Part shown: positions 1 to 64,000 of the stretch, one piece after another
Layout: each line of letters starts with the position of its first letter
Position numbering within the stretch: the first letter of the stretch is position 1
Source: Streptomyces sp. NBC_00775
Lineage (GTDB): Bacteria; Actinomycetota; Actinomycetes; Streptomycetales; Streptomycetaceae
NCBI RefSeq assembly: GCF_036347135.1
Contig: NZ_CP108938.1
Span: 8,122,001 to 8,186,000, forward strand
Direction: 5' to 3'
Length of the DNA stretch: 64,000 nucleotides
Made by a program: the position numbers and the translations under genes
Notes under the pieces: model-generated
The model's input: only the letters and a program-made list of their open reading frames with translations
Databases searched by the model: none
What the model was told of the DNA's origin: nothing

Positions 1-117
1 CGTCGGTTCACTGCCCGTACGCATCAGGATCACTACTCCTACTCGGAAACGTACTCTTCCTGGTGCACGTTCACCAAGGGAGAGCGGTCGGATCCACGAC
101 CACCGGGGGAGGCGACG

Positions 118-1104
118 GTGCTGCTGGACGCGCTGCGGGCGGACGCGAGACTCGCGGAGTGGCTGAGGGACCTGGAGAGCGAGGGCCCGCCGCGGACGGA
201 AGCGGTGCTTCCGGACGCGGACGAGCTGCCGGACGTCCTGCTCGACCTGACCGTGGCCCACGAGCACATCAATGAACTCGTCGCGCTGCGCGCTCGGTTG
301 GTGGCCGACCAGGAGGCGATGACACTCCTCGCACGCTGTGTCGGCCGCTTCGTCAGGGACATGGGGGAGATAGGCAAGGGCTGGGAGCCACCCGCGTTCC
401 CCGCGTCGACGGGGGAGCTCGGGCGCTGCTTCCATGTGTACGTCTTCATCGCGGCGCTTCCCTATGTGCGCGCGTACCACCGGGAGCACGGTGTCCCGGA
501 GGACGTGTCCCGGCGCACCCTCGCCGACCTCGGCCGCCATGTGGCCGTGCACCACAGACGGCTCGGCACACCCGGGCTGCTGTTCCCCTGGTGGATCGCC
601 CTGCACTTCCACGGCGAGCTCCTCCAGCTGGGCCGACTGCAGTTCCAGCGGGCGCGGCTCGGCCGGCGCACGGGCCGGGCCGTCGCGGCGACGGGACTGG
701 ACCTGGGACCCGGCGACTCCTGCCTGAGCCTGCACATCACCGACTTCCGCGGCCCCCTGACACCCTCCGCCTGCGACCGATCGCTCGCCCTGGCCAGGGA
801 GTTCTTCACCCGCCACTACCCCGACGAGCGCTATGAGGTCGCCTTCTGCCACTCCTGGCTGCTCGACCCCCAGCTCAAGCGGTATCTCTCCGCCGACTCC
901 AACATCATCCGCTTCCAGGACCGCTTCGAGCTCGTCTACCAGGACAAGACCCCGGACGACGGGGTGCCCATCGGCTTCGTCTTCGGCGATCCGGAGCTGC
1001 CGGTGGAGAAACTGCCACGGCGGAACAGCGTCGAGCGCGCGGTGGTGGACCATCTGCGCGAGGGCGGCCACTGGTATGGCGGGCAAGGATGGTTCGCACT
1101 GTAG
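118..1104 (+). CDS. Acyltransferase-domain (GNAT-like) protein
   Basis: 328 residues starting at GTG, with GGGGGAGG a few bases upstream. The overall pattern resembles the two-domain actinobacterial acyltransferases that combine a helical N-terminal region with a GNAT-like C-terminal half. The helical part runs to about residue 210 (HVYVFIAALPYVRAYHREHG, then the aromatic segment LLFPWWIALHFHGE). The C-terminal half contains SLSLHITDFRGPLTPSACD and FCHSWLLDPQLKRYLS, seen in that family. I see no signal peptide or membrane span, so it is probably cytosolic. The acyl donor and acceptor cannot be told from sequence. It stands alone, followed by a methyltransferase gene 45 bp downstream; a small CACTCG-aa-CGAGTG inverted repeat lies in that gap at 1110-1123. 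Confidence 0.65.
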   Translation: MLLDALRADARLAEWLRDLESEGPPRTEAVLPDADELPDVLLDLTVAHEHINELVALRARLVADQEAMTLLARCVGRFVRDMGEIGKGWEPPAFPASTGELGRCFHVYVFIAALPYVRAYHREHGVPEDVSRRTLADLGRHVAVHHRRLGTPGLLFPWWIALHFHGELLQLGRLQFQRARLGRRTGRAVAATGLDLGPGDSCLSLHITDFRGPLTPSACDRSLALAREFFTRHYPDERYEVAFCHSWLLDPQLKRYLSADSNIIRFQDRFELVYQDKTPDDGVPIGFVFGDPELPVEKLPRRNSVERAVVDHLREGGHWYGGQGWFAL

Positions 1105-1149
1105 CTCGACACTCGAACGAGTGAATGGGGGCGGGGTGGGAACGGGCCG

Positions 1150-1863
1150 ATGAGGTCGGCCCGTTGGACGGGTATGCGGATCGAGAAGCGACAGGGACAC
1201 GAGGGAACCGGACCCGGTGCCATCACACCGGACGGCTGCGCGGTCGAGCTCTACGCGCGCCTGCCCATCCGGGACGAGCCGGACATCATCACCGCGGCGG
1301 TGCCTGCGGGCGCGCACATCCTGGAACTGGGCAGCGGGGTGGGACGGATGACCCACCCACTCCTGGAGCGCGGGTTCACGGTCACCGCCGTGGACGAGTC
1401 GGCCGAGATGCTGGAGCGCGTTCGAGGAGCGCGCACCATACGCAGCACGATCGAGGACCTCGACCTGGGCGAGACCTTCGACGTGGTGATGCTCGCGTCG
1501 TTCCTCGTCCACACAGGGGACGTCGACGAACGGCAGTCGATGCTCAAGACCTGCGCCCGCCATGTCGCGGAGGGCGGCTGCGTCTTGATCCAGCGAGAGG
1601 GGGAGGACTGGCACACCAACGTCCCCCGCGAGCGGGTCGACCCCTCAGGCTTCATATCCCGGATCACGTCCGCGGAGCCGGTGGGCGACGGGGTGAACTC
1701 GGTCCACGCGGAGTACGAGTTCCCGGACGCCACGTGGACCCAGACGTTCCTGGCCCGCCCGTTGACGAAGGACGAGTTCGAGGAGGCGCTGGGGGAGGCG
1801 GGGTTGCGGGTGGACCGGTATGTGACGGAGGACGGGGTGTGGGTGAGGGCGGTGAAGGGCTGA
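1150..1863 (+). CDS. Class I SAM-dependent methyltransferase
   Basis: 237 residues. Motif I is clear (ILELGSGVGRMTHPLLERG, about residues 57-75), followed by the acidic end of strand 2 (VTAVDESAEML), so this is a Rossmann-fold methyltransferase binding S-adenosylmethionine. FDVVMLASFLVHTGD corresponds to the strand 4 region. The C-terminal substrate part is short and gives no hint of the acceptor. An in-frame ATG at 1174 is an alternative start; neither has an ideal ribosome binding site. It is the second gene of a possible two-gene unit with the upstream acyltransferase. Small-molecule substrate is likely but unproven. Confidence 0.8.
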   Translation: MRSARWTGMRIEKRQGHEGTGPGAITPDGCAVELYARLPIRDEPDIITAAVPAGAHILELGSGVGRMTHPLLERGFTVTAVDESAEMLERVRGARTIRSTIEDLDLGETFDVVMLASFLVHTGDVDERQSMLKTCARHVAEGGCVLIQREGEDWHTNVPRERVDPSGFISRITSAEPVGDGVNSVHAEYEFPDATWTQTFLARPLTKDEFEEALGEAGLRVDRYVTEDGVWVRAVKG

Positions 1864-1919
1864 GCTGTGCGGGCGCGAGTGACGGCGTCCCGGACCCCTT
1901 CGGCCGCGGCGGGCATCAT

Positions 1920-2142
1920 CCGGCCCGTCCGGCGTTTGAGGAGGAGGCCGTTCAGGCCGAAGGGGGGTCTGGGGGCCGCAGCCTCCGGAAGGGACGCGGG
2001 GGTCTGGGGGCGCAGCCCCCAGAAGGGGCGCGGGGAACTGCGCAATCTTTTGGACCAGCCCCCACCCACCCGCACCCGACCCACAACTGAACGGGGTCGA
2101 AGGGGCAGAGCCCCTGGGGATGGGACGGGTAGGGGCGGCGGG
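1920..2142. repeat. Streptomyces-type GC-rich intergenic repeat element
   Basis: The 375-bp gap between the methyltransferase and the DoxX gene holds no convincing gene. It contains two imperfect tandem copies of a block beginning GGGGGTCTGGGGGC (about 1966-1999 and 2000-2033), each ending in a GGGGCGC-like run. The second copy carries a self-complementary GGGGGC-gca-GCCCCC hairpin. A further GGGGC-agag-CCCC stem lies near 2101-2118. This arrangement matches the dispersed palindromic intergenic elements that I recall as common between Streptomyces genes; genome-wide copy number cannot be seen here. Confidence 0.6.
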
Positions 2143-2238
2143 GGCGAGCACAATTCCCCGCCCGCACCGATGAGTTACGGCCCCGCACCCGGTCTACCTC
2201 TGTGAAAGCAACAGCTACCGCTCACACAGGAGACCCCC

Positions 2239-2706
2239 ATGTCCGAGACCACGGCTCCCGTCACCGCCGTCTCCCACATCACCCCCGCCCCCGACGCCGC
2301 CCCCGCCCCCGGCGCCAGCCGCCCCCGCAGCGCCCGAATCTCCCTGACCGCCCTGCAAGTCGTCCTCGGCCTCTTCTACGCGATCGCGAGCGCCCTCCCC
2401 AAGCTGATCGCACACCCGTCAGCGGTAGAGGCCTTCGACAAGCTCGGATGGGGCCACACGGGCATGTACGTCATCGGCGTGCTCGAACTCGCAGGCGGGA
2501 TCGCCCTGTTGGTCCCGCTCCTGGACTCCCTGGCAGCGGTGGCGCTCAGCGCGCTGATGGTCGGCGCGTTCATCGTCAACGTCACGGTCATCCACGGCCC
2601 GTACGTGGCGACCCCGCTCATCCTGATCCTGCCGCTCGCACTGATCGCGTGGGCCAGGCGCAGCCACACCACCGAACTGCTCCGCCTGGTACGCAGGCGG
2701 GCATGA
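2239..2706 (+). CDS. DoxX-like integral membrane protein
   Basis: 155 residues, ATG preceded by CAGGAG. After a Pro/Ala-rich N-terminus (about 35 residues) there are four predicted membrane helices: one starting ISLTALQVVLGLFYAIASAL, one around GMYVIGVLELAGGIALLVPL, one around AAVALSALMVGAFIVNVTVI and one around TPLILILPLALIAWA. The pattern of a conserved K-(L)-I segment after helix 1, then G-x-x-E-L-x-G in helix 2, is that of the DoxX/DoxX-like family. Family members are linked to redox and thiol stress, but no biochemical role can be assigned here. A strong terminator follows. Confidence 0.85.
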   Translation: MSETTAPVTAVSHITPAPDAAPAPGASRPRSARISLTALQVVLGLFYAIASALPKLIAHPSAVEAFDKLGWGHTGMYVIGVLELAGGIALLVPLLDSLAAVALSALMVGAFIVNVTVIHGPYVATPLILILPLALIAWARRSHTTELLRLVRRRA

Positions 2707-2723
2707 CGGCCGTACGAGACGAA

Positions 2724-2751
2724 GGGCTCCCTCTTTCAACAGAGGGAGCCC
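2724..2751. terminator. Bidirectional hairpin terminator
   Basis: An 11-bp perfect stem (GGGCTCCCTCT / AGAGGGAGCCC) with the 6-base loop ttcaac lies between the convergent DoxX and S4-domain genes. It is placed to stop transcription from both sides. There is no T-run, as is usual in streptomycetes. Confidence 0.85.
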
Positions 2752-2773
2752 TCGACGTCGTACGGGGTGAGAT

Positions 2774-3358
2774 TCAGGACCGGGAGCCGGAGCCGGAACC
2801 GGACCCGGACCCGCCGTGACCACGCTCCTGGCCGGAGGCGCCGGAGGCGCCGGAGGCGCCCGAGAAGCCAGGGGTGCCGGCGGCAAGCCCCCGCAAGCGC
2901 TCCAGCTCGCGCCGGTCCCGCTTGGTCGGGCGCCCCGCCCCCCGGTCACGGATGCCCGCGGGAGCGACGGCCTCGCGCGGCGGAGGCGGCGGACTGTTGT
3001 CGACGTAGCACTCGACGGCGACCGGCGCCCCGACCCGCTTGCGGATCACGCGCTTCACGACGACGACCCGCTCCCGCCCGTCGTGCCGCAGCCGCACCTC
3101 GTCTCCGACGCGTACGGCATACGCGGGCTTGACGCGCTCGCCGTTCACCCGGACATGCCCGCCCCGGCAGGCGGTGGCGCCCATCGAGCGGGTCTTGACG
3201 AGACGTACGGACCAGATCCAGCTGTCGACCCGGACACTCTCGCCGCGACCCGGACCGGCGGCCTTGGCGGCCTCGGCCGCGCTCACCGTGTCACCGGAGC
3301 CGTGCGCGCCGCCGTTACTCGTGCCCTTCTTGTCCCCGTCAGCACCCTCAGAAGCCAT
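2774..3358 (-). CDS. S4-domain RNA-binding protein (Hsp15/HslR-like)
   Basis: 194 residues. The S4 domain is at about residues 42-105: [17 protein letters not shown], then [20 protein letters not shown] and VGDEVRL, the arrangement of small ribosome-associated S4 proteins such as Hsp15 that bind RNA on stalled 50S subunits. The N-terminal 40 residues are low complexity. The C-terminus has a basic [16 protein letters not shown] helix and then a tail of repeated GASGAS and SGSGSGSGS that is probably disordered. The gene is divergent from the uracil-DNA glycosylase gene and its upstream region carries a 24-bp tandem repeat. Confidence 0.85.
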
Positions 3359-3408
3359 ACGTCGACCTTAGTCCTCCGCGGCGGCCGCACCGGGAGGATT
3401 TTCCACGG

Positions 3409-3500
3409 CCTGGACCACTGCACCGACGACAGCCTGGACCACTGCACCGACGACAGCCTGGACCACTGCACCGACGACAGCCTGGACCACTGCACGGACC
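3409..3500. repeat. 24-bp tandem repeat in a divergent promoter region
   Basis: Three exact copies of a 24-bp unit (CCTGGACCACTG CACCGACGACAG, at 3409-3432, 3433-3456 and 3457-3480) and a partial fourth lie in the 179-bp gap between two divergent genes. In one frame the unit reads LDHCTDDS, but there is no start or gene context for that peptide. The units abut without spacers, so this is a minisatellite and not a CRISPR array. Confidence 0.9.
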
Positions 3501-3537
3501 ACCCCGGACGCGACCGTCCTCCGAAGCGGCGGGGGCC

Positions 3538-4395
3538 GTGATGATCCAGTCGTACGGTGGAGGCATGGACACCAGCGGCCTGGACGGCAGGGGCCTGGAC
3601 GCCAGGGGCCTCGCCGAGCTGGACGCGCGGGTCACCGGGTGTCGCGCCTGTCCGCGCCTCGTCGCCTGGCGCGAGGAGGTGGCCCGCACCAAGCGCGCCG
3701 CCTTCGCCGGCCAGACGTACTGGGGGCGTCCGGTTCCCGGGTTCGGACCGGCCGACGCCTCGCTGCTCATCGTCGGACTCGCACCCGCCGCGCACGGCGG
3801 GAACCGGACCGGGCGGATGTTCACGGGAGACCGGTCCGGGGATGTGCTGTACGCGGCGCTGCACGACCTGGGCCTGGCGTCGCGGGGGACTTCGGTGAGC
3901 GCGGACGACGGGCTGGAGCTGTACGGCGTACGCGTCACCTCGCCCGTGCACTGCGCCCCGCCGGCCAACAAGCCGACGCCCGAGGAGCGGGACACGTGCC
4001 GCCCTTGGCTCGTACGGGAGTTGGAGCTGCTGCGGCCCTCGCTACGGGCGGTGGTGGTGCTCGGGGCCTTCGGGTGGCAGGCCGCGTTGCCCGCGTTCGC
4101 GGCGGCGGGGTGGGCGGTGCCCCGGCCCAGGCCGGTGTTCGCGCATGGGGCGCGGGTCACGCTGGGCCCGGATTCTGTGGCATCGCAGTCGATGTCGATG
4201 GTGCCCGTTGAATCGGAGCCCATGTCGATCGGGCCCGTTGTACCGGAGCCGATCCGGCCCGTCGAGCTCTTCGGCTGTTTCCACGTCAGTCAGCGGAACA
4301 CCTTCACCGGGCGGCTCACGCCCGCGATGCTCCGCGACGTCCTGCGTACGGCGGCGCAGGCGGCGGGGCTGACGACGCGACCGTACGCGGGTTAG
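3538..4395 (+). CDS. Family 5 uracil-DNA glycosylase (UdgB type)
   Basis: 285 residues. Removes uracil and related deaminated bases from DNA in base excision repair. Motif A reads [19 protein letters not shown] (about residues 80-98), the family 5 form lacking the catalytic Asp/Asn of families 1 and 4. Motif B is HVSQRNT near the C-terminus. Four Cys (GCRACPR near residue 37; HCAPP and DTCRPW near residues 138-155) fit the 4Fe-4S cluster. Odd: between GARVTLG and [12 protein letters not shown] there is an insert of about 30 residues built from direct repeats of MS(M/I)(V/G)PVxxEP. GTG at 3538 is used; ATG at 3565, after GGTGGAGG, is the likely alternative and loses only nine residues. Confidence 0.9.
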
Positions 4396-4401
4396 CCTCG
4401 C

Positions 4402-5367
4402 GTGATGGGTGTGTATCCGGAGATCGAACCGTACGACCACGGAATGCTCGACGTCGGGGACGGCAACCGCGTCTACTGGGAGGTCTGCGGCAACCCACGC
4501 GGCAAGCCCGCGGTGATGCTGCACGGCGGCCCCGGCTCGGGGTGCGGTGCCTGGTACCGGCGCTACTGCGACCCGGCGGCGTACCGCATCGTCCTGCTCG
4601 ACCAGCGCGGCTGCGGACGCTCCACACCGCGCGCGAGCGACTACGAGACGGACATGAGCGTCAACACGACGGCCCATGTGATCCGGGACCTGGAGCTGCT
4701 GCGCGGTCACTTGGGCATCGAGCGGTGGCTGGTGTGGGGAGTCTCGTGGGGCTCGGTGCTGGGGCTGCGGTACGCGCAGACGCATCCGGACGCCGTGTCC
4801 GAGCTGGTGCTGACGGGGGTGGCCACCGGCTCGAACCCTGAAGTGGCCATGCTGACCAAGGGACTTGGGAAGATCTTCCCCGAGGCCTTCGAGCGGTTCC
4901 TCGCCGAGTTGCCCGAGGGCGAGCGCGACGGGAACCTGGCGGCCGCGTACAACCGGCTGATCGAGTCCCCCGACCCGGAGGTACGGGCGCGGGCGGCACG
5001 CGCCTGGACCGACTGGGAGACGGCGATCATTCCCGCGCCACCGCGGTCCGTGGAGCGCTACGAGGACCCGGCCTTCCGCATGGGCTTCGCCCGCACGGTC
5101 ACGCACTACTTCGGCAACGACCACTTCCTGGGGGAGGGGAACGACGAGGGGGTCGTCCTCCGGGACGCACCCCTGCTCAAGGGCATCCCCGGCACCCTCG
5201 TCCAGGGCAGCCTCGACCTGGGGAATCTGCTGGGCATCGTGTGGCGCCTCCACCATGCCTGGCCCGGCAGCGAGTTGGTCGTCGTCGACGACGCGGGGCA
5301 CAACGCGGGGGCTCCGGGGGTGGTGGACGTGCTGGTGGCGGCCACGGACAAGTACGCGGCAGGTTAG
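4402..5367 (+). CDS. pip: Proline iminopeptidase (S33 alpha/beta hydrolase)
   Basis: 321 residues. Releases N-terminal proline from peptides. The oxyanion HGGPG motif (MLHGGPGSGCGAWYRRYCDP, about residues 40-60), the DQRGCGRS(T)P signature and the nucleophile elbow GVSWGSVLGLRYAQ (Ser near 115) define the prolyl iminopeptidase subgroup; the elbow is GVSWGS where GGSWGS is usual. The catalytic Asp and His are expected near DLGNLLG and DDAGHNAG (His near 303). GTG at 4402 is directly followed by ATG at 4405. The start is 7 bp after the glycosylase stop, so the two may be cotranscribed. The 3' end overlaps the convergent GntR gene by 4 bp. Confidence 0.9.
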   Translation: MMGVYPEIEPYDHGMLDVGDGNRVYWEVCGNPRGKPAVMLHGGPGSGCGAWYRRYCDPAAYRIVLLDQRGCGRSTPRASDYETDMSVNTTAHVIRDLELLRGHLGIERWLVWGVSWGSVLGLRYAQTHPDAVSELVLTGVATGSNPEVAMLTKGLGKIFPEAFERFLAELPEGERDGNLAAAYNRLIESPDPEVRARAARAWTDWETAIIPAPPRSVERYEDPAFRMGFARTVTHYFGNDHFLGEGNDEGVVLRDAPLLKGIPGTLVQGSLDLGNLLGIVWRLHHAWPGSELVVVDDAGHNAGAPGVVDVLVAATDKYAAG

Positions 5368-6041
5368 GGGAGTTCCGTCTCACCGAACAGATGCCGCACC
5401 GTCGACCGGTAGTTGGCCTGTACGTGCGCGAGTGCGTGCGCGCGGGCCCGCTCCGGGTCGCCGGATGCGATGGACTCGTACAGCTCACGGTGCTCGGTGA
5501 GGAGTTGGGGCCACTCCTCGTTCTGCCGGGTGAGCCAGCGCAGCCGGCCGTCGACCGGTTCCATGACGGAGATGAGCAGGCTGTTGCCCGCCATGGCCAG
5601 GATCCGGTCGTGGAAACGGGTGTTGATGTCGGTGATCGCCTCCGCGTCGTCGGCGTGGGTCGCGGTCGCCGCGCGGTCGAGCAGCCCGGCCAGCTCGGCC
5701 AGCGCCTCCGGGGTGGCGCGTGACGCGGCGAGTCCGGCGGCGTAGACCTCCAGCGCCTCGCGCAGTTCGAAGAGTTCGGCCACGTCGGTCGGAGTGAGCC
5801 GGCGTACGACGGTCCTGCGCGGCGTCTCGAAGAGTACGAACCCCTCGGCGACCAGCGCGCGGATCGCTTCGCGGACCGGAACCCGGGAGACCCCGAAGCG
5901 CTCGGCCAGCTCGCGCTCGACCAGACGGTCGCCGGGGTGCAGCCGCCCCGCGATGATCTCCTGCCGCAGGGTCGCGAGGACGCGCTCGCGCACCGCGCCC
6001 AGCGGCTCTCGCTCCGCGCCCAGAGGTTCGATCTTCGTCAT
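5364..6041 (-). CDS. GntR-family regulator, FadR/FCD subfamily
   Basis: 225 residues. An N-terminal winged helix (about 15-80; LRQEIIAGRLHPGDRLVERELAERFGVSRVPVREAIRAL) is followed by an all-helical FCD ligand domain. The metal-binding pattern of that domain is visible: D near 139 (ITDINTRFHDRI, with H next), H near 184 (LLTEHRELYE) and H near 206 (RAHALAHV). It diverges from an NCS1 transporter/racemase operon. A perfect palindrome of the FadR-type GT-N-AC pattern lies between them, so it most likely represses that operon and itself in response to a nucleobase- or hydantoin-derived ligand (inference). Confidence 0.9.
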   Translation of the reverse strand: MTKIEPLGAEREPLGAVRERVLATLRQEIIAGRLHPGDRLVERELAERFGVSRVPVREAIRALVAEGFVLFETPRRTVVRRLTPTDVAELFELREALEVYAAGLAASRATPEALAELAGLLDRAATATHADDAEAITDINTRFHDRILAMAGNSLLISVMEPVDGRLRWLTRQNEEWPQLLTEHRELYESIASGDPERARAHALAHVQANYRSTVRHLFGETELP

Positions 6042-6133
6042 GCTGCCATCTTCGCCGACTCCGGGGGTGTTTTACGGAGCCGTAACTTCAGGGACATCGG
6101 TCGGAACGGTTGACGGGGAGACCATGGCGGCAG

Positions 6134-6147
6134 TTTGGTATACCAAA
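6134..6147. promoter_or_regulatory. Palindromic GntR/FCD operator
   Basis: TTTGGTA-TACCAAA is a perfect 14-bp palindrome in the 171-bp divergent region between the FCD regulator and the NCS1 transporter. FCD-subfamily operators have the form T-GT-n-AC-A; this site fits with GGTATACC at its core. It is AT-rich against a background above 70% GC. Confidence 0.8.
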
Positions 6148-6212
6148 AATGCCCTGCAGGGTCGTCCCCCACACTGAATGCAGTCCTCCGCTCCCTCGCC
6201 CATGGAGGCCCC

Positions 6213-7700
6213 GTGTCCCTCGCCGACCGTGCCGAAGCCACCGGCACCCCAGCGTTCGTCCCCGATCCCCGGCTCACCAACGAAGACCTCGCGCCCGCCG
6301 AGAAGCGCAACTGGAAGGTCTTCGACCTCTTCGCCATGTGGATGTCCGACGTCCACAACCTCGGCAACTACACGTTCGCCGCAGGTCTGTTGGTGCTCGG
6401 CATGAACGTCTGGCAGATCTTCACGTCGCTGCTCGTCGGCTTCGTGATCATCTACGGCGGCATGAACCTGATGGGCCGCATCGGACAGCGCACCGGCGTG
6501 CCCTTCCCCGTCGTCAGCCGCATCAGCTTCGGTGTCTGGGGTGCCAACATCCCCGCGCTGATCAGGGCGGTCATCGCCATCATGTGGTACGGGATCCAGA
6601 CGTATCTGGCCTCCGTCGCCGTCAACGTCATGCTGCTCGCCGCCTGGCCGGGCCTGGAGTCGTGGACCCATCACGCCTTCCTCGGCCTGGACGCGCTCGG
6701 CTGGACGTCGTTCCTCGCGCTGTGGCTGATCCAGGCCATGATCATCAGCCAGGGCATGGAGTCGGTCCGCAAGTTCCAGGACTTCTGCGGCCCGGCCATC
6801 TGGCTCGTCATGATCGCGCTGGCCATCTGGGTCCTCGCCAAGGCCGGCTGGAGCATCTCGCTCACCGCGACCCCGCACCCGGTCTCCGTGGGTGAGCAGT
6901 GGCGCATGTGGTTCGGCGCGGTCGGGCTCATCCTGGCCACCTACGGCACCCTGATGCTCAACTTCTGCGACTTCTCACGCTTCGCCCCCAGCTACAAGAC
7001 CGTCAAGCGCGGCAACTTCTGGGGCCTGCCCATCAACTCCACGGCCTTCGTGATCGTCTCGGTCATCGTCACGGCCGGTTCCATCGAGGCGTTCGGCGAG
7101 GCCATCACCGATCCGGCGCTGCTCGTCGCCAAGGTCGGCAACACCTGGGTCCTGATCCTCGGCGCCCTGACCTTCGCCATCGCCACCATGGGCGTCAACA
7201 TCGTCGCCAACTTCGTCTCCCCGGCGTACGACCTCGCCAACGTCTGGCCGCAGAAGATCACCTTCAAGATCGGCGGCATGATCAGCACGGTCGCCGCACT
7301 GGTCGTGACCCCCTGGAACCTCTTCTCCAACCCCACCGTCGTCAACTACTTCCTCGGCGGCCTCGGCGCCTTCCTGGGCCCGCTGTTCGGCGTGATCATG
7401 CTCGACTACTACTGGGTCAAGCGCGGCCACGTCGACATCGATCAGCTCTTCAACGCCCAGCCGGGATCGCGCTACTACTACCGCAAGGGCGTCAACCCCA
7501 AGGCGCTGTGGGCGTTCCTGCCCTCGGCGGCCGTCGCCGCGGTGCTCGCGCTGGTGAAGGACTTCAGCGACGTGGCCCCGTACTCCTGGTTCATCGGTAC
7601 GGCGCTGGCGGCCGGCCTGTACGCGGTGCTCTGCCGCTCGGAGCGCGCCGCCACCACCGAGCCCGTCCCCGCCTCTGCCTCCGCTGTCGTGGAGGGCTGA
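6213..7700 (+). CDS. NCS1 nucleobase:cation symporter
   Basis: 495 residues from GTG with GGAGG 8 bp upstream. Upstream in-frame starts would put the operator inside the gene, which argues for this one. NCS1 hallmarks: NWKVFDLFAMWMSDVHNLGNYTFAAG in the first helix region, about 12 membrane segments, and the FCDFSRFAP segment of the uracil/allantoin/hydantoin branch. It should carry a nucleobase, allantoin or a hydantoin into the cell with Na+ or H+. The next gene is a racemase of the hydantoin/allantoin family, starting 3 bp after the stop, so a hydantoin-like substrate is likely. Confidence 0.9.
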   Translation: MSLADRAEATGTPAFVPDPRLTNEDLAPAEKRNWKVFDLFAMWMSDVHNLGNYTFAAGLLVLGMNVWQIFTSLLVGFVIIYGGMNLMGRIGQRTGVPFPVVSRISFGVWGANIPALIRAVIAIMWYGIQTYLASVAVNVMLLAAWPGLESWTHHAFLGLDALGWTSFLALWLIQAMIISQGMESVRKFQDFCGPAIWLVMIALAIWVLAKAGWSISLTATPHPVSVGEQWRMWFGAVGLILATYGTLMLNFCDFSRFAPSYKTVKRGNFWGLPINSTAFVIVSVIVTAGSIEAFGEAITDPALLVAKVGNTWVLILGALTFAIATMGVNIVANFVSPAYDLANVWPQKITFKIGGMISTVAALVVTPWNLFSNPTVVNYFLGGLGAFLGPLFGVIMLDYYWVKRGHVDIDQLFNAQPGSRYYYRKGVNPKALWAFLPSAAVAAVLALVKDFSDVAPYSWFIGTALAAGLYAVLCRSERAATTEPVPASASAVVEG

Positions 7701-7702
7701 GC

Positions 7703-8440
7703 GTGCGGATCGTCGTCACCAACTGCAACACGACGCAGGGGATGACCGAGGAGATCGTACGAGGTGCCCGGGCCGCCGCAGGCCCGGGCACCACCGTGCT
7801 CGGACTCACCCCCGCGTGGGGACCCGAGTCCGCGGAGGGCTGGCTCGACAGCTATCTCTCGGCGGCGGCCGTCCTCGACACCCTGCGGACGTACGAGGGC
7901 CCGTACGACGCCGTGGTCATGGCCGGCTTCGGGGAACACGGCCGCGAGGGCGCGCGGGAGCTGGTGGACGTACCCGTCGTCGACATCACCGAGGCCGCCG
8001 CCCATCTCGCCTGTCTGCTCGGCCGCCGCTACGGCGTCGTCACCACGCTGGAGCGGTCGTGCGGGCAGATCGAGGACAGCCTGGAGACGGCCGGGGTGGG
8101 GCGCAACTGCGCCGCCGTCGTCGGCACCGGGCTCGGCGTCCTCGACCTCGGCGACTCCCAGCGCACCGAGGCCGCCTTCGTGACCGCAGCCGAGCGCGCC
8201 CGTGAGGCGGGGGCCGAGGTGCTGGTCCTGGGCTGCGCGGGGATGACCGGACTACAGCGGGCGGTGGGGGAGAAGCTCGGGCTGCCCGTCGTCGACGGGG
8301 TCGCCGCGGCGGTCAAGCTCGCCGAGTCGCTGGTGTCGCTGGGGCTGAGGACGAGCCGGGCGGAAGGCTATGCCAGGCCGTTGCCCAAGCGGCGGACTTG
8401 GGGGGCACCGGGGGCGGGGGGCTTGGATCCTTCGGGGTGA
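7703..8440 (+). CDS. Hydantoin/allantoin-type Asp-Glu racemase
   Basis: 245 residues; GTG start, with its SD (GGAGG) overlapping the end of the transporter gene, so translation is coupled. Sequence pattern: RIVVTNCNTT at the N-terminus, YDAVVMAGFGEHGREGARE, then a second catalytic region VLVLGCAGMTGLQ. The Asp/Glu racemase superfamily uses two cysteines as paired acid/base. The second Cys is present (GCAGM, near residue 178), but where related enzymes have a Cys before FGDPG this one reads AGFGEHG. It may be a one-base enzyme, a racemase with a different residue pair, or a changed activity. Expected to interconvert hydantoin or allantoin stereoisomers. Confidence 0.8.
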   Translation: MRIVVTNCNTTQGMTEEIVRGARAAAGPGTTVLGLTPAWGPESAEGWLDSYLSAAAVLDTLRTYEGPYDAVVMAGFGEHGREGARELVDVPVVDITEAAAHLACLLGRRYGVVTTLERSCGQIEDSLETAGVGRNCAAVVGTGLGVLDLGDSQRTEAAFVTAAERAREAGAEVLVLGCAGMTGLQRAVGEKLGLPVVDGVAAAVKLAESLVSLGLRTSRAEGYARPLPKRRTWGAPGAGGLDPSG

Positions 8441-8800
8441 ACGGGGCAGGGCTCGCCTGTGTCGGGTGGTCGGGGCGGGGGCTTGGCTCCGTAGGGGTGA
8501 TCCGGTTGACGGCTTGCCTCCCCTGGGGGGCGATCTTGGGACCCGGCGGTGGAGCGCGGGGTGGACCCGCCGCCGGGGAGTGGCGGCTGTGGCTGTCGTA
8601 TGCGCTGGAGCCGGCAGACAACACGCAAGGGTGACCTGGGAGTTGGCGGTGCGCTGAGCGGGTCCGGCGAAGTCCGGTGCGGTACGGCAGCGCCCTGACG
8701 GGGCGCGGGGCTGTGACACCATGCGGCTCCCGCCGTGCGGGCGCGACCAGCCACGACGGGCCCGCTGTCCTGACGACGCACCGGACTTCCAGCGGAGCGC
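8441..8800. other. Intergenic region without a recognised gene
   Basis: 360 bp between the racemase and the convergent RidA gene. It is G-rich on the + strand and contains two imperfect copies of GGGGGCTTGGxTCCxTxGGGGTGA (about 8417-8440, reaching into the racemase 3' end, and 8479-8501). Short open frames exist on both strands but none has an SD, conserved motif or sensible composition. I see no clear terminator. Confidence 0.5.
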
Positions 8801-9208
8801 TCAGCCTCGTTCCGGGACCACGGCGACCGCCGTGATCTCCACGAGCTGCCCGGTGTACCCGAGGCAGGTCACCCCGATCAGCGTCGACGAGTGCGGGCCG
8901 ATGCTGAGCCCGGAGGCCTGGACGACATCCCAGACCTCGGACAACACCGCCGGCTCACTCCCGACGACGTACACGTCGGTCGACACGACGTGCCCCATGT
9001 CGCTCCCGACCGCCCGCAGTTGTTCATCGAGATTGGCCAGCACCTGCTCGGCCTGCCGCACGTGATCACCCTCGCCGACGATCTTCCCGTCGGTGTCGAG
9101 CGGCACGGACCCGGCGAGGAAGGCGACCTTCGTCCCGGCTTCGACGACGGACGCGTGCGAGTAGGCGGGCGGCGTGAAGAGGCTGGGGACGGTGATGCGC
9201 TGGACCAT
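8801..9208 (-). CDS. RidA family protein (enamine/imine deaminase-like)
   Basis: 135 residues; ATG with AAGGAG 6 bp upstream. Matches the RidA/YjgF/UK114 trimer family: VQRITVPSLFTPPAYSHASVVEAG at the start, LAGSVPLDTDGKIVGEGD, the helix QAEQVLANLDEQLRAVGSD, and the C-terminal IGVTCLGYTGQLVEITAVAVV. Classical RidA has an Arg in the C-terminal strand that binds the carboxylate of 2-aminoacrylate; here that region reads ITCLGYTGQLVEI without it, so this belongs to a divergent Rid subgroup rather than to archetypal RidA. Monocistronic. Confidence 0.85.
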   Translation of the reverse strand: MVQRITVPSLFTPPAYSHASVVEAGTKVAFLAGSVPLDTDGKIVGEGDHVRQAEQVLANLDEQLRAVGSDMGHVVSTDVYVVGSEPAVLSEVWDVVQASGLSIGPHSSTLIGVTCLGYTGQLVEITAVAVVPERG

Positions 9209-9535
9209 GGGGCTCCTTGTCGATCGGTCGAGGGGCAAGTCGAAGGACAAGTCGAAGGACGAACGGACAACTTGCCGATGATGCGGGGCCGGGGGCGGCG
9301 GGCGCATCCGAATTTGAGGCGCCAAGGGGAGCCGCTGGATGCACGAAGCACGGCGGGCGAGCGGATCGACGAGGCCGGCGGGTGGCGGGAGGCGGGTGGC
9401 GGGAGGCAGAGGGCAGGGGGCGGAGACGGTCGGCAGGAGGTACTCGGCAGGAGGCGCTCGGCGGTCGGCAGGCGTTTGTATGCCCCCGGCCCCGTGACGA
9501 GATCACCGGCATCCCCCTCCCTCCCCCGCCTACTC
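9209..9535. repeat. Intergenic region with several short tandem repeats
   Basis: 327 bp upstream of the RidA gene, with no gene recognised. It holds AAGTCGAAGGAC as a 12-bp tandem (about 9238-9262), two exact copies of the 14-mer GCGGGTGGCGGGAG (9378-9405) and two imperfect copies of CGGCAGGAGGxxCT (about 9429-9461). The first tandem lies in the RidA promoter region; the others form a degenerate purine-rich satellite nearer the GNAT gene. Confidence 0.75.
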
Positions 9536-10666
9536 CTACGGCACGCCGAAGACCATGGGGTTGGCGTACGGAGTGTTCACCCGCCAACCCGCCTCGCGTG
9601 CCACCCGCTCGAAGACCCCGATCTTGTACGCGAGCCCTTCCGGCTCACCGATGTCGCCCCACCCGTCCGCCTCGGCCCACTCCGCCTCTCCTCTGATCAA
9701 CGGGCGCCCCCGCACGGCCAGATGCAGCGCGAGGGTCGAGCGCGCGTAGAGCCGTACGGCGTCATGCTGGTCCCGCGTGAGCGCACACTCCTCGGTGGTC
9801 TCGCGCAGCCGTAGCCGCCCGCCCTCGCTTCCGGCCACGAGGAGCGGCATCATCTCCCGCGAACCGCTGGCCGGGGTCGCTGGGCCGGCGGCCACCAGGA
9901 AAGTCAACTCCCTTCCGTTCTCGCGCACTTCGTATCGCGGCAAGTACGACAGCCGGGACAGCCCCAGCGCGTGCTTCCACGAGGTGACCCAGAGCCCGCG
10001 GTTGAGGTAGTGGCGAACGCTGTTCTGCCAGGTCCAGTACGCGTCCAGCCGAAAACCGTGCAGCCCTTCGGCGCGGCATGCCTCGTACACCGTGTCCAAC
10101 ACCGCCGAGGCGAGGCCGCTGCGCCGAGCCACGGGGTGCACGTACAGAGACCAGACGCGCAACGCCCCCGCGCCCGTGGGCCAGGTGTCGACGGCGATCG
10201 TGCCGACGGGCCCTTGCCCTTGTGCCCCATCGCGTTGGTGTTCGCGTCCGTCCTCGTGCCGGTCCTCGGACTTCTGCTCGATGCCGGGGCCCGGTTCGCC
10301 CGTCGCGTAGATCCAGTACCTCCTTCGGTACGTGTCCTCGTCGTCGTCCGTGTCCTCGTCCTTGCGGGCCTGCCCGAACTCGCTCAGCCGGGCCCGTAAC
10401 TCCTGCTCGCGCGAGGCCGTGAGCGAGTGCGGGTCGACGCATGTGCCCAGGGCGCCCTCGACCATGGATGCCAGGTCCCAGCGTCTGAAGCCGGGCCCTT
10501 CCCCGGGGGCGACAGGGCGCAGCCCGGGGATGGCCGCAAGGCGTTCGTGTACACGTAGGGCGAGATCGGCGTTCATGATTTCGGAGCCTAGGAGCGCCTC
10601 GGGCTCGCCGTCGTGGGCTCGGGGCACGCTCCAGTGGTGCGTCACCAGCGAGGTGGACCACGTCAT
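9536..10666 (-). CDS. GNAT N-acetyltransferase-like protein with acidic insert
   Basis: 376 residues. The acetyl-CoA loop is at about residues 178-195: VHPVARRSGLASAVLDTV, matching the GNAT motif A R/Q-x-x-G-x-G/A, followed by a helix and YLNRGLWV. Between the presumed early strands is a hydrophilic insert with a DEDTDDDEDTYRRR run and a second charged stretch (EQKSEDRHEDGREHQRDG). The C-terminal 130 residues are not part of a minimal GNAT domain. The ATG overlaps the stop of the preceding gene (ATGA), so it is translated from that transcript. The acceptor is unknown. Confidence 0.7.
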   Translation of the reverse strand: MTWSTSLVTHHWSVPRAHDGEPEALLGSEIMNADLALRVHERLAAIPGLRPVAPGEGPGFRRWDLASMVEGALGTCVDPHSLTASREQELRARLSEFGQARKDEDTDDDEDTYRRRYWIYATGEPGPGIEQKSEDRHEDGREHQRDGAQGQGPVGTIAVDTWPTGAGALRVWSLYVHPVARRSGLASAVLDTVYEACRAEGLHGFRLDAYWTWQNSVRHYLNRGLWVTSWKHALGLSRLSYLPRYEVRENGRELTFLVAAGPATPASGSREMMPLLVAGSEGGRLRLRETTEECALTRDQHDAVRLYARSTLALHLAVRGRPLIRGEAEWAEADGWGDIGEPEGLAYKIGVFERVAREAGWRVNTPYANPMVFGVP

Positions 10667-11403
10667 TGATCACGCGCTCGGCTTTCGCACTCCTGTGCAA
10701 GGGCGGGGTAAGCCTCGGCGATGGCCCCGTAGATCCGTCGCCGAAGCAGCGTGACGGCCTCAGCCCGCCCGGGGGATCGCTCGCCTCCGGGTAGTCCGTC
10801 CAGGAGGCGTTCGTAGTGGCTCAGCCGATGGCGCAGGTAGTCGACCTTCCAACGGAGGAGCGAGGCTCGGTCGCTGGAATCGGTGGAAGCGCGGTGACCC
10901 GAGTCGGACGACGTGCGATCAGGATCACGATCATGACGACGAACAGGGGAGCTGGGCTCGGTGCGATCGCGGGAGGCGGGCAAGCCGCGGCCGGCTCCCG
11001 CGCTGGTGACACCTCCTGATCGCTGCCCCCACTCCGCCTCTCTCCGGGCCCGGTACTCAACGGTGCGAAGCGCCAACTTGCCCGGGTCCAGGCGTGGCAC
11101 ATCGATGGGCTCCGTCCTGATCCGTTCCAGGACCGCCTCCCGCCGCCGCTCCAGTTCGGCCCGTACGGCATCCGATCGGCGTACCGCACTCTCCGCAACC
11201 TCCCGGAACTCTTCGCTCCGCTCCGCGGCTTCGACGCGTTCGGTGCGATAGAGCCGGGTGTGCGGCGCGGACCTGAACCGCGGATTGACGCTGAGCCGAT
11301 CGGGCGCGCCCAGCAGCCGGCGGACTATCCCGCCGGTCCACCCCCGTGCCCTCAGCCCCGCCGCCGAGACGTACCTCTGCCCGTCTTCCTGGTAACCAGC
11401 CAC
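10663..11403 (-). CDS. Hypothetical protein with helix-rich DNA-binding-like N-terminus
   Basis: 246 residues from GTG, with GGGGGAGG 6 bp upstream; an in-frame GTG at 11424 lacks such a site. The N-terminus (YVSAAGLRARGWTGGIVRRL, then NPRFRSAPHTRLYRTERVEA) is a pattern I associate with small actinobacterial domains resembling a winged helix, but I cannot name the family. A charged coiled-coil-like helix follows (RRSDAVRAELERRREAVLER). A Ser/Arg/Asp-rich linker precedes a C-terminal helical pair (LLRWKVDYLRHRLSHYERLL). It is coupled to the GNAT gene and has a DNA-damage-type promoter upstream. Function unknown. Confidence 0.6.
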   Translation of the reverse strand: MAGYQEDGQRYVSAAGLRARGWTGGIVRRLLGAPDRLSVNPRFRSAPHTRLYRTERVEAAERSEEFREVAESAVRRSDAVRAELERRREAVLERIRTEPIDVPRLDPGKLALRTVEYRARREAEWGQRSGGVTSAGAGRGLPASRDRTEPSSPVRRHDRDPDRTSSDSGHRASTDSSDRASLLRWKVDYLRHRLSHYERLLDGLPGGERSPGRAEAVTLLRRRIYGAIAEAYPALAQECESRARDQ

Positions 11404-11456
11404 CGCTACCTCCCCCGTAGCCACTAGTCGTGACGCTCTGTGACGACTCTCCCCAA

Positions 11457-11479
11457 TTCATAGCGCCCGCCACTGACAA
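11457..11479 (-). promoter_or_regulatory. RecA-NDp (PafBC-type) promoter, near-consensus
   Basis: On the minus strand: TTGTCAGTG, 8 bases (GCGGGCGC), then TATGAA. The -35-like box is perfect and the spacing exact; the -10 matches TANNNT except for its last base. It lies about 54 bp upstream of the GTG of the hypothetical/GNAT operon. Confidence 0.6.
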
Positions 11480-11653
11480 TCGCCGGAGCCGGGCGAAGGA
11501 GACCGGGGTGACCGGCGGTGGATATTGACTCGACGCCCCCGCCACCCCGCCTCCATCCTCACTCCATGCGCACCAAGTACTGGGGACGTTTCACCGCGGC
11601 GGACTTCTAGCCGGGCCGCGCCGGGAATGCCGGCGGCCCCGCGGAGGTCCGTC

Positions 11654-11828
11654 ATGTCCCGCACCGTCCACCACGTCCCGACCCGGCACCGCTCCACGCC
11701 CGCCACAGGTGAAGGGCAATGTCTAGAACACCGTCAGTGGCGGCGTGCAGCACGGCACGGTCGTCCAGGCCCAGACCATCGACGACCTGACCATCGACGA
11801 CCTGACCATTGGAGATCCGCGCCGTTGA
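11654..11828 (+). pseudogene. Composite remnant upstream of the nucleotidyltransferase
   Basis: Two unrelated fragments abut here. ATG 11654, with GGAGG 6 bp upstream, begins MSRTVHHVPTRHRS, which I recognise as the start of a small conserved Streptomyces hypothetical family, but after about 22 codons the frame dissolves into Arg/His-rich text. One frame over, after a TAG at 11724, the DNA reads NTVSGGVQHGTVVQAQTI, typical of the ISGGVxxGxVVQG leader of other small Streptomyces proteins, then TIDDLTIDDLTIGD (a 15-bp tandem repeat, 11776-11805). This frame stops at TGA 11826, overlapping the TTG of the next gene. A deletion junction is the simplest reading. A separate 14-codon open frame (MRTKYWGRFTAADF, 11566-11610) precedes it and has no visible SD. 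Confidence 0.45.
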
Positions 11829-12622
11829 ACCCCGACGAAGAGAAGTTCCTCAACCGTGTGGCCGATCGCCTCGCCGCCCTCCCCGCCGTCCGGGCCGTAG
11901 CCCTCGGCGGCTCCCGCGCGCAAGGCACCCACGGGCCCGACAGCGACTGGGACTTGGCGATCTACTACCGGGGCGACTTCGACCCCGAGAACCTCAAGGC
12001 CCTCGGCTGGCCCGGCGAGGTCTCCGAGATCAGCGGCTGGGGCGGCGGCGTGTTCAACGGCGGCGCCTGGCTGACCATCGACGGCCGTCGCGTCGACGTC
12101 CACTACCGCGATCTCGACGTCGTCGAACACGAGTTGGCGGAAGCGGAGGACGGCCGCTTCCGCGTGGAGCCGCTCCTCTTCCATCTCGCCGGCATCCCCA
12201 CCTACTTGATCGTCGCCGAGCTCGCCATCAACCGCGTACTGCGCGGCGACCTCCCGCGACCACCGGCCTACCCGACCAAACTGCGCACCGCCGCCTCCGC
12301 CCGCTGGTACGACACCGCCCGCGCCGCCCTTGCCTACGCGAAGTCCCACCACGCACCGGCCGGCCGCCTCACGGAGGTCGCGGGCGCCATCGCGACAGCC
12401 GCGATGCAGGCCGGGCACGCGGTGCTGGCGGCGCGGGGGGAGTGGGTGACGAATGAGAAGCGGTTGCTGGAGCGGGCCGAGCTGCGAACCGTCGACCGCA
12501 TCATTGCGTCTCTGTCCACGGAATCGGCCCCGGAATCGGCCCCGGATCAGCTGTCCCGGGCGCTCACGGCGGCTCAGACACTTTTCGATTCAAAGGGACC
12601 GGGACAGGCCGCAGGCCTCTGA
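11825..12622 (+). CDS. Nucleotidyltransferase-domain protein (MNT-like)
   Basis: 265 residues from TTG (GGAGA 9 bp upstream). Pol-beta-type nucleotidyltransferase with an intact active site: GGS at 28-30, SDWDL with Asp 41 and Asp 43, and a third Asp near 91 (RRVDVHYRD). A helical C-terminal part (about 140-250) follows, as in kanamycin-nucleotidyltransferase-like or HEPN-like partners. It could transfer AMP or another nucleotide to a protein, RNA or drug. The frame is open back to ATG 11654, which has a better SD and would add 57 low-complexity residues; I prefer the domain-proximal start. The gene ends 23 bp before a predicted nuclease gene, so they probably form an operon. Confidence 0.75.
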   Translation: MNPDEEKFLNRVADRLAALPAVRAVALGGSRAQGTHGPDSDWDLAIYYRGDFDPENLKALGWPGEVSEISGWGGGVFNGGAWLTIDGRRVDVHYRDLDVVEHELAEAEDGRFRVEPLLFHLAGIPTYLIVAELAINRVLRGDLPRPPAYPTKLRTAASARWYDTARAALAYAKSHHAPAGRLTEVAGAIATAAMQAGHAVLAARGEWVTNEKRLLERAELRTVDRIIASLSTESAPESAPDQLSRALTAAQTLFDSKGPGQAAGL

Positions 12623-12645
12623 AAGAAACGAACGGAGATCAAAGC

Positions 12646-13689
12646 GTGCGGGTGCTCATCTCCCCGTCGTACGGAAGTACGCAGACGCGACGCCATTGGG
12701 CGGACACCGTCGATCGGCAGGTGGACTTCACCGTGCCGCGCCACGACGGCCTGCTCGCCGCCGACCATCGTGCTCAGCTCCAGAACCTGCATCCGGAGGG
12801 CCGCGCACGGTTCTGGGGTGCGACGCCCGCGCACGACGGGAAGTTCTCCGACGTGGCCACTGGTGACGTGGTTCTGTTCACCGGCGGGAATCGGGTGCGT
12901 GCCATAGGCGAGGTCGGAGCGATATTCCGCAACCGCGAGTTCGCCGATCTGCTGTGGCCGCCGCAAGCGGACGGACCGAGCTGGCACACCGTTTACAGCC
13001 TCTTGGACCTGGTTCCGGCCGACATCCCGTACGCGGAATTGAACGCGGCCATCGGGTACAAGCCCGCGCACAACTTTCCCGGCCAGATGGTCCTTCGAGG
13101 CGACAAGGCGTCCGCGGTCCTCGAAGACTTCATGATCACACCGGGTACGGAATGGCCCGCGCCGCCCTCGGCCACGGCCCTGCGGCAGTCCGACGACCGG
13201 GCGCGGGACGTCGTTCGTATCGCGGCCATGGAGGAACTGCGTACCCGCCGGACCGGCTATCAACAGACCCGGCGACTGATCGTCGTCGACCGTCGAGAAG
13301 CAGAACTCGTTCGGGAATACCGGCGGTATCTGGGCGCTCGCGGCCAGACCGCCACACGGTTCTACTGCCCTTCCGGCATCAGCGACATGTACCTGGAAAA
13401 CGCGGGCCAGGCGGAAATCGTGGAGGCCAAGAGTTCTCCGGCCCACCGTCATGTGCGGCAGGCTCTGGCACAGCTCCTCGACTACGCTCCGCACAGTCCC
13501 GTACCCGCGCGATGCCTCACAGCGTTGTTCCCCGAGCCACCGGAGCGCGAGGACGTACAGCTACTGCACCGCTACGGGATCGACTGCGTCCACCGTGAAA
13601 ACCCGGGTGCCTTCCGGCGGCAGCCCGCGTCAGGCGAACGGCGCGCGCTCATGCGCGGCGTGTGGGCGGGAATTCCCGGCCTCGAATAA
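12646..13689 (+). CDS. Predicted restriction-type nuclease: EVE/PUA-like reader plus PD-(D/E)XK
   Basis: 347 residues from GTG, with GGAG 8 bp upstream. Residues about 35-150 (RFWGATPAHDGKFSDVATGD, VVLFTGGNRVRAIGEV, FADLLWP, SWHTVYSLLDL) follow the pattern of EVE/PUA/ASCH-like modules that read modified bases in modification-dependent restriction enzymes. Residues about 215-285 form a PD-(D/E)XK core: helix with E219/E224, D247 in SGISDMYL, E260-x-K262 in IVEAKSS, then RQALAQLLDY. The catalytic set looks intact. No methyltransferase gene is adjacent, which fits a type IV-like or modification-sensing enzyme. The link to the upstream nucleotidyltransferase is by proximity only. Confidence 0.6.
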   Translation: MRVLISPSYGSTQTRRHWADTVDRQVDFTVPRHDGLLAADHRAQLQNLHPEGRARFWGATPAHDGKFSDVATGDVVLFTGGNRVRAIGEVGAIFRNREFADLLWPPQADGPSWHTVYSLLDLVPADIPYAELNAAIGYKPAHNFPGQMVLRGDKASAVLEDFMITPGTEWPAPPSATALRQSDDRARDVVRIAAMEELRTRRTGYQQTRRLIVVDRREAELVREYRRYLGARGQTATRFYCPSGISDMYLENAGQAEIVEAKSSPAHRHVRQALAQLLDYAPHSPVPARCLTALFPEPPEREDVQLLHRYGIDCVHRENPGAFRRQPASGERRALMRGVWAGIPGLE

Positions 13690-13729
13690 TCCTTCGAGTA
13701 AGCCCAGTTGACACTGCTACGGTCCCCAC

Positions 13730-14461
13730 GTGGCGAAACTCAATCAGATCATCGCAGTGGAGAAGGGCGTCAAGTCCAAGTCTCATCAGGACCTGACGGC
13801 CGCTCACCATGGCCTGCAGAAACCGGCGTTGCTGGCCGGTATCTCGCGGACGTATCAGCCGAAGGACGAGGAGGGTGAGCAGTTGCCGCCCGAGTCGACT
13901 CGGGTGCAGGTGCAGGCTGAGGATGTGTTGCGGGAGACCGCGGGGACGCTGACGCGGCTGTTTGATGTGACCGCCACGAAGGACTGGGCCAACTGCTCGG
14001 CGCGGGCGGATGTGACGGTGGACGGGCGGGTGCTCGTTGCCGAGGTGCCGGTGTCGTATCTGCTGTTTCTTGAGAAGCAGCTCACCGATCTCAACGCGTT
14101 TGTGCGGAAGTTGCCCGTTCTCGATGCCTCCGAGTCGTGGGTGCAGGACCCGTCCACCGATGCCTGGAAGACCGAGCCGGTGCGGACGCTGCGGACCAAG
14201 AAGGTGCCTCGGAACCATGTCAAGGCCGAGGCCACGGAGAAGCATCCCGCTCAGGTCGAGGTGTATTACGAGGACATACCGGTCGGGTACTGGACGACCG
14301 TGAAGTTCTCCGGCGCCCTGCCCGCGCGGCGGGTGAATGAACTTCTCGACCGGGTCGAGAAGTTGCAGCAGGCCGTCAAGTTCGCCCGTGAGGAGGCGAA
14401 CGGCGTGGATGTCGTCGACCAGCGGGTCGGGGACGCCGTGTTCGGCTACCTGTTCGGGTAG
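13730..14461 (+). CDS. Conserved Streptomyces protein of unknown function (DUF7873-like)
   Basis: 243 residues. The start (MAKLNQIIAVEKGVKSKSHQ, then LTAAHHGLQKPALLAGISRTY) is strikingly conserved in streptomycetes as I recall, but its function is not known to me. No membrane span or signal peptide. Charged amphipathic helices (residues 65-85, 195-225) suggest an RNA- or protein-binding factor, and the single HH and C residues do not form a metal site I can name. The GTG start is 7 bp after TACGGT, a plausible -10, so the mRNA may be leaderless. Third-position G/C is lower here than in neighbours, with many T-ending codons. A hairpin terminator and a structured intergenic region follow. Confidence 0.7.
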   Translation: MAKLNQIIAVEKGVKSKSHQDLTAAHHGLQKPALLAGISRTYQPKDEEGEQLPPESTRVQVQAEDVLRETAGTLTRLFDVTATKDWANCSARADVTVDGRVLVAEVPVSYLLFLEKQLTDLNAFVRKLPVLDASESWVQDPSTDAWKTEPVRTLRTKKVPRNHVKAEATEKHPAQVEVYYEDIPVGYWTTVKFSGALPARRVNELLDRVEKLQQAVKFAREEANGVDVVDQRVGDAVFGYLFG

Positions 14462-14472
14462 CCTCAAGAACT

Positions 14473-14500
14473 CCCCGGCCACCACGCACCACGGCCGGGG
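14473..14500 (+). terminator. Hairpin terminator
   Basis: CCCCGGCC / GGCCGGGG, an 8-bp perfect stem with a 12-base loop, 12 bp after the stop of the conserved unknown gene. Confidence 0.75.
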
Positions 14501-15045
14501 TGCGCGAGGAGCGCAAGCTGAAGCTGAAGCTTGTCGTGATGGAGTGGCCAGGACTCAGAACCAGCCACGATCAATCTCAGACTCTTGCTCCAGACTCAGT
14601 ATTCGCCGCCGATCGCCGGATCGACCGGGCCCAGGCCCCGGGACGTCGAAATGCTGGTTCAAGTCCAGCCCGCGCAGCTCGATGCGTGGTGGTCCAAAGG
14701 CAGGACGCGGCGACATAACGACTGACCTGGGTCCTCAAGCGTGCCGGCGTGCGAAATGGGCGGCATCACAGGGTCCGGGGGCCGGCTACGCCCTCGGGCC
14801 CGCTCCGCGTTGAGCAGCCGAACGGGTTCGCTCCGCGGTCAGTGGCCGAACGGCCGCTCCGTGTTCCGTCGCCCAAGCGCTCGTCGCCGATTGCGTTCAT
14901 AAAGTTCGCGGCATCCCCGGGACGCGTCACCTCCTGGAAATACGTACGTTCCATTTCCTCCAGCAACGCGATCTACCCTGGTACGACAACAGCCCGGCCG
15001 ACGTCGCCCGAAGGCACCCGCCCGCCCTCGCCCGACAGGAGCCCC
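14501..15045. other. Structured intergenic region containing a tRNA T-arm mimic
   Basis: 545 bp with no convincing protein gene. At 14653-14669 there is a perfect T-arm: stem GCTGG, 7-base loop TTCAAGT, stem CCAGC. Just upstream CCGGG-CCCAGGC-CCCGG (about 14625-14641) makes a 5-bp stem with a 7-base loop, like an anticodon arm, though the base at loop position 2 is C instead of the invariant U. Another hairpin is GTGGC...GCCAC at about 14544-14568. I could not complete a cloverleaf: no acceptor strand pairs with CCGCGCA after the T-arm at normal distance, although TGCGCGA at 14501 would pair six of seven at long range. A minus-strand frame at 14766-14966 is unsupported. Candidate noncoding RNA. 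Confidence 0.4.
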
Positions 15046-16917
15046 GTGCCACTCCCCAGCGTCGCCGTACCGCCCTGGCTCGCCCACGCCCTGCGCGCGC
15101 AGCGCGGGCCCGTGCCCTGGAGTGCGGTGGGGCGGGGTGCGCTGGCCGCCGGGCCACTGCTCCTCGTGGCGGTGCTGAGCGGGCGTACCTCTCTCGGAGT
15201 CGTCGCCGCCCTCGGCGCCATGCTCGCCGGGATCAACGACCGGCCGGGGAGCCGGCGCGCCGCCGTCAAGAGGCTCGGGCTGCCCGCGCTCGCCGGGGCC
15301 GGGGGGCTGCTCATCGGGTCGTACGCCGGACAGCACGCCGGGGCCGTCGCGCTCACTCTCCTCCTCACCCTGCTCGGGCTCGTCGCCGGAGCCGTCAGCG
15401 CCATCGGGCCCGTCGCCTCCGGGGCCGGGACACAGCTGCTGGTCGCCTCGGCCATCGGGGCCGGGATGCCGTTGCCCGAACCCGGGTGGCAGCGTGCGGT
15501 CTTCTTCCTCGCCGGGGCGGGCTGGCTTCTTGCGCTGCGGCTCGCGCTGCCGACAACGGGCGTCAGCGCCGGGGACTACCGGTTCGACGGGGAGCGGGAT
15601 GCCGTCGGTGGTGTGTACGACGCGATCGCCGCTCTGCTCGACGCGGCCGGCGGACCGGACGCGAGCGGGCGGCGCGTCGCGCTGACCGCCGCGCTCGATC
15701 AGGCGCAGGACGCGCTCGCCGGGCCCCGGCTGCGGCGGTACGCCAGTTCCGCGGCCGAGCGGCGGCTGCACGCGCAGTACGCCGCCGCGCTGCCGCTCGC
15801 CGAGGCCGCGACCGCGCTCGCCTGGGCGGGTGAGACCGTGCCCGCGCGGGCCGCGGAGGGGCCGCGGCGGCTCGCCGTCGCCGTGCGCACCGGTACCCAC
15901 ACCGGGCCGCTGCCCGCGCCCGCCCGCTCCGCACCCGCGCTGCGCGCCCTCGACGACGCGCTGCTGCACGCCGCCGACGCCTTCGACCGGGGCGGCGCCG
16001 GAGACACCCTGCACACCCGGCGTCGTACGGCTGCCTCCCTCGTGCGCACCGCGCTCGGCTCCGGAGGGCGCGAGTACGGGCTCCGGGTCGCCCTCAGCTT
16101 CGGCGCCAGCGCGGCCGTCGCGCAGGCCCTGCACCACGCCCGCTGGTACGGGAACCACTCCCACTGGTACTGGCTCCCCGCCACCGCCGTGTTCCTCGTC
16201 AAGCCCGATCTGGGGCCGCTCGCCTCGCGCGTGCTGTGCCGGGCGGCGGGGACCGTGTTCGGCGCGGTCGTCTTCGCGGGGCTCGCCGCCCTGCTGCCCC
16301 GGCCGGAGGGACTCATCGCCCTGGTCGCGGTCAGCGGCGCCCTGATCCCCGTCGCCACACGGCACTTCGCCGCACAGACCGCCGTCGTCACCGTCCTCGT
16401 ACTCGCCCTCGTCATGGTGGGCGGGGAGCCGCAGGCCTCCTGGAGCCGGATCGGCGAGACGCTGCTGGCCTGCGGGATCGTGCTGCTCGTCGGGCATCTG
16501 CCGGCGCTCGGGCAGCGCGGCGGGACGGTACGGGCGCGGCTCATCCGCGCCGCGGAGGCGGCGGACGCCTATCTCACGCATGTGCTGAACGACGGCACCA
16601 CAGAGGACCGGGCCGGCCGGTGGATCCTGCGGCGCGAGGCCTATCGCGCGCTCGCCGAGGCCCGCGCCGCGATCGACCTCGCCGCCGCCGAACTCCCCGC
16701 CCTCGCACGGCACGCGGAGGGTACGGACGAGGTCGCGGCCACCCTCGAACGGCTCGTCGACACGACCACGGCGTGCGCCGTCCAGCTCGACGACACCGGG
16801 CGGCTCACACCTCGGCACACCGAGCGGATCGCCGAACTCCTCGACGAGCTGGCCGAGCGCCGGGAGCGTGCGGGGCTGACGACATCCAAGACGCCCAAGC
16901 TCCCCGTCGCTGTCTGA
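15046..16917 (+). CDS. FUSC family membrane protein (aromatic acid exporter-like)
   Basis: 623 residues from GTG, with AGGAG 4 bp upstream; the open frame upstream of it is not protein-like. Two repeats of membrane helices (about residues 25-170 and 350-490) are each followed by a cytoplasmic helical domain, the FUSC/YccS/AaeB layout. The second membrane block holds HSHWYWLPATAVFLVKPDLG, a typical FUSC segment, followed by the conserved R-x-x-G-T-V-x-G (CRAAGTVFGAVVFAG). Related proteins export aromatic acids or small toxic compounds with the proton gradient. Convergent with the EEP nuclease gene. A Thr/Lys-rich C-terminus ends the protein. Confidence 0.8.
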   Translation: MPLPSVAVPPWLAHALRAQRGPVPWSAVGRGALAAGPLLLVAVLSGRTSLGVVAALGAMLAGINDRPGSRRAAVKRLGLPALAGAGGLLIGSYAGQHAGAVALTLLLTLLGLVAGAVSAIGPVASGAGTQLLVASAIGAGMPLPEPGWQRAVFFLAGAGWLLALRLALPTTGVSAGDYRFDGERDAVGGVYDAIAALLDAAGGPDASGRRVALTAALDQAQDALAGPRLRRYASSAAERRLHAQYAAALPLAEAATALAWAGETVPARAAEGPRRLAVAVRTGTHTGPLPAPARSAPALRALDDALLHAADAFDRGGAGDTLHTRRRTAASLVRTALGSGGREYGLRVALSFGASAAVAQALHHARWYGNHSHWYWLPATAVFLVKPDLGPLASRVLCRAAGTVFGAVVFAGLAALLPRPEGLIALVAVSGALIPVATRHFAAQTAVVTVLVLALVMVGGEPQASWSRIGETLLACGIVLLVGHLPALGQRGGTVRARLIRAAEAADAYLTHVLNDGTTEDRAGRWILRREAYRALAEARAAIDLAAAELPALARHAEGTDEVAATLERLVDTTTACAVQLDDTGRLTPRHTERIAELLDELAERRERAGLTTSKTPKLPVAV

Positions 16918-16969
16918 GCGTCAATCTGCCGTCCTTGCCGGGCCGTTGGCCACCATCACCGTCCGACCA

Positions 16970-17923
16970 TTACGGCTGCACCCGCACCCACACCGGCGCA
17001 TGGTCCGACCCCGCCACCCCGCGCCGCTCGCCCGGATCCGCGCCCACCGACGGCAGCCGGAGCTGCTGCTCGCCGGGCAGACCCGTACCCGCGGCGGTGA
17101 CCCGACGCACCAGCTGATGGCTGACCAGGATGTGGTCGATCAGTTCGCGGCGCCCCGAGTTGACGCGGGAGTAGCGCTGGTCGGCCGGGATGAGCGGGGC
17201 CACGTCCCACAGGCGCGTCGCGTCGCCCGCGTCCGCGTGGTCGTAGCCGGGGGTGCCGATCTCGGAGCCGGGCGGGCCGAGGAGGATCTGGGTGGTCGCG
17301 GCCTGCACCTCGTCGTTGAGGTCGCCGAGCACCGCCACATCGCGGGTGCGGCCCTCGCCGGCCAGAAGCTCGTCGGCCAGCGCGCGCAGCGCCGTGGCCT
17401 CGGCGGTCCGCCGGTACAGGGCGTACGCGCCGTAGCGGGCCCGTTCGCCCTCGTCGCGCGGCTGGAAGCGCCCGCCGGGGTACGACAGCAGCTTCGACTT
17501 GAGATGGCAGACCGCCACCCTCAGGGACAGAGCCCGAGTCGTGACCTCCACCGCCAGGAAGCCGCGGCCCGCGTGCGACACGGTGGCGCCGCGGTCGTCG
17601 GCCTGGACGGGGCGCAGCGGCTCCGGGAAGGCGTTCGTGTCGGCGAGCACCTGTGGCACCACTCGGCTGAGGAAACCGACCCTGATTCCCCGGTCGTCCG
17701 GATGACCGGAGAGCGTGACCTGCCAGTCGCCGTCCAGCATGCCGGCCAGGTCGGCGAGCGCGTCCGGGTCCCCGACCTCCTGTACGCCCAGCAGCGTCGG
17801 GTCGAGTTCCGTGATGACGGCGGCCAGGGCGGCGAGTTTCGTCTCGTACGCGGCCTTGTCCTTCGGTCCGAAGGGGCCGCCGGGCCGGTACAGGTTCTCC
17901 AGGTTCCAGGTGCCGAGGAGCAT
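16970..17923 (-). CDS. Endonuclease/exonuclease/phosphatase (EEP) family protein
   Basis: 317 residues; ATG with AAGGAG 6 bp upstream. DNase I-like fold motifs are in order: WNLENL (Asn 8, Mg ligand) at the N-terminus, LLGVQEVGD (Glu 46) for the metal-binding glutamate, CHLKSK (His), VLGDLND (Asp and Asn) and the C-terminal SDHAPVWV (Asp-His pair). All catalytic residues are present, so it is likely an active phosphodiesterase or phosphatase. The absence of a signal peptide suggests a cytosolic substrate such as nucleic acid, a nucleotide or a phosphorylated lipid head group. Divergent from the amidohydrolase gene. Confidence 0.85.
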   Translation of the reverse strand: MLLGTWNLENLYRPGGPFGPKDKAAYETKLAALAAVITELDPTLLGVQEVGDPDALADLAGMLDGDWQVTLSGHPDDRGIRVGFLSRVVPQVLADTNAFPEPLRPVQADDRGATVSHAGRGFLAVEVTTRALSLRVAVCHLKSKLLSYPGGRFQPRDEGERARYGAYALYRRTAEATALRALADELLAGEGRTRDVAVLGDLNDEVQAATTQILLGPPGSEIGTPGYDHADAGDATRLWDVAPLIPADQRYSRVNSGRRELIDHILVSHQLVRRVTAAGTGLPGEQQLRLPSVGADPGERRGVAGSDHAPVWVRVQP

Positions 17924-18051
17924 GCCGGCTCCTTCCAGAAGGCGGGCTGTGGTGACGCCAGGGTGCTCGCGCAACCGGCCCGGCGACAGGGCTGGGACGG
18001 GATGCGCGGTTCACCTCCCCCCGCGGCACGACGCCGTCGTACGGTGACGCG

Positions 18052-19395
18052 ATGACGCAGTCTCCCGCTGATCTCCTCATCACCGGATGCACCGCACTGG
18101 TGCACGACGGTCAGGAGGAGATCGAGTTCTTCGAGGACGCCTCGATCGTCGTACGAGGCGGGGTCATCGAGGCGATCACCGACGACGTACGCGGCCTGGA
18201 CGCCGTCGAGCACATCGACGCCCGCGGTCAGGTGGCGATGCCCGGGCTCATCAACTGCCACACCCACTCGCCGATGGTCGCCCTGCGCGGCATCGCCGAG
18301 GATCTGCCGGCCGAGGAGTGGTTCAACGACTACATCTGGCCCATCGAGTCCAACCTCACGGAAAAGGACGTGGAGTTGGGGGCGCGGCTCGCCTGCGCCG
18401 AGATGATCCGCGCAGGAGTGACCTGTTTCGCCGACCACTACTTCTCGATGGACACCGTCGCCGCGGTGACGGCCGAGAGCGGGCTGCGCGCGCACCTGGG
18501 ACAGGCCTTCTTCTCCTCGCAGGGTGCCCAAGGCCGGGAGAGGTCACTGGAGTTCGCATTGCGGCATCGGGGCGGCGCCGACGGGCGCATCACCACCGCC
18601 CTCGCCCCGCACGCCCCCTACACCGTGGACGACGCCGACCTGGCCGCGACCGCCGAACTCGCCCGTGACCACGGCCTTCCGGTGCACCTCCACGCCTCCG
18701 AGAGCCGAGACCAGACGGACAACAGCCTTGCCCGCCACGGCCTTACGCCGATCGAGGTACTGGAGCGCACCGGGCTGCTCGACACGGAACTCCTCATCGC
18801 GCACGGCACCGGCATCATCGACCGCGACCTGCCCGTACTGGAGCGCGCGACGGGACAGGTGGCCGTCGCGACCGCACCGCGCGGGTACCTGAAGTTCGCC
18901 TGGGACCCGACACCGGTACGGGCCCTGCGCGAGATCGGCGTCCCCGTCGGCCTCGCCACGGACGGAGCCGCCTCGAACAACTCCCTGGACGTCTGGGAGT
19001 CCATGGCCCTCACCGCACTGGTGCAGAAGTCGGCCGAGGGCGACCCGCGCTGGCTGACGTCCCGTCAAGCCCTGCACCACGCAACCCTCCAGAGCGCGCG
19101 AGCCGTCGGTCTGGGGGAGCGGATCGGCACTCTCGCGCGGGGGCGGCGGGCCGACATCATCCTGGTCGACCTCACCGGCCCGCACACCCAGCCGGTGCAC
19201 GACCTCGCGGCCACACTCGTGCACAGCGCCCGCTCCAGTGACGTACGGACGACGATCGTCGACGGGCGCGTACTGATGCGGAACCGTCAGCTGCTCACGC
19301 TCGACCTGCCGTCCACGGTACGGGAGTTGGGGGAGCGGCTGCCCGCACTGGTCGACCGCGGCCATGGCCGGCGGATCCAGGAGTACGACACGTGA
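18052..19395 (+). CDS. Amidohydrolase, MtaD/SAH deaminase-like
   Basis: 447 residues. Metal-dependent hydrolase of the cytosine deaminase-like/ATZ-TRZ clade: NCHTHSP (HxH, near residues 66-70), HLHAS (His near 219), a downstream IAHGTG (His near 245) and TDGAASNN (Asp near 304). Family members deaminate 5'-methylthioadenosine, S-adenosylhomocysteine or guanine-like bases, or dechlorinate s-triazines; the FNDYIWPIESNLTEKDV segment resembles the MTA/SAH deaminase group. Substrate is inferred only. A TACGGT -10-like element ends 6 bp before the ATG, so the transcript may be leaderless. Confidence 0.85.
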   Translation: MTQSPADLLITGCTALVHDGQEEIEFFEDASIVVRGGVIEAITDDVRGLDAVEHIDARGQVAMPGLINCHTHSPMVALRGIAEDLPAEEWFNDYIWPIESNLTEKDVELGARLACAEMIRAGVTCFADHYFSMDTVAAVTAESGLRAHLGQAFFSSQGAQGRERSLEFALRHRGGADGRITTALAPHAPYTVDDADLAATAELARDHGLPVHLHASESRDQTDNSLARHGLTPIEVLERTGLLDTELLIAHGTGIIDRDLPVLERATGQVAVATAPRGYLKFAWDPTPVRALREIGVPVGLATDGAASNNSLDVWESMALTALVQKSAEGDPRWLTSRQALHHATLQSARAVGLGERIGTLARGRRADIILVDLTGPHTQPVHDLAATLVHSARSSDVRTTIVDGRVLMRNRQLLTLDLPSTVRELGERLPALVDRGHGRRIQEYDT

Positions 19396-19496
19396 TCCGC
19401 CGTGCCGGAAAGAATCCCGGCGATGGGCCGATGAGTTCCGCTCCTCGCGCCAGTCCCTCTCAGGAAGGGCACCGTTCCGTTCCGCAGGAGGAGCAC

Positions 19497-20198
19497 ATGA
19501 CGCTTCCGCAGATCGTCTCGCGTGAGGAGTGGCGCGCCGCGCGCGAGGAGCTGCTGCTCAAGGAGAAGACCGCAACGCGTGCGCGGGACGCGCTCAACGC
19601 GGCGCGGCGCGGGCTGCCGATGGTCGCGATCGACAAGGAGTACGTGTTCGAGGGCGGCGACGGGAAGGCGACGCTGCTCGACCTCTTCCGGGGGCGGCAC
19701 CAACTCGTCGTCTACCACTTCATGTTCGCGCCCGAGTGGGACGCCGGCTGCCGCAGCTGCTCGGCGTTCCTCGACCAGATCGGGCACCTCGCGCATCTGC
19801 GGGCCCGCGGCACGGAGTTCGCCGCCGTCTCCCGGGCGCCGTACACGAAGATCCTTCCCTTCAAGGCCCGCATGAGCTGGACGGTGCCCTGGTACTCGTC
19901 GTACGACAGCGACTTCAACCACGACTTCCAGGTGTCGTTCCTGGGCGACGACGAAGGCGGTGGCGAGCCCGGTGAACGTCCTGGCGTGAGCTGCTTCCTG
20001 CGGGACCGCGAGCAGGTCTTCCACACGTACTCGACGTACCAGCGCGGCCTGGACGGGCTCGGCTCCACCACCAGCTTCCTCGACCTCACGGCACTGGGCC
20101 GGCAGGAGGAGTGGGAGGAACCCAAGGGGCGCGCGTCCGCGCTGGGGGCGCCCGCGGGCAGCGAGCGGATCCGGTACCACGACGAGTACGAGGACTGA
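19497..20198 (+). CDS. DUF899 family thioredoxin-fold protein
   Basis: 233 residues from ATG with AGGAGGAG upstream. The sequence follows the DUF899 family: SREEWRAAREELLLKEKTAT, MVAIDKEYVFEGGDG, and YHFMFAPEWDAGCRSCSAF. The CRSC pair sits where thioredoxin-like proteins have their redox motif. WYSSYDSDFNHDF and the C-terminal GRQEEWEEPKG are also characteristic. The reaction is unknown; a peroxidase- or disulfide-type role is guessed from the fold. It begins about 100 bp after the amidohydrolase gene and may share its transcript. Confidence 0.85.
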   Translation: MTLPQIVSREEWRAAREELLLKEKTATRARDALNAARRGLPMVAIDKEYVFEGGDGKATLLDLFRGRHQLVVYHFMFAPEWDAGCRSCSAFLDQIGHLAHLRARGTEFAAVSRAPYTKILPFKARMSWTVPWYSSYDSDFNHDFQVSFLGDDEGGGEPGERPGVSCFLRDREQVFHTYSTYQRGLDGLGSTTSFLDLTALGRQEEWEEPKGRASALGAPAGSERIRYHDEYED

Positions 20199-20321
20199 GA
20201 GTTCCCTCACACCGGGTGTACCGCCCCGTGTCGGCTACGTCTCAGTACGGTCACTTCGCGAGCCGTTCACCCCATGCAGGGCGTTTAACTCTATGAGAGC
20301 AGTACTACATGGAGGTGCAGG

Positions 20322-20495
20322 GTGAACGGGCGAACGGTGCTGGAGCGCTTTCCCGCCGGTGGGCCGCGCGGGTCGTGGCCCGCGGAGGAGTTCGCACAGG
20401 CGCGCCGCCAGGAAGGACAGGCCGTGGAGGTCGTCATGGATCTCTCCACGGACGCGTTCCTGGTCGTCGTGCGAGGTGCCGACGTCGTCGAGTGA
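20322..20495 (+). CDS. Small conserved hypothetical protein (57 aa)
   Basis: 57 residues starting at GTG 11 bp after the start of GGAGGTG. Sequence begins MNGRTVLERFPAGGPRGSWP and ends MDLSTDAFLVVVRGADVVE. I recognise it as a type of short actinobacterial protein found repeatedly in Streptomyces, function unknown. The regular alternation in the last 20 residues suggests beta strands. It lies between the DUF899 gene and the convergent ABC transporter gene. Confidence 0.7.
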   Translation: MNGRTVLERFPAGGPRGSWPAEEFAQARRQEGQAVEVVMDLSTDAFLVVVRGADVVE

Positions 20496-20555
20496 GCTTC
20501 GCCGAGCGTGCCTCTCGTGAGCGCCGAACGCGCCTCTCGTGAGTGTCGAGTGGGA

Positions 20556-22583
20556 TCAGCCCCCGTCAGCCCCCCTTGGAGTGGGTACCTTCGACGTGAA
20601 CTGCTCGGCCTGCAGTGAGTACAGCTCCGCGTAGATGCCGCCCGTGGCCAGGAGCTCGTCCGGGCTGCCGGACTCCACGAGGCGACCCTGGTCGAGGACG
20701 TGGACAAGATCGGCGTGGCGTACGGACGCCAGCCGGTGCGTGATCAGGATGACGGTCTGGCCGGTGCCCGCCAGGGCCCTGATCTTCTCGAAGACCTCCA
20801 GCTCGGCCCGGGCGTCGAGCGCCGCCGTCGGCTCGTCCACGATCAGGATGGCGCCGCGCCGGTACGCGGCCCGCGCGATGCCGAGGCGCTGCCACTGCCC
20901 GCCCGACAGCTCGTGCCCGCCGCTGAAGCCGCGGCCCAGGAGCGTGTCCAGGCCCCGGGGCAGGTCCGCGACCACGTCCTCCGCCCCGGCCTCGGTGACC
21001 GACGAGGCCAGGCGCTCGTCCGTCAGCGGCGCCGAGGCACGCCCGACCGCGACGTTGACGCGCGCCGTGAACGGCCACCGTTTGAAGTCCTGGGCCACCA
21101 TCGCTATCCGCTCGGCGAGTTGATGCCGGTCGGCGGTCGCCGCGTCGACGTCGTCCCACAGGATCCGGCCGTGTTCGGGGGCGTAGAGCCCCGCGAGCAG
21201 CTTCACCAGGGTCGTCTTGCCCGAGCCGTTCTCGCCGACGAGTGCCACGATCTTGCCGAGCGGCACGCTGAGGGTGACGTCCGCGAGCGCGGGCCGGGAC
21301 GAGGTGCCCGGATAGGTGAACGTGACGTTCTCGAAGCGGATTTCGCGCGGATCGTCGGGGAGCGGATCACCGCCCACCGGGATCGCGCGCTCGGCCGCCT
21401 CGACGTACAGACGTTGCAGGTCGCCCACGAACAGGGCTTCCTCGTGGAGGGAGTTGACCTCCAGGACGAGCGTGTCGAGGCTCGCGGAACCGGTGCGGAT
21501 CGCGATCACGGCCGTACCGGCGACGGAGAGCGCCATCGCGCCGGCCAGCAGCAGCCCGCCGAGGGTCGCGTACGTCGCCACGGTGGCAAGTCCCGTCCAG
21601 GCGGCGGCGATCAGACCGGTGCGGGCGGAGAGCCGGGCCAGCCGTGCCTGCTCGGCCTCGGCGGTCTCCGACATCGAGCGGAAGTGGCGTAACAGGAACG
21701 GCCCGACGCCATGCACGCGGATCTCCGGGGCCGCGGCGGGCTCGGTGAGCAGACCGCTGATGAGATGCCCGGCGCGGGCGTGCTGCACCCAGGTGTGGAA
21801 CGACTCGTAGCGCCGCCGGGCGATGGTCAGCGCGCTCCAGGCACTCGGCAGCGTCATCGTGACGAGCAGCGGCAGCAGCGCGGGGTGCAGCACCGTCAGC
21901 ACGCCCGCCGCCGCGCACAGCGAGATCATCGCGTTCACCACCCGGGTGGCGATCGTGATCATGCTTCGGGCGGACCGGGCGCCGTACTGTGCGGTGTCCA
22001 GCAGCTTGTGGAAGGCGTCGTCCTCGATCGCGGCCAGCTCCACGGCCGCCGCCCGCTCCAGGTACAGCTCGGTCGCCACCCGCTCCACCTTCGGCTCCAG
22101 GCGTCCGGTGGCATACGTGGACGCGGCCCGCAGCAGCGCGGCGACCAGCATCACGGCGGCGACCGTGACCAGCGCCGGGAGCGCGCCGCGCAGCCGGTCC
22201 CCGACCGGGCCGCTCGTCATCAGCCGCCCCAGCACGCTGTTGACCGCCAGCAGACTGACCGCCTGGGCGCCGCCGCGGGTCAGCTCGGCGGCCAGCACGA
22301 CACGGGCGGCGCGCGGGTCCGCCTTCCAGGCGAGACGGAAACTGGACGCGAGCAGCGACGGCAGCCGCGTCAGCATCGCGCGGAAGTTCAACTCCAGGAA
22401 CGCGTCAGCGTGTTGGGACCAGCCCATGTCGTAGCGGAGCGGGCCGCCGAAGAGTAGATATTCGGAATCGGAGGGCGGCGGTTTGTCGTTGCCGCGCTTC
22501 TTCCTACGTGTCGGCTTCCCAGCCGATTCGCCCGTCGGCTTCTCCGCCGGCTCGCCCGCTGACTTCTCCGCCGCTTTCCCCAC
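20556..22583 (-). CDS. ABC exporter, fused permease/ATPase
   Basis: 675 residues from GTG, with GGGGAGG 6 bp upstream. The N-terminal 40 residues are a Lys/Glu-rich linker with EKSAGEPAEKPTGESAGKP. A six-helix type IV exporter domain (about 70-370) is followed by the nucleotide-binding domain: Walker A GENGSGKTT, Q-loop VAQDF, signature ELSGGQ, Walker B AILIVDEPTAALD and switch ITHRLA. Complete half-transporter, working as a homodimer or with a partner. The substrate cannot be read from sequence; related exporters carry lipids, peptides or drugs. Downstream of the HATPase/hypothetical pair on the same strand. Confidence 0.88.
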   Translation of the reverse strand: MGKAAEKSAGEPAEKPTGESAGKPTRRKKRGNDKPPPSDSEYLLFGGPLRYDMGWSQHADAFLELNFRAMLTRLPSLLASSFRLAWKADPRAARVVLAAELTRGGAQAVSLLAVNSVLGRLMTSGPVGDRLRGALPALVTVAAVMLVAALLRAASTYATGRLEPKVERVATELYLERAAAVELAAIEDDAFHKLLDTAQYGARSARSMITIATRVVNAMISLCAAAGVLTVLHPALLPLLVTMTLPSAWSALTIARRRYESFHTWVQHARAGHLISGLLTEPAAAPEIRVHGVGPFLLRHFRSMSETAEAEQARLARLSARTGLIAAAWTGLATVATYATLGGLLLAGAMALSVAGTAVIAIRTGSASLDTLVLEVNSLHEEALFVGDLQRLYVEAAERAIPVGGDPLPDDPREIRFENVTFTYPGTSSRPALADVTLSVPLGKIVALVGENGSGKTTLVKLLAGLYAPEHGRILWDDVDAATADRHQLAERIAMVAQDFKRWPFTARVNVAVGRASAPLTDERLASSVTEAGAEDVVADLPRGLDTLLGRGFSGGHELSGGQWQRLGIARAAYRRGAILIVDEPTAALDARAELEVFEKIRALAGTGQTVILITHRLASVRHADLVHVLDQGRLVESGSPDELLATGGIYAELYSLQAEQFTSKVPTPRGADGG

Positions 22584-22711
22584 CCATGGCCTCCCCGGGA
22601 CCGCACGAACGGTGCTTTCCCCAGGAACGCGGCGCTCCACCCGTGGAGGCGGTGGTGTTTTGCGGCGACCGGCGCACTTCGGACACGTCCGGCAGCCCCC
22701 GGCCGGAGGGT

Positions 22712-23158
22712 TTACGCGCTGATCGGACGCGACCAAACGGGCGTCGTCCCCGTCATCCGGCACAGCGCCAGATAGAGGGGGATCGGCGGGGTGTAAGGAA
22801 GCGTGCCGTCCGGCTTGTGGATGAGGCCGGGTGCGTCGGGCGCGTCCGGTACGACCGCCCCCGTGGCGTAGTGCGCGGGCGCCGGCCACTCCAGAGCGAC
22901 GTCGGAGTCGGAGGGTACGAGCAGCCACCAGCGCGACCCGTCTGCGTAGACACAGCCCACGCGGGGCAGCCGCGGCAGCAGCAGCGGTCCGAACCGGGCG
23001 GGCACCGACACCGCGTCGCAGCCCAGCGGCACGGTCATGCCCTCGGGTACGAGGAGACGCCTCAGCGGCCCGGACATCCGCTGCCCGCGCTTCATACGGA
23101 CCATCGTGTCCAGGCTCAGGACCTGGGCTCCAGGCCCTGCCGCCGACGTACCCCTCAC
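22712..23158 (-). CDS. Hypothetical protein coupled to the HATPase gene
   Basis: 148 residues; GTG overlaps the stop of the preceding ATPase gene (GTGA), indicating translational coupling. Recognisable stretches include VPARFGPLLLPRLPRVGCVY, DGSRWWLLVPSDSDVALEWP and the C-terminal PYTPPIPLYLALCRMTG. These resemble the short Streptomyces proteins often found beside anti-sigma-like ATPases and XRE regulators, and recall the N-terminal strand region of bifunctional primase/polymerase proteins, without any catalytic residues I can identify. No membrane segments. Function unknown. Confidence 0.65.
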   Translation of the reverse strand: MRGTSAAGPGAQVLSLDTMVRMKRGQRMSGPLRRLLVPEGMTVPLGCDAVSVPARFGPLLLPRLPRVGCVYADGSRWWLLVPSDSDVALEWPAPAHYATGAVVPDAPDAPGLIHKPDGTLPYTPPIPLYLALCRMTGTTPVWSRPISA

Positions 23159-23805
23159 ACCCTCCCCCCATCCCGGTTGCGCTCGATCGGCGGGACCCCC
23201 GGGGTCCGCGTTCCCCAGAACGCTTCCGTCCCGGTTCCCCGGCCGTCGGCCGGGGGCTTCTTCGCACTCCAGCCCAGGTCCGACCGGGCTCCGGTGGCCC
23301 CGTCCTGCCCGCCCTGCCCGTCCGCGCCGCGCTCCAGCTCCGCCCAGACCAGCAGGCCGGGCCCGGTGTCCTGGGCCCCCCAGGCCCTGGACACGGCCGC
23401 GACGAGGAGCAATCCCCTCCCGTGCTCCTCCTCGGGCCGCTGCGGCGAGGGGTGCGGCTCACCCGGAGCGCATCCCTCGTCACGTACCGCTATCCGCACC
23501 ACGTCGGAGGCATCGTGCAGCTCGCAGAGGACGCGCTCTCCGGCGGCGTGCACGATCGCGTTGGTGACCAGCTCGGAGATGACGAGGGCCGCCGTGTCGC
23601 AGGTGTCCTCGCACACCGCCCAGCCGGACAGCCGGGCACGTGCCAGGCGTCTCGCCTGAGCCACGGAGCCCGGGTGTGCGGCCAGCTCGAAGCGGAACCG
23701 GCGCTCGGCGGCCGCGCCGGGCCGGAGCCCTGCGGCGGCACGGAGACCGATCCGGTCTTCGGCGGCGTCTGTTCCTAACGGCGCGGACGGAATCACGCTT
23801 GCCAC
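23155..23805 (-). CDS. Anti-sigma-like HATPase domain protein
   Basis: About 216 residues from GTG 23805; an in-frame TTG at 23832 would lie in the operator region. GHKL ATPase domain of the anti-sigma factor/serine kinase kind: N-box ELVTNAIVHA, G1-type DEGCAPG, and the lid/G2 region HGRGLLLVAAVS. The C-terminal 65 residues are Gly/Pro-rich and poorly conserved. Such proteins in Streptomyces bind partner regulators or sigma factors. It is divergent from an XRE/DUF397 pair, a very common Streptomyces arrangement, and is followed by two coupled or nearby genes. Confidence 0.8.
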   Translation of the reverse strand: MASVIPSAPLGTDAAEDRIGLRAAAGLRPGAAAERRFRFELAAHPGSVAQARRLARARLSGWAVCEDTCDTAALVISELVTNAIVHAAGERVLCELHDASDVVRIAVRDEGCAPGEPHPSPQRPEEEHGRGLLLVAAVSRAWGAQDTGPGLLVWAELERGADGQGGQDGATGARSDLGWSAKKPPADGRGTGTEAFWGTRTPGVPPIERNRDGGRV

Positions 23806-23821
23806 TATCGCCCCGCCGTGA

Positions 23822-23857
23822 ACACTTGGCAAGTGTCACTCTGAAAAATGCAGAGTG
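23822..23857. promoter_or_regulatory. Twin inverted repeats in the HATPase/XRE divergent region
   Basis: Two abutting inverted repeats: ACACTTG-g-CAAGTGT (23822-23836) and CACTCTG-aaaaatg-CAGAGTG (23837-23857). Both have perfect 7-bp arms, and the region is AT-rich against its surroundings. Likely operators for the XRE protein controlling itself and the HATPase operon. Confidence 0.65.
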
Positions 23858-24016
23858 CTGTGTGACGCGGTGAGGGCGCGTGGCACACTGCTCGCAACAG
23901 CACGCCGAGCGGCGCCAGTTGGGATCGTCGAAGAGGACGAGGAAGAACCCGTACGGCGCCGCCCGGCCTGTCCGGACTCTGTGGACGGGCTGTCATGGAC
24001 TCAGTGGAGGTGGGAC

Positions 24017-24877
24017 GTGAGCGAACCGCGGTCCGCGCCGACGGTCGGTCAGGTGGTCCTCGGCCGGCGCCTGCTGGACCTGCGGGAACGCGCGGGTCTC
24101 AAGCGTGAGGAGGCCGCGCGCATCCTGCGTGTCGCGCCCGCCACGGTCCGCCGTATGGAGATGGCCGAGGTCTCCCTCAAAATTCCGTACCTCCAACTGC
24201 TGCTGAAGTCGTACGGCGTCAGCGACGAGGAGGCCGAGGCCTTCGTCCAACTGGCTGAGGAGGCCAACAAACCCGGCTGGTGGCAGCGGTTCCACGACAT
24301 CCTGCCGGACTGGTTCTCGATGCATGTGAGCCTGGAGGGTGCGGCCGCCCTCATCCGCTCGTACGAACCCCACTTCGTGCCCGGGCTGCTGCAGACCGAG
24401 GACTACGCGCGCGGCGTCATGAGGGCGGGCGCCATCGGCCAGACCAGACCCGAGGACATCGAGCGGCATGTGGCGCTGCGCATACAACGCCAGGATCTGC
24501 TCACCCGCGCGGACGCGCCCCGGATCTGGGCCGTGATGGACGAGACGGCCCTGCGCCGCCCCATCGGCGGCCCCGAGGTGATGCGCGCCCAGATCGACAA
24601 GCTGCTCCAGGCCACGAAGCTGCCCAACGTGACATTGCAGGTGATCCCGTTCTCCTCGGGGCCGCACCCCGGCACGTACGGGCCCTTCGTGCTGTTCCGC
24701 TTTGCCATGCCGGAGCTCCCGGACATGGTCTACAGCGAGTACCTGACCGGCGCCGTCTACCTGGACGCGCGCTCGGAGGTGGCGACCCACCTCGAGGTCA
24801 TGGACCGCATGGCGGCTCAGGCCGCTACGGCACATCGCACGAAGGAGATCCTCCGGGATCTCCGCAAGGAGCTGTGA
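24017..24877 (+). CDS. XRE-family regulator with DUF5753 domain
   Basis: 286 residues from GTG with GGAGG 6 bp upstream. N-terminal helix-turn-helix (about 10-65: LGRRLLDLRERAGLKREEAA, RILRVAPATVRRMEMAEV). Then the DUF5753 region typical of Streptomyces: the W-rich GWWQRFHDILPDWF, the signature YEPHFVPGLLQTEDYAR, the R-rich helix ALRIQRQDLLTR, and ESxxxR-like PNVTLQVIPFSSGPHPG. It pairs with the DUF397 gene, whose ATG directly follows its stop codon. Pairs like this (for example WhiJ-type or BldB-linked) act in developmental control, often with an anti-sigma-like ATPase. Confidence 0.92.
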   Translation: MSEPRSAPTVGQVVLGRRLLDLRERAGLKREEAARILRVAPATVRRMEMAEVSLKIPYLQLLLKSYGVSDEEAEAFVQLAEEANKPGWWQRFHDILPDWFSMHVSLEGAAALIRSYEPHFVPGLLQTEDYARGVMRAGAIGQTRPEDIERHVALRIQRQDLLTRADAPRIWAVMDETALRRPIGGPEVMRAQIDKLLQATKLPNVTLQVIPFSSGPHPGTYGPFVLFRFAMPELPDMVYSEYLTGAVYLDARSEVATHLEVMDRMAAQAATAHRTKEILRDLRKEL

Positions 24878-25141
24878 ATGGAACGCATCAAGCCGCGGAT
24901 ACGCGACGTGCGTATCTACAACGGAATGCCCGCCCGCGAACTGGGCAACGAGGGCTGGCACAAGCCGTGGAGCGGCGGGAACGGCGGCAACTGCCTGGAG
25001 GCGATGAAGCTCGCCGACGGGCGCATCGCGGTCCGCCAGTCGGCGGACCCGGACGGACCCGCCCTGATCTACACGCCCGGCGAGATGACCGCGTTCATCC
25101 AGGGCGCGAAGGCGGGGGAGGCGGACTTCCTTCTGTCGTGA
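24878..25141 (+). CDS. DUF397 domain protein
   Basis: 87 residues. ATG directly follows the TGA of the XRE gene, so the two are coupled. The C-terminal half shows the DUF397 pattern: W-x-KPWSGGNGGNCLEA, then GRIAVRQSADPDGPALIYTP, and EMTAFIQGAKAGEADFL. The N-terminus (about 25 residues) is longer than in the shortest members. These proteins are small partners or antagonists of the XRE regulator encoded next to them; evidence for the family comes mainly from the WhiJ-like systems. Confidence 0.9.
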   Translation: MERIKPRIRDVRIYNGMPARELGNEGWHKPWSGGNGGNCLEAMKLADGRIAVRQSADPDGPALIYTPGEMTAFIQGAKAGEADFLLS

Positions 25142-25247
25142 TCCACTTGTGTTCCCCTTTCCTCGACTTCCCTAATCGTGGCACTGAGTTGATGACTTAC
25201 TTCGATATGAATCCTCACCGCGGCACGGACTTACGGAGAGGCTGGGG

Positions 25248-25910
25248 TTACAGCCGGGACCACATGCGCCGTGGGGCGTCCACCAGGCGGCTCACGGCGA
25301 CCACCGGGAACGGCGGCTGGTCCGCGCGGCCCAGGCCGAGGCTCAGCCCGTAGTAGATCTGCTCGATGGACGGCGGCCCGACCGCGAGATTGCGCCGCAC
25401 CGCCGCGGGCGGCGACGCCTGTCCGGTCCGCACGAGATACGCCGCCGCCATCGCCCCCGTACGCCCCACTCCCGCACCGCAGTGCACGAACACCGGCCCC
25501 GACGCCTCGCCGACCACTTCGAGGAAGCGTTTCACCTGGCCGGGTGTCGGGGTCTGCCCGTCGCGGACGGGCAGGCGTACGACATCGAGCCCGGCCTCGC
25601 GGGGCGCGGCGAGCTGGGCCGCGGACAGGTCCTCGGCGCGCAGGTCCACCACGGTGGTGAACCCGTGGTCCGCCAGCCCCCGATAGCCCTCGGGCGAGGG
25701 CGCCCCGCCCCGCCACAACTCTCCCCGCGAGCCGACTGGTTGGAAGTGATGAACGCCCCACACCGCGTACGTCCCCGTGGGCGGCGGGGTCTCCTCGCGG
25801 ATCCAGTAGGACAGCGCCAGGATGCCGAGCGCGCCGGTGGCACACAGGACCAGATAGCCGAGGACGAGTCCGACGAGGGAGCGCAGGAGGGCCCGGCGCC
25901 ATCGGCGTAA
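25248..25910 (-). CDS. Membrane-anchored protein-tyrosine/dual-specificity phosphatase, start codon lost
   Basis: About 220 conserved residues. One membrane span near the N-terminus (SLVGLVLGYLVLCATGALGI), then an extracytoplasmic or cytosolic phosphatase domain: VWGVHHFQPVG, FTTVVDLRAEDL with the general-acid loop, and the P-loop HCGAGVGRTG (Cys-x5-Arg). C-terminal SIEQIYYGLSLG. The conserved part begins at RLRRWRRALL, where the first codon is TTA; no ATG, GTG or TTG exists in this frame between the loop of the preceding gene and residue 70 of the domain, except ATG 26024, deep inside the other reading frame. The native start appears to have been removed by the deletion that joins it to the PEP-synthase fragment. 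Expression is doubtful. Confidence 0.7.
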   Translation of the reverse strand, partial: LRRWRRALLRSLVGLVLGYLVLCATGALGILALSYWIREETPPPTGTYAVWGVHHFQPVGSRGELWRGGAPSPEGYRGLADHGFTTVVDLRAEDLSAAQLAAPREAGLDVVRLPVRDGQTPTPGQVKRFLEVVGEASGPVFVHCGAGVGRTGAMAAAYLVRTGQASPPAAVRRNLAVGPPSIEQIYYGLSLGLGRADQPPFPVVAVSRLVDAPRRMWSRL

Positions 25911-26781
25911 TCGGTGGCCGCGCCGCCATCGCCGTGATCGGGCGGCTCTGGAACAGCCACAGGCGCCCGCCCTCGTCGAAGCCGAACTCGATGTCCTGGG
26001 GGCCGCCGAAGACGCGCCGCGCATGCCGTGCGAGCCGGGCCAGCCGACGCAGCTCGGAGGAGGTGAGCGGCGGCTCGTCGACTGGCGCGGAAGCCTCCGG
26101 CGGCTCTGTCCGCAGCACCCGCCCCCATCGGCTCAACCAGTAGTTCGTGCCCGGCTGTTCACCGCTGACCAACGTGTCGGGTCCGCCCCGCACCGCGCTC
26201 GCCAGCATCCGGTCGGTCCGTCCCTCGACGGGATCCGCCCCGAACAGCACGCCTCCGACCCGGGCCGCCAGCATCGGCTGGACGAGCACCGCCATCGGGG
26301 CGGTGGTGCCGTCAGGGCGGTGCGCCGATTCGAGAACGGTCCGTATGGCCGTACGGAAGTCGCGCCAGCCGCGCACGTCCAGCACGCAGGCGAACTGGCC
26401 CGCCAGGGACGACTCCTGGGTGTCCTCCTGGGGGGACGAGGAGCGTACGACGAGGGGGAGCGTGCCGCCGCGGGAGAGTTGGTGCCAGGCTCGCCGGAGA
26501 GGGGCGGGATCACTGTCGGGATCACTGTCCGCCGGGTGTGGCACCACGAACCCGGGAAGCACGGGCAGCCCGGCGCGTGCCGCCCGAGCGAGATGTGCGG
26601 CCTTGGAACCCGCGAGTCGGGGGAGTGCGGCCGTGGGCTGATCCAAGGGGACGGGGCCGAGGCCGTACGGTGCGGCGCCGAGGCCGTCTGGCGCGGGCGC
26701 ACTGCCGCCCCTGAGTTCTTCCCCGTCGCACGCACCGTCTTCGTGACGTTCGTCTTCGTGACGTTCGTCGAGCGTCGTCAT
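25911..26781 (-). pseudogene. 5' fragment of a PEP-synthase/PPDK-like gene
   Basis: From ATG 26781 (GGAGG 8 bp upstream) the frame encodes an N-terminal PEP/pyruvate-binding domain: GSKAAHLARAARAGLPVLPGF, VVRSSSPQEDTQESSLAGQF, LVQPMLAARVGGVLFGADPV and the terminal RLWLFQSRPITAMAARPP. That last motif is the end of the ATP-grasp domain; full proteins then continue with a His phosphotransfer and a PEP-utilising domain, both absent here. Immediately after it, coding similarity jumps to another frame, into the phosphatase. The frame itself stays open by chance to 25231, but the tail is Arg/Gly-rich shadow sequence. Best read as a truncated gene. Confidence 0.7.
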
Positions 26782-26973
26782 CGAGCACCCTCCAGGACCG
26801 ACCGCCAACAGGAGGGACGCGCGGGGGTGGCCCTGCGCCTGACGACGGAACGAAGGATGGGGGCGGGCCACTGTCACGCCCGGTTCACGGCCGCGACGGC
26901 AACACGCCTCCTGCGCTCAATGGTCCCACCGCCCTTGTGCTCCACCTCAGTTGGAGGTCACTTTCCGGCCAGG

Positions 26974-28416
26974 TCAGCGCGGTGGCAGCACTCCGCACAA
27001 CGCGTCGAGCGCCGCCCCATAGGCATGCTCCGCGGGCGTCGCATAGCCCACCACCAGCCCGTCCGGAGCGGCCGTCACCGCCTCCGGATGCCGGAACTCG
27101 GCGAGCCCGTCGAGCGCGACGCCCTGCCAGACCGCCGCCTTGACCGTCGACTGCTCGGTCCCCGGCGGCAGCCGCAGCACCGCGTGCAGCCCGGCCGCGA
27201 TCCCGGTGACCTCGATGTGCGGCGCCTGAGCGGCGAGCGCGGCGACGAGCCGGTCCCGCCGCCCCCGGTACCGCTGCCGCATACGCCGCACGTGACGGTC
27301 GTACGACCCGGAGACGATGAAGTCCGCGAGCGTCAACTGGTCCAACGCGCTCGCCCACGCCTCCCGTTCGCCCTTGACGGCGAGTACGGCATCGACGTAC
27401 CGCTCCGGAAGGACCATCCAGCCGAGCCGCACCGCCGGCGACAGGCTCTTGCTGACCGAGCCGATGTGGATGACCCGCTCTGGATCCAGACCCTGCACGG
27501 CACCCACCGGTTTGCGGTCGTAGCGGAACTCCCCGTCGTAGTCGTCCTCCAGGATCACCCCTCCACGCGCGCGTGCCCAGTCGATCAGGGCGGCCCGTCG
27601 TGCGGGATGCAGCGGACCTCCGGTCGGGAACTGGTGGGCGGGCGTGAGCAGCACGGCCCGCTCCCTGCGCAACTCGCCCACCTGGGCGCCGTCTTCGTCC
27701 ACGGGCAGCGGCACGGTCCGTACGGGCGCGGCGGCCAGCAGTTCGCGGTGGAAGCCGAGGCCGTACGACTCGACGGCCAGCGGGCCCCGCAGGACATGCG
27801 GGAAGAGCAGCCGCAGGGCGTGCGCGAAACCCGAACAGATCACGATCCGTCCAGGCTCCGTGCGTACGCCACGCGCGCGTGCCAGGTATGCGGCGAGTGC
27901 CTCGCGCAGTTCGACCCGCCCCGCCGGATCACCGGGCCCGAAGGCCTCGTTGGGTGCCTGCTGGAGGGCCCGGCGGTACGACGCGAGCCAGGCGGCGCGC
28001 GGGAACGACGACGCGTCCGGCGTGCCCTGCCGTAGATCGTGCCGGGGTCCACGCGCGCGTGGAGGTGCCTTTTTGGGTACGCGCGCGGGGGCGCCCGGCG
28101 GTGCGGTGCTCTCCCACTGCCTTAAGGGCGTGGGAGGTACCCCCACGGCCACCCTGGTGCCCGAGCCCTGCCGGGCGGTCAGCCAGCCCTCGGCGACGAG
28201 CTCGGCGTAGGCGTCGGCGACCGTGTTGCGCGCGACGCCCAGGTCTGCGGCGAGCGAGCGGTACGGCGGCAGACGCGTCCCCGGCGCGAGCCTGCCGCAG
28301 CGCACGGCCTCGCGCAGCGCACGGATCAGCGCGGCCCGCCGCCCACCCGAACCCGACAGCTCCAGGTGCAGGTCGGCACCTATCCGCTCCGCAGAATTGA
28401 CCCATGAATCTGCCAT
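26974..28416 (-). CDS. MocR/PdxR-type regulator (GntR-HTH plus aminotransferase-like)
   Basis: 480 residues. N-terminal winged helix (about 20-90: LIRALREAVRCGRLAPGTRL, VARNTVADAYAELVAEGWL) is fused through a Pro/Arg-rich linker to a fold-type I aminotransferase domain. The PLP lysine is in GSVSKSLSPAVRLGW (about residue 330), the Asp that binds the pyridine nitrogen in ILEDDYDGEFRY, and an Arg for carboxylate binding is probably near the C-terminus. MocR proteins sense PLP or amino-group metabolites. Only 41 bp separate its start from that of the divergent AhpD-like gene, so that gene is the likely target. Confidence 0.92.
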   Translation of the reverse strand: MADSWVNSAERIGADLHLELSGSGGRRAALIRALREAVRCGRLAPGTRLPPYRSLAADLGVARNTVADAYAELVAEGWLTARQGSGTRVAVGVPPTPLRQWESTAPPGAPARVPKKAPPRARGPRHDLRQGTPDASSFPRAAWLASYRRALQQAPNEAFGPGDPAGRVELREALAAYLARARGVRTEPGRIVICSGFAHALRLLFPHVLRGPLAVESYGLGFHRELLAAAPVRTVPLPVDEDGAQVGELRRERAVLLTPAHQFPTGGPLHPARRAALIDWARARGGVILEDDYDGEFRYDRKPVGAVQGLDPERVIHIGSVSKSLSPAVRLGWMVLPERYVDAVLAVKGEREAWASALDQLTLADFIVSGSYDRHVRRMRQRYRGRRDRLVAALAAQAPHIEVTGIAAGLHAVLRLPPGTEQSTVKAAVWQGVALDGLAEFRHPEAVTAAPDGLVVGYATPAEHAYGAALDALCGVLPPR

Positions 28417-28460
28417 GGAAATGCACCCTACAACCGGTCTTTCCGGCCCGTAGATTCATG
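28403..28460. promoter_or_regulatory. Inverted repeat spanning the MocR/AhpD-like divergent region
   Basis: CATGAATC (28403-28410) and GATTCATG (28453-28460) are perfect 8-bp inverted repeats, 42 bp apart, each touching the first codons of one of the two divergent genes. MocR-type regulators often bind two separated sites. The region between is lower in GC than its flanks. Confidence 0.5.
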
Positions 28461-28463
28461 GTC

Positions 28464-28991
28464 ATGACGACGCACACGATGCACACGACGCACACGACGG
28501 CCGGCACCACTGTTCCTTCGGGTGGGGCGACCGTGGCCGAAAATGCCCGCCTCGACTTCGCGAAGTCCGCTCCGAAGGTCTTCCGGGCCCTCATCGGTTT
28601 CGACGCGGCGGCCCGCGAGGGGCTCGACCCGGCCCTCGTCGAACTGATCCAGATCCGCGCCTCGCACCTCAACCACTGCGCGTACTGCCTCCACATGCAC
28701 ACCAACGACGCCCGCAAGGCCGGCGAGAGCGAGGACCGGCTGCACATGGTCGCGGTGTGGCGCGAGGCCCGGCACTTCTTCACGCCGCGGGAGCAGGCGG
28801 CGCTCGCCCTGACGGAGGCGGTCACGCGTGTCGCCGACGCGGGCGTGCCGGACGACGTGTACGCGCAGGCCGCCGCCCACTTCGGGGAGCAGGAGCTCGC
28901 CCATGTGCTGGCCCTGATCTTCACGATCAACACGTGGAACCGGGTGGCGCTGTCGACGGCGAAGGTGGCGGGCACGGACCAGCGCCGCTGA
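28464..28991 (+). CDS. Carboxymuconolactone decarboxylase/AhpD-like protein
   Basis: 175 residues from ATG 28464 (ATG 28458 also in frame). Alkylhydroperoxidase D-like core: LVELIQIRASHLNHCAYCLHMHTNDARKAGE, with the Cys-x-x-Cys and downstream His of the AhpD redox site (about residues 77-83), then HMVAVWREARHFFTPREQAAL and ALIFTINTWNRVAL. Likely a peroxide- or thiol-linked oxidoreductase. The N-terminal 20 residues are His/Thr repeats (MTTHTMHTTHTT). Divergent from, and probably controlled by, the MocR protein. Confidence 0.88.
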   Translation: MTTHTMHTTHTTAGTTVPSGGATVAENARLDFAKSAPKVFRALIGFDAAAREGLDPALVELIQIRASHLNHCAYCLHMHTNDARKAGESEDRLHMVAVWREARHFFTPREQAALALTEAVTRVADAGVPDDVYAQAAAHFGEQELAHVLALIFTINTWNRVALSTAKVAGTDQRR

Positions 28992-29023
28992 CGCACCGCC
29001 GCCATCGGTCACACCGCCCGCGG

Positions 29024-30511
29024 TCACACCGTCATCGGTCGGTCGTACGGCCCTATCGGCGCCGGAAGCGTCGACGTGCCCGTCAGCCGACGGTCCACCG
29101 CGGCGGCCGCGGCTCGCCCCTCGGCGATGGCCCAGACGATGAGGGACTGGCCGCGGGCCGCGTCCCCGGCGGCGTACACCCCGGGAACGTTGGTCGCGAA
29201 GTCCTGGTCCCGGGAGATCGTGCCGCGCGGTTCGAGGGTGAGGCCGAGCTGGTCGATCAGGCCGTCGTGGCGGTCGGGGCCCGAGAAGCCCAGGGCGAGC
29301 AGCACGAGGTCGGCGGGGAGGTCCCGCCCGGAGCCGGGTACCGGGCGCCGCCGCTCGTCGACCTCGACGAGGTGCAGTGCACGCACATGCCCGTCCGCGT
29401 CCCCGGTGAAGCGGAGCGTGGACGCCGCGAAGAGCCGGGCGTCCGCGTCCGCCGCGGGCGCCGTCTCCAGCACGCCGGCCTCCTCGTGCGCGGCCGAGAG
29501 CCGGTAGATCTTGGGGTACGTCGGCCACGGCTCGGCGTCCTCGTCGCGCTCCGCCTCGGGCAGCGGATAGATGTCCAGCTGGGTCACGGACGCGGCGCCC
29601 TCGCGTACGGCCGTCCCCAGACAGTCGGCGCCGGTGTCACCGCCGCCGACGATCACGACGTGCTTGCCGGCCGCGGACAACGGCGAGACCTCCAGATCGC
29701 CCTCGCACACCCGGTCGGCCAGCGGCAGATACTCCATCGCCTGATGGATCCCGGCCAACTCCCGCCCGGGAACGTCCAGTTCGCGCCAGGCGGTGGCACC
29801 CACGGCGAGGACGACGGCGTCGTAGCGTGACTTCAGCTCGGCGGCGCGGATGTCCCTGCCGATCGCCGTCGATGTACGGAACTTCGTTCCCTCCGCCCGC
29901 ATTTGCTCCAGCCGCTGGTCCAGGTGCCGCTTCTCCATCTTGAACGCGGGTATCCCGTACCGCAGCAGCCCGCCGATCCGGTCGGCCCGCTCGTACACGG
30001 CGACGGTGTGCCCGGCCCGGGTCAGTTGTTGTGCGGCGGCGAGCCCGGCGGGCCCCGACCCGATCACCGCGACGGTCCGTCCCGACAGCCGGTCCGGCGG
30101 GCGCGGTGGCGTGAAACCGTCCTCCCAGGCGCGGTCGGCGATGGCCACTTCGACGTTCTTGATGGTGACCGCGGGCTGGTTGATCGCGAGCACACAACCC
30201 GCCTCGCACGGCGCCGGGCACAACCGCCCGGTGAACTCGGGGAAGTTGTTCGTCGCGTGCAGCCGGTCGCTCGCCGCCCGCCAGTCGTCCCGCGAGACGA
30301 GGTCGTTCCACTCGGGGATCAGATTGCCCAGCGGACAGGCGTCGTGGCAGAACGGGATTCCGCAGTCCATGCAGCGGTCGGCCTGCTTGCTGATGATCGG
30401 CAGCAGCGCCCCGGGGACGTACACCTCGTTCCAGTCCCGCACGCGTTCCTCGACGGGCCGGCGCGGGTTCTCCTCGCGCGGCGTGGTCATGAATCCCTTG
30501 GGATCGGCCAT
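29024..30511 (-). CDS. gltD: Glutamate synthase small subunit (beta, NADPH)
   Basis: 495 residues; ATG with GGGAG 7 bp upstream. Delivers electrons from NADPH to the large GOGAT subunit. The N-terminal Cys cluster (RCMDCGIPFCHDACPLGNLIP, then CPAPCEAGCVLAIN) binds 4Fe-4S centres. FAD-binding GSGPAGLAAAQQL is near residue 150, the NADPH-binding GGGDTGADCLGTA near 295, and the C-terminal VYAAGDAARGQSLIVWAIAEG completes the FAD site. The large subunit gene gltB is not adjacent on either side within the window, which is unusual: it may lie elsewhere, or this may be a GltD-like electron-transfer subunit for another partner. Confidence 0.92.
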   Translation of the reverse strand: MADPKGFMTTPREENPRRPVEERVRDWNEVYVPGALLPIISKQADRCMDCGIPFCHDACPLGNLIPEWNDLVSRDDWRAASDRLHATNNFPEFTGRLCPAPCEAGCVLAINQPAVTIKNVEVAIADRAWEDGFTPPRPPDRLSGRTVAVIGSGPAGLAAAQQLTRAGHTVAVYERADRIGGLLRYGIPAFKMEKRHLDQRLEQMRAEGTKFRTSTAIGRDIRAAELKSRYDAVVLAVGATAWRELDVPGRELAGIHQAMEYLPLADRVCEGDLEVSPLSAAGKHVVIVGGGDTGADCLGTAVREGAASVTQLDIYPLPEAERDEDAEPWPTYPKIYRLSAAHEEAGVLETAPAADADARLFAASTLRFTGDADGHVRALHLVEVDERRRPVPGSGRDLPADLVLLALGFSGPDRHDGLIDQLGLTLEPRGTISRDQDFATNVPGVYAAGDAARGQSLIVWAIAEGRAAAAAVDRRLTGTSTLPAPIGPYDRPMTV

Positions 30512-30634
30512 GGCCGTCTCCCTCACGTACGCGTACCGGTGCGGGGCCGCGTGGCCATCGGACGTCATCGGCCCACGGCCTCCGGGCGGCACTCCTTTCC
30601 CGCCACGATACGTCGCCTCCGTCGGCCCCGCCGC

Positions 30635-31114
30635 TCAGGTGAGGGCCAGCGTGTACGACACCGCCGCGGCGGCCGACGCGACCGTGCGGACGTGGTTCCA
30701 CATCGTCCACTCACGCACGTACGTACGCCAGTACAAGGCGGTCTCCGGTGCTCCGGGCTCCATCTTGAGCAGCGCCTCGTTGCGCGGCACGTTCGCGACG
30801 ACCGTCACTCCGAACGACCCGAACAGATACAGAGCGCTGCCCAGCAGCAGCTCCACCGTCCCGTCGTCCGGCAACAGCACGAACGTCACCACCGCGAGCA
30901 CCGCGCACAGCCCGGCCGACCCGAGGAACACCAGCATGAACGGCGGGCGCAACGCGGCGACGTTGATCGCGTTCATCGCGGCGACCCCCTGCGCGGGCGG
31001 CAGCTCGGCGAGCCCCCTCATCGCGAACGTCGAGAACCCGCAGAACACCCCAGCCACCAGCCCGCAGCCGAGCACCCCCAACACCGTCAGCACGAAGTAC
31101 GGTCCATCGATCAT
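30635..31114 (-). CDS. DUF1772 (anthrone oxygenase-like) membrane protein
   Basis: 159 residues from ATG with GGGAG 5 bp upstream; the long open frame upstream of this ATG is not protein-like. Four membrane helices: VLTVLGVLGCGLVAGVFCGF, RPPFMLVFLGSAGLCAVLAV, LLLGSALYLFGSFGVTVVAN and the C-terminal VASAAAAVSYTLAL. The NVPRNEALL and W-x-x-Y-x-x-EWTMWNHVRT segments are DUF1772 signatures. The name comes from anthrone oxygenases of fungal quinone pathways, but the bacterial members have no proven substrate. Monocistronic. Confidence 0.85.
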   Translation of the reverse strand: MIDGPYFVLTVLGVLGCGLVAGVFCGFSTFAMRGLAELPPAQGVAAMNAINVAALRPPFMLVFLGSAGLCAVLAVVTFVLLPDDGTVELLLGSALYLFGSFGVTVVANVPRNEALLKMEPGAPETALYWRTYVREWTMWNHVRTVASAAAAVSYTLALT

Positions 31115-31380
31115 GTCCACTCCCGCGTCGACCCCCAGAGTCCAAAGATCCTGCACGGCACCAACTGTCACCACAAGTGAAATCCTGAACGAGGACAGTG
31201 ACCATGGCCCGGGGGCGCGGGTGCATACGCGAGCGTCCAGAACGGGGTCGAAGCGTCCAGAACCGGGTCGAGAAAGGCGGGGCAGGGCGGCCAGGACGGG
31301 CAGGCAAGCAGGCGGGCAGGGTGTGCAGGGCAGGCACAGGAAGGGCGGGTCTCTGGGCCGCGCGTCTGCCGGGCATCCGG

Positions 31381-32076
31381 TCACGCGCGCGCCGTGAGCT
31401 TGTCGCGCCACTCCCAGAGCCGCGCCTCCACCGAGGCCGCGATCCGGCGCCGCGCCTCATATCGCGGCACACCGCTCATCAGCAGCTGGTCGTACGGAGT
31501 GTCCGCGTGCCGTACGGCGGCACGAACCGCCGCGGTCACCGCGGCCTCGGACAGCGCACGGCCCGCGGCACTGCGCCCCACCCGCCCGCTGCCGCGCACC
31601 GAGGCGTGAGCGGCGATCGCCCGCGCCCGCTCGGCCGGACAGCCGGGAAACAGCCGGTGTATCTCCCGCGCGAACGCGTCCGTGAACCGCAGATCCTCCG
31701 CCTCCCGCCGCCGCGCGTCCCGAGCACGGCGGCGCCGCCGCGCCTCCGCGTCCGCCAGGCACCGCTCCTCGGCCAGGGCGAGCGCCGCCTCCTCTACGAG
31801 GACACCCTGCCGTTCGTACCGACTCCGCCGCCGGTTGAACCGCACCACCACCGCCGACAGCGCACTGCCCTCCCGCGACCTCCGCGTCAGCGCGGTGTCC
31901 CCTCGCGGCAGGAACACCAGATGCCCGAGATCCGCGCAGTCCAGACACCGCGGCGCCCCCTCCTCCAGCACCAGCAGCGCCAGCGGCCCGGTCCCGCACT
32001 CGACACAGTGCCGCTTCTTGAGCGGCTGGATCACGAGAAGTCCAGTGCGGTGCGGGGGAGTTGCGATCGGTGCCAT
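31381..32076 (-). CDS. DUF2293 domain protein
   Basis: 231 residues. An N-terminal CxxC pair (HCVECGTG near residue 25 and RCLDCADL near 45) may bind zinc. Then comes a helical Arg-rich coiled region (AEERCLADAEARRRRRARDA). The C-terminal DUF2293 part contains FAREIHRLFPGCPAERARAI, AHASVRGSGRVGRSAAGRAL, AVRHADTPYDQLLMSG and the final RLWEWRDKL. Function unknown; the domain is also found with RNA-related proteins. GTG at about codon 15 is an alternative start. Divergent from the uridine-kinase-like gene. Confidence 0.8.
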   Translation of the reverse strand: MAPIATPPHRTGLLVIQPLKKRHCVECGTGPLALLVLEEGAPRCLDCADLGHLVFLPRGDTALTRRSREGSALSAVVVRFNRRRSRYERQGVLVEEAALALAEERCLADAEARRRRRARDARRREAEDLRFTDAFAREIHRLFPGCPAERARAIAAHASVRGSGRVGRSAAGRALSEAAVTAAVRAAVRHADTPYDQLLMSGVPRYEARRRIAASVEARLWEWRDKLTARA

Positions 32077-32320
32077 ATGCGGTTCATTCCCCCGTCCGAC
32101 CCGGGATCTACGCGGCCGGCGCGCCCGGGGCGGCCGCGCCATCACCGCGGGTGTGAGCCGGGGCTGAAGGCCGACATGCGCGTACGGTGCCGCGCCGGCG
32201 CACCGATCTCGTCGAGCACCGCCACCGCGAGGTCTGCGTACGCGCTTACGGCAGGTGCGCGGCGCCGCCCGGTGCGGTCTCGCCCCCAGAACGTCTCGTG
32301 ATCGCGGCATCATGGGCCCT

Positions 32321-32953
32321 GTGCGACTCGAAGCGATCACCTGGGAACGGCTCGGCGACCTCCTCGCCGATCGTCTGCTCGGCCTGAAACCGGACGACGG
32401 CAGCCCCTGGCCGCGCATCGCCTTCGACGGATCCCCGGCCGCTCGCCCCGGCGAGCTCGCGCACCGCGTCTCCGAGGCGCTGCGCATACGCGGCCGGCCC
32501 TCGCTCGTCGTCGGCACGGAGGGCTTCCTGCGTCCGGCGTCGCTCCGGCTCGAATACGGCCACCAGGACGTCGAGGCGTACTACGACGGCTGGTTCGACA
32601 CCAGCGCCCTCTGGCGCGAGGTCTTCGGCCCCCTCGAAGCGGGCGGCAACGGCCGTGTCCTGCCCGACCTCTGGGACCCGGCCACCGACCGCGCCACCCG
32701 CAGTTCCTCCGTCCAACTCCCGCCCGGCGGAATCCTGTTGCTGCACGGACCCCTCCTTCTGCGCCACTGGTTCCCGTTCGACCTCAGCGTCCACGTACTC
32801 CTCTCCCCGGGCGCCCTCCGTCGCCGTACTCCCGAGGCCGAGCACTGGACCCTCCCCGCCTTCGAGCGCTACGAGAACGAGGTGGACCCGGGCGCCACGG
32901 CCGACGTCCTGGTGCGAGCCGACGATCCGCGGCGCCCGGCGTGGAACGGCTGA
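32321..32953 (+). CDS. Uridine kinase-like P-loop protein
   Basis: 210 residues from GTG; ATG 32312 would add three. It begins RLEAITWERLGDLLADRLLG, then a degenerate phosphate loop RIAFDGSPAARPGELAHRV, where GKS/T is replaced by RPGE, as I recall in a widespread actinobacterial subgroup annotated as uridine kinase. YYDGWFDTSALWREVF and LLLHGPLLLRHWFPFDL fit the fold. Without a P-loop Lys, kinase activity is questionable. An acid-rich C-terminus closes the protein. No operon partner. Confidence 0.65.
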   Translation: MRLEAITWERLGDLLADRLLGLKPDDGSPWPRIAFDGSPAARPGELAHRVSEALRIRGRPSLVVGTEGFLRPASLRLEYGHQDVEAYYDGWFDTSALWREVFGPLEAGGNGRVLPDLWDPATDRATRSSSVQLPPGGILLLHGPLLLRHWFPFDLSVHVLLSPGALRRRTPEAEHWTLPAFERYENEVDPGATADVLVRADDPRRPAWNG

Positions 32954-33036
32954 CCCGTCGCCCCGCTGGCAGGCTGATCAAAAGTGCCGACCCCTCAGGG
33001 CTTTTATATGCATGCGCATGTAGTTAGCCTGTGTTC

Positions 33037-33450
33037 ATGACACTCTCCGCCGACAATCCGGCCTCCTTCGACGACTCCGTTCGCGCCCTCCTCGACGGCA
33101 AGAACTTCGCCAGCGTCGCCACCCTCGGCCCCGGCGGCGCTCCCCAGAACTCGGTGGTCTGGATCAAACGCGAGGGCGACACCGTCCTCTTCTCCTCGAC
33201 CGCGGGACGCCAGAAGGTGCGCAACCTTCAACGGGACCCCCGCATCAGCCTCTCTGTCTTCGACCTCGCCAACCCCTACACCTCGGTCGAGATCCGCGGC
33301 ACCGCCGAGATCCTCCCCGACGACGCCAAGCGCCTCCCGTACGAGCTCTCGCACAAGTACCTCGGCATCGACCCTCCGGCGGAGAAGGACGACGAGGTCC
33401 GCGTGATCATCCGCGTCGTCCCGCGGAAGATCGTCGGATTCTCCGTCTGA
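33037..33450 (+). CDS. F420/FMN-dependent PPOX-class oxidoreductase
   Basis: 137 residues. Split-barrel flavin/deazaflavin protein: LLDGKNFASVATLGPGGAPQ, SVVWIKREGDTVLFSSTAGR, QKVRNLQRDPRISLSVFD and YTSVEIRGTAEILPDD follow the pyridoxamine-phosphate-oxidase-like TIGR03618 group that includes actinobacterial F420-dependent reductases. TAGTTA, a plausible -10, lies 11 bp upstream, so the mRNA may be nearly leaderless; GTG 33031 is in frame. The upstream sequence CATGCGCATG (about 33011-33020) is a 10-bp palindrome. Confidence 0.85.
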   Translation: MTLSADNPASFDDSVRALLDGKNFASVATLGPGGAPQNSVVWIKREGDTVLFSSTAGRQKVRNLQRDPRISLSVFDLANPYTSVEIRGTAEILPDDAKRLPYELSHKYLGIDPPAEKDDEVRVIIRVVPRKIVGFSV

Positions 33451-33611
33451 CCGCAAGCAGCTTGTGGTCTTGCCCCGGCCGGCTGGGGGGCGCCCCTCGG
33501 CGACCGCGGACTTCCGGGTGCGTATCCCTGGGGACACGGCGAGAATGTAGGGCGCCGGGACTAGCGGTGTGTTCCGCGCCGCGCCGGCCGTCCGGCACCG
33601 GGAGGTACTTC

Positions 33612-34040
33612 ATGACCACCGCCGGAGACATCATGCACCGTGGTGCCCAGTGGATTCCCGCCCACGAGACCCTGGACCGCGCCGCCCAGCTGATGCGCGA
33701 GCTCAACGTAGGCGCCCTGCCCATCAGTGACGAGAACGAACGGCTTTGCGGCATCCTCACGGACCGCGACATCGTCGTCGGCTGTGTGGCCATGGGGCGC
33801 GACCCCGCACGGGTCACCGCGGGCGAGATGGCCCAGGGCACACCGCGCTGGATCGACTCGGGCGCCGACGTCGGCGAGGTGCTCCAGGAGATGAAGGGCC
33901 ACCAGATCCGCCGGCTTCCCGTGATCGAGAACAAGCGGCTCGTCGGCATGATCAGCGAGGCCGACCTGGCCCGGCACCTGACGGACGAACAGCTCGCCGC
34001 GTGGGTCGAGGGCGTCTACGCGATGAGCGCGACGACCTGA
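33612..34040 (+). CDS. CBS-domain-pair protein
   Basis: 142 residues from ATG with GGGAGG 7 bp upstream. Two CBS motifs: the first in AGDIMHRGAQWIPAHETLDR through CGILTDRDIVVG, the second in EMAQGTPRWIDSGADVGEVL through LVGMISEADLARHL. Stand-alone CBS pairs bind adenine nucleotides and sense energy state or regulate a partner enzyme or transporter. No partner is coupled to it here; the next gene, CorA, is convergent. The promoter region holds no motif I can name. Confidence 0.92.
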   Translation: MTTAGDIMHRGAQWIPAHETLDRAAQLMRELNVGALPISDENERLCGILTDRDIVVGCVAMGRDPARVTAGEMAQGTPRWIDSGADVGEVLQEMKGHQIRRLPVIENKRLVGMISEADLARHLTDEQLAAWVEGVYAMSATT

Positions 34041-34121
34041 CCTCGTCGATCCTGTTCCCGCTTTCCAGCCGTTTCCGAATGCGCGCTCTCGTCCGGCCGG
34101 CCGTGCCGGGCGAGGGGCGTC

Positions 34122-35249
34122 TCAGAGCCAGCCGTTGCGCCTGAATCCCCGGTACAGGACGAGGCAGGCGAGGGATATCACGCCTATGACGATGGGGTAG
34201 CCGAACCTCCAGTGCAGTTCCGGCATGTTGTCGAAGTTCATGCCGTACACCCCGCAGACCATCGTCGGCACGGCGATGACCGCCGCCCATGCCGTGATCT
34301 TCCGCATGTCCTCGTTCTGCGCCACCGTCACCTGCGCGAGGTGCGCCTGCAGGATCGAGTTGAGCAGTTCGTCGAAGGCGGCGATCTGTTCGGTGACCCG
34401 CAGCAGATGGTCGGAGACGTCCCGGAAGTAGGCCTGTATCTCCGGGTCGACGACCCGTATCGGCCGAGTCGCGAGCTCCTGGACCGGACGGGCGAGCGGG
34501 ACCACGGCCCGCTTCAGCTCAAGGAGTTCACGCTTGAGCTGGTAGATGCGGCCCGCGTCGGTCCGTGCTCCGTTCTCGGCGAACACATCGGCCTCGACCT
34601 GGTCGATGTCACCCTGGACCGAGTCCGTGGCATTCACATAGTCGTCGACCACATGGTCCGCGATCGCGTGCAGCACCGCGGCCGGTCCCTTGGAGAGCTG
34701 GAGCGAGTCGGACTCCAACTCCTCGCGCAGCGGGCCCAGGGAGCCGTGCCGTCCATGCCGCACGGTGATGACGAAGTCGTGCCCGACGAAGACCATGATC
34801 TCGCCGGTGTCCACCACTTCGCTGGTCGCCGTCAGTTCCTTGTGCTCGACGTAGCAGACCGTCTTGAACACCGCGAACAGCGTCTCGCCGTACCGCTCCA
34901 GCTTCGGGCGCTGATGGGCCTCCACCGCGTCCTCGACCGCCAGGGGGTGCAGGTCGAAGAGCTCGGCGATGCCGGCGAACTCCCGGGCCGTCGGCTCGTG
35001 CAGCCCGAGCCAGACGAATCCCTCGTCGCTCTTGCGGATCCGCTCCACGGTATCGACCAGATCGCGGCCGCCGGGGACCCGGGCGCCGTCCTGGTACGCC
35101 ACGCAGTTCACCACCGCGGAGCCCAGTGGAGACCGGGCCGGGTGGCTCAGGTCGACACGGGCGCGCCGCCGCGTCAACCGCGCCACCTTGCGGAGGCCGC
35201 CGACCGCGCCGAGGGCCGTGACCTTCCGCAGATTCCCTGCCATGGACAT
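34122..35249 (-). CDS. corA: CorA-family magnesium/cobalt transporter
   Basis: 375 residues; ATG with AAGGAG 6 bp upstream. A large cytoplasmic N-terminal domain (acidic, with LHPLAVEDAVEAHQRPKLERY near residue 100) and two C-terminal membrane helices. The selectivity motif YGMNF is at the end of the first (VIAVPTMVCGVYGMNFDNMP, near 330), followed by WRFGYPIVIGVISLACLVLY. Forms a pentameric Mg2+ channel. The basic C-terminus RGFRRNGWL is usual. It lies divergent from a methyltransferase gene with a TetR-type operator between. Confidence 0.92.
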   Translation of the reverse strand: MSMAGNLRKVTALGAVGGLRKVARLTRRRARVDLSHPARSPLGSAVVNCVAYQDGARVPGGRDLVDTVERIRKSDEGFVWLGLHEPTAREFAGIAELFDLHPLAVEDAVEAHQRPKLERYGETLFAVFKTVCYVEHKELTATSEVVDTGEIMVFVGHDFVITVRHGRHGSLGPLREELESDSLQLSKGPAAVLHAIADHVVDDYVNATDSVQGDIDQVEADVFAENGARTDAGRIYQLKRELLELKRAVVPLARPVQELATRPIRVVDPEIQAYFRDVSDHLLRVTEQIAAFDELLNSILQAHLAQVTVAQNEDMRKITAWAAVIAVPTMVCGVYGMNFDNMPELHWRFGYPIVIGVISLACLVLYRGFRRNGWL

Positions 35250-35340
35250 CTGGATCTCCTTGCGTGGATCTCCTCGCGCCGCACTTTGCGCCTTGGCGCG
35301 CCAGTCTGCCAGGCCCGATCGAACGCCGGAAAAGCCTGTG

Positions 35341-35360
35341 GGAACGGAACATTCCGTTCC
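35341..35360. promoter_or_regulatory. TetR-type operator overlapping a promoter
   Basis: GGAACGGAA-ca-TTCCGTTCC: 9-bp perfect arms around 2 bases, the typical form of TetR-family sites in streptomycetes. TAGTGT (35364-35369), a good -10, lies 3 bp downstream, so binding would cover the promoter reading right, toward the methyltransferase gene. No TetR gene is adjacent. Confidence 0.7.
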
Positions 35361-35464
35361 GGCTAGTGTGTGAGTGAGCGGTCAACGCTCGCCGGATCGC
35401 GCAGGTGGCGGCAGCGGGAGCGTCGACGATTCCCGACAAGCCGGTCAACTGGGATGATCTCCCC

Positions 35465-36259
35465 ATGACGCGATCCGACGGGTATCTCCTCGACAACCGG
35501 CAGACCGAGGCGGGACAGCGCTTCGACGCCTTCGCCACTCTCTTCGACCCCACGACGTTCCGGCACATCGAGCGCTTCGGCATCGGGTCCGGCTGGCGCT
35601 GCTGGGAGGTCGGCGCGGGCGGCACGTCCGTGGTGTCCTGGCTGGCCAAGAAGGTCGGCCCGACCGGACGGGTCGTCGCCACCGACATCGACACCTCGTG
35701 GGCGGCCTCCGCGGCCCGCCCGCCGGTCGAGGTCCGTGTCCACGACGTGGGTGCCGAGGAGCCGCCGGGGGAGGGCTTCGACCTCGTGCACGCCCGGCTC
35801 GTGCTGGTCCATGTGCCGGACCGGGAGCGGGCGTTGCGATCGATGGTCAAGGCCCTGCGGCCCGGCGGCCGGCTCCTCGTCGAGGACGGCGACCCCGCGT
35901 TGCAGCCTCTCCTCTGCCCCGACGAATACGGCCCGGAGCAGCAGCTCGCGAACCGGCTGCGCCAGGGCTTCCGCGGTCTGCTCGCGGAGCGCGGCGCCGA
36001 TCTCGCGTATGGCCGCAAACTCCCCCGCCTGCTCCGCGAGGCGGGGCTGAACGGTGTGGAGGCCGACGCGTATTTCCCCGTCACCTCGCCCGCCTGCGCC
36101 GACCTGGAGTCCGCGACGATCCGTCAGATCCGCGACCAGCTCGTCACCGCGGGCCTGGCCACCCACCAGGACATCGACCGCCACCTGGCCAACGTAGCCA
36201 CCGGCTCCATGGACCTGGCGACGGCACCGATGATCTCGGCGTGGGGGCGCAAGGGGTAG
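35465..36259 (+). CDS. Class I SAM-dependent methyltransferase
   Basis: 264 residues. Motif I CWEVGAGGTSVVSWLAKKVG (about residues 48-65), motif II VVATDIDTSW, and the VLVHVPDRERALRSMVKALR (motif III) followed by PGGRLLVEDGD. The N-terminal YLLDNRQTEAGQRFDAFATL and the C-terminal all-helical lid are seen in Streptomyces small-molecule methyltransferases. Substrate unknown. The operator and promoter 100 bp upstream suggest induction by a small molecule. Confidence 0.85.
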   Translation: MTRSDGYLLDNRQTEAGQRFDAFATLFDPTTFRHIERFGIGSGWRCWEVGAGGTSVVSWLAKKVGPTGRVVATDIDTSWAASAARPPVEVRVHDVGAEEPPGEGFDLVHARLVLVHVPDRERALRSMVKALRPGGRLLVEDGDPALQPLLCPDEYGPEQQLANRLRQGFRGLLAERGADLAYGRKLPRLLREAGLNGVEADAYFPVTSPACADLESATIRQIRDQLVTAGLATHQDIDRHLANVATGSMDLATAPMISAWGRKG

Positions 36260-36331
36260 ACGGGAGAGGGGAGTTGGCCCGGGGCGCCATGGACCGTGCC
36301 GCGCCGACTCGGGGCGCCACGGGCCTGGCCG

Positions 36332-36380
36332 CCCACCCGCGAGCCGACCCACCCGCGAGCCGACCCACCCGCGAGCCGGC
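36332..36380. repeat. 16-bp tandem repeat
   Basis: Three copies of CCCACCCGCGAGCCGA (the third with one change) between the convergent methyltransferase and PfkB genes. No coding role visible. Confidence 0.8.
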
Positions 36381-36430
36381 CCACCGGCAGGCCTCGCCGG
36401 CCCGCCGCCGAGTCTCCCGTCCGGCCGCCG

Positions 36431-37378
36431 TCAGATGCCCACCGGTGGCCTTCCCCCGATCCGTTCCACTGCCATCGCCCCCGCTCCGCAGCCCTCCTCC
36501 GCCGCCTCCTCGGCCTCCGCGCCCGCGAGCAGGGCGGCGAGGAACGCCCCAGTGAAGGCGTCGCCGGCGCCCGTGGTGTCGCGAGGGGTCGCGGGCACGG
36601 CCGGGACACGCGCCCGGACGGTTCCGGAACGGGCCACGAGGGCCCCGTCAACGCCCTGCTTGGCGACGACCAGGGGCACATGGCGGCTCAGCTTGGCCGC
36701 GGCGTCCGCGGGATCGGGCAGCCCGGTCAGCAGGTACGCCTCGTCCCGGCTGGGCAGCAGGACGTCGACGCCCTCGGCGAGTTCGAGGAAGCGGTCCACC
36801 CCGAGCTCGGTGAGGAACCCCGCCGACGCCGGATCCAGGCTCACCGGCACGCCACGCGCGCGTGCCGACTCCAGTGCCACCGACACCAGTGCCCGGCTCG
36901 GCTCGGAGAAGAACAGGTAGCCCGACAGATGCAGTCGCGCGACACCGTCGAGCAGAGCGGGTGACCAGTCGTCGGGTTCGAGCCGCAGGGAGGCCCCGCT
37001 GTCCGTGAGGAACGTACGCTCCGCCGAAGCGCCCGTGTCCACCAGGCAGATCACCGTCCCGGTCGGCGCCTCCGGATCGACGACGAGCAGGGGACGTACA
37101 CCGCAGGCCGCGAGCTCGCGCTCGTGCCACGCGGCCGCCTCCGCCCCCACCCGGCCGAGCAGCCGTACGTCCGCGCAGCCCCGATGAGCCGCCCAGCACG
37201 CGACGTTGGCGCCGGCGCCGCCGGGCACGGTGCGGATCGCGGCGGCCGTGTCGGTGCCCGCCGCGAGCGGCCCCCGGTGCCGGGCGACGACGTCGGTGAC
37301 CACGTCTCCGACGACGAGCAGAGCGCCCGCAAGCGCCCCCGTATCCCGCCCGGCGCCCCCGTGATCCGTCCCGCTCAC
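36431..37378 (-). CDS. psuK: PfkB-family sugar kinase, probable pseudouridine kinase
   Basis: 315 residues. Ribokinase-like fold: N-terminal LLVVGDVVTDVVARHRGPLA, substrate-binding PGGAGANVACWAA, and the catalytic DTTGAGDAFTGAFLAALLAG (Asp near 264 is the base). The gene overlaps the stop of psuG (ATGA), so the pair is translated together. Pseudouridine catabolism needs a kinase making pseudouridine 5'-phosphate and PsuG cleaving it to uracil and ribose 5-phosphate. This is the reason for the name; the sequence alone would allow ribokinase or adenosine kinase. Confidence 0.82.
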   Translation of the reverse strand: MSGTDHGGAGRDTGALAGALLVVGDVVTDVVARHRGPLAAGTDTAAAIRTVPGGAGANVACWAAHRGCADVRLLGRVGAEAAAWHERELAACGVRPLLVVDPEAPTGTVICLVDTGASAERTFLTDSGASLRLEPDDWSPALLDGVARLHLSGYLFFSEPSRALVSVALESARARGVPVSLDPASAGFLTELGVDRFLELAEGVDVLLPSRDEAYLLTGLPDPADAAAKLSRHVPLVVAKQGVDGALVARSGTVRARVPAVPATPRDTTGAGDAFTGAFLAALLAGAEAEEAAEEGCGAGAMAVERIGGRPPVGI

Positions 37379-38280
37379 GCCCCGGCCCAGGCCGCCGCGA
37401 TCCGCCCCGCGAGCCGTACGTTGCCGCGCACCGCCGCCAGATTGGCGCTCAGCGAGGCGCCGTCGGTGTGCCGCACCAGATAGTCGAGCAGGAACGGCGT
37501 CACCGCCTGCCCGGTCACGCCCTCCGCCTCACACGCGTGCAGCGCGTCGGCGAGCACGCGCGCGTGGAGCGCGGGATCGAGCTGCTCCTCCTCGGGGACG
37601 GGGTTCGCGACGATGAGCGCCGACTCGGGAGCGTCCAGCGCGTCCTGCGCGCGCATGACATCCGCCACCTGCCCGGGGGACTCCAGCGTCCAGTCCACCG
37701 GATGTCCCGAGTCCGACAGATAGAAGCCGGGGAAGCGCTCCGTGCCGTACCCGGCCACCGCCACACCCAGTGTCTCCAGGCGCTGCAGCGTCGCCGGCAC
37801 GTCCAGGATCGACTTCACACCCGCGCACACCACCGTGATCCGGGTACGCGCCAGCAGGCCCAGGTCGGCCGACTCGTCCTGCGTCACCGTCCACTCCCGG
37901 TGCACCCCGCCGAGCCCGCCCGTCGCGAACACCCGTACGCCCGCGCGGGCGGCCAGCAGCGCCGTCGCGGACACGGTCGTCGCCCCGCTCGCACCGGCCG
38001 CCACCGCGAGCGGCAGATCGCGGTGCCCCAGCTTGCGGATCCCGTCCTCGTTCGCGACCCGCTCCAACTGCTCCTTGTCCAGACCGACATGCGGCTGCCC
38101 GTCGAGCACGGCGATCGTCGCGGGGACGGCACCCTCCCGCCGTACGACGTCCTCCAGCTCCAGCGCGACCTGCAGATTGCGCGGGCGCGGCAGCCCGTGG
38201 GCGATGATCGTCGACTCCAGGGCCACCACCGGCCGGCGCGCGTCGAGCGCCTCCCGTACCTCTTCGGACACCACGATCAC
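37375..38280 (-). CDS. psuG: Pseudouridine-5'-phosphate glycosidase
   Basis: 301 residues; GTG with AGGAGG 7 bp upstream. Cleaves the C-glycosidic bond of pseudouridine 5'-phosphate. Family signatures: VVALESTIIAHGLPRPRNLQ, PATIAVLDGQPHVGLDKEQL, RDLPLAVAAGASGATTVSAT (catalytic Lys/Asp region), VRVFATGGLGGVHR, VVCAGVKSILD and NPVPEE. Full length. Upstream member of a two-gene unit with the kinase; no nucleoside transporter is linked, so it may recycle pseudouridine released from RNA turnover. Confidence 0.93.
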   Translation of the reverse strand: MIVVSEEVREALDARRPVVALESTIIAHGLPRPRNLQVALELEDVVRREGAVPATIAVLDGQPHVGLDKEQLERVANEDGIRKLGHRDLPLAVAAGASGATTVSATALLAARAGVRVFATGGLGGVHREWTVTQDESADLGLLARTRITVVCAGVKSILDVPATLQRLETLGVAVAGYGTERFPGFYLSDSGHPVDWTLESPGQVADVMRAQDALDAPESALIVANPVPEEEQLDPALHARVLADALHACEAEGVTGQAVTPFLLDYLVRHTDGASLSANLAAVRGNVRLAGRIAAAWAGA

Positions 38281-38385
38281 GCGCCTGCCTCCTGTCGGTC
38301 GTCTTTCCTCATCTCTGGATCTCTGGCGGGCGGCGCGCCCGGTCAAACCCTTGCGACCTGCGGCGTACGACACCAGCCTGGGAGC

Positions 38386-38814
38386 ATGACGGACAACTCG
38401 CCACGTCTCGACCATGTCGTCCTCTGGGTACGTGATCCGGTCGCCTCGGCCGACTTCTACGAGAAGGCGGTCGGACTGGAGCCCCTGAAGGTCACCGAAT
38501 TCGCCGCCGGAAAGGCGTCGTTCCCCTCGGCGCGCCTCAATGAAGAGACCATTTTCGACCTCATGCCCCTCCCCATGGCGGCGTATATGAACATGGTCCC
38601 CGGAGGCGCCGACAGTGCCGGTCATCCGGTCAACCACGTATGCCTGTCCCTCCAGGAAGGCGATTTCGACGCGCTGCGGGCACGTCTGGAGGAGCGGTCC
38701 GTCCCGCTCTCGGGCTTCTCCTACGACTCCTACGGCGCCCGCGGACTGGCCAAGCGCAGTTTCTACTTCCGTGACCCGGACGGGAACGTCTTCGAGGCGC
38801 GGCACTACGAGTAG
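38386..38814 (+). CDS. VOC/glyoxalase-family protein
   Basis: 142 residues from ATG 38386 (GGGAG 4 bp upstream). Two beta-alpha-beta-beta-beta units: RLDHVVLWVRDPVASADFYE (His for metal near 10), LMPLPMAAYMNM, and the second unit NHVCLSLQEGDFDALRARLE (His near 88) ending in SFYFRDPDGNVFEARHYE, whose Glu completes the usual metal site. Fits dioxygenases, glyoxalase I and resistance proteins alike. The stop codon region is tandemly duplicated just after the gene. Divergent from psuG. Confidence 0.88.
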   Translation: MTDNSPRLDHVVLWVRDPVASADFYEKAVGLEPLKVTEFAAGKASFPSARLNEETIFDLMPLPMAAYMNMVPGGADSAGHPVNHVCLSLQEGDFDALRARLEERSVPLSGFSYDSYGARGLAKRSFYFRDPDGNVFEARHYE

Positions 38815-38841
38815 GCCTCACGGCACTACGAGTAGGTCTCA
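38799..38841. repeat. 21-bp tandem duplication across a stop codon
   Basis: CGGCACTACGAGTAGGxCTCA occurs twice in a row (38800-38820 and 38821-38841, one difference). The first copy includes the last codons and TAG of the VOC gene. Confidence 0.85.
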
Positions 38842-38849
38842 CGGAGGAG

Positions 38850-38881
38850 AAGGGGTGCCCCCGCGCGCGGGGGCACCCCTT
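38850..38881. terminator. Perfect 32-bp palindromic terminator
   Basis: AAGGGGTGCCCCCGCG followed directly by its exact reverse complement. It can fold into a long GC stem on either strand, 35 bp after the VOC stop. Confidence 0.85.
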
Positions 38882-39055
38882 CGGGAGACCATACGGCTAT
38901 TCGATACAGGCGGCCGGGTCGGCGGTGGCCCCAGCCGCGCGTACGTACTCGATCCACGCGGGGCGCTGAACCGCGGACGGCCTGTCCGACCGCGTCTCGA
39001 ACAGAGGCGACCCTCAACGCGCCCGGCGGATCACGTGCCCTTAGGGTGACCGCTC

Positions 39056-39418
39056 ATGACCACGAACACCCAGCCCACCCCGTCCTTCGCCGTGCACATC
39101 CCCGACGCCGAGCTCGAACCGGAGCCCCTGGACCCGGCCCAGATCGTCTCCGGCGACCCGGTCGTGACCGGCAAGGTGTTGTGGGAGTCGGCTGATGGCA
39201 AGCAGCTGCGCGGTATCTGGCAGATCACGCCCGGCGTGGTGACCGACACGGAGGCGAACGAGCTCTTCGTCGTCGTCAGCGGCCGCGCCACGATCGAGGT
39301 CGAGGGCGGCGATGTCATCGAGGTGGGACCCGGCGACGCGGCGATCCTGCGCGAGGGCGACCGCACCACCTGGACCGTGCACGAGACGCTCCGCAAGGCG
39401 TACCACATCAGCCTCTGA
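39056..39418 (+). CDS. Cupin-domain protein
   Basis: 120 residues. Single small cupin (Cupin_3/DUF861-like): LRGIWQITPGVVTDTEANEL, FVVVSGRATIEVEGGDVIEV, GPGDAAILREGDRTTWTVHE. The classical H-x-H metal ligands of motif 1 are not visible (TPGVVTDTEANE), so it may bind little or no metal. Function unknown; (S)-ureidoglycine aminohydrolase and other small-molecule binding proteins share the fold. Convergent with the MFS gene. Confidence 0.85.
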   Translation: MTTNTQPTPSFAVHIPDAELEPEPLDPAQIVSGDPVVTGKVLWESADGKQLRGIWQITPGVVTDTEANELFVVVSGRATIEVEGGDVIEVGPGDAAILREGDRTTWTVHETLRKAYHISL

Positions 39419-39452
39419 GGCCCCGGGAGTCGCTGAGGGGCTCCTCCGGACG

Positions 39453-40745
39453 TCAGAGGCCTTTCACGACCTCTGATCCCCGCGAGCGCCGACCCCGCGT
39501 GAACAGCGCCAGCCCACTCAGCGGCACCAGCAGACATGCCGCGACGAGGTTCAGCCACCCGTAGCTCGCCCGCGCGACCACGAGACCGGCGGCCGCTCCA
39601 CCGAGACCGGCTGCCGTGCTCATGGTCAGGTCGGACAGCCCCTGCGCGGCGGCCCGCGCCGCCTGGGGCACGGAGTCCGTCAGGAGCGCCGAGCCCGACA
39701 CCATCCCGGACGACCAGCCCAGGCCCAGTACGAAGAGCCCCACGGCGATCTGTCCGTGGCTGCCGCCCGCCGTCCCGGCGAGCAGCGCCGCACAGGCCAG
39801 CAGCCCCACCGCGAGCCCGATCCCGGAGAGCCGGCCGAGCCGGTCCGAGAGCCGCCCCATGAGGGGCGAGAACGCGTACATGCCCGCGATGTGACCACTG
39901 ATCACCAGCCCGATCAGATCGATGCTCGCCCCGTGGTGTCCGAGGTCCACGGGGGTCATCGACATGATCGAGACCATCGCGGTGTGCGAGACGGCCACGG
40001 TCACGAGCGCCAGCTTGGCCCGCGGTGAGGCCCTGACGGCCGCCAGACCGGCTCGCAGCGTACGAGCGTCGGCCGACTGTTCCTCGATCGGCGCGAGCGC
40101 CCTGGCGGTCAGCAGCGGATCGGGACGCAACAGTACGGTCACCAGCAGCGCCGACACCAGAAACACCCCGGCCGCCCACAGGAACGGCCCCGCCTCCTCG
40201 GGAATCCCGAGTCCGGAGACGCTGCGTCCGGCGGGCGCGGCGATGTTGGGCCCCAGTACCGCTCCGATCGTGGTGGCCCACACCACGTTCGAGATGGCCC
40301 GGGCGCGCCGCCCGGGCTCGGCCAGATCGGCGGCCGCGAACCGCGCCTGCAGATTCGCCGACGAGGCCGCGCCGAAGCCCGCCATGCCGAGCAGCAGCAG
40401 CGGAAAGCTCCCGACGCTCGCGGCGACCACCACGACACCCGCACCCAACGCGCCGATGAGATACGCCAGCACGAGCCCCGGCCGACGACCGCGCGCGTTC
40501 ATCAGCGCGGCCAGCGGTACCGAGAGCACCGCCGTACCGGTGACGGTCGCGGTGGGCGCGAGCCCGGACAGCGACTCGGTGCCACTGACCTGCTTGGCCA
40601 GCACGGAGGCGAGCGCGATGCCCGTGGCGACCCCGAGCCCGCCGAGGATCTGACTGGCGATCAGTACAGCGGTGATACGGCGCCGCAGCGCCGGTATCGC
40701 GTCCGTGTCGAGGGTGAGGGCGTCCTGCCGCTCGACGGAGGTCAC
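39453..40745 (-). CDS. MFS transporter
   Basis: About 430 residues from GTG 40745; in-frame GTG 40754 and earlier starts are possible. Twelve membrane helices. The loop 2-3 motif is MNARGRRPGLVLAYLIGALG. The C-terminal half has the matching SDRLGRLSGIGLAVGLLACA. Helix 5 region AISNVVWATTIGAVLGPNIA resembles drug:H+ antiporters. The substrate cannot be assigned. No linked regulator. The upstream gap (40746-40897) holds nothing I can name. Confidence 0.85.
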   Translation of the reverse strand: MTSVERQDALTLDTDAIPALRRRITAVLIASQILGGLGVATGIALASVLAKQVSGTESLSGLAPTATVTGTAVLSVPLAALMNARGRRPGLVLAYLIGALGAGVVVVAASVGSFPLLLLGMAGFGAASSANLQARFAAADLAEPGRRARAISNVVWATTIGAVLGPNIAAPAGRSVSGLGIPEEAGPFLWAAGVFLVSALLVTVLLRPDPLLTARALAPIEEQSADARTLRAGLAAVRASPRAKLALVTVAVSHTAMVSIMSMTPVDLGHHGASIDLIGLVISGHIAGMYAFSPLMGRLSDRLGRLSGIGLAVGLLACAALLAGTAGGSHGQIAVGLFVLGLGWSSGMVSGSALLTDSVPQAARAAAQGLSDLTMSTAAGLGGAAAGLVVARASYGWLNLVAACLLVPLSGLALFTRGRRSRGSEVVKGL

Positions 40746-40897
40746 GGCGAACACTCGGAGGCAGCGGAACAGGACGGGGCGGAACAGGGTCTGGTCACCG
40801 GCGCAGTTTCCCAGCTCATACCTCAGTACGAACAACGGTTATCGGGTGTATGCGCGCGGGCTACCGCCCAGGTCGATACGCCCCGTCCGGCTCACCG

Positions 40898-40980
40898 AGG
40901 AGCCATCCGAACAGCGGCGCTCACCGAAGAGCCGTCAGAACCGCGATGTTCACGGGAGAGCCGTCAGAACAGCGGCTCCG
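40898..40980. repeat. Degenerate tandem copies of the ogt 3' end
   Basis: Three imperfect units starting GAGCC(A/G)TCxGAACxGCG lie one after another, about 29-32 bp apart, the last being the actual end of the ogt gene with its TGA (reading left). The outer two are noncoding and decayed. Confidence 0.7.
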
Positions 40981-41518
40981 GAAGCACGCCCTCCAGAGCG
41001 AGCAGCTTCCGCTTGGTCTCCAGGCCACCCCCGAACCCGCCGATACCGCCGTCGCTCTCGACCACCCGATGGCACGGCACGACGACCGGCAGCGGATTCG
41101 AGCCCATGGCCACCCCCACGGCCTGTGCCGCGCCCGGCTGGCCGACCCGCCCGGCCAGGTCGCCGTAACCCACGACCGAGCCGTAGGGAACGCCGGACGC
41201 CAGCTCACGGAGCACCTGGCGGTTGAACCCGGAGATCAGCGACCAGTCCAGCGGCAGCTCGAAGTCGCGCCGCTCGCCCGCGAAGTACGCCACGACCTGA
41301 CGTATCGCCTCGGCCAGCAGGGGTGACCCGGGTGCCTCGAGGGGCTCGGTGCCCAGTCGGGACGCGAGCCGGTCGAGCGCCTTGTCGCGCACCGCGTCCG
41401 TGGCGTGGAACACGACGTTCACCAGGCCGTCGTGCGTCGCCGCCAGCAGCAGCGGACCGATGTCCGTGCCGACGACGGTCCACACGACCTGCTGCTCGTT
41501 CTGCCCATGGCTGTCCAT
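40964..41518 (-). CDS. ogt: Methylated-DNA-protein-cysteine methyltransferase
   Basis: 184 residues. Suicide repair of O6-alkylguanine. The active site is VVVPCHRVVESDG (Cys near 147), preceded by the wing-helix SGFNRQVLRELASGVPYGSV and GDLAGRVGQPGAAQAVGVAM, and followed by GGIGGFGGGLETKRKLLALE. Full length for the Ogt group. ATG lies 7 bp after the -10 of a perfect damage-type promoter, so the mRNA is probably leaderless. Repeats follow the stop codon. Confidence 0.93.
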   Translation of the reverse strand: MDSHGQNEQQVVWTVVGTDIGPLLLAATHDGLVNVVFHATDAVRDKALDRLASRLGTEPLEAPGSPLLAEAIRQVVAYFAGERRDFELPLDWSLISGFNRQVLRELASGVPYGSVVGYGDLAGRVGQPGAAQAVGVAMGSNPLPVVVPCHRVVESDGGIGGFGGGLETKRKLLALEGVLPEPLF

Positions 41519-41525
41519 GCGACCC

Positions 41526-41548
41526 ACCGTACGGCGCGCCACTGACAA
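41526..41548 (-). promoter_or_regulatory. RecA-NDp (PafBC-type) promoter of ogt
   Basis: On the minus strand: TTGTCAGTG, 8 bases (GCGCGCCG), TACGGT. Perfect match to TTGTCRGTG-N8-TANNNT; the ATG follows after 7 bases. Confidence 0.85.
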
Positions 41549-41590
41549 CGCCCGTGGCGCGGACGACGGCATAGGTCCGCACCACGGGCG
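41549..41590 (-). terminator. Long hairpin terminator downstream of the glycerophosphodiesterase gene
   Basis: CGCCCGTGG-c-GCGGAC pairs with GTCCGC-a-CCACGGGCG: 15 pairs, one mismatch, 10-base loop. It separates the phosphodiesterase gene from the ogt promoter directly downstream. Confidence 0.8.
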
Positions 41591-41605
41591 AGGGGACGCG
41601 CGGTA

Positions 41606-42475
41606 CTAGTGCAGAGCCCTCTGGATCACGTCGGGCACATTGGTGATGATGCCGTCCACCCCGAAGCCCGCCACGTGCCGGGTGGTGTCCGCGTCGTTGA
41701 CGGTCCAGGCGAAGACCTTCATCGGACTGCCGTGCGGTCCGTCGAACCCGTGGACCGCGGAGACGTAGCCGGACGAGAGAGCGGTGTGATCCGAGTTGAT
41801 CTGATCGGCGAACTGGGCGTAGTCGGGCAGCTGCGCGATCGACGGCCTGCCCAGGAAGGCCGTCTTGATGCCGGGGCGCAGATCGTGGACCGTTCGCACG
41901 CTGTCCGCGCTGAAGCTCTGGACGATCAGGCTGCTCTTCAGGTGCGCCGGGTCGAGCCAGCCCTCGTTGCTCAGGAGCTTGAGGGTCTGCCGCTCGATGC
42001 CCGGATAGAGCTCGGGGTTCTTGACCTCAAGGACGAGCTTCTGGTGGTTGTGCGAGACGCGGTTCATGTACTGCTTCAGCGTCGGCACGCGCACGCCCGC
42101 GTACCGGGAGCTGAACCAGCTCCCGGCGTCCAGGCGGGCGATCTCCGCGGCGGTGAAGTCCTTGACCTTCCAGGGAGACCGGTGCGGATAGACCTGCTCG
42201 ACGTTGGTCGTACGCGCCAGCGTGGCGTCGTGGAGGACCACGAGTTCACCGTCCTTGGTGCGCTGGACGTCGTTCTCGACCCATGGGAATCCCATCGCTG
42301 CCGCCTTGTCGATGGAGGCCAGGGTGTTCTCGGGCGCGTAGGCGGAGGCGCCGCGGTGGGAGACGATCACGGGACCGGCGCTCTGGGACCCGGCCCGGGC
42401 GTGCGGACTCGGCAGTATCAGAACGGCGCCCCCTAGAAGCGCGGTGGTCGTGGCGGCGGCAACGCGCGCGTGCAT
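41606..42475 (-). CDS. Secreted glycerophosphodiester phosphodiesterase
   Basis: 289 residues; ATG with GAGGAG 5-6 bp upstream. An N-terminal signal sequence (MHARVAAATTTALLGGAVLI, cleavage probably after HARA) points to export. GDPD barrel: VIVSHRGASAYAPENTLASI with the catalytic HRG and PENT, ENDVQRTKDGELVVLHD with the metal-binding E-x-D and second His, then LVLEVKNPE and the terminal FAWTVNDADTTRHVAGFGVD. Hydrolyses glycerophosphodiesters to glycerol 3-phosphate, probably for phosphate or carbon scavenging. The 280-bp upstream gap may hold phosphate-type control but I see no convincing box. Confidence 0.92.
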   Translation of the reverse strand: MHARVAAATTTALLGGAVLILPSPHARAGSQSAGPVIVSHRGASAYAPENTLASIDKAAAMGFPWVENDVQRTKDGELVVLHDATLARTTNVEQVYPHRSPWKVKDFTAAEIARLDAGSWFSSRYAGVRVPTLKQYMNRVSHNHQKLVLEVKNPELYPGIERQTLKLLSNEGWLDPAHLKSSLIVQSFSADSVRTVHDLRPGIKTAFLGRPSIAQLPDYAQFADQINSDHTALSSGYVSAVHGFDGPHGSPMKVFAWTVNDADTTRHVAGFGVDGIITNVPDVIQRALH

Positions 42476-42754
42476 GCATTCTCCTCACGTCGGGCGATCA
42501 CGGACAGCACAAGAGTGACAGCAGAGGGTCAACGAAGGAGGGGTGTGAGATGGCTGCGGATTGAAAGGAGTTGTCCAAGTCCGCTCACTGGCACCTCACA
42601 AGTGGGGCGAGGTCGTGATTCTTTGCCGGAAAATCGTTCGACCATTCCGGTGGGAGTCATACTCTCTGCCTCGACCCTGTCCGCTCTCGCGGTCCTGAGG
42701 GTGGGGGCATTTCAGGAATTTTCAGGAGCAACAGGGCGGGAAGGGCAGCCGCAC

Positions 42755-43621
42755 ATGCAGGGCACGGTCGACGGCTTCACTTACGGACTCGTCACACCGC
42801 TGGTGGCATACCTCATGGCCTGCCTGGGCGGAGCGCTGGGTCTGCGCTGCACCACCAGATCGATGCTCGTCGCCCGCTCCTGGCGCGGCGGCTGGCTCGC
42901 CCTCGGCTCGGCGGCGATCGGCTCGGGCATATGGACCATGCACTTCATCGCGATGATGGGGTTCACGGTCAAAGAGACCCCCGTCCACTACGACAAACCG
43001 ACGACGTTCGCGAGCCTGGGCGTTGCCATCGTGATGGTCGGCATCGGGATCTTCATCGTCGGCTACAAGGGCGCCACCGGAACGGCGCTCTTCACTGGGG
43101 GCACCATCACCGGTCTGGGTGTCGCCTCGATGCACTACCTGGGCATGGCCGGCATGCGCCTCAACGGGAAGCTCGAATACAACACCCTGACCGTCTCCGC
43201 CTCGGTCGTCATAGCCGTCGTCGCCGCCACCGCCGCCCTGTGGGCGGCGGGACAAGTGCGGGGATTCCTCTGGAGCGTGGGCGCCAGTCTCGTCATGGGG
43301 CTCGCCGTCAGCGGTATGCACTACGTGGGCATGGCCGCCCTCAGCGTCCATCTGCACGGCTCGACCAGCACTCCCTCGGGGGACTCGCCCGCCGCCCTGC
43401 TCGCGCCCATGATGATCGGCCCGCTGGCCTTTCTGTGTCTGGCGGGCGTGGTCGTGATGTTCGACCCGCTGATGGTCATGGGCAAGCCCGACTGGACGCC
43501 CGTGGAGAACAGGCCGGGCATCCCGGCGCACCCCGCCGTCCCGCACCCCGGCCGCCGTCCCGCGCCCCGCCGCGGGCAGGACCGCGGACACCGGAGCTCC
43601 CGCACCCCGCAGAGCTGGTGA
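42755..43621 (+). CDS. MHYT-domain integral membrane sensor protein
   Basis: 288 residues from ATG with GAAGGG upstream; the open frame before it is AT-richer and not protein-like. Seven or so membrane helices carry three copies of the MHYT motif: [25 protein letters not shown] and [12 protein letters not shown] (near residues 61, 128 and 191). The motif is proposed to bind copper and sense oxygen, CO or NO. Unlike many bacterial examples there is no GGDEF/EAL or kinase output domain; the C-terminal 45 residues are Pro/Arg-rich and cytoplasmic. Ends 41 bp before the uvrB start. Confidence 0.9.
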
Positions 43622-43631
43622 TCCGGCCCCG

Positions 43632-43654
43632 TTGTCAGTGCGGGGTCGTACGGT
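43632..43654 (+). promoter_or_regulatory. RecA-NDp (PafBC-type) promoter of uvrB
   Basis: TTGTCAGTG, 8 bases (CGGGGTCG), TACGGT: a perfect match. The -10 ends 7 bases before the uvrB ATG, implying a leaderless mRNA. Confidence 0.88.
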
Positions 43655-43661
43655 GGATTCC

Positions 43662-45791
43662 ATGCGGCCCGTATCCAAGATCGAACGTTCGGTGGCGCCC
43701 TTCGAGGTCGTCAGCTCCTACCAGCCGAGTGGTGACCAGCCCACGGCCATCGCCGAGCTGGAGAAGCGCGTCCGTGCAGGTGAGAAGGATGTCGTCCTGC
43801 TGGGCGCGACCGGCACCGGCAAGTCCGCCACCACAGCGTGGATGATCGAGAAGCTCCAGCGCCCCACCCTGGTGATGGCCCCGAACAAGACCCTGGCCGC
43901 CCAGCTGGCGAACGAATTCCGCGAGCTGCTGCCGAACAACGCGGTCGAGTACTTCGTCTCGTACTACGACTACTACCAGCCCGAGGCGTACGTCCCGCAG
44001 TCGGACACCTACATCGAGAAGGACTCCTCGATCAACGAGGAGGTGGAGCGACTGCGCCACTCCGCGACCAACTCGCTGCTGACCCGCCGCGACGTCGTCG
44101 TGGTCGCCTCCGTCTCCTGCATCTACGGCCTCGGCACGCCGCAGGAGTACGTGGACCGGATGGTCCCGCTCAAGGTCGGCGACGAGATCGACCGCGACGA
44201 CCTGCTGCGCCGCTTCGTCGACATCCAGTACACGCGCAACGACATGGCGTTCGCACGAGGCACCTTCCGGGTCCGCGGCGACACCATCGAGATCTTCCCG
44301 GTCTACGAAGAGCTGGCCGTCCGCATCGAGATGTTCGGCGACGAGATCGAGGCCCTCTCCACGCTGCACCCGCTCACCGGCGAGGTCATCAGCGACGACA
44401 ACCAGATCTATGTGTTCCCGGCCTCCCACTACGTGGCGGGCCCCGAGCGCATGGAGCGCGCCGTCAACGACATCGAGAAGGAGCTGGGGGAGCGCCTCAC
44501 CGAGCTGGAGAAGCAGGGCAAGCTCCTGGAGGCCCAGCGCCTGCGCATGCGCACGACGTACGACATCGAGATGCTCCGCCAGATCGGTTCCTGCTCCGGC
44601 GTGGAGAACTACTCGATGCACTTCGACGGCCGCGAACCCGGCTCCCCGCCGAACACGCTGATCGACTACTTCCCGGACGACTTCCTGCTCGTCATCGACG
44701 AGTCGCACGTCACGGTTCCCCAGATCGGCGCGATGTACGAGGGCGACGCCTCCCGCAAGCGCACCCTTGTCGACCACGGCTTCCGGCTGCCCTCCGCCCT
44801 CGACAACCGCCCCCTGAAGTGGGAGGAGTTCCAGGAGCGCATCGGCCAGACCGTGTACCTGTCGGCGACTCCGGGCAAGTACGAGCTCTCCCGCGGGGAC
44901 GGCTTCGTCGAGCAGATCATCCGTCCCACCGGCCTCATCGACCCCGAGGTCGTCGTCAAGCCCACCGAGGGCCAGATCGACGACCTGGTGCACGAGATCC
45001 GCAAGCGCACCGAGAAGGACGAGCGCGTCCTGGTCACCACGCTCACCAAGAAGATGGCCGAGGACCTCACCGACTACTTCCTGGAGCTCGGGATCCAGGT
45101 GCGCTATCTGCACAGCGACGTCGACACCCTGCGCCGCGTCGAGCTGCTGCGCGAACTGCGCGCGGGCGAGTTCGACGTCCTGGTCGGCATCAACCTCCTC
45201 CGCGAAGGCCTCGACCTGCCCGAGGTCTCCCTGGTGTCGATCCTCGACGCCGACAAGGAAGGGTTCCTGCGCTCGGGCACCTCGCTGATTCAGACCATCG
45301 GCCGCGCGGCGCGCAATGTCTCCGGCCAGGTCCACATGTACGCCGACAAGATCACCCCGGCGATGGAGAAGGCCATCGAAGAGACCAACCGCCGCCGGGA
45401 GAAGCAGGTCGCGTACAACACGGAGCGGGGCATCGACCCGCAGCCCCTCCGCAAGAAGATCAACGACATCGTCGCGCAGATCGCCCGCGAGGACGTCGAC
45501 ACGGAGCAGCTGCTCGGCTCGGGCTACCGCAAGACGAAGGACGGTAAGGGCGCCAAGGCCCCGGTGCCCGCGCTCGGCGGCAAGGCGGCCAAGTCCGCCA
45601 AGGGCAAGGCCAAGGAGACGGTGCCGACCGACCGCCCCGCGGCCGAACTCGCCGGGCAGATCGAGGAGATGACGGAGCGGATGCGCGCTGCCGCGGCCGA
45701 TCTCCAGTTCGAGATCGCGGCCCGGCTGCGTGACGAGGTGTCCGAGATGAAGAAGGAGCTGCGCCAGATGAAGGAGGCGGGTATGGCCTGA
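43662..45791 (+). CDS. uvrB: Excinuclease ABC subunit B
   Basis: 709 residues, full length. Damage-verifying helicase-like subunit of nucleotide excision repair, loaded by UvrA and guiding UvrC. Walker [12 protein letters not shown] (near 48-58), the damage-probing beta-hairpin [16 protein letters not shown] (near 98-113), Walker B-type LLVIDESH, helicase motif VI region [12 protein letters not shown], and a C-terminal UVR domain ([20 protein letters not shown]) that contacts UvrC. A Lys/Ala-rich linker (about 625-660) precedes the UVR domain. Leaderless start directly after a damage promoter; no SD needed. Confidence 0.97.
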
Positions 45792-45872
45792 CGTCCTCGC
45801 GGGCCCTGCCGGACCTCGGCATATGCGCGCTGTGTTGCAAGACCGACACAAAGCGCGCCCCAGGGTTCGGCA

Positions 45873-45895
45873 CTGTCAGTGGTGCTGCGTAGGGT
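45873..45895 (+). promoter_or_regulatory. RecA-NDp (PafBC-type) promoter of a TerD gene
   Basis: CTGTCAGTG, 8 bases (GTGCTGCG), TAGGGT. One mismatch (first base) from TTGTCRGTG-N8-TANNNT, the same variant as at uvrA. The TerD start is 57 bp downstream of the -10. Confidence 0.78.
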
Positions 45896-45951
45896 TCTGG
45901 TCATCCGCGGACTCCGCGGCAACAGGGGACAGTTCGAGAGGGGAACAGCGC

Positions 45952-46530
45952 GTGACGGTCAACATGACCAAGGGTCAGGCCATCAGTCTGCAGAAGAACG
46001 ACGGGGGCACCCTGACCGCGGTGCGCATGGGGCTCGGCTGGCAGGCCGCCCCCCGGCGCGGCCTGTTCGGCTCGCGCACCCGGGAGATCGACCTCGACGC
46101 CTCCGCCGTGCTGTTCGCGGACAAGCAGCCCGTCGACGTGGTGTTCTTCCGCCACCTCGTCAGCGACGACGGCTCGGTACGGCACACGGGTGACAACCTG
46201 GTCGGCGGCGTGGGCCAGGGCGGCGACGACGAGGCGATCCTCGTCGACCTGCAGCGCCTCCCGGTCCACATCGACCAGATCGTCTTCACCGTGAACTCCT
46301 TCACGGGCCAGACCTTCCAGGAAGTGCAGAACGCGTTCTGCCGTCTGATCGACGAGACCAACGGCCAGGAGCTGGCGCGCTACACGCTGGACGGTGGGGG
46401 CAACTACACCGCCCAGATCATGGCGAAGGTGCACCGCGCGGGCACGGGCTGGCAGATGACCGCCCTCGGCACGCCGGCCAACGGCCGCACGTTCCAGGAC
46501 CTGATGCCCGCGATCCTGCCGCATCTGTAG
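45952..46530 (+). CDS. TerD-family calcium-binding stress protein
   Basis: 192 residues from GTG with GAGAGGGG upstream. TerD domain: MTKGQAISLQKNDGGTLTAV, IDLDASAVLFADKQPVDVVF, HTGDNLVGGVGQGGDDEAIL and VNSFTGQTFQEVQNAF, with the paired acidic loops GDN and GDDE that bind Ca2+ in TerD structures. Cytosolic. Linked to tellurite resistance and general stress in enterobacteria, and to development and Ca2+ sensing in Streptomyces. Forms a probable operon with the next, larger TerD protein. Confidence 0.92.
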   Translation: MTVNMTKGQAISLQKNDGGTLTAVRMGLGWQAAPRRGLFGSRTREIDLDASAVLFADKQPVDVVFFRHLVSDDGSVRHTGDNLVGGVGQGGDDEAILVDLQRLPVHIDQIVFTVNSFTGQTFQEVQNAFCRLIDETNGQELARYTLDGGGNYTAQIMAKVHRAGTGWQMTALGTPANGRTFQDLMPAILPHL

Positions 46531-46575
46531 GCAGCGCGGCGCGCACAGCACGAAGCGACATAGGGGGACAAGGCG

Positions 46576-48597
46576 ATGACGGCCGAGCTGGTCCGGGGGC
46601 AGAACCATCCGCTCTCCCAGGTCCGTCTTGAGGTCCGTGTTTCGGCCGGCAAGCCGATCGTGGCCGGGGCCACGCTCAGCGATGAGCAGGGCAAGGTCCG
46701 CGGCGTCGAGTGGGTGGCCCACCCGGGCGCGCCCACCCTGCCCGGACTCGAGGTCTCCAAGCAGGCGGCGGCCGACCACCGCCTCGCGTTCGATCTGGAC
46801 GCCCTGCCGGAGACCGTGCACCGGGTCAGTGTGCTGCTCGCGCTGCCGTCCGGGGTCGGGAGCCCGGTCCGGTTCGGCTCCGTCGCCGCCCCCTTCATCG
46901 CGGTCACCGGCCTCGACGGCTCCGAGGTCGCCAGCTACACCATCACAGGGCTGGACGCCGAGTCGGCCGTCGTCGCCCTGGAGCTCTACCGCAGGCAGGG
47001 CGCCTGGAAGGTCCGCGCGGTCGGCCAGGGGTACGCGGGTGGTCTCGCCGAACTCCTCACCGACCAGGGCCTGCCCGAGGCCCAGCAACTCGCGGGCAGC
47101 ATCAACGAGGCGGTGGCCCAGGGCCTGGCCCGCTCGGTGGCCGCACCCCCGCCGCGCACGCCCGACGGGGACCGCTCACGACAGGCGGCCACCTCGGCGC
47201 CGGGACCGGACCAGCCCTACGGCGGACCACAGGGCGCCCCGGGGGCCGTACCGCCGCAGCAGTCCCCGTACGACGTGCCGAGTCCGCAAGGGGCCACAGC
47301 GCCGCAGACCGGCTACCCGGGCGGCTCCGCGCAGCCCGATCCCTCGGCCGTCACCCAGCCGTCCACTCCCGCCGGTGGCGGGATCGACTACAGCCATCCC
47401 GGCCGGCAGACCGGGGCCCCGCCCCCGCCCCCGCCGACCGCACCACCCGCTCAGCCCGGGCAGCCCGCCCAGCCCGTCGCGGGCGACGCGACCGGCTGGT
47501 CCATGGAGGAACGGCTCTACAACCAGGTGTGGGGCATGTTCGAGGACCTGGCCCGCACCACCGCCGCGTACCGCAGCGCCGTCGACTTCGCCGACTCGCG
47601 GATGGAGCAGGAGCTCGACAAGGTCCTGTCCGACCCACGCAGCAGGATCGGCGGACAGGGCGACGCCGCACGCGATGCGGCCCGGGCCAAGCACGCCGAT
47701 CTGGTCGACCAGGCCCGCGCGGCCCTCGACCGGGACCTCGCACAGCTCACCGCCGAGGCCGAGGTGGTCGAGCCCGCGCTGCCCCCGGCGTTCGCACGCT
47801 GGGACAACCCGGTCTGGCACGGCTACCGGGTGCCGATGGAGATCCCCATGGCGCTGCGCCTGGGCGACCTCTGTCTGCCCGAGAGCGAGGGCCTGAGCAT
47901 CCCGATGCTGGTCCGGCTGCCGCTGGAGCGCGGCCTGTGGATCGACAGCGGGCGGGCCACCCTCGACGATTCACTCGCTGACTCCGACGAGCTGCGCCGC
48001 CTCGCCATGGACACGGCGGTGGCGCATGCCGCACGGCTGCTCGCCGTCTATCCCGCGGGCGAGTTCATGGTGCACGTCATCGACCCGGCCGGCTCAGGAG
48101 CCTCGTCCCTCGTGCCACTGGTGCAGTCCGGAGCGCTCGACGGCGCGCCCGCGGCCGGTGCCACGGGTGTGGCCGACGTCCTGGACAGACTCACCCAGCG
48201 CGTCGACCTGGTACAGATGGCGGTGCGCGGCGGAGCGGCCGACTCGCTTCCACCGGGCTTCGACACCGCCGAGCAACTGCTGATCGTCAACGACTTTCCG
48301 CACGGCTTCGACGACCGCGCTGTGACCCAGCTGCGCTATCTCGCGGACGAGGGGCCGGCCGTCGGCGTCCATCTGATGATGGTGGCCGACCGGGAGGACG
48401 CCTCCGCCTACGGACCGCTGCTCGACCCGCTGTGGCGCTCGCTGCTGCGCATCACCCCGGTGCCCGACGACCACCTCGCCGACCCATGGGTCGGGCATGC
48501 CTGGACGTTTGAGCCCGCGCTCGTTCCGCCGGGCAGCCAGGTGCTCCAGCAGGTGCTCGCACAGGTGGCGGCGGCCCGTCGTCCCTGGAATCGCTGA
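46576..48597 (+). CDS. TerD-domain protein fused to an FtsK-like domain without a P-loop
   Basis: 673 residues from ATG (AGGGGGACAAGG upstream). N-terminal TerD-like domain, residues 1-190. A Pro/Gln/Gly linker (195-310) separates it from a helical part (315-400: MEERLYNQVWGMFEDLARTT). The C-terminal 260 residues recall the FtsK/SpoIIIE ATPase core in layout: IPMLVRLPLERGLWIDSGRA stands where Walker A would be, FMVHVIDPAGSGASSLVPLV follows, and LLIVNDFPHGF replaces Walker B, then GVHLMMVADRED. Catalytic residues of an ATPase are missing, so it is probably a scaffold or regulator. TerD fused in this way is an actinobacterial form. Confidence 0.75.
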   Translation: MTAELVRGQNHPLSQVRLEVRVSAGKPIVAGATLSDEQGKVRGVEWVAHPGAPTLPGLEVSKQAAADHRLAFDLDALPETVHRVSVLLALPSGVGSPVRFGSVAAPFIAVTGLDGSEVASYTITGLDAESAVVALELYRRQGAWKVRAVGQGYAGGLAELLTDQGLPEAQQLAGSINEAVAQGLARSVAAPPPRTPDGDRSRQAATSAPGPDQPYGGPQGAPGAVPPQQSPYDVPSPQGATAPQTGYPGGSAQPDPSAVTQPSTPAGGGIDYSHPGRQTGAPPPPPPTAPPAQPGQPAQPVAGDATGWSMEERLYNQVWGMFEDLARTTAAYRSAVDFADSRMEQELDKVLSDPRSRIGGQGDAARDAARAKHADLVDQARAALDRDLAQLTAEAEVVEPALPPAFARWDNPVWHGYRVPMEIPMALRLGDLCLPESEGLSIPMLVRLPLERGLWIDSGRATLDDSLADSDELRRLAMDTAVAHAARLLAVYPAGEFMVHVIDPAGSGASSLVPLVQSGALDGAPAAGATGVADVLDRLTQRVDLVQMAVRGGAADSLPPGFDTAEQLLIVNDFPHGFDDRAVTQLRYLADEGPAVGVHLMMVADREDASAYGPLLDPLWRSLLRITPVPDDHLADPWVGHAWTFEPALVPPGSQVLQQVLAQVAAARRPWNR

Positions 48598-48718
48598 CCT
48601 CGGCAAGGTCCTGTCAGGGGCTTGCGTCAAGCATCAGTAAAGCGCTCTGACCAGGGGATTTGGTTCTTCTTTTACCGACCGCTTTACCTTTCCTTGGTGG
48701 TTCGGGTACTCTTTTCCA

Positions 48719-48826
48719 CACGGAGGGGAGTACTCCCTACCTGCTGCGGCGTACCCGTCAATACGGATCAGGCCAGATCCCGGGGCGTCGGCCCGTGAAT
48801 GTCACGGGTGGAAGAGACCTCCGGTA
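48719..48826 (+). ncRNA. yybP-ykoY (manganese) riboswitch upstream of terC
   Basis: The conserved core is present: CGGAGGGGAGTA on the 5' side and GAAGAGACCTCCGG on the 3' side, matching the yybP-ykoY GGGGAGUA and GAGACCUC elements. P1 is CGGAGG (48721-48726) with CCTCCG (48818-48823). Between lie two hairpin arms (about 48747-48765 and 48790-48808). CCTCCGG (48818-48824) is also the exact complement of CCGGAGG (48859-48865), the terC SD. P1 formation with Mn2+ would free the SD and switch translation ON, as known for E. coli alx (also a TerC-family gene). Confidence 0.8.
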
Positions 48827-48869
48827 GCGACGACGCTGAAATCTGCCGTTACGTACTGCCGGAGGCGCA

Positions 48870-49859
48870 GTGGATGTTTCCGTGACCCTTTGGGTCCTGA
48901 CAATCGTGGGCCTCGCCGCCCTGATCGCGGTCGACTTCTTCATCGGCCGCAAGCCGCACGACGTATCCATCAAGGAAGCCGGAATCTGGACCATCGTCTG
49001 GATCGCCCTGGCCGGACTGTTCGGACTCGGACTGCTCATGTTCTCCGGCGGTGAGCCCGCCGGAGAGTTCTTCGCTGGCTTCATCACCGAGAAGTCCCTG
49101 AGCGTCGACAACCTCTTCGTCTTCGTCCTGATCATGGCGAAGTTCGCGGTGCCCTCGCAGTACCAGCAGCGGGTGCTCCTCGTCGGTGTGCTCATAGCCC
49201 TCGTCCTGCGCACGATATTCATCGCCGCGGGTGCCGCGATCATCGCGAGCTTCGCGTGGGTCTTCTACATCTTCGGCGCGTTCCTCATCTACACCGCCTG
49301 GAAGCTGATCCAGGAGGCCCGTGCCGACGACGAGGACGAGGAGTTCGAGGAGAACAAGCTGCTCAAGGCCGCCGAGCGACGCTTCGGCGTGGCCGACCGG
49401 TACCACGGCACCAGGCTGTGGATCGAGCAGAACGGCAAGCGCGTCATGACGCCGATGCTGGTCGTGATGCTGGCGATCGGCACCACCGACGTGCTCTTCG
49501 CGCTCGACTCGATCCCCGCGATCTTCGGTCTGACCCAGGACCCCTACATCGTCTTCACGGCCAACGCGTTCGCGCTGATGGGTCTGCGACAGCTGTACTT
49601 CCTCATCGGCGGCCTGCTCAGGAAGCTGGTCCACCTCAGCTACGGCCTGTCGGTCATCCTCGGCTTCATCGGCATCAAGCTGGTGCTGCACGCGCTGCAC
49701 GAGTCCGGCGTGCATGTCCCCGAGATCTCCATCCCGGTCTCGCTCGGCGTGATCTGCGGCGTCCTGGTGGTCACCACGATCACCAGCCTGGTCGCCTCCA
49801 AGAAGCAGGCGGCGCTCGAAGAGGTCAAGAGCGCTCCGAAGGACAGCGTCGACGTCTGA
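48870..49859 (+). CDS. TerC-family membrane protein (manganese exporter-like)
   Basis: 329 residues from GTG. Nine membrane segments in the TerC/Alx pattern: LWVLTIVGLAALIAVDFFIG, the conserved ITEKSLSVDNLFVFVLIMAK (acidic residue in membrane helix near 82), and the second copy IGTTDVLFALDSIPAIFGLT. A cytoplasmic loop of about 40 acidic residues (RADDEDEEFEENKLL) lies between repeats. Members move Mn2+, and this is supported here by the upstream riboswitch. SD is GGAGG 4 bp before the start, within reach of the riboswitch P1 strand. A strong terminator follows. Confidence 0.93.
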   Translation: MDVSVTLWVLTIVGLAALIAVDFFIGRKPHDVSIKEAGIWTIVWIALAGLFGLGLLMFSGGEPAGEFFAGFITEKSLSVDNLFVFVLIMAKFAVPSQYQQRVLLVGVLIALVLRTIFIAAGAAIIASFAWVFYIFGAFLIYTAWKLIQEARADDEDEEFEENKLLKAAERRFGVADRYHGTRLWIEQNGKRVMTPMLVVMLAIGTTDVLFALDSIPAIFGLTQDPYIVFTANAFALMGLRQLYFLIGGLLRKLVHLSYGLSVILGFIGIKLVLHALHESGVHVPEISIPVSLGVICGVLVVTTITSLVASKKQAALEEVKSAPKDSVDV

Positions 49860-49886
49860 CCACGACGGACGTAGGAACAACCATCC

Positions 49887-49927
49887 CCGGGAGCGGTGCG
49901 CGGCGAATTGCCGACCACCGCTCCCGG
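49887..49927 (+). terminator. Hairpin terminator of terC
   Basis: CCGGGAGCGGT pairs perfectly with ACCGCTCCCGG (11 bp, 19-base loop), 28 bp after the terC stop. Confidence 0.82.
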
Positions 49928-49950
49928 TGCTTGCTTGGATTCTGCGCGTT

Positions 49951-49977
49951 CCCGGCCCGGGGGCGCCCCGGGCCGGG
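49951..49977 (+). promoter_or_regulatory. GC-only hairpin abutting the ribosome binding site
   Basis: CCCGGCCCGGGG-GCG-CCCCGGGCCGGG: a 12-bp perfect stem with a 3-base loop, ending 1 base before the GGAGG of the following gene. It could be a second terminator of terC, or a 5' UTR element. Confidence 0.6.
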
Positions 49978-49988
49978 TGGAGGTACCC

Positions 49989-50291
49989 ATGAAGTTCGTG
50001 CAGATCGTCGAGTTCGAGACCGAGCGCATCGAGGAGATGCAGAAGCTGGCCGAGGATGCCGACAAGCGCATGGCCGGCCGCAGCGGCGGCCCCACGCACC
50101 GCCTCGTCCTGCACGACCGCAACAAGCCCAACCACTACCTCGTGGTGATCGAATTCGATTCGTACGAGGACGCCATGCGCAATAGCAACGACCCCGAGAC
50201 GACGAAGATGGCGGAGCGGATGGCCACGCTGTGTACCCGGCCACCGTCCTTCACCGACTGCGACGTACGGGAGATGACCGAGCTGAAGTAG
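49989..50291 (+). CDS. Small ferredoxin-fold/dimeric alpha-beta barrel-like protein
   Basis: 100 residues from ATG with GGAGG 5 bp upstream. Pattern: VQIVEFETERIEEMQKLAED, then THRLVLHDRNKPNHYLVVIE, FDSYEDAMRNSNDPETTKMA and TDCDVREMTEL. This fits a dimeric alpha-beta barrel (monooxygenase-like EthD/ABM fold); F-D-S-x-E-x-A-M is a common segment in it. No catalytic residues are clear. The nearby hairpins suggest its own transcription unit, ending at a terminator. Confidence 0.7.
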   Translation: MKFVQIVEFETERIEEMQKLAEDADKRMAGRSGGPTHRLVLHDRNKPNHYLVVIEFDSYEDAMRNSNDPETTKMAERMATLCTRPPSFTDCDVREMTELK

Positions 50292-50333
50292 TACGCCGGT
50301 GACCGAACGGGTTCCTTCGACGCGGTAGCGGAG

Positions 50334-50364
50334 CGGGCCCCGCGCCACCGGAGTGCGGGGCCCG
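50334..50364 (+). terminator. Hairpin terminator
   Basis: CGGGCCCCGC / GCGGGGCCCG, 10-bp perfect stem with an 11-base loop, 43 bp after the preceding stop and just before the antiporter gene. Confidence 0.8.
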
Positions 50365-50387
50365 TGTACGCCTGCGACGATCGCAGC

Positions 50388-51488
50388 ATGATCGTTCGGC
50401 TCCGGTCACTCGTGACGCAGTGGACGTTCGTCGTACCCGTGGTCGCGGTGGTCCTGCTGGCCTTCACCTGGGGACGTGACCTGCCGGGTGCGGTCGTCGT
50501 GCTGGTGACCCTGGTCCTTGCCGGGGCCGTGCTGGCCGCCGTCCATCACGCCGAGGTCGTCGCGCACCGGGTCGGCGAACCCTTCGGCTCACTCGTCCTC
50601 GCCGTCGCCGTCACGATCATCGAGGTCGCGCTGATCGTCACCCTGATGGCGGACGGCGGCGACAAGAGCTCGACCCTGGCCCGCGACACGGTGTTCGCAG
50701 CCGTGATGATCACGTGCAACGGCATCGTCGGGCTGTGTCTGCTGGTCGCCTCACTGCGTCACGGGCTGGCCGTCTTCAACGCGGAGGGAACCGGCGCCGC
50801 CCTCGCGACCGTCGCGACGCTCGCCACGCTCAGCCTGGTCTTCCCGACGTTCACCACCAGCAAGCCGGGCCCGGAGTTCTCCACCGCCCAGCTCACCTTC
50901 GCCGCGCTCGCCTCGCTGGTCCTGTACGGCCTCTTCGTGACGACCCAGACCGTGCGGCACCGGGACTACTTCCTGCCGATCACCAGGCAGGGCGAGGTGA
51001 TCGACGCGGACGACCACGCCGGCGCCCCGTCCGGCCGCGAAGCCGGGATCAGCCTGGGGCTGCTCGGCCTGGCTCTCGTCGGAGTGGTCGGCCTCGCCAA
51101 GGGCGTGTCGCCCACCATCGAGTCCGGGGTCGAGGCGGCCGGCATGCCGCACTCCGTGGTCGGTGTGATCATCGCGCTGCTCGTCCTCCTTCCCGAGACC
51201 ATCGCCGCGCTGCGGTCGGCCCGCCGTGACCGGGTGCAGACCAGCCTGAACCTCGCCCTCGGCTCCGCGATGGCCAGCATCGGACTGACGATCCCCGCTG
51301 TCGCCCTGGCGACCATCTGGCTCTCCGGGCCACTCGTCCTCGGCCTCGGCTCCACCCAGATGGTGCTGCTCGCGCTGACCGTGGTGGTGAGCTCCCTGAC
51401 GGTGGTTCCCGGGCGCGCGACCCCCCTCCAGGGAGGCGTCCACCTGGTTATCTTCGCGGCCTATCTGGAACTGGCGATCAACCCTTGA
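50388..51488 (+). CDS. Calcium/cation:proton antiporter (ChaA/CaCA-like)
   Basis: 366 residues. Two homologous halves of membrane helices. Conserved acidic motifs typical of the CaCA superfamily: VAVTIIEVALIVTLMADGG (Glu near 72) in the first half and IIALLVLLPETIAALRSARR (Glu near 269) in the second, followed by LNLALGSAMASIGLTIPAVA. A cytoplasmic linker HRDYFLPITRQGEVIDADDH lies between the halves. Exchanges Ca2+ or Na+/K+ for H+. No SD is obvious before the ATG and the start may be leaderless. Convergent with the next MFS gene. Confidence 0.9.
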   Translation: MIVRLRSLVTQWTFVVPVVAVVLLAFTWGRDLPGAVVVLVTLVLAGAVLAAVHHAEVVAHRVGEPFGSLVLAVAVTIIEVALIVTLMADGGDKSSTLARDTVFAAVMITCNGIVGLCLLVASLRHGLAVFNAEGTGAALATVATLATLSLVFPTFTTSKPGPEFSTAQLTFAALASLVLYGLFVTTQTVRHRDYFLPITRQGEVIDADDHAGAPSGREAGISLGLLGLALVGVVGLAKGVSPTIESGVEAAGMPHSVVGVIIALLVLLPETIAALRSARRDRVQTSLNLALGSAMASIGLTIPAVALATIWLSGPLVLGLGSTQMVLLALTVVVSSLTVVPGRATPLQGGVHLVIFAAYLELAINP

Positions 51489-51518
51489 CGGGGGTCGACC
51501 GACAAGGGCGTGGTCTTG

Positions 51519-52820
51519 TCACTCCGTCGCCGGTACGACCGCCAGCCGCGGCACCGGCCGGGTCTCCGGCAGCAGCACGAAGCACCCCAGACTGAGCAGC
51601 GCGATCCCGGTCAGATACGCGGCCACGCCCCACGGGACGCGCTCTCCGCTCGCCACCGCCGTCGCCACGATCGGCGTGAGCGCACCCCCAAGGACGCCGC
51701 CCAGGTTGTAGCCCACCGCGGCGCCCGTGCAGCGCACCCTGGGCTCGTACAACTCCGGCAGATACGCGGCGATCACAGCGAACATCGTGACGAACGCGAG
51801 CAGCGCCACCAGGAAACCGAGGAACATCAGCAGGGGTTCGCCAGTCGAAAGCAGCGCGACCATCGGGAACATCCAGAGCGCGGCGCCCGCGCAGCCCGCG
51901 ATGCACAGCGGCCGCCGTCCGTAACGGTCGCCCAGCAGGGCCACCAGGGGCGTCAGGGAGCCCTTCACCACTACGGCGGCCATGATGCAGGCCAGCATGA
52001 CGGTACGGCTCACACCGAGCCGTTCGACGCCGTAGGCGAGCGCCCAGGTCGTCACCGCGTAGAACACGGCGTAGCCGACGGCGAGGCCGCCGGCCGTCAG
52101 CAGCACGAGCCGCCAGTGGTCGCGCACCACCTCGGCGAGCGGCACACGCGCGTGGTCCCGCATTTCCAGAAACCGCGGGCTCTCCGCGAGCGAGCCGCGC
52201 AGCCACAGCCCCGCCACGGCGAGCACCCCCGCCGCCCAGAACGGCACCCGCCACCCCCACGCCGCGAACTGCGCGTCGGACAGTGTCGCCGACAGCACCA
52301 GCATCACGCCGTTGGCCAGTACGAACCCCAGCGAAGGACCGATCTGCGGGAAGCTCGACCACAGCCCGCGCCGCTCGGCAGGCGCGTGCTCCGCGGTCAG
52401 CAGCACCGCCCCGCCCCACTCCCCACCGAGCCCGAGGCCCTGCAGAAAACGCAGCACAAGAAGGAGCACGGGAGCGGACACGCCGATCCGGTCGTACGTC
52501 GGTACGAAGCCGACGGCGACGGTAGCCGCACCGGTCAGCAGCAGCGAGGCGACCATGACCGGCCGCCGCCCGCGCCGGTCCCCGATGTGCCCGAACAGCA
52601 CCGATCCGAGCGGGCGTGCGACGAACCCGACGCCGAACGTCGCGAAGGCCGCCAACGTCCCCGCCAGCGGTGAGAACGTCGGGAAGAACAGCGGGCCGAG
52701 TACCAGTGCGGCCGCGGTCCCGTAGACGAAGAAGTCGTAGAACTCGATGGCCGTCCCGGCAAGCGAGGCGGCCGCGAGCCGGAGCATGGAGGGCGCCCTT
52801 ACGGTGCGTACGTCGTGCAT
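51519..52820 (-). CDS. MFS transporter, metabolite:H+ symporter type
   Basis: 433 residues. MHS-family pattern (ShiA/ProP/KgtP): AAASLAGTAIEFYDFFVYGT in helix 1, RPLGSVLFGHIGDRRGRRPV (the RPxG...GDRxGRR loop 2-3), and LQGLGLGGEWGGAVLL in helix 4. The second half repeats it with LLGDRYGRRPLCIAGCAGAA. Members take up proline/betaine, shikimate, citrate or dicarboxylates; no determinant of choice is visible. Adjacent genes give no hint. Confidence 0.9.
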   Translation of the reverse strand: MHDVRTVRAPSMLRLAAASLAGTAIEFYDFFVYGTAAALVLGPLFFPTFSPLAGTLAAFATFGVGFVARPLGSVLFGHIGDRRGRRPVMVASLLLTGAATVAVGFVPTYDRIGVSAPVLLLVLRFLQGLGLGGEWGGAVLLTAEHAPAERRGLWSSFPQIGPSLGFVLANGVMLVLSATLSDAQFAAWGWRVPFWAAGVLAVAGLWLRGSLAESPRFLEMRDHARVPLAEVVRDHWRLVLLTAGGLAVGYAVFYAVTTWALAYGVERLGVSRTVMLACIMAAVVVKGSLTPLVALLGDRYGRRPLCIAGCAGAALWMFPMVALLSTGEPLLMFLGFLVALLAFVTMFAVIAAYLPELYEPRVRCTGAAVGYNLGGVLGGALTPIVATAVASGERVPWGVAAYLTGIALLSLGCFVLLPETRPVPRLAVVPATE

Positions 52821-52881
52821 GCCGCGTCAACTACCCACGGTGATCGGCGGTTACGGGGGGCGCGCGGGAGTGTGGTGTGGG

Positions 52882-53928
52882 TCAATAGGTGACCGCGATG
52901 CGCCGGGCGGGTCCGTCGACACGAATCGCGCCCCCATAGGGGATGACGATTTGGGGGTCGGTGTGTCCGAGGTCCACGTCGAAGACGATCGTGGTGTCGG
53001 GCGCGTAGGCACGCATGGCGCGGAGCACGGCCTCCCGCTGCTCGGCGGCGTAACGAGCACCCTCCTCCGGGCTGTTGGGGCGCTCGAAGGACCACGTCCT
53101 GGCGCGGCCCATCAGCAGCGCGGAGAAGCGCTGGAGCAGTCCGCGCTCACCCATGTTCCGCAGCGTGCGGAAGACCTCGGGGGCGCTCGGCATCTCCTCC
53201 GAGGTCTCCAGGAACAGCACCCCGCCGTCGTACTCGGTGAGGTCGTGGGAGATCTCGCGGTCGGCCATCAGCAGCCAGCCAAGGATCTCCAGGCAGCCGC
53301 CCCAACTTCGGCCCTCGACCACCCGGTCGGCGTTCACCCAGGTCCATCCGGCGCCGGGCCGGGTCTCCGGCTCCGCGTCGAAGGTCGCCGGATCCGCCCA
53401 GTCGCGGCTGACGTCATTCCAGCGCTCGGCGGGCCTGAGCTCGTACTCGCCGGAGGTGAAGAGCGCCGCCCTGAGGGATTCGGCGGTGTGCGGGTTCATG
53501 GCAACCGGGCGGCCCAGCTCGCACATCACCGACGCACCGTGGTAGCCGACGATTCCGGCGTTGCGGAGATACGCCAGCAGGTTGGTGTTGTCGCTCATCC
53601 CGAAGAACGGCTTCGGATTCGCCCGGATCAACTCCCGGTCCAGCAGCGGCAGCACGGTGATCTGGTCCTCGCCGCCGATCGACGCGATGACCGCCCTGAT
53701 CGTCGGATCGGCGAACGCCGCGTGGATGTCGTCGGCCCGTTCCTGCGGGGTCGAGCCCATTTTCCGGGTCGCCGGATACTCCACCGGTTCGAGGTCGTAC
53801 TCCTTGCGCAGCCGCTCCAGGCCCAGCTCGTACGGGAGTGGGAGGATCCCCGCCAGTCCTGAGGACGGCGAGATCACGGCTATCCGGTCGCCGGGGGAGG
53901 GCTTGGGAGGGTACGAAGGCGTCGTCAT
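52882..53928 (-). CDS. S66-family peptidase (LD-carboxypeptidase/MccF-like)
   Basis: 348 residues from ATG 53928. Serine peptidase with Ser-Glu-His: nucleophile in PKPFFGMSDNTNLLAYL (Ser near 113), Glu in the middle region (GGCLEILGWLL or VLFLETSEE), His in DVDLGHTDPQIVIPYGG near the C-terminus. N-terminal PGDRIAVISPSSGLAGILPL and ASIGGEDQITVLPLLD are typical. The family cleaves muropeptides or, in MccF-like enzymes, inactivates microcin C-type compounds. Length and the SSEE-rich loop favour the MccF-like side, as is common in streptomycetes. Divergent from aroQ. Confidence 0.88.
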   Translation of the reverse strand: MTTPSYPPKPSPGDRIAVISPSSGLAGILPLPYELGLERLRKEYDLEPVEYPATRKMGSTPQERADDIHAAFADPTIRAVIASIGGEDQITVLPLLDRELIRANPKPFFGMSDNTNLLAYLRNAGIVGYHGASVMCELGRPVAMNPHTAESLRAALFTSGEYELRPAERWNDVSRDWADPATFDAEPETRPGAGWTWVNADRVVEGRSWGGCLEILGWLLMADREISHDLTEYDGGVLFLETSEEMPSAPEVFRTLRNMGERGLLQRFSALLMGRARTWSFERPNSPEEGARYAAEQREAVLRAMRAYAPDTTIVFDVDLGHTDPQIVIPYGGAIRVDGPARRIAVTY

Positions 53929-54029
53929 GACGGGAGGGTACGGGCCGTCACCACTCCGGTGCACCGTGATAAACCGGGTCTGAGCAGCGGTCCTCCACGG
54001 ACCGGCAGACCTGAAGGACTGGAGGAACC

Positions 54030-54503
54030 GTGCCCCGCACCCTCGCCAACGCCCCGATCATGATCCTCAATGGGCCCAACCTGAACCTCCTCGGGCAGCG
54101 CCAGCCGGAGATCTACGGTTCGGACACGCTCGCGGACGTAGAGGCACTGTGCGCCAAGGCGGCGGCCGCGCACGGCGGCACGGTGGACTTCCGGCAGTCC
54201 AACCACGAGGGCGAACTGGTGGAGTGGATCCACGAAGCACGTCTGAACCACGCCGGAATCGTGATCAACCCGGCCGCCTACTCGCACACTTCTGTCGCGA
54301 TCCTGGATGCGCTCAACACCTGTGACGGCCTTCCTGTGGTGGAGGTCCACATCTCCAACATCCACCAGCGCGAGGAGTTCAGGCACCACTCGTACGTCTC
54401 GCTCCGCGCCGACGGGGTCATCGCGGGCTGCGGTGTGCAGGGGTACGCGTTCGCGGTGGAGCGGGTCGCGGCGCTGGCGGGGACGGGGCAGGCGGAGGCC
54501 TGA
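54030..54503 (+). CDS. aroQ: Type II 3-dehydroquinate dehydratase
   Basis: 157 residues from GTG with CTGGAGG 4 bp upstream. Third step of the shikimate pathway. Type II signature: [20 protein letters not shown] with the catalytic Tyr (near 29) and Arg/Gln, [31 protein letters not shown] (Asn and His), and [20 protein letters not shown] with catalytic His, ending [14 protein letters not shown]. Full length; dodecameric enzymes. No other aro genes nearby. Confidence 0.95.
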
Positions 54504-54532
54504 CGGAGGGGGAGCGGACGGGCTGAGTCCGA

Positions 54533-54555
54533 TTGTCAGTGGCGGGTGCCACGAT
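54533..54555 (+). promoter_or_regulatory. RecA-NDp-like promoter of the ankyrin gene
   Basis: TTGTCAGTG, 8 bases (GCGGGTGC), CACGAT. The upstream element and spacing are perfect; the -10 has one mismatch at its first base. The ATG lies 6 bases after it, the same geometry as uvrB and ogt. Confidence 0.6.
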
Positions 54556-54561
54556 CAATTC

Positions 54562-56337
54562 ATGAATTTCTTCGAGGGATTGATCGCGCCCGACCCGCCC
54601 GACCCGCCCGATCCGGCCGGCGAGCCGCAACCCGAGACGGAGCGCCGACTGGCTGCCTACCGGCCGGGCTCGGACGAGTCGTTACCACCCGCAAACTGGT
54701 TCGTGCCCGCCCAACTGCCGCAGGTCACCGAACTCGGCGCCGGCCCGACCGCGCGCATCATGCTCACCGGCTGCCAGGTGTGGCCCGGTTCTGTGACCTT
54801 CCGGCTGCACGTCTTCCTGAGGTCGATCCGCCAGGGCCGGCCGACGCACCCCATCCACTTCGGGCCGGGCCGACCCGGCACCGGAGCCCTGCGCTTCGGC
54901 CTGCTGCTCCCGGACGGGCGGCGGATCACCACACTCGACGGCCACCCGTGGCCCGCACCCACGGAGGGACCGCCACGGCCCACTCTGCGACTGCACGGTG
55001 GAAGCGGCGGCGGGTTCCACTACCAAATGGAGCTGCACCTGTCGCAGTTGCCCCCGGAGGGGCCCATGCAACTGGTGGCCGAGTGGCCCGACCACGGCGT
55101 GCCCGAAACGCATACGGAGATCGACGCGACGGCACTACGGGCCGCGGCCGCCGAGGCGGTGGCGATCTGGCCGGAGACCGAGCCCCCACCCTCCGAGGGG
55201 AAGGCTCGGCATACGGGCAGCTACGCGATCATCAGCCCGGGGCCGGGGGAGCTCATGGCGCAGGGCATCGTCGGCCCCGCCGGACGTCGCGACAACCGGC
55301 CGGCCGCTCCGCCGCGGAACCCGGACCGTGATGACTGGGAGGCCATGGGGCACCAGGGATGGCAGGACATCGCACTCGTCAGAGCACGCCTCGCACAGGG
55401 CGCCGACCCTCAGGAGGAACTCGACTCCTGGTCCGGCGAGACCCCACTGCACCACGCCGCGGAGCATGGCGCGCCCGAGGTCGTCGCCGAACTCCTGCGG
55501 CACGTCGAGGACGTGGACGTGGCGGGTCGCGAGGGATGCACCCCACTGTGGGAGGCGGTCTGCCACGGTCAGAGGGAGGCCGCGGAGCTGCTGCTCGCCG
55601 CGGGCGCGAACGCCTGGAGCCCGCAGATGGGCGGCCGGTCGCCGGGCCGTCTCGCCCTCACGACACAGCTGGCCCCGCTTTTCGAGGCGCTGCCTGACGC
55701 TGTGCCGCTGACTCCGGAGGAGCGCGAGGCGCAGGAGGATGCCGACCGCCGGGCCGAGGTCTTCCGGGACATGCACTTCGAAGGCCGGTCGATCGCCTTC
55801 GTGGCGGGGATCGACGAGGAAACGGCGATACGCCGCCTGGGGGCCGACCCGGCTGCCGCTGCCGTACTCGACCTCGACCGGGAGCCGGGTCCGTACGGCA
55901 CCGGACCCCACGGGTTCGACCCCGGTGACTACGAGCTCTCCGGGCGCTTCGTGGGCGTGACCGGAGTACCTGGCGGATGCGTCCTGGTCCAACCCACCAA
56001 CTACCGCCTGAACACCTCGGACGTACTCAACGCCCTCTCACCCGGCACGACCGCCTACGGGCTCTACTTCAACGCCAAGGGAGGCACCTTCGGCGAGTTC
56101 TCGCGCGACGGGCACAGCGAGTTGAGTGAGGAGATCGGCCTCGTGTTCGGGGACGAGCCCGACCTCCACTGGCTGTACCGCTTCTGGCAGTGGGACAAGC
56201 CCTCCGGGATGTGGGGCGCCTACGAAGTCGCGTACGCCTCGCACATGGGCGGTATACGTGTCACCGACCGACGCGCGGTCGAGGGGCCGCCGCGGCGCTG
56301 GGCGGGGATACCCGAGGGCAGCGAACTGCTGGGCTGA
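54562..56337 (+). CDS. Ankyrin-repeat protein with actinobacterial N- and C-terminal domains
   Basis: 591 residues. The N-terminal 240 residues form an unrecognised beta-rich domain (GCQVWPGSVTFRLHVFLRSI; LRFGLLLPDGRRITTLDGHP). Ankyrin-like repeats occupy about 265-355: DIALVRARLAQGADPQEELD, GETPLHHAAEHGAPEVVAEL and GCTPLWEAVCHGQREAAELL. The C-terminal 150 residues (RFVGVTGVPGGCVLVQPTNY, then a terminal YRFWQWDKPSGMWGAYEVAY) look like a separate immunity- or ligand-type domain. Cytosolic, binding by ankyrin. Leaderless start after a damage-type promoter. No toxin gene is adjacent. Confidence 0.7.
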   Translation: MNFFEGLIAPDPPDPPDPAGEPQPETERRLAAYRPGSDESLPPANWFVPAQLPQVTELGAGPTARIMLTGCQVWPGSVTFRLHVFLRSIRQGRPTHPIHFGPGRPGTGALRFGLLLPDGRRITTLDGHPWPAPTEGPPRPTLRLHGGSGGGFHYQMELHLSQLPPEGPMQLVAEWPDHGVPETHTEIDATALRAAAAEAVAIWPETEPPPSEGKARHTGSYAIISPGPGELMAQGIVGPAGRRDNRPAAPPRNPDRDDWEAMGHQGWQDIALVRARLAQGADPQEELDSWSGETPLHHAAEHGAPEVVAELLRHVEDVDVAGREGCTPLWEAVCHGQREAAELLLAAGANAWSPQMGGRSPGRLALTTQLAPLFEALPDAVPLTPEEREAQEDADRRAEVFRDMHFEGRSIAFVAGIDEETAIRRLGADPAAAAVLDLDREPGPYGTGPHGFDPGDYELSGRFVGVTGVPGGCVLVQPTNYRLNTSDVLNALSPGTTAYGLYFNAKGGTFGEFSRDGHSELSEEIGLVFGDEPDLHWLYRFWQWDKPSGMWGAYEVAYASHMGGIRVTDRRAVEGPPRRWAGIPEGSELLG

Positions 56338-56361
56338 TCCGCGCCGCCGCCGAGGCGTCCC

Positions 56362-57129
56362 TCAGAGCCGACCCGCCTCCACGATCCGTCGCAGAAACCG
56401 CTGCGTCCGCTCCTGCTGAGGGTTGCCGAAGATGTCCTCGGCCGTGCCTCGCTCCAGGATCACACCACCGTCCAGGAAGCAGACCTGGTCCGCGACCTCG
56501 CGGGCGAAGCCCATCTCGTGCGTGGCCAGGACCATGGTCATTCCGTCGTCCTTCAAGTCCCGGACGACGTTGAGGACCTCGCCGACGAGTTCAGGGTCGA
56601 GGGCGGCGGTGATCTCGTCGAGGAGGAGCAGCCGGGGACGTACGGCCAGGGCACGCACGATCGCGGCCCGTTGCTGCTGGCCGCCGCTGAGCCGGTCCGG
56701 GTACTCGCCCGCCTTGGCGCCGAGCCCGAGCCGATCGAGCAGCTCACGCGCGTGCGCCTCAGCCTCGGCGCGGTTCACGCCGTGTACGCGGCGCGGGGCG
56801 AGGGTGATGTTCTCCAGGACGGTCATGTGCGGAAAGAGGTTGTAGGCCTGGAAGACCACGCCGATCCGCCGGCGTACCGCGTCCTGGTCGACCCTCGGGT
56901 CGGTGATCTCCTCGCCGTCCAGCCAGATCGCACCGTCGTCGATCTCCTCCAGGAGGTTCGCGCAGCGCAACAGCGTCGACTTGCCCGAACCGGAGGCGCC
57001 GATCAGCGTGGTCACCGTGTGCGGGGCGACTTCCAGGTCGACGTCCCGCAGCACGACCGAGTCGCCGAAGGTCTTGCGGACGGACTCCATCCGCAGCATG
57101 GGACCGCTGAGGTCGGGGTTCCGGCTCAT
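56362..57129 (-). CDS. Polar amino-acid ABC transporter ATPase
   Basis: 255 residues. GlnQ/GltL-type ATPase: Walker [15 protein letters not shown]-loop VFQAYNLFPHMTVLENI, signature LSGGQQQRAAIVRALA, Walker B LLLLDEITAALDP, switch THEMGFAREVAD. Walker B region reads LDEITAALDP, in place of the usual LDEPTSALDP. ATG overlaps the permease stop (ATGA). Last gene of a three-gene transport operon. Confidence 0.95.
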   Translation of the reverse strand: MSRNPDLSGPMLRMESVRKTFGDSVVLRDVDLEVAPHTVTTLIGASGSGKSTLLRCANLLEEIDDGAIWLDGEEITDPRVDQDAVRRRIGVVFQAYNLFPHMTVLENITLAPRRVHGVNRAEAEAHARELLDRLGLGAKAGEYPDRLSGGQQQRAAIVRALAVRPRLLLLDEITAALDPELVGEVLNVVRDLKDDGMTMVLATHEMGFAREVADQVCFLDGGVILERGTAEDIFGNPQQERTQRFLRRIVEAGRL

Positions 57130-58028
57130 ACGACGCCTCCCTGGCTGCGACGCCGGTCCATACGCGCGGTCACCCAGTCGGTGAAGCGGGTCATGGGGAT
57201 GGTCAGGGCCACGAACAGCAGCGCGGCGACGATGTACGCCGTGTAGTTGAGGCTCCGGCCCACGATGATGTCCGCGGAGCGCATCGCCTCGACCGCACCA
57301 CCGATCGAGACGAGGCTGGTGTCCTTCTGCAGGGACACCATGTCGTTGAGCAGTGGTGGGACTTGGCGGCGTACGGCCTGCGGCAGCACCACATAGCGCA
57401 GCGTCTGCCGGGTGGTGAGACCCAGTGAGCGTGCCGCGGCCCGTTGCGATGGATGCACGGATTCGATGCCGGCGCGGACGACTTCGGCGACGTACGCCGA
57501 ATAGGTCAGTACGAGGCCCGTACCGCCGAGCAGAACGGGGTCGTTGGTCACGCCCTGCAGCTGGAGCGCCGGGATACCGAACACGACGATCGACAGACAG
57601 ATGATCAGCGGCAGACCGCGGAAGAAGTCGGTGTACGCGGTGGCCAGGGCACGCACCGGCCAGTACATAGGGCCTCGCAGGGTGCGGGCCACGGCTATCA
57701 GCGTGCCCAGCACCAGCACCACGACCCCGCACACCACGAACAGCCGGACGTTCAGCCACAGCCCTTCGAGCACCTTCGGAAAGGCCTCGCGCGCGAACGA
57801 CGCGCTGAAGAACGTCTCCTTGGTGCGCGGCCAGCCTGGCGCGTCGACGACGACGAGGTACAGGACCACGGCGGTGACGAGCGTGGAGAGCGCGGCCACT
57901 GCCGTCGAGCGGCGAGCACGGGTGCGCCGGTAGCGCTCACGCTCGATCCGCCGCTGCGACGGGACGTAGGCGTCGCCCCCACCGGGCATGTCCCCCTCGG
58001 CGGAGTCCTCGCCCGACTCCTCCTTCAT
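57126..58028 (-). CDS. Polar amino-acid ABC transporter permease
   Basis: 300 residues. After a charged cytoplasmic N-terminus of about 45 residues (QRRIERERYRRTRARR), five to six membrane helices. The HisM/GlnP-type cytoplasmic EAA-like loop is visible in VVRAGIESVHPSQRAAARSL, and DFFRGLPLIICLSIVVFGIP is the conserved segment after helix 3. C-terminal TRFTDWVTARMDRRR. Forms the channel with itself or an asymmetric partner; only one permease gene is present. Starts 5 bp after the binding-protein gene. Confidence 0.93.
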   Translation of the reverse strand: MKEESGEDSAEGDMPGGGDAYVPSQRRIERERYRRTRARRSTAVAALSTLVTAVVLYLVVVDAPGWPRTKETFFSASFAREAFPKVLEGLWLNVRLFVVCGVVVLVLGTLIAVARTLRGPMYWPVRALATAYTDFFRGLPLIICLSIVVFGIPALQLQGVTNDPVLLGGTGLVLTYSAYVAEVVRAGIESVHPSQRAAARSLGLTTRQTLRYVVLPQAVRRQVPPLLNDMVSLQKDTSLVSIGGAVEAMRSADIIVGRSLNYTAYIVAALLFVALTIPMTRFTDWVTARMDRRRSQGGVV

Positions 58029-58033
58029 GGCCG

Positions 58034-58918
58034 TCACTTGAGCACCGGAGCGTCGACGGCCTCGGACAGCCACTGCTTCTCGATCTTCGCGAGCGTGCCG
58101 TCCTCGCGCAGCGCGTCCACAGCCTTCGTCACGCAGGAGGTCAGCGTGCTGCCCTTGTCGAGGACGAGCCCGAACTGCTCGGGCGTACCACCCTGGTTCT
58201 CGAACTGCCCGACGATCTTCGCGTCGGTCACCTCGGCCGCGGTGATGTAGAAGGCGGTCGGCAGGTCGACCACGATGGCGTCGATCTGGCCGTTCTTCAG
58301 CGCGGACTTGGCCTGGTCGTTCTTCGCGTACGCGGCCGGCTGCTGGGTCGGCTTCACGACGTCGTCGATGTAGTTCAGGCTGGTGGTGCCGACCTGGGCG
58401 CCCAGCTTCAGGCTCTTGAGGTCCGCGATGCTGGTCGCCTTCGCGGCCTTGGAGCTCTTCAGCGCGATGACGGCCTGGCGCACGTCGTAGTAGCCGGACG
58501 AGAAGTCCACGGCCTTCTTGCGCTCGGTGCTGATCGACACCTGGTTGATGTCGAAGTCGAAGGTCTTCGTGCCGGGCGCGAAGGCCTTGTTGAACGGGAC
58601 GCTCTGCCAGACGACGTTGCTCTTGTCGTAGCCGAGCTGCTTGGCCACGGCATAGGCGACCGCCGACTCGAAGCCCTTGCCGTTGGCGGGCTTGTCGTCC
58701 TTGAACCACGGCTCGTACGCGGGTTCGTCGGTCGCGATCGTCAGCTTGCCGGAGGTCTGGGTGCTCAACTTGCCCTTGGCGCAGGTCTCCCCGGTTGCCC
58801 CGGAGGCCTTGTCGGTCGCCTTCTCCTCCGGCTGCGGAGCACAGCCCACGGCGAGGGCGAGCAGGGCAACGGTGGTGGCGGACGCGGTGCGGCGCAGGGC
58901 GCGTTGGGCGAGATGCAT
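58034..58918 (-). CDS. Polar amino-acid-binding lipoprotein (glutamine-type)
   Basis: 294 residues from ATG 58918. Signal with lipobox LLALAVGC (lipidated Cys near 26) for anchoring outside the membrane. Periplasmic-binding-protein type 2 fold: LTIATDEPAYEPWFKDDKPA, FESAVAYAVAKQLGYDKSNV, DFDINQVSISTERKKAVDFS (the hinge D-x-x-x-x-(T)-x-x-R) and LGAQVGTTSLNYIDDVV. The site Arg/Asp layout fits glutamine or a related polar amino acid. First gene of the transport operon; a long unusual leader region lies upstream. Confidence 0.93.
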   Translation of the reverse strand: MHLAQRALRRTASATTVALLALAVGCAPQPEEKATDKASGATGETCAKGKLSTQTSGKLTIATDEPAYEPWFKDDKPANGKGFESAVAYAVAKQLGYDKSNVVWQSVPFNKAFAPGTKTFDFDINQVSISTERKKAVDFSSGYYDVRQAVIALKSSKAAKATSIADLKSLKLGAQVGTTSLNYIDDVVKPTQQPAAYAKNDQAKSALKNGQIDAIVVDLPTAFYITAAEVTDAKIVGQFENQGGTPEQFGLVLDKGSTLTSCVTKAVDALREDGTLAKIEKQWLSEAVDAPVLK

Positions 58919-59407
58919 GGCGGGAGAGTGACAGTCCACCATGCCGTTTGTCGAGGTCACAAGGGCAAATGTCCGCATAGTGGGAACGTGTGTTGCAGTC
59001 CCGTGAACGCTCTACGGGAAGCCCGGCCATGTGCTCGACGAGAACGCTGCCGGGGCCGCCGGCCGAGGGCGGGGATCGAAAGGCCGGCGGCCCGTTCCGC
59101 GCAGGAGCCGTCATCCTGCGCGGGGCTGCTTTCAGTGGACTGCACCAGCGCCCGCGCCGGGAGCGCGCGCGTGACACCGGCGCGTGCGCTCGGTTCACAC
59201 GGGGCGCGTGCTGCATCATTCGCGCCGGCGTGCGTACGGGGGTTGCGTGGGGCGTGCACGCGGGACGTGCGCGAGTGAGGTGCACGGAGCGTCGGAGCGC
59301 ACGACTACGGCTCGCGCGCGGGGAGCGTGCGCTGAAAGCTCGCGCTGGGCGCGCTCGTCACAACGCGCTGGGCGCGTGCTCGCAAACACGCGCCCCTGGG
59401 GTCGGAC
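58919..59407. other. Long GC-biased leader/intergenic region with a 12-bp hairpin
   Basis: 489 bp between the MBL gene end and the binding-protein gene, both read leftward. GGGCCGCCGGCC (59053-59064) pairs perfectly with GGCCGGCGGCCC (59082-59093), loop 17. From about 59150 to 59400 the DNA is dense in GCGCG and GCGCGTGC words (with two exact CGCTGGGCGCG copies near 59342 and 59367). It is codon-less in appearance on both strands; the long Arg-rich frames have no SD. Could be a 5' UTR for the amino-acid operon or a terminator region for the MBL gene. Confidence 0.5.
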
Positions 59408-60064
59408 TCACCACCCCCGCGCGTGCCACTCCGGCAGATGCGGCCGCTCCGCGCCCAGTGTCGTGTCGTTGCCGTGGCCCGGGTAGACCCAGGTCTCGTC
59501 CGGCAGAACGCCGAAGATCTTGGTCTCGACGTCCCGGATGAGGCTGGCGAACGCCTTCGGGTCCTTGCGTGTGTTGCCCACACCGCCAGGGAAGAGGCAG
59601 TCGCCTGTGAACACATGCGGATGCCCGTGCGGGTCGTCGTAGACGAGAGCGATCGAGCCCGGCGTGTGCCCCACCAGATGGCGCGCGGTGAGCTCCACGC
59701 GCCCCACCCGGATCGTGTCGCCGTCGTCGACGAGGACGTCGGTCGGCACGGGGATGCCGTCGGCGTCGTTCCGGCCCGCGTAGGTGCGCGCGCCCGTGGC
59801 CGCCACGACCTCCGCGAGCGCCTGCCAGTGGTCGCCGTGCTGATGGGTGGTGACGACGGACGCGATGCCGTCGTCACCGATCAGCGTGAGCAGCGTCGAG
59901 GCGTCGTTCGCCGCGTCGATCAGAAGCTGCTCGTCGGTGGCCCGGCAGCGCAGCAGATAGGCGTTGTTGTCCATCGGGCCGACGGCGACCTTGGAGATCA
60001 TCAGGTTCTGCAGCTCGTGCACATCGGCAGGTCCGCCGACCTTCACCGCTCCGCTGTACGTCAT
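59408..60064 (-). CDS. Metallo-beta-lactamase-fold hydrolase (glyoxalase II-like)
   Basis: 218 residues. Zinc motif VTTHQHGDHWQALAEV (H-x-H-x-D-H, near residue 75), Asp in FTGDCLFPGGVGNTR (near 150) and a terminal His in VYPGHGNDTTLG (near 196). NNAYLLRCRATDEQLLIDAA is the typical start of the glyoxalase II/persulfide group. The substrate may be a thioester such as S-lactoyl-mycothiol, suggested by the mycothiol-dependent enzyme encoded 9 bp upstream on the same strand. Confidence 0.9.
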   Translation of the reverse strand: MTYSGAVKVGGPADVHELQNLMISKVAVGPMDNNAYLLRCRATDEQLLIDAANDASTLLTLIGDDGIASVVTTHQHGDHWQALAEVVAATGARTYAGRNDADGIPVPTDVLVDDGDTIRVGRVELTARHLVGHTPGSIALVYDDPHGHPHVFTGDCLFPGGVGNTRKDPKAFASLIRDVETKIFGVLPDETWVYPGHGNDTTLGAERPHLPEWHARGW

Positions 60065-60073
60065 GACGGCAGC

Positions 60074-60763
60074 CTATAGCGGGGGCAGGCCGGGAAGCGG
60101 ACCGCCGTCGACGCTCAGGTCGGCCCCGTCGCGGCGCCCCGCGAGCCAGCCGAGCAGCGCGGGGGAGGCTCCGGTCACGATGACCTCGGGGCCGCCCTCC
60201 GTGACGCGGCCCGTGCTCCACGCACGCGTGCCGTCGGTGACGCGGGTGGCAGGCGCCTCGGGGTGTCCGCTGAAGCGGTCGGCGAGGAAGTCGATCTCCC
60301 GGGCCACGAACTCCTCCGGAAGATCTTCGAGCTCGTACCCGATCCCCAGATCCACGTGGTGCAGTTCGACCTCGATCCACCGCCGGAACGGCACTCGGGC
60401 CGCGGAGTCGGTGACCCCGTTGCGCAGCTCCACGGTGCGGGACCAGTCCGCGGGAGCGGCCCCCGCCTCCTGGAAGCGGGCCGCGCTCTCGCGCACGTCC
60501 GTGAGCTGTACGTCCAGGGCGCGCGGTGCGTCCCGCTCGATGTCGTTGTCCCGGGCGTCGCCGGAGGCGTACATGGGACGCCCTTCGAGGACGTTCACGA
60601 GGGCGTCCGCGTTGCGGGCGAGGTGGGCGAGGACGTGGCCGCGGCTCCAGCCGGGAAGCCGTGACGGCTCGGCCACGGAAACGTTGTCCAGTTTGGCGGC
60701 TGCGCTGAGCAGCCGTTCGGTCGCGTCACGTACAGACGCCAGGTCGCGCACATGATCAATCAT
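60074..60763 (-). CDS. Mycothiol-dependent maleylpyruvate isomerase-family protein
   Basis: 229 residues from ATG 60763. DinB-like four-helix bundle: ERLLSAAAKLDNVSVAEPSR, LPGWSRGHVLAHLARNADAL (first metal His) and RWIEVELHHVDLGIGYELED (two His), together the MDMPI metal site of His-Asp/Glu-His type. C-terminal domain rich in Gly/Pro (GASPALLGWLAGRRDGADL). The family uses mycothiol, a thiol specific to actinobacteria. Probably in one transcript with the MBL hydrolase, hinting at a shared detoxification step. Divergent from uvrA. Confidence 0.9.
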   Translation of the reverse strand: MIDHVRDLASVRDATERLLSAAAKLDNVSVAEPSRLPGWSRGHVLAHLARNADALVNVLEGRPMYASGDARDNDIERDAPRALDVQLTDVRESAARFQEAGAAPADWSRTVELRNGVTDSAARVPFRRWIEVELHHVDLGIGYELEDLPEEFVAREIDFLADRFSGHPEAPATRVTDGTRAWSTGRVTEGGPEVIVTGASPALLGWLAGRRDGADLSVDGGPLPGLPPL

Positions 60764-60907
60764 GAGGCCGACCCTAGCCCCGCCACACGTTTGGGTGAAG
60801 GTGGTCGACCACCACCCTAAATCGAATACGCGTGCTATAAGCTCGAGCGTGGCGTCGGGCATGCTGGAGGGCCCGGGATTGTTGTGAACCAGGGAAACCA
60901 ACCGGCG

Positions 60908-60930
60908 CTGTCAGTGGCTCCCCCTAGTCT
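60908..60930 (+). promoter_or_regulatory. RecA-NDp (PafBC-type) promoter of uvrA
   Basis: CTGTCAGTG, 8 bases (GCTCCCCC), TAGTCT. One mismatch at the first base of the upstream element. The start codon lies 56 bases after the -10, so unlike uvrB this mRNA has a leader. Confidence 0.82.
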
Positions 60931-60986
60931 GAGGAAGACGGGGGCCTCGGCCCCTGTCACTTCTCTCAAGAAAGGTGCGGACCGGC

Positions 60987-63900
60987 GTGGCCGACCGTCT
61001 CATCGTCCGTGGAGCGCGCGAGCACAATCTCAAGAATGTCTCGCTCGACCTCCCGCGCGACTCGCTCATCGTCTTCACGGGCTTGTCGGGGTCGGGCAAG
61101 TCCTCGCTGGCCTTCGACACGATCTTCGCCGAGGGGCAGCGGCGCTACGTGGAGTCGCTCTCCTCGTACGCCCGGCAGTTCCTCGGCCAGATGGACAAGC
61201 CGGACGTGGACTTCATCGAAGGCCTCTCCCCGGCGGTCTCCATCGACCAGAAGTCGACCTCGCGCAACCCGCGCTCGACGGTCGGCACCATCACCGAGGT
61301 CTACGACTACCTGCGCCTGCTCTTCGCGCGCATCGGCAAGCCGCACTGTCCCGAGTGCGGCCGCCCCATCACGCGCCAGTCGCCGCAGGCCATCGTCGAC
61401 AAGGTCCTGGAGCTGCCGGAGGGGAGCCGCTTCCAGGTCCTGTCGCCGCTGGTGCGCGAGCGCAAGGGAGAGTTCGTCGACCTCTTCGCCGATCTCCAGA
61501 CCAAGGGGTACAGCAGGGCCCGGGTCGACGGCGAGACGATCCAGCTCACCGAGCCGCCCACGCTCAAGAAGCAGGAGAAGCACACCATCGAGGTGGTCGT
61601 CGACCGCCTCACGGTGAAGGACTCCGCCAAGCGTCGCCTCACCGACTCCGTGGAGACCGCCCTCGGCCTGTCCGGCGGCATGGTGGTGCTCGACTTCGTC
61701 GACCTCCCCGAGGACGACCCCGAGCGCGAGCGCATGTACTCGGAGCACCTGTACTGCCCGTACGACGACCTGTCCTTCGAAGAGCTGGAGCCCCGCTCCT
61801 TCTCCTTCAACTCGCCCTTCGGCGCCTGCCCCGAGTGCACCGGTATCGGTACGCGCATGGAGGTCGACCCGGAGCTGATCGTCCCGGACGAGGAGAAGTC
61901 GCTCGACGAGGGCGCCATCCACCCCTGGTCGCACGGGCACACCAAGGACTACTTCGGGCGGCTCATCGGAGCCCTCGCCGACGCGTTGGGATTCCGAACC
62001 GACATCCCCTTCGCCGGTCTTCCGCAACGTGCCAAGAAGGCCCTGCTTTACGGGCACAAGACGCAGATCGAGGTCCGCTACCGCAACCGGTACGGACGCG
62101 AGCGCGTGTACACCACGCCCTTCGAAGGGGCCGTCCCCTTCGTCAAGCGGCGGCACAGCGAGTCCGAGAGCGACGCGAGCCGCGAGCGCTTCGAGGGCTA
62201 CATGCGCGAGGTGCCCTGCCCCACCTGTGAGGGCACGCGCCTGAAGCCGCTCGTCCTCGCGGTCACGGTCATGGAGAAGTCGATCGCCGAGGTCTCCGGG
62301 ATGTCCATCAGCGACTGCGCGGACTTCCTGGGCGAGCTGAAGCTCAACGCCCGCGACAAGAAGATCGCCGAGCGCGTCCTGAAGGAGGTCAACGAACGGC
62401 TGCGCTTCCTGGTCGACGTCGGCCTCGACTACCTGTCGCTGAACCGCGCGGCCGGCACCCTCTCCGGCGGTGAGGCCCAGCGCATCCGGCTGGCCACCCA
62501 GATCGGCTCCGGACTCGTGGGCGTCCTGTACGTCCTCGACGAGCCCTCCATCGGTCTGCACCAGCGCGACAACCACCGGCTGATCGAGACCCTGGTCCGG
62601 CTGCGCGACATGGGCAACACGCTCATCGTGGTGGAGCACGACGAGGACACCATCAAGGTCGCCGACTGGATCGTCGACATCGGCCCCGGCGCGGGCGAGC
62701 ACGGCGGCAAGGTCGTGCACAGCGGCTCCCTTAAGGAGCTGCTCGTCAACGAGGAGTCGCAGACCGGCCAGTACCTGTCGGGCAAGAAGTCCATCCCGCT
62801 GCCCGACATCCGCCGCCCCCGGGACCCGTCCCGGCAGCTCACGGTGCACGGCGCCCGGGAGAACAACCTCCAGGACATCGACGTGTCCTTCCCGCTGGGC
62901 ATCCTCACGGCCGTCACGGGCGTGTCGGGCTCCGGAAAGTCGACGCTGGTCAACGACATCCTGTACACGCACCTGGCCCGAGAGCTGAACGGCGCGAGAA
63001 GCGTCCCCGGCCGGCACACGCGCGTGGACGGCGACGACCTCGTCGACAAGGTCGTGCACGTCGACCAGTCGCCCATCGGCCGAACCCCCCGGTCCAACCC
63101 GGCCACGTACACCGGAGTCTTCGACCACGTCCGCAAGCTGTTCGCGGAGACGACCGAGGCGAAGGTCCGCGGCTATCTGCCCGGGCGCTTCTCCTTCAAC
63201 GTCAAGGGCGGCCGCTGCGAGAACTGCTCCGGCGACGGCACCATCAAGATCGAGATGAACTTCCTCCCGGACGTGTACGTCCCCTGCGAGGTCTGCCACG
63301 GTGCGCGCTACAACCGGGAGACCCTGGAGGTCCACTACAAGGGCAAGTCCGTCGCCGACGTCCTGAACATGCCGATCGAGGAAGCCATGCACTTCTTCGA
63401 GGCTGTCCCGGCGATCGCCCGCCACCTCAATACGCTGAACGACGTCGGTCTCGGCTACGTCCGGCTCGGCCAGTCCGCGACCACCCTGTCCGGCGGCGAG
63501 GCCCAGCGCGTGAAGCTCGCCAGCGAACTGCAGAAGCGGTCCACCGGACGCACGGTCTACGTCCTGGACGAGCCGACCACCGGCCTCCACTTCGAGGACA
63601 TCAGCAAGCTCCTCACCGTGCTCTCCGGACTGGTCGACAAGGGCAACACGGTCATCGTCATCGAGCACAACCTGGACGTCATCAAGACCGCCGACTGGCT
63701 CGTCGACATGGGTCCCGAGGGCGGCGCGGGCGGCGGTCTCGTGATCGCCGAGGGCACGCCGGAGGAGGTCGCCGGCGTTCCGGCCAGCCACACCGGCAAG
63801 TTCCTGCGCGAGGTCCTCGACTCCGACCGGATCAGCGACGCCGCCCCGGTGAAGGCCGTGCGCAAGACCGCTGCCAAGAAGACGGTGGCGGCCAAGGCGA

Positions 63901-64000
63901 CGGCGAAGAAGACGACCACGAAGACCGTCAACAACACGGCCACCAAGAAGGCAGCCGCGGTCACGAAGAAGACGGCCACGAAGAAGGCGACCCCCGCGAA
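60987..64000 (+). CDS. uvrA: Excinuclease ABC subunit A (3' end beyond window)
   Basis: 1004 codons seen, no stop before the window edge. Damage-recognition ATPase of nucleotide excision repair. GTG start with a weak AAAGG. Two ABC domains: Walker [14 protein letters not shown] (residue 32) and [13 protein letters not shown] (about 647), signatures [13 protein letters not shown] and [13 protein letters not shown]. Zinc-binding Cys pairs: CPECG at 120, CPECTG, CPTCEG at about 412, CENCSG and CEVCHG. From about residue 955 the protein changes into a Lys/Ala/Thr repeat tail (KKTAAKK-, KKTTTK-like), which is longer than in E. coli but usual for streptomycetes. Confidence 0.97.

Follow-up and report, generated by a model that had tools for sequence, protein, structure and literature searches.

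The terC locus of Streptomyces sp. NBC_00775 raises the question of whether the bases in front of the gene form a switch that governs its expression and, if so, which signal this switch would respond to and at which level it would act. The locus lies within a window of 64,000 nt, i.e., the whole stretch of DNA that was analysed, and all coordinates are positions within this window; the genome comprises 11.1 Mb on one contig. Upstream of terC are uvrB and two TerD genes (45823-46530 and 46576-48597, by Pfam), and downstream are a small gene that matched no Pfam family and a gene for a sodium/calcium exchanger (50364-51488). No riboswitch of its own was found for this exchanger gene near terC; elsewhere the gene family follows one. 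A gap of 272 bases separates terC from the second TerD gene, and the last part of this gap (48719-48869) has the appearance of a leader. Very probably, terC has its 5' leader at 48719-48872, and this leader would form a compact, P2-less translational ON riboswitch of the yybP-ykoY kind that senses a divalent metal, most likely Mn2+. An earlier note had held that the sequence fixes the mechanism, which was an overstatement: the anatomy, the conservation, the promoter-like boxes and the covariation of the shared strand can be read from the leaders, and from there we infer the start site, the ligand, the Mn2+ ON direction, the translational rather than transcriptional level and the kinetic choice during transcription. 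The kind of mechanism is known; what is new is the P2-less variant and its breadth. Streptomyces would thereby gain a testable Mn2+ control of terC.

Anatomy and conservation of the terC leader

The features of the leader are compiled in Table 1. The earlier note had described CCTCCGG (48818-48824) as complementary both to the left strand of P1 and to the SD of terC, CCGGAGG (48859-48865), and direct reading of the sequence verified that these coordinates are exact. The anti-SD helix turned out to be longer than the note had stated, with 10 bp including one G-U pair. Within P1.2 the window has a C-A mismatch adjoining L1. A core pattern, GGGGAGTA-N10-40-GTCANNACG-N20-50-GAGACC, was found once in the window compared with 0 of 100 shuffles, and this was its single match across the 11.1-Mb genome, in which the reversed control pattern had none. 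Together with the remaining leader, the L1 pattern of Table 1 was present in 79 of 80 terC loci (the best 80 of 529 relatives), the exception being L020.

Table 1. Features of the terC locus and its leader in window coordinates.
Feature	Positions	Strand	Description and basis
Promoter-like boxes	48683..48712	+	TTTACC 48683-48688, 18 nt, TACTCT 48707-48712; 8 nt before P1
P1 5' strand CGGAGG	48721..48726	+	pairs with 48818-48823; sequence and pair counts
L1 5' strand GGAGUA	48727..48732	+	79/80 Streptomyces loci, searched as CGGAGG[GA]?GAGTA
P1.2 5' strand CUCC	48733..48736	+	pairs with 48810-48813; class-leader covariation
P3 5' strand CGGCGU-A-CCCG	48747..48757	+	partner 48781-48790; pairing in 97.4% of cells, with a double change in one pair
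L3 bulge UCAAUAC	48758..48764	+	presumed Mn-sensing A at 48760; GTCA in 43/43
P3.2 hairpin GGAUC-AGGCCA-GAUCC	48765..48780	+	compensatory U-A to C-G in 9/43, G-C to A-U in 1/43
P4 hairpin	48792..48808	+	length varies between relatives
L1 3' strand GAGA	48814..48817	+	conserved in alignment and class leaders; AAGA in 4/7 unparsed class loci
Shared strand	48818..48827	+	P1 3' side 48818-48823, anti-SD 48818-48827; covariation
Small hairpin UAGCG-ACGA-CGCUG	48825..48838	+	may form when P1 is in place; sequence
SD region CUGCCGGAGG	48856..48865	+	partner 48818-48827 in OFF fold
terC	48870..49859	+	329 aa, GTG start at 48870; Pfam PF03741, E=1.3e-52

The promoter-like boxes, written as TTTAC[CT]-17/18-TANNNT, preceded P1 in all 80 Streptomyces leaders (the window and 79 loci), and the second box ended 8 nt 5' of P1 in 76 of the 80. 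A stricter consensus scan for a TTGACA/TATAAT promoter found none. The boxes suggest that transcription starts at P1, and with such a predicted start no upstream sequence would compete with the aptamer.

The covariance model R1 was built from the window and 42 loci with less than 90% identity. In the alignment of these 43 leaders, 98.4% of the cells were paired, and four of 27 pairs had changed on both sides. The covariation score of the aptamer was reached by none of 500 shuffles and the count of double-changed pairs by one, and the number of pair types was reached by 439 of the 500. None of the three P4 pairs that were counted had changed on both sides; the support for P4 is its length variation.

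Beyond Streptomyces, a class set was assembled from 117 regions around R1 or RF00080 matches, selected from among those listed and with at least one locus per genome, and from four further loci. Parsing for GGAGTA, GTC[AG], G[AG]GACC and at least four of five P1 pairs yielded 115 elements. The parse thus accounts in part for the conserved L1 and the paired P1 of these elements; it made no demand on the SD side. Seven loci were not parsed, and GGAGTA and GTCA were present in all seven. A strict TerC motif, which found TerC behind only 30 of the 115 elements, was replaced by a profile of 11 TerC proteins, and with it TerC was found behind 102. In these 102 terC leaders GTCA was invariant (102/102, GTC[AG] having been required by the parse), and it followed L1 at a spacing of 17-22 nt. 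This spacing is too short for P1.2, P2 and P3 together, and therefore the leaders lack P2 and with it a four-way junction; inspection of the window leader likewise revealed no P2.

RNAalifold on alignment A1 ranked a local GGA/UCC hairpin, located within L1, above P1.2. Among the 102 class leaders, P1.2 occurred as UCCC/GGGA (38), UUCC/GGAA (28), CUCC/GGAG (8) and CUUC/GAAG (8), and positions 1-3 exceeded all of 5,000 permutations, with position 4 being uninformative. The class leaders thus favour the putative P1.2. The features of a yybP-ykoY aptamer found in the leader are L1 with GGAGUA/(A/G)AGA beside P1, the L3 adenosine, P1.2, P3 and P4. The earlier claim of a yybP-ykoY-like core before terC, with a 3' P1 strand common to aptamer and SD, gained support from covariation across actinobacteria.

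A probable compact yybP-ykoY variant in the blind spot of the Rfam model

A search with Infernal and the Rfam model, which had been proposed as a check, did not recover the element: RF00080 (Rfam Manganese, gathering cut-off 45 bits) did not match the window at gathering and had no match at E<=10 in 48590-48900, an outcome that the earlier note had named as refuting its claim. Likewise, Rfam at gathering gave no match in a sample of 14 terC loci from the set of 80, namely L020 and 13 loci that carry the element. Across 121 Streptomyces genomes RF00080 reached E<=1 in 21 and exceeded its cut-off in none. R1 gave the window element a score of 124 bits; it had matches in 136 of 150 Streptomyces genomes and in 214 of 394 genomes of the actinomycete class, representing 72 of 137 genera (36 of the 214 were Streptomyces among the matches listed); these genome counts are lower bounds, because nine candidates per genome were scored with R1 and six with RF00080, under strict filters. 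RF00080 reached E<=0.001 in six of the same 394 genomes and its cut-off in none, and the six places coincided with no R1 place, three of them lying in genomes without an R1 match. The missing RF00080 match is thus a blind spot of the Rfam model, and a form that is widespread in actinobacteria escapes the curated family. For the window genome, a second R1-type copy was rejected, as the next match had 22.3 bits (E=2.4) and lacked the core motif.

None of the ten best RF00080 matches in Streptomyces preceded terC. Nine lay before a gene starting like GDT1 and one (L083) before a sodium/calcium exchanger gene; the GDT1-like starts were judged by reading the DNA, and Pfam was run on L081 alone. Together with L131, these places appear to represent a second kind of sub-threshold Mn-type riboswitch (L081-L090 and L131, in Streptomyces and one relative), located before GDT1 (PF01169) or a sodium/calcium exchanger (PF01699). 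The copies were missed by the R1 genome searches, yet R1 scored them when they were presented to it (L081 48.9 bits, L083 53.7 bits). Judged by their sequences, they look like the same riboswitch kind with a longer L3. In the window genome no such element was found with RF00080 (E<=0.001) or with R1, which can miss these copies. The GDT1 family is presumably identical with the TMEM165 family, to which mneA belongs.

Comparison with characterized aptamers places the leader close to them. In Lactococcus lactis, L3 contributes U39, C40, the invariant A41, U44 and C45 to the Mn site (PMC9190785), and the Xanthomonas oryzae aptamer has the L1 3' strand GAGACC and a four-way junction (PMC6754395). 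P1.1 has been described as the switch helix (PMC11087558). L1 and L3 of the window leader match the Mn site described for both species, and the leader shares with the RF00080 aptamers the P1 switch helix, L1 GGAGUA/GAGA, P1.2, L3 UCA, P3 and P4, as well as the Mn-transport genes downstream. In contrast to them, it lacks P2, would form a three-way instead of a four-way junction and stays below the Rfam score. Because of this score and the missing P2 it is regarded as a variant, not as a plain member of yybP-ykoY.

Related arrangements have been reported. In Vibrio parahaemolyticus, terC and the TMEM165 family gene mneA both lie behind yybP-ykoY elements (PMC13274385). In E. coli, alx encodes a TerC-family protein (a title cited in PMC13274385), and translation initiation of mntP is described as being turned on by a yybP-ykoY switch that depends on Mn (PMC9603457). 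The leaders of mntP and alx are Mn2+ riboswitches, as is proposed for the terC leader of the window; in the window, the P1 3' strand is itself the putative anti-SD. A further related system is terC of Corynebacterium glutamicum (cg2157), likewise an actinobacterial terC gene with a yybP-ykoY leader, predicted with Rfam and with a 5'-UTR seen by RNA-seq (PMC3890552, Table 2); unlike the window leader, it was found by an older Rfam model (49.13 bits). The actinobacterial groups in the accessible part of a 2013 survey are Corynebacteriaceae and Mycobacteriaceae, and the word Streptomyces is absent from that part (PMC3766115). A search of titles and abstracts in the open-licence literature found no paper on a Mn riboswitch of Streptomyces terC.

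The variant might instead respond to a different divalent metal or to a different kind of signal, e.g., pH. This is improbable, albeit with several points in its favour: such variants are expected by a review (PMC7266159), a pH response is also known from the E. coli mntP and alx leaders (PMC9603457), TerD genes are present in the window as well, and L3 mostly has an A at the position of L. lactis U44, a residue of the Mn site. However, the Mn-sensing A is retained, and such aptamers precede TerC, GDT1 and Na_Ca_ex genes, i.e., families tied to Mn/Ca transport. A bolder and rather doubtful conjecture is that actinomycetes widely carry a distinct yybP-ykoY subclass with a three-way junction, unseen by Rfam, whose altered L3 would confer a metal selectivity or threshold different from that of the crystallised Mn2+ riboswitches.

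One strand for P1 and for the SD

The proposal of a Mn2+-responsive translational switch depends on the strand that P1 and the SD have in common. In Streptomyces, 96.3% of the cells of the anti-SD helix were paired with little variation, and 24 of 500 shuffles reached its covariation score, a weak signal. The class leaders varied more informatively. Among 89 non-identical class terC leaders, the P1 3' strand paired with the SD region at all seven positions in 61; at least six pairs, in a stretch whose end lies 3-18 nt 5' of the start, were present in 78. Unusual anti-SDs were met by equally unusual SD flanks: CCUCGAA by UUCGAGG (L150, L169, L236, L244), CCUUCGG by CCGAAGG (L160, L226), CCUCCAG by CUGGAGG (L161) and CCUCCGA by UCGGAGG (L143), and L245 likewise. 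A matching flank was missing for CCUCCAG in L167 and for CCUCCGA in L178, L190 and L201, and overall the pairing was absent from 10 of the 89 leaders; the ten include three of the four CCUCCGA leaders and one of the two CCUCCAG leaders. When the 22 unusual anti-SDs were redealt among the leaders, the observed pairing of 129 was reached in 0 of 100,000 cases (mean 114.3, maximum 127.5). At positions 7, 8 and 9, outside of P1, 89, 61 and 37 of 94 leaders had Watson-Crick pairs, compared with 75.7, 35.3 and 21.7 after permutation; 0, 0 and 2 of 20,000 permutations reached the observed values, and 0, 0 and 12 did so after thinning to 66 leaders. Both the swap and the permutation tests ignore kinship between leaders. 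Position 10 gave no covariation signal in the permutation test. The strand of the aptamer is thus also the strand that would block the SD, with covariation, as in a translational ON switch.

Closure of an SD commonly brings a coupled effect on the mRNA level. An element that senses Mn2+ might act chiefly on transcription, by a Rho-dependent route or by pausing, with the SD pairing being secondary; P1 is indeed the switch helix of the transcriptional L. lactis riboswitch (PMC11087558). This alternative appears unlikely, as an intrinsic terminator was rejected for lack of any terminator-like site in 48590-48960, in 86 of 89 leaders the P1 3' strand found its best match in a stretch ending 4-15 nt 5' of the start codon, and the covariation reached the SD flank. 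A mere chance match, arising because an SD GGAGG pairs with any P1 strand CCUCC and made partly automatic by the SD-like P1 5' strand itself, is hardly credible and was rejected, because the pairing runs beyond P1 and covaries there and redealing never equalled it.

According to the favoured reading, translational control by Mn2+, transcription would begin at or just 5' of P1, so that the aptamer would be synthesized first. Mn2+ bound between L1 and L3 would lock P1, which would then keep hold of 48818-48823; the SD (48861-48865) would remain unpaired, and the membrane protein TerC, which handles Mn, would be made. Without Mn2+, P1 would open, 48818-48827 would pair with 48856-48865, and the SD would be closed. 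The choice between OFF and ON is assumed to be made by co-transcriptional folding.

Without ligand, the window leader was predicted to be closed, with the anti-SD pairs at 0.96 or above and P1 at 0. Imposing P1 to obtain the aptamer fold cost 16.4 kcal/mol relative to the best fold and 4.5 kcal/mol relative to a closed fold that keeps P3 and P4, and because the closed state is favoured by these energies, Mn2+ binding at equilibrium may not suffice to open it. All of the 80 Streptomyces leaders were predicted to be closed, and forcing P1 raised the mean unpaired fraction of the SD from 0.005 to 0.54. The exposure of the SD increased by more than 0.2 in 77 of the 80 and in 64 of 101 class leaders; the SD became more than 0.5 unpaired in only 46 and 31, respectively, and only 62 of the 101 class leaders were predicted to be closed when P1 was not forced. 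These ensemble predictions fit a default-OFF switch that would be opened during transcription, and they do not amount to a proof.

Leaders that depart from the common form

R1 had no match in 14 Streptomyces genomes, two of which are less than 90% complete. TerC was present in 13 of them, and around these 13 terC genes R1 gave no match at E<=1. Together with L020, the Streptomyces terC leaders L255-L268 have lost the aptamer to varying degrees. By eye, L257 kept the anti-SD platform, i.e., the SD-blocking hairpin, and its aptamer is gone; L258 kept P1-like and P4-like arms and lacks GGAGUA; and little beyond an SD remains in L255, L256, L261 and L264-L266. These grades of decay indicate that the R1 misses are losses and not search failures, and that terC can live without the switch. 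Natural variants, including aptamer-less lineages, are thus available for testing the shared-strand mechanism.

Four of the non-pairing class leaders (L141, L170, L185, L208) have a P1 of CAAGG/CCUUG or CGAGG/CCUCG and a GGAG near the start instead, and they may use another expression platform. A P1 of CAAGG/CCUUG without clear complementarity to the SD was seen in L140, L170, L176, L180, L185 and L208, and TerC was not found downstream in three of these six. In L172 (272-409), the P1 3' strand CCUUGUG is matched by an SD CACAAGG that lies before a gene for a PGPGW membrane protein, not before terC. L155 contains two elements (1643-1750 and 2934-3032) on the same strand, 1.3 kb apart, each with its own terC behind it.
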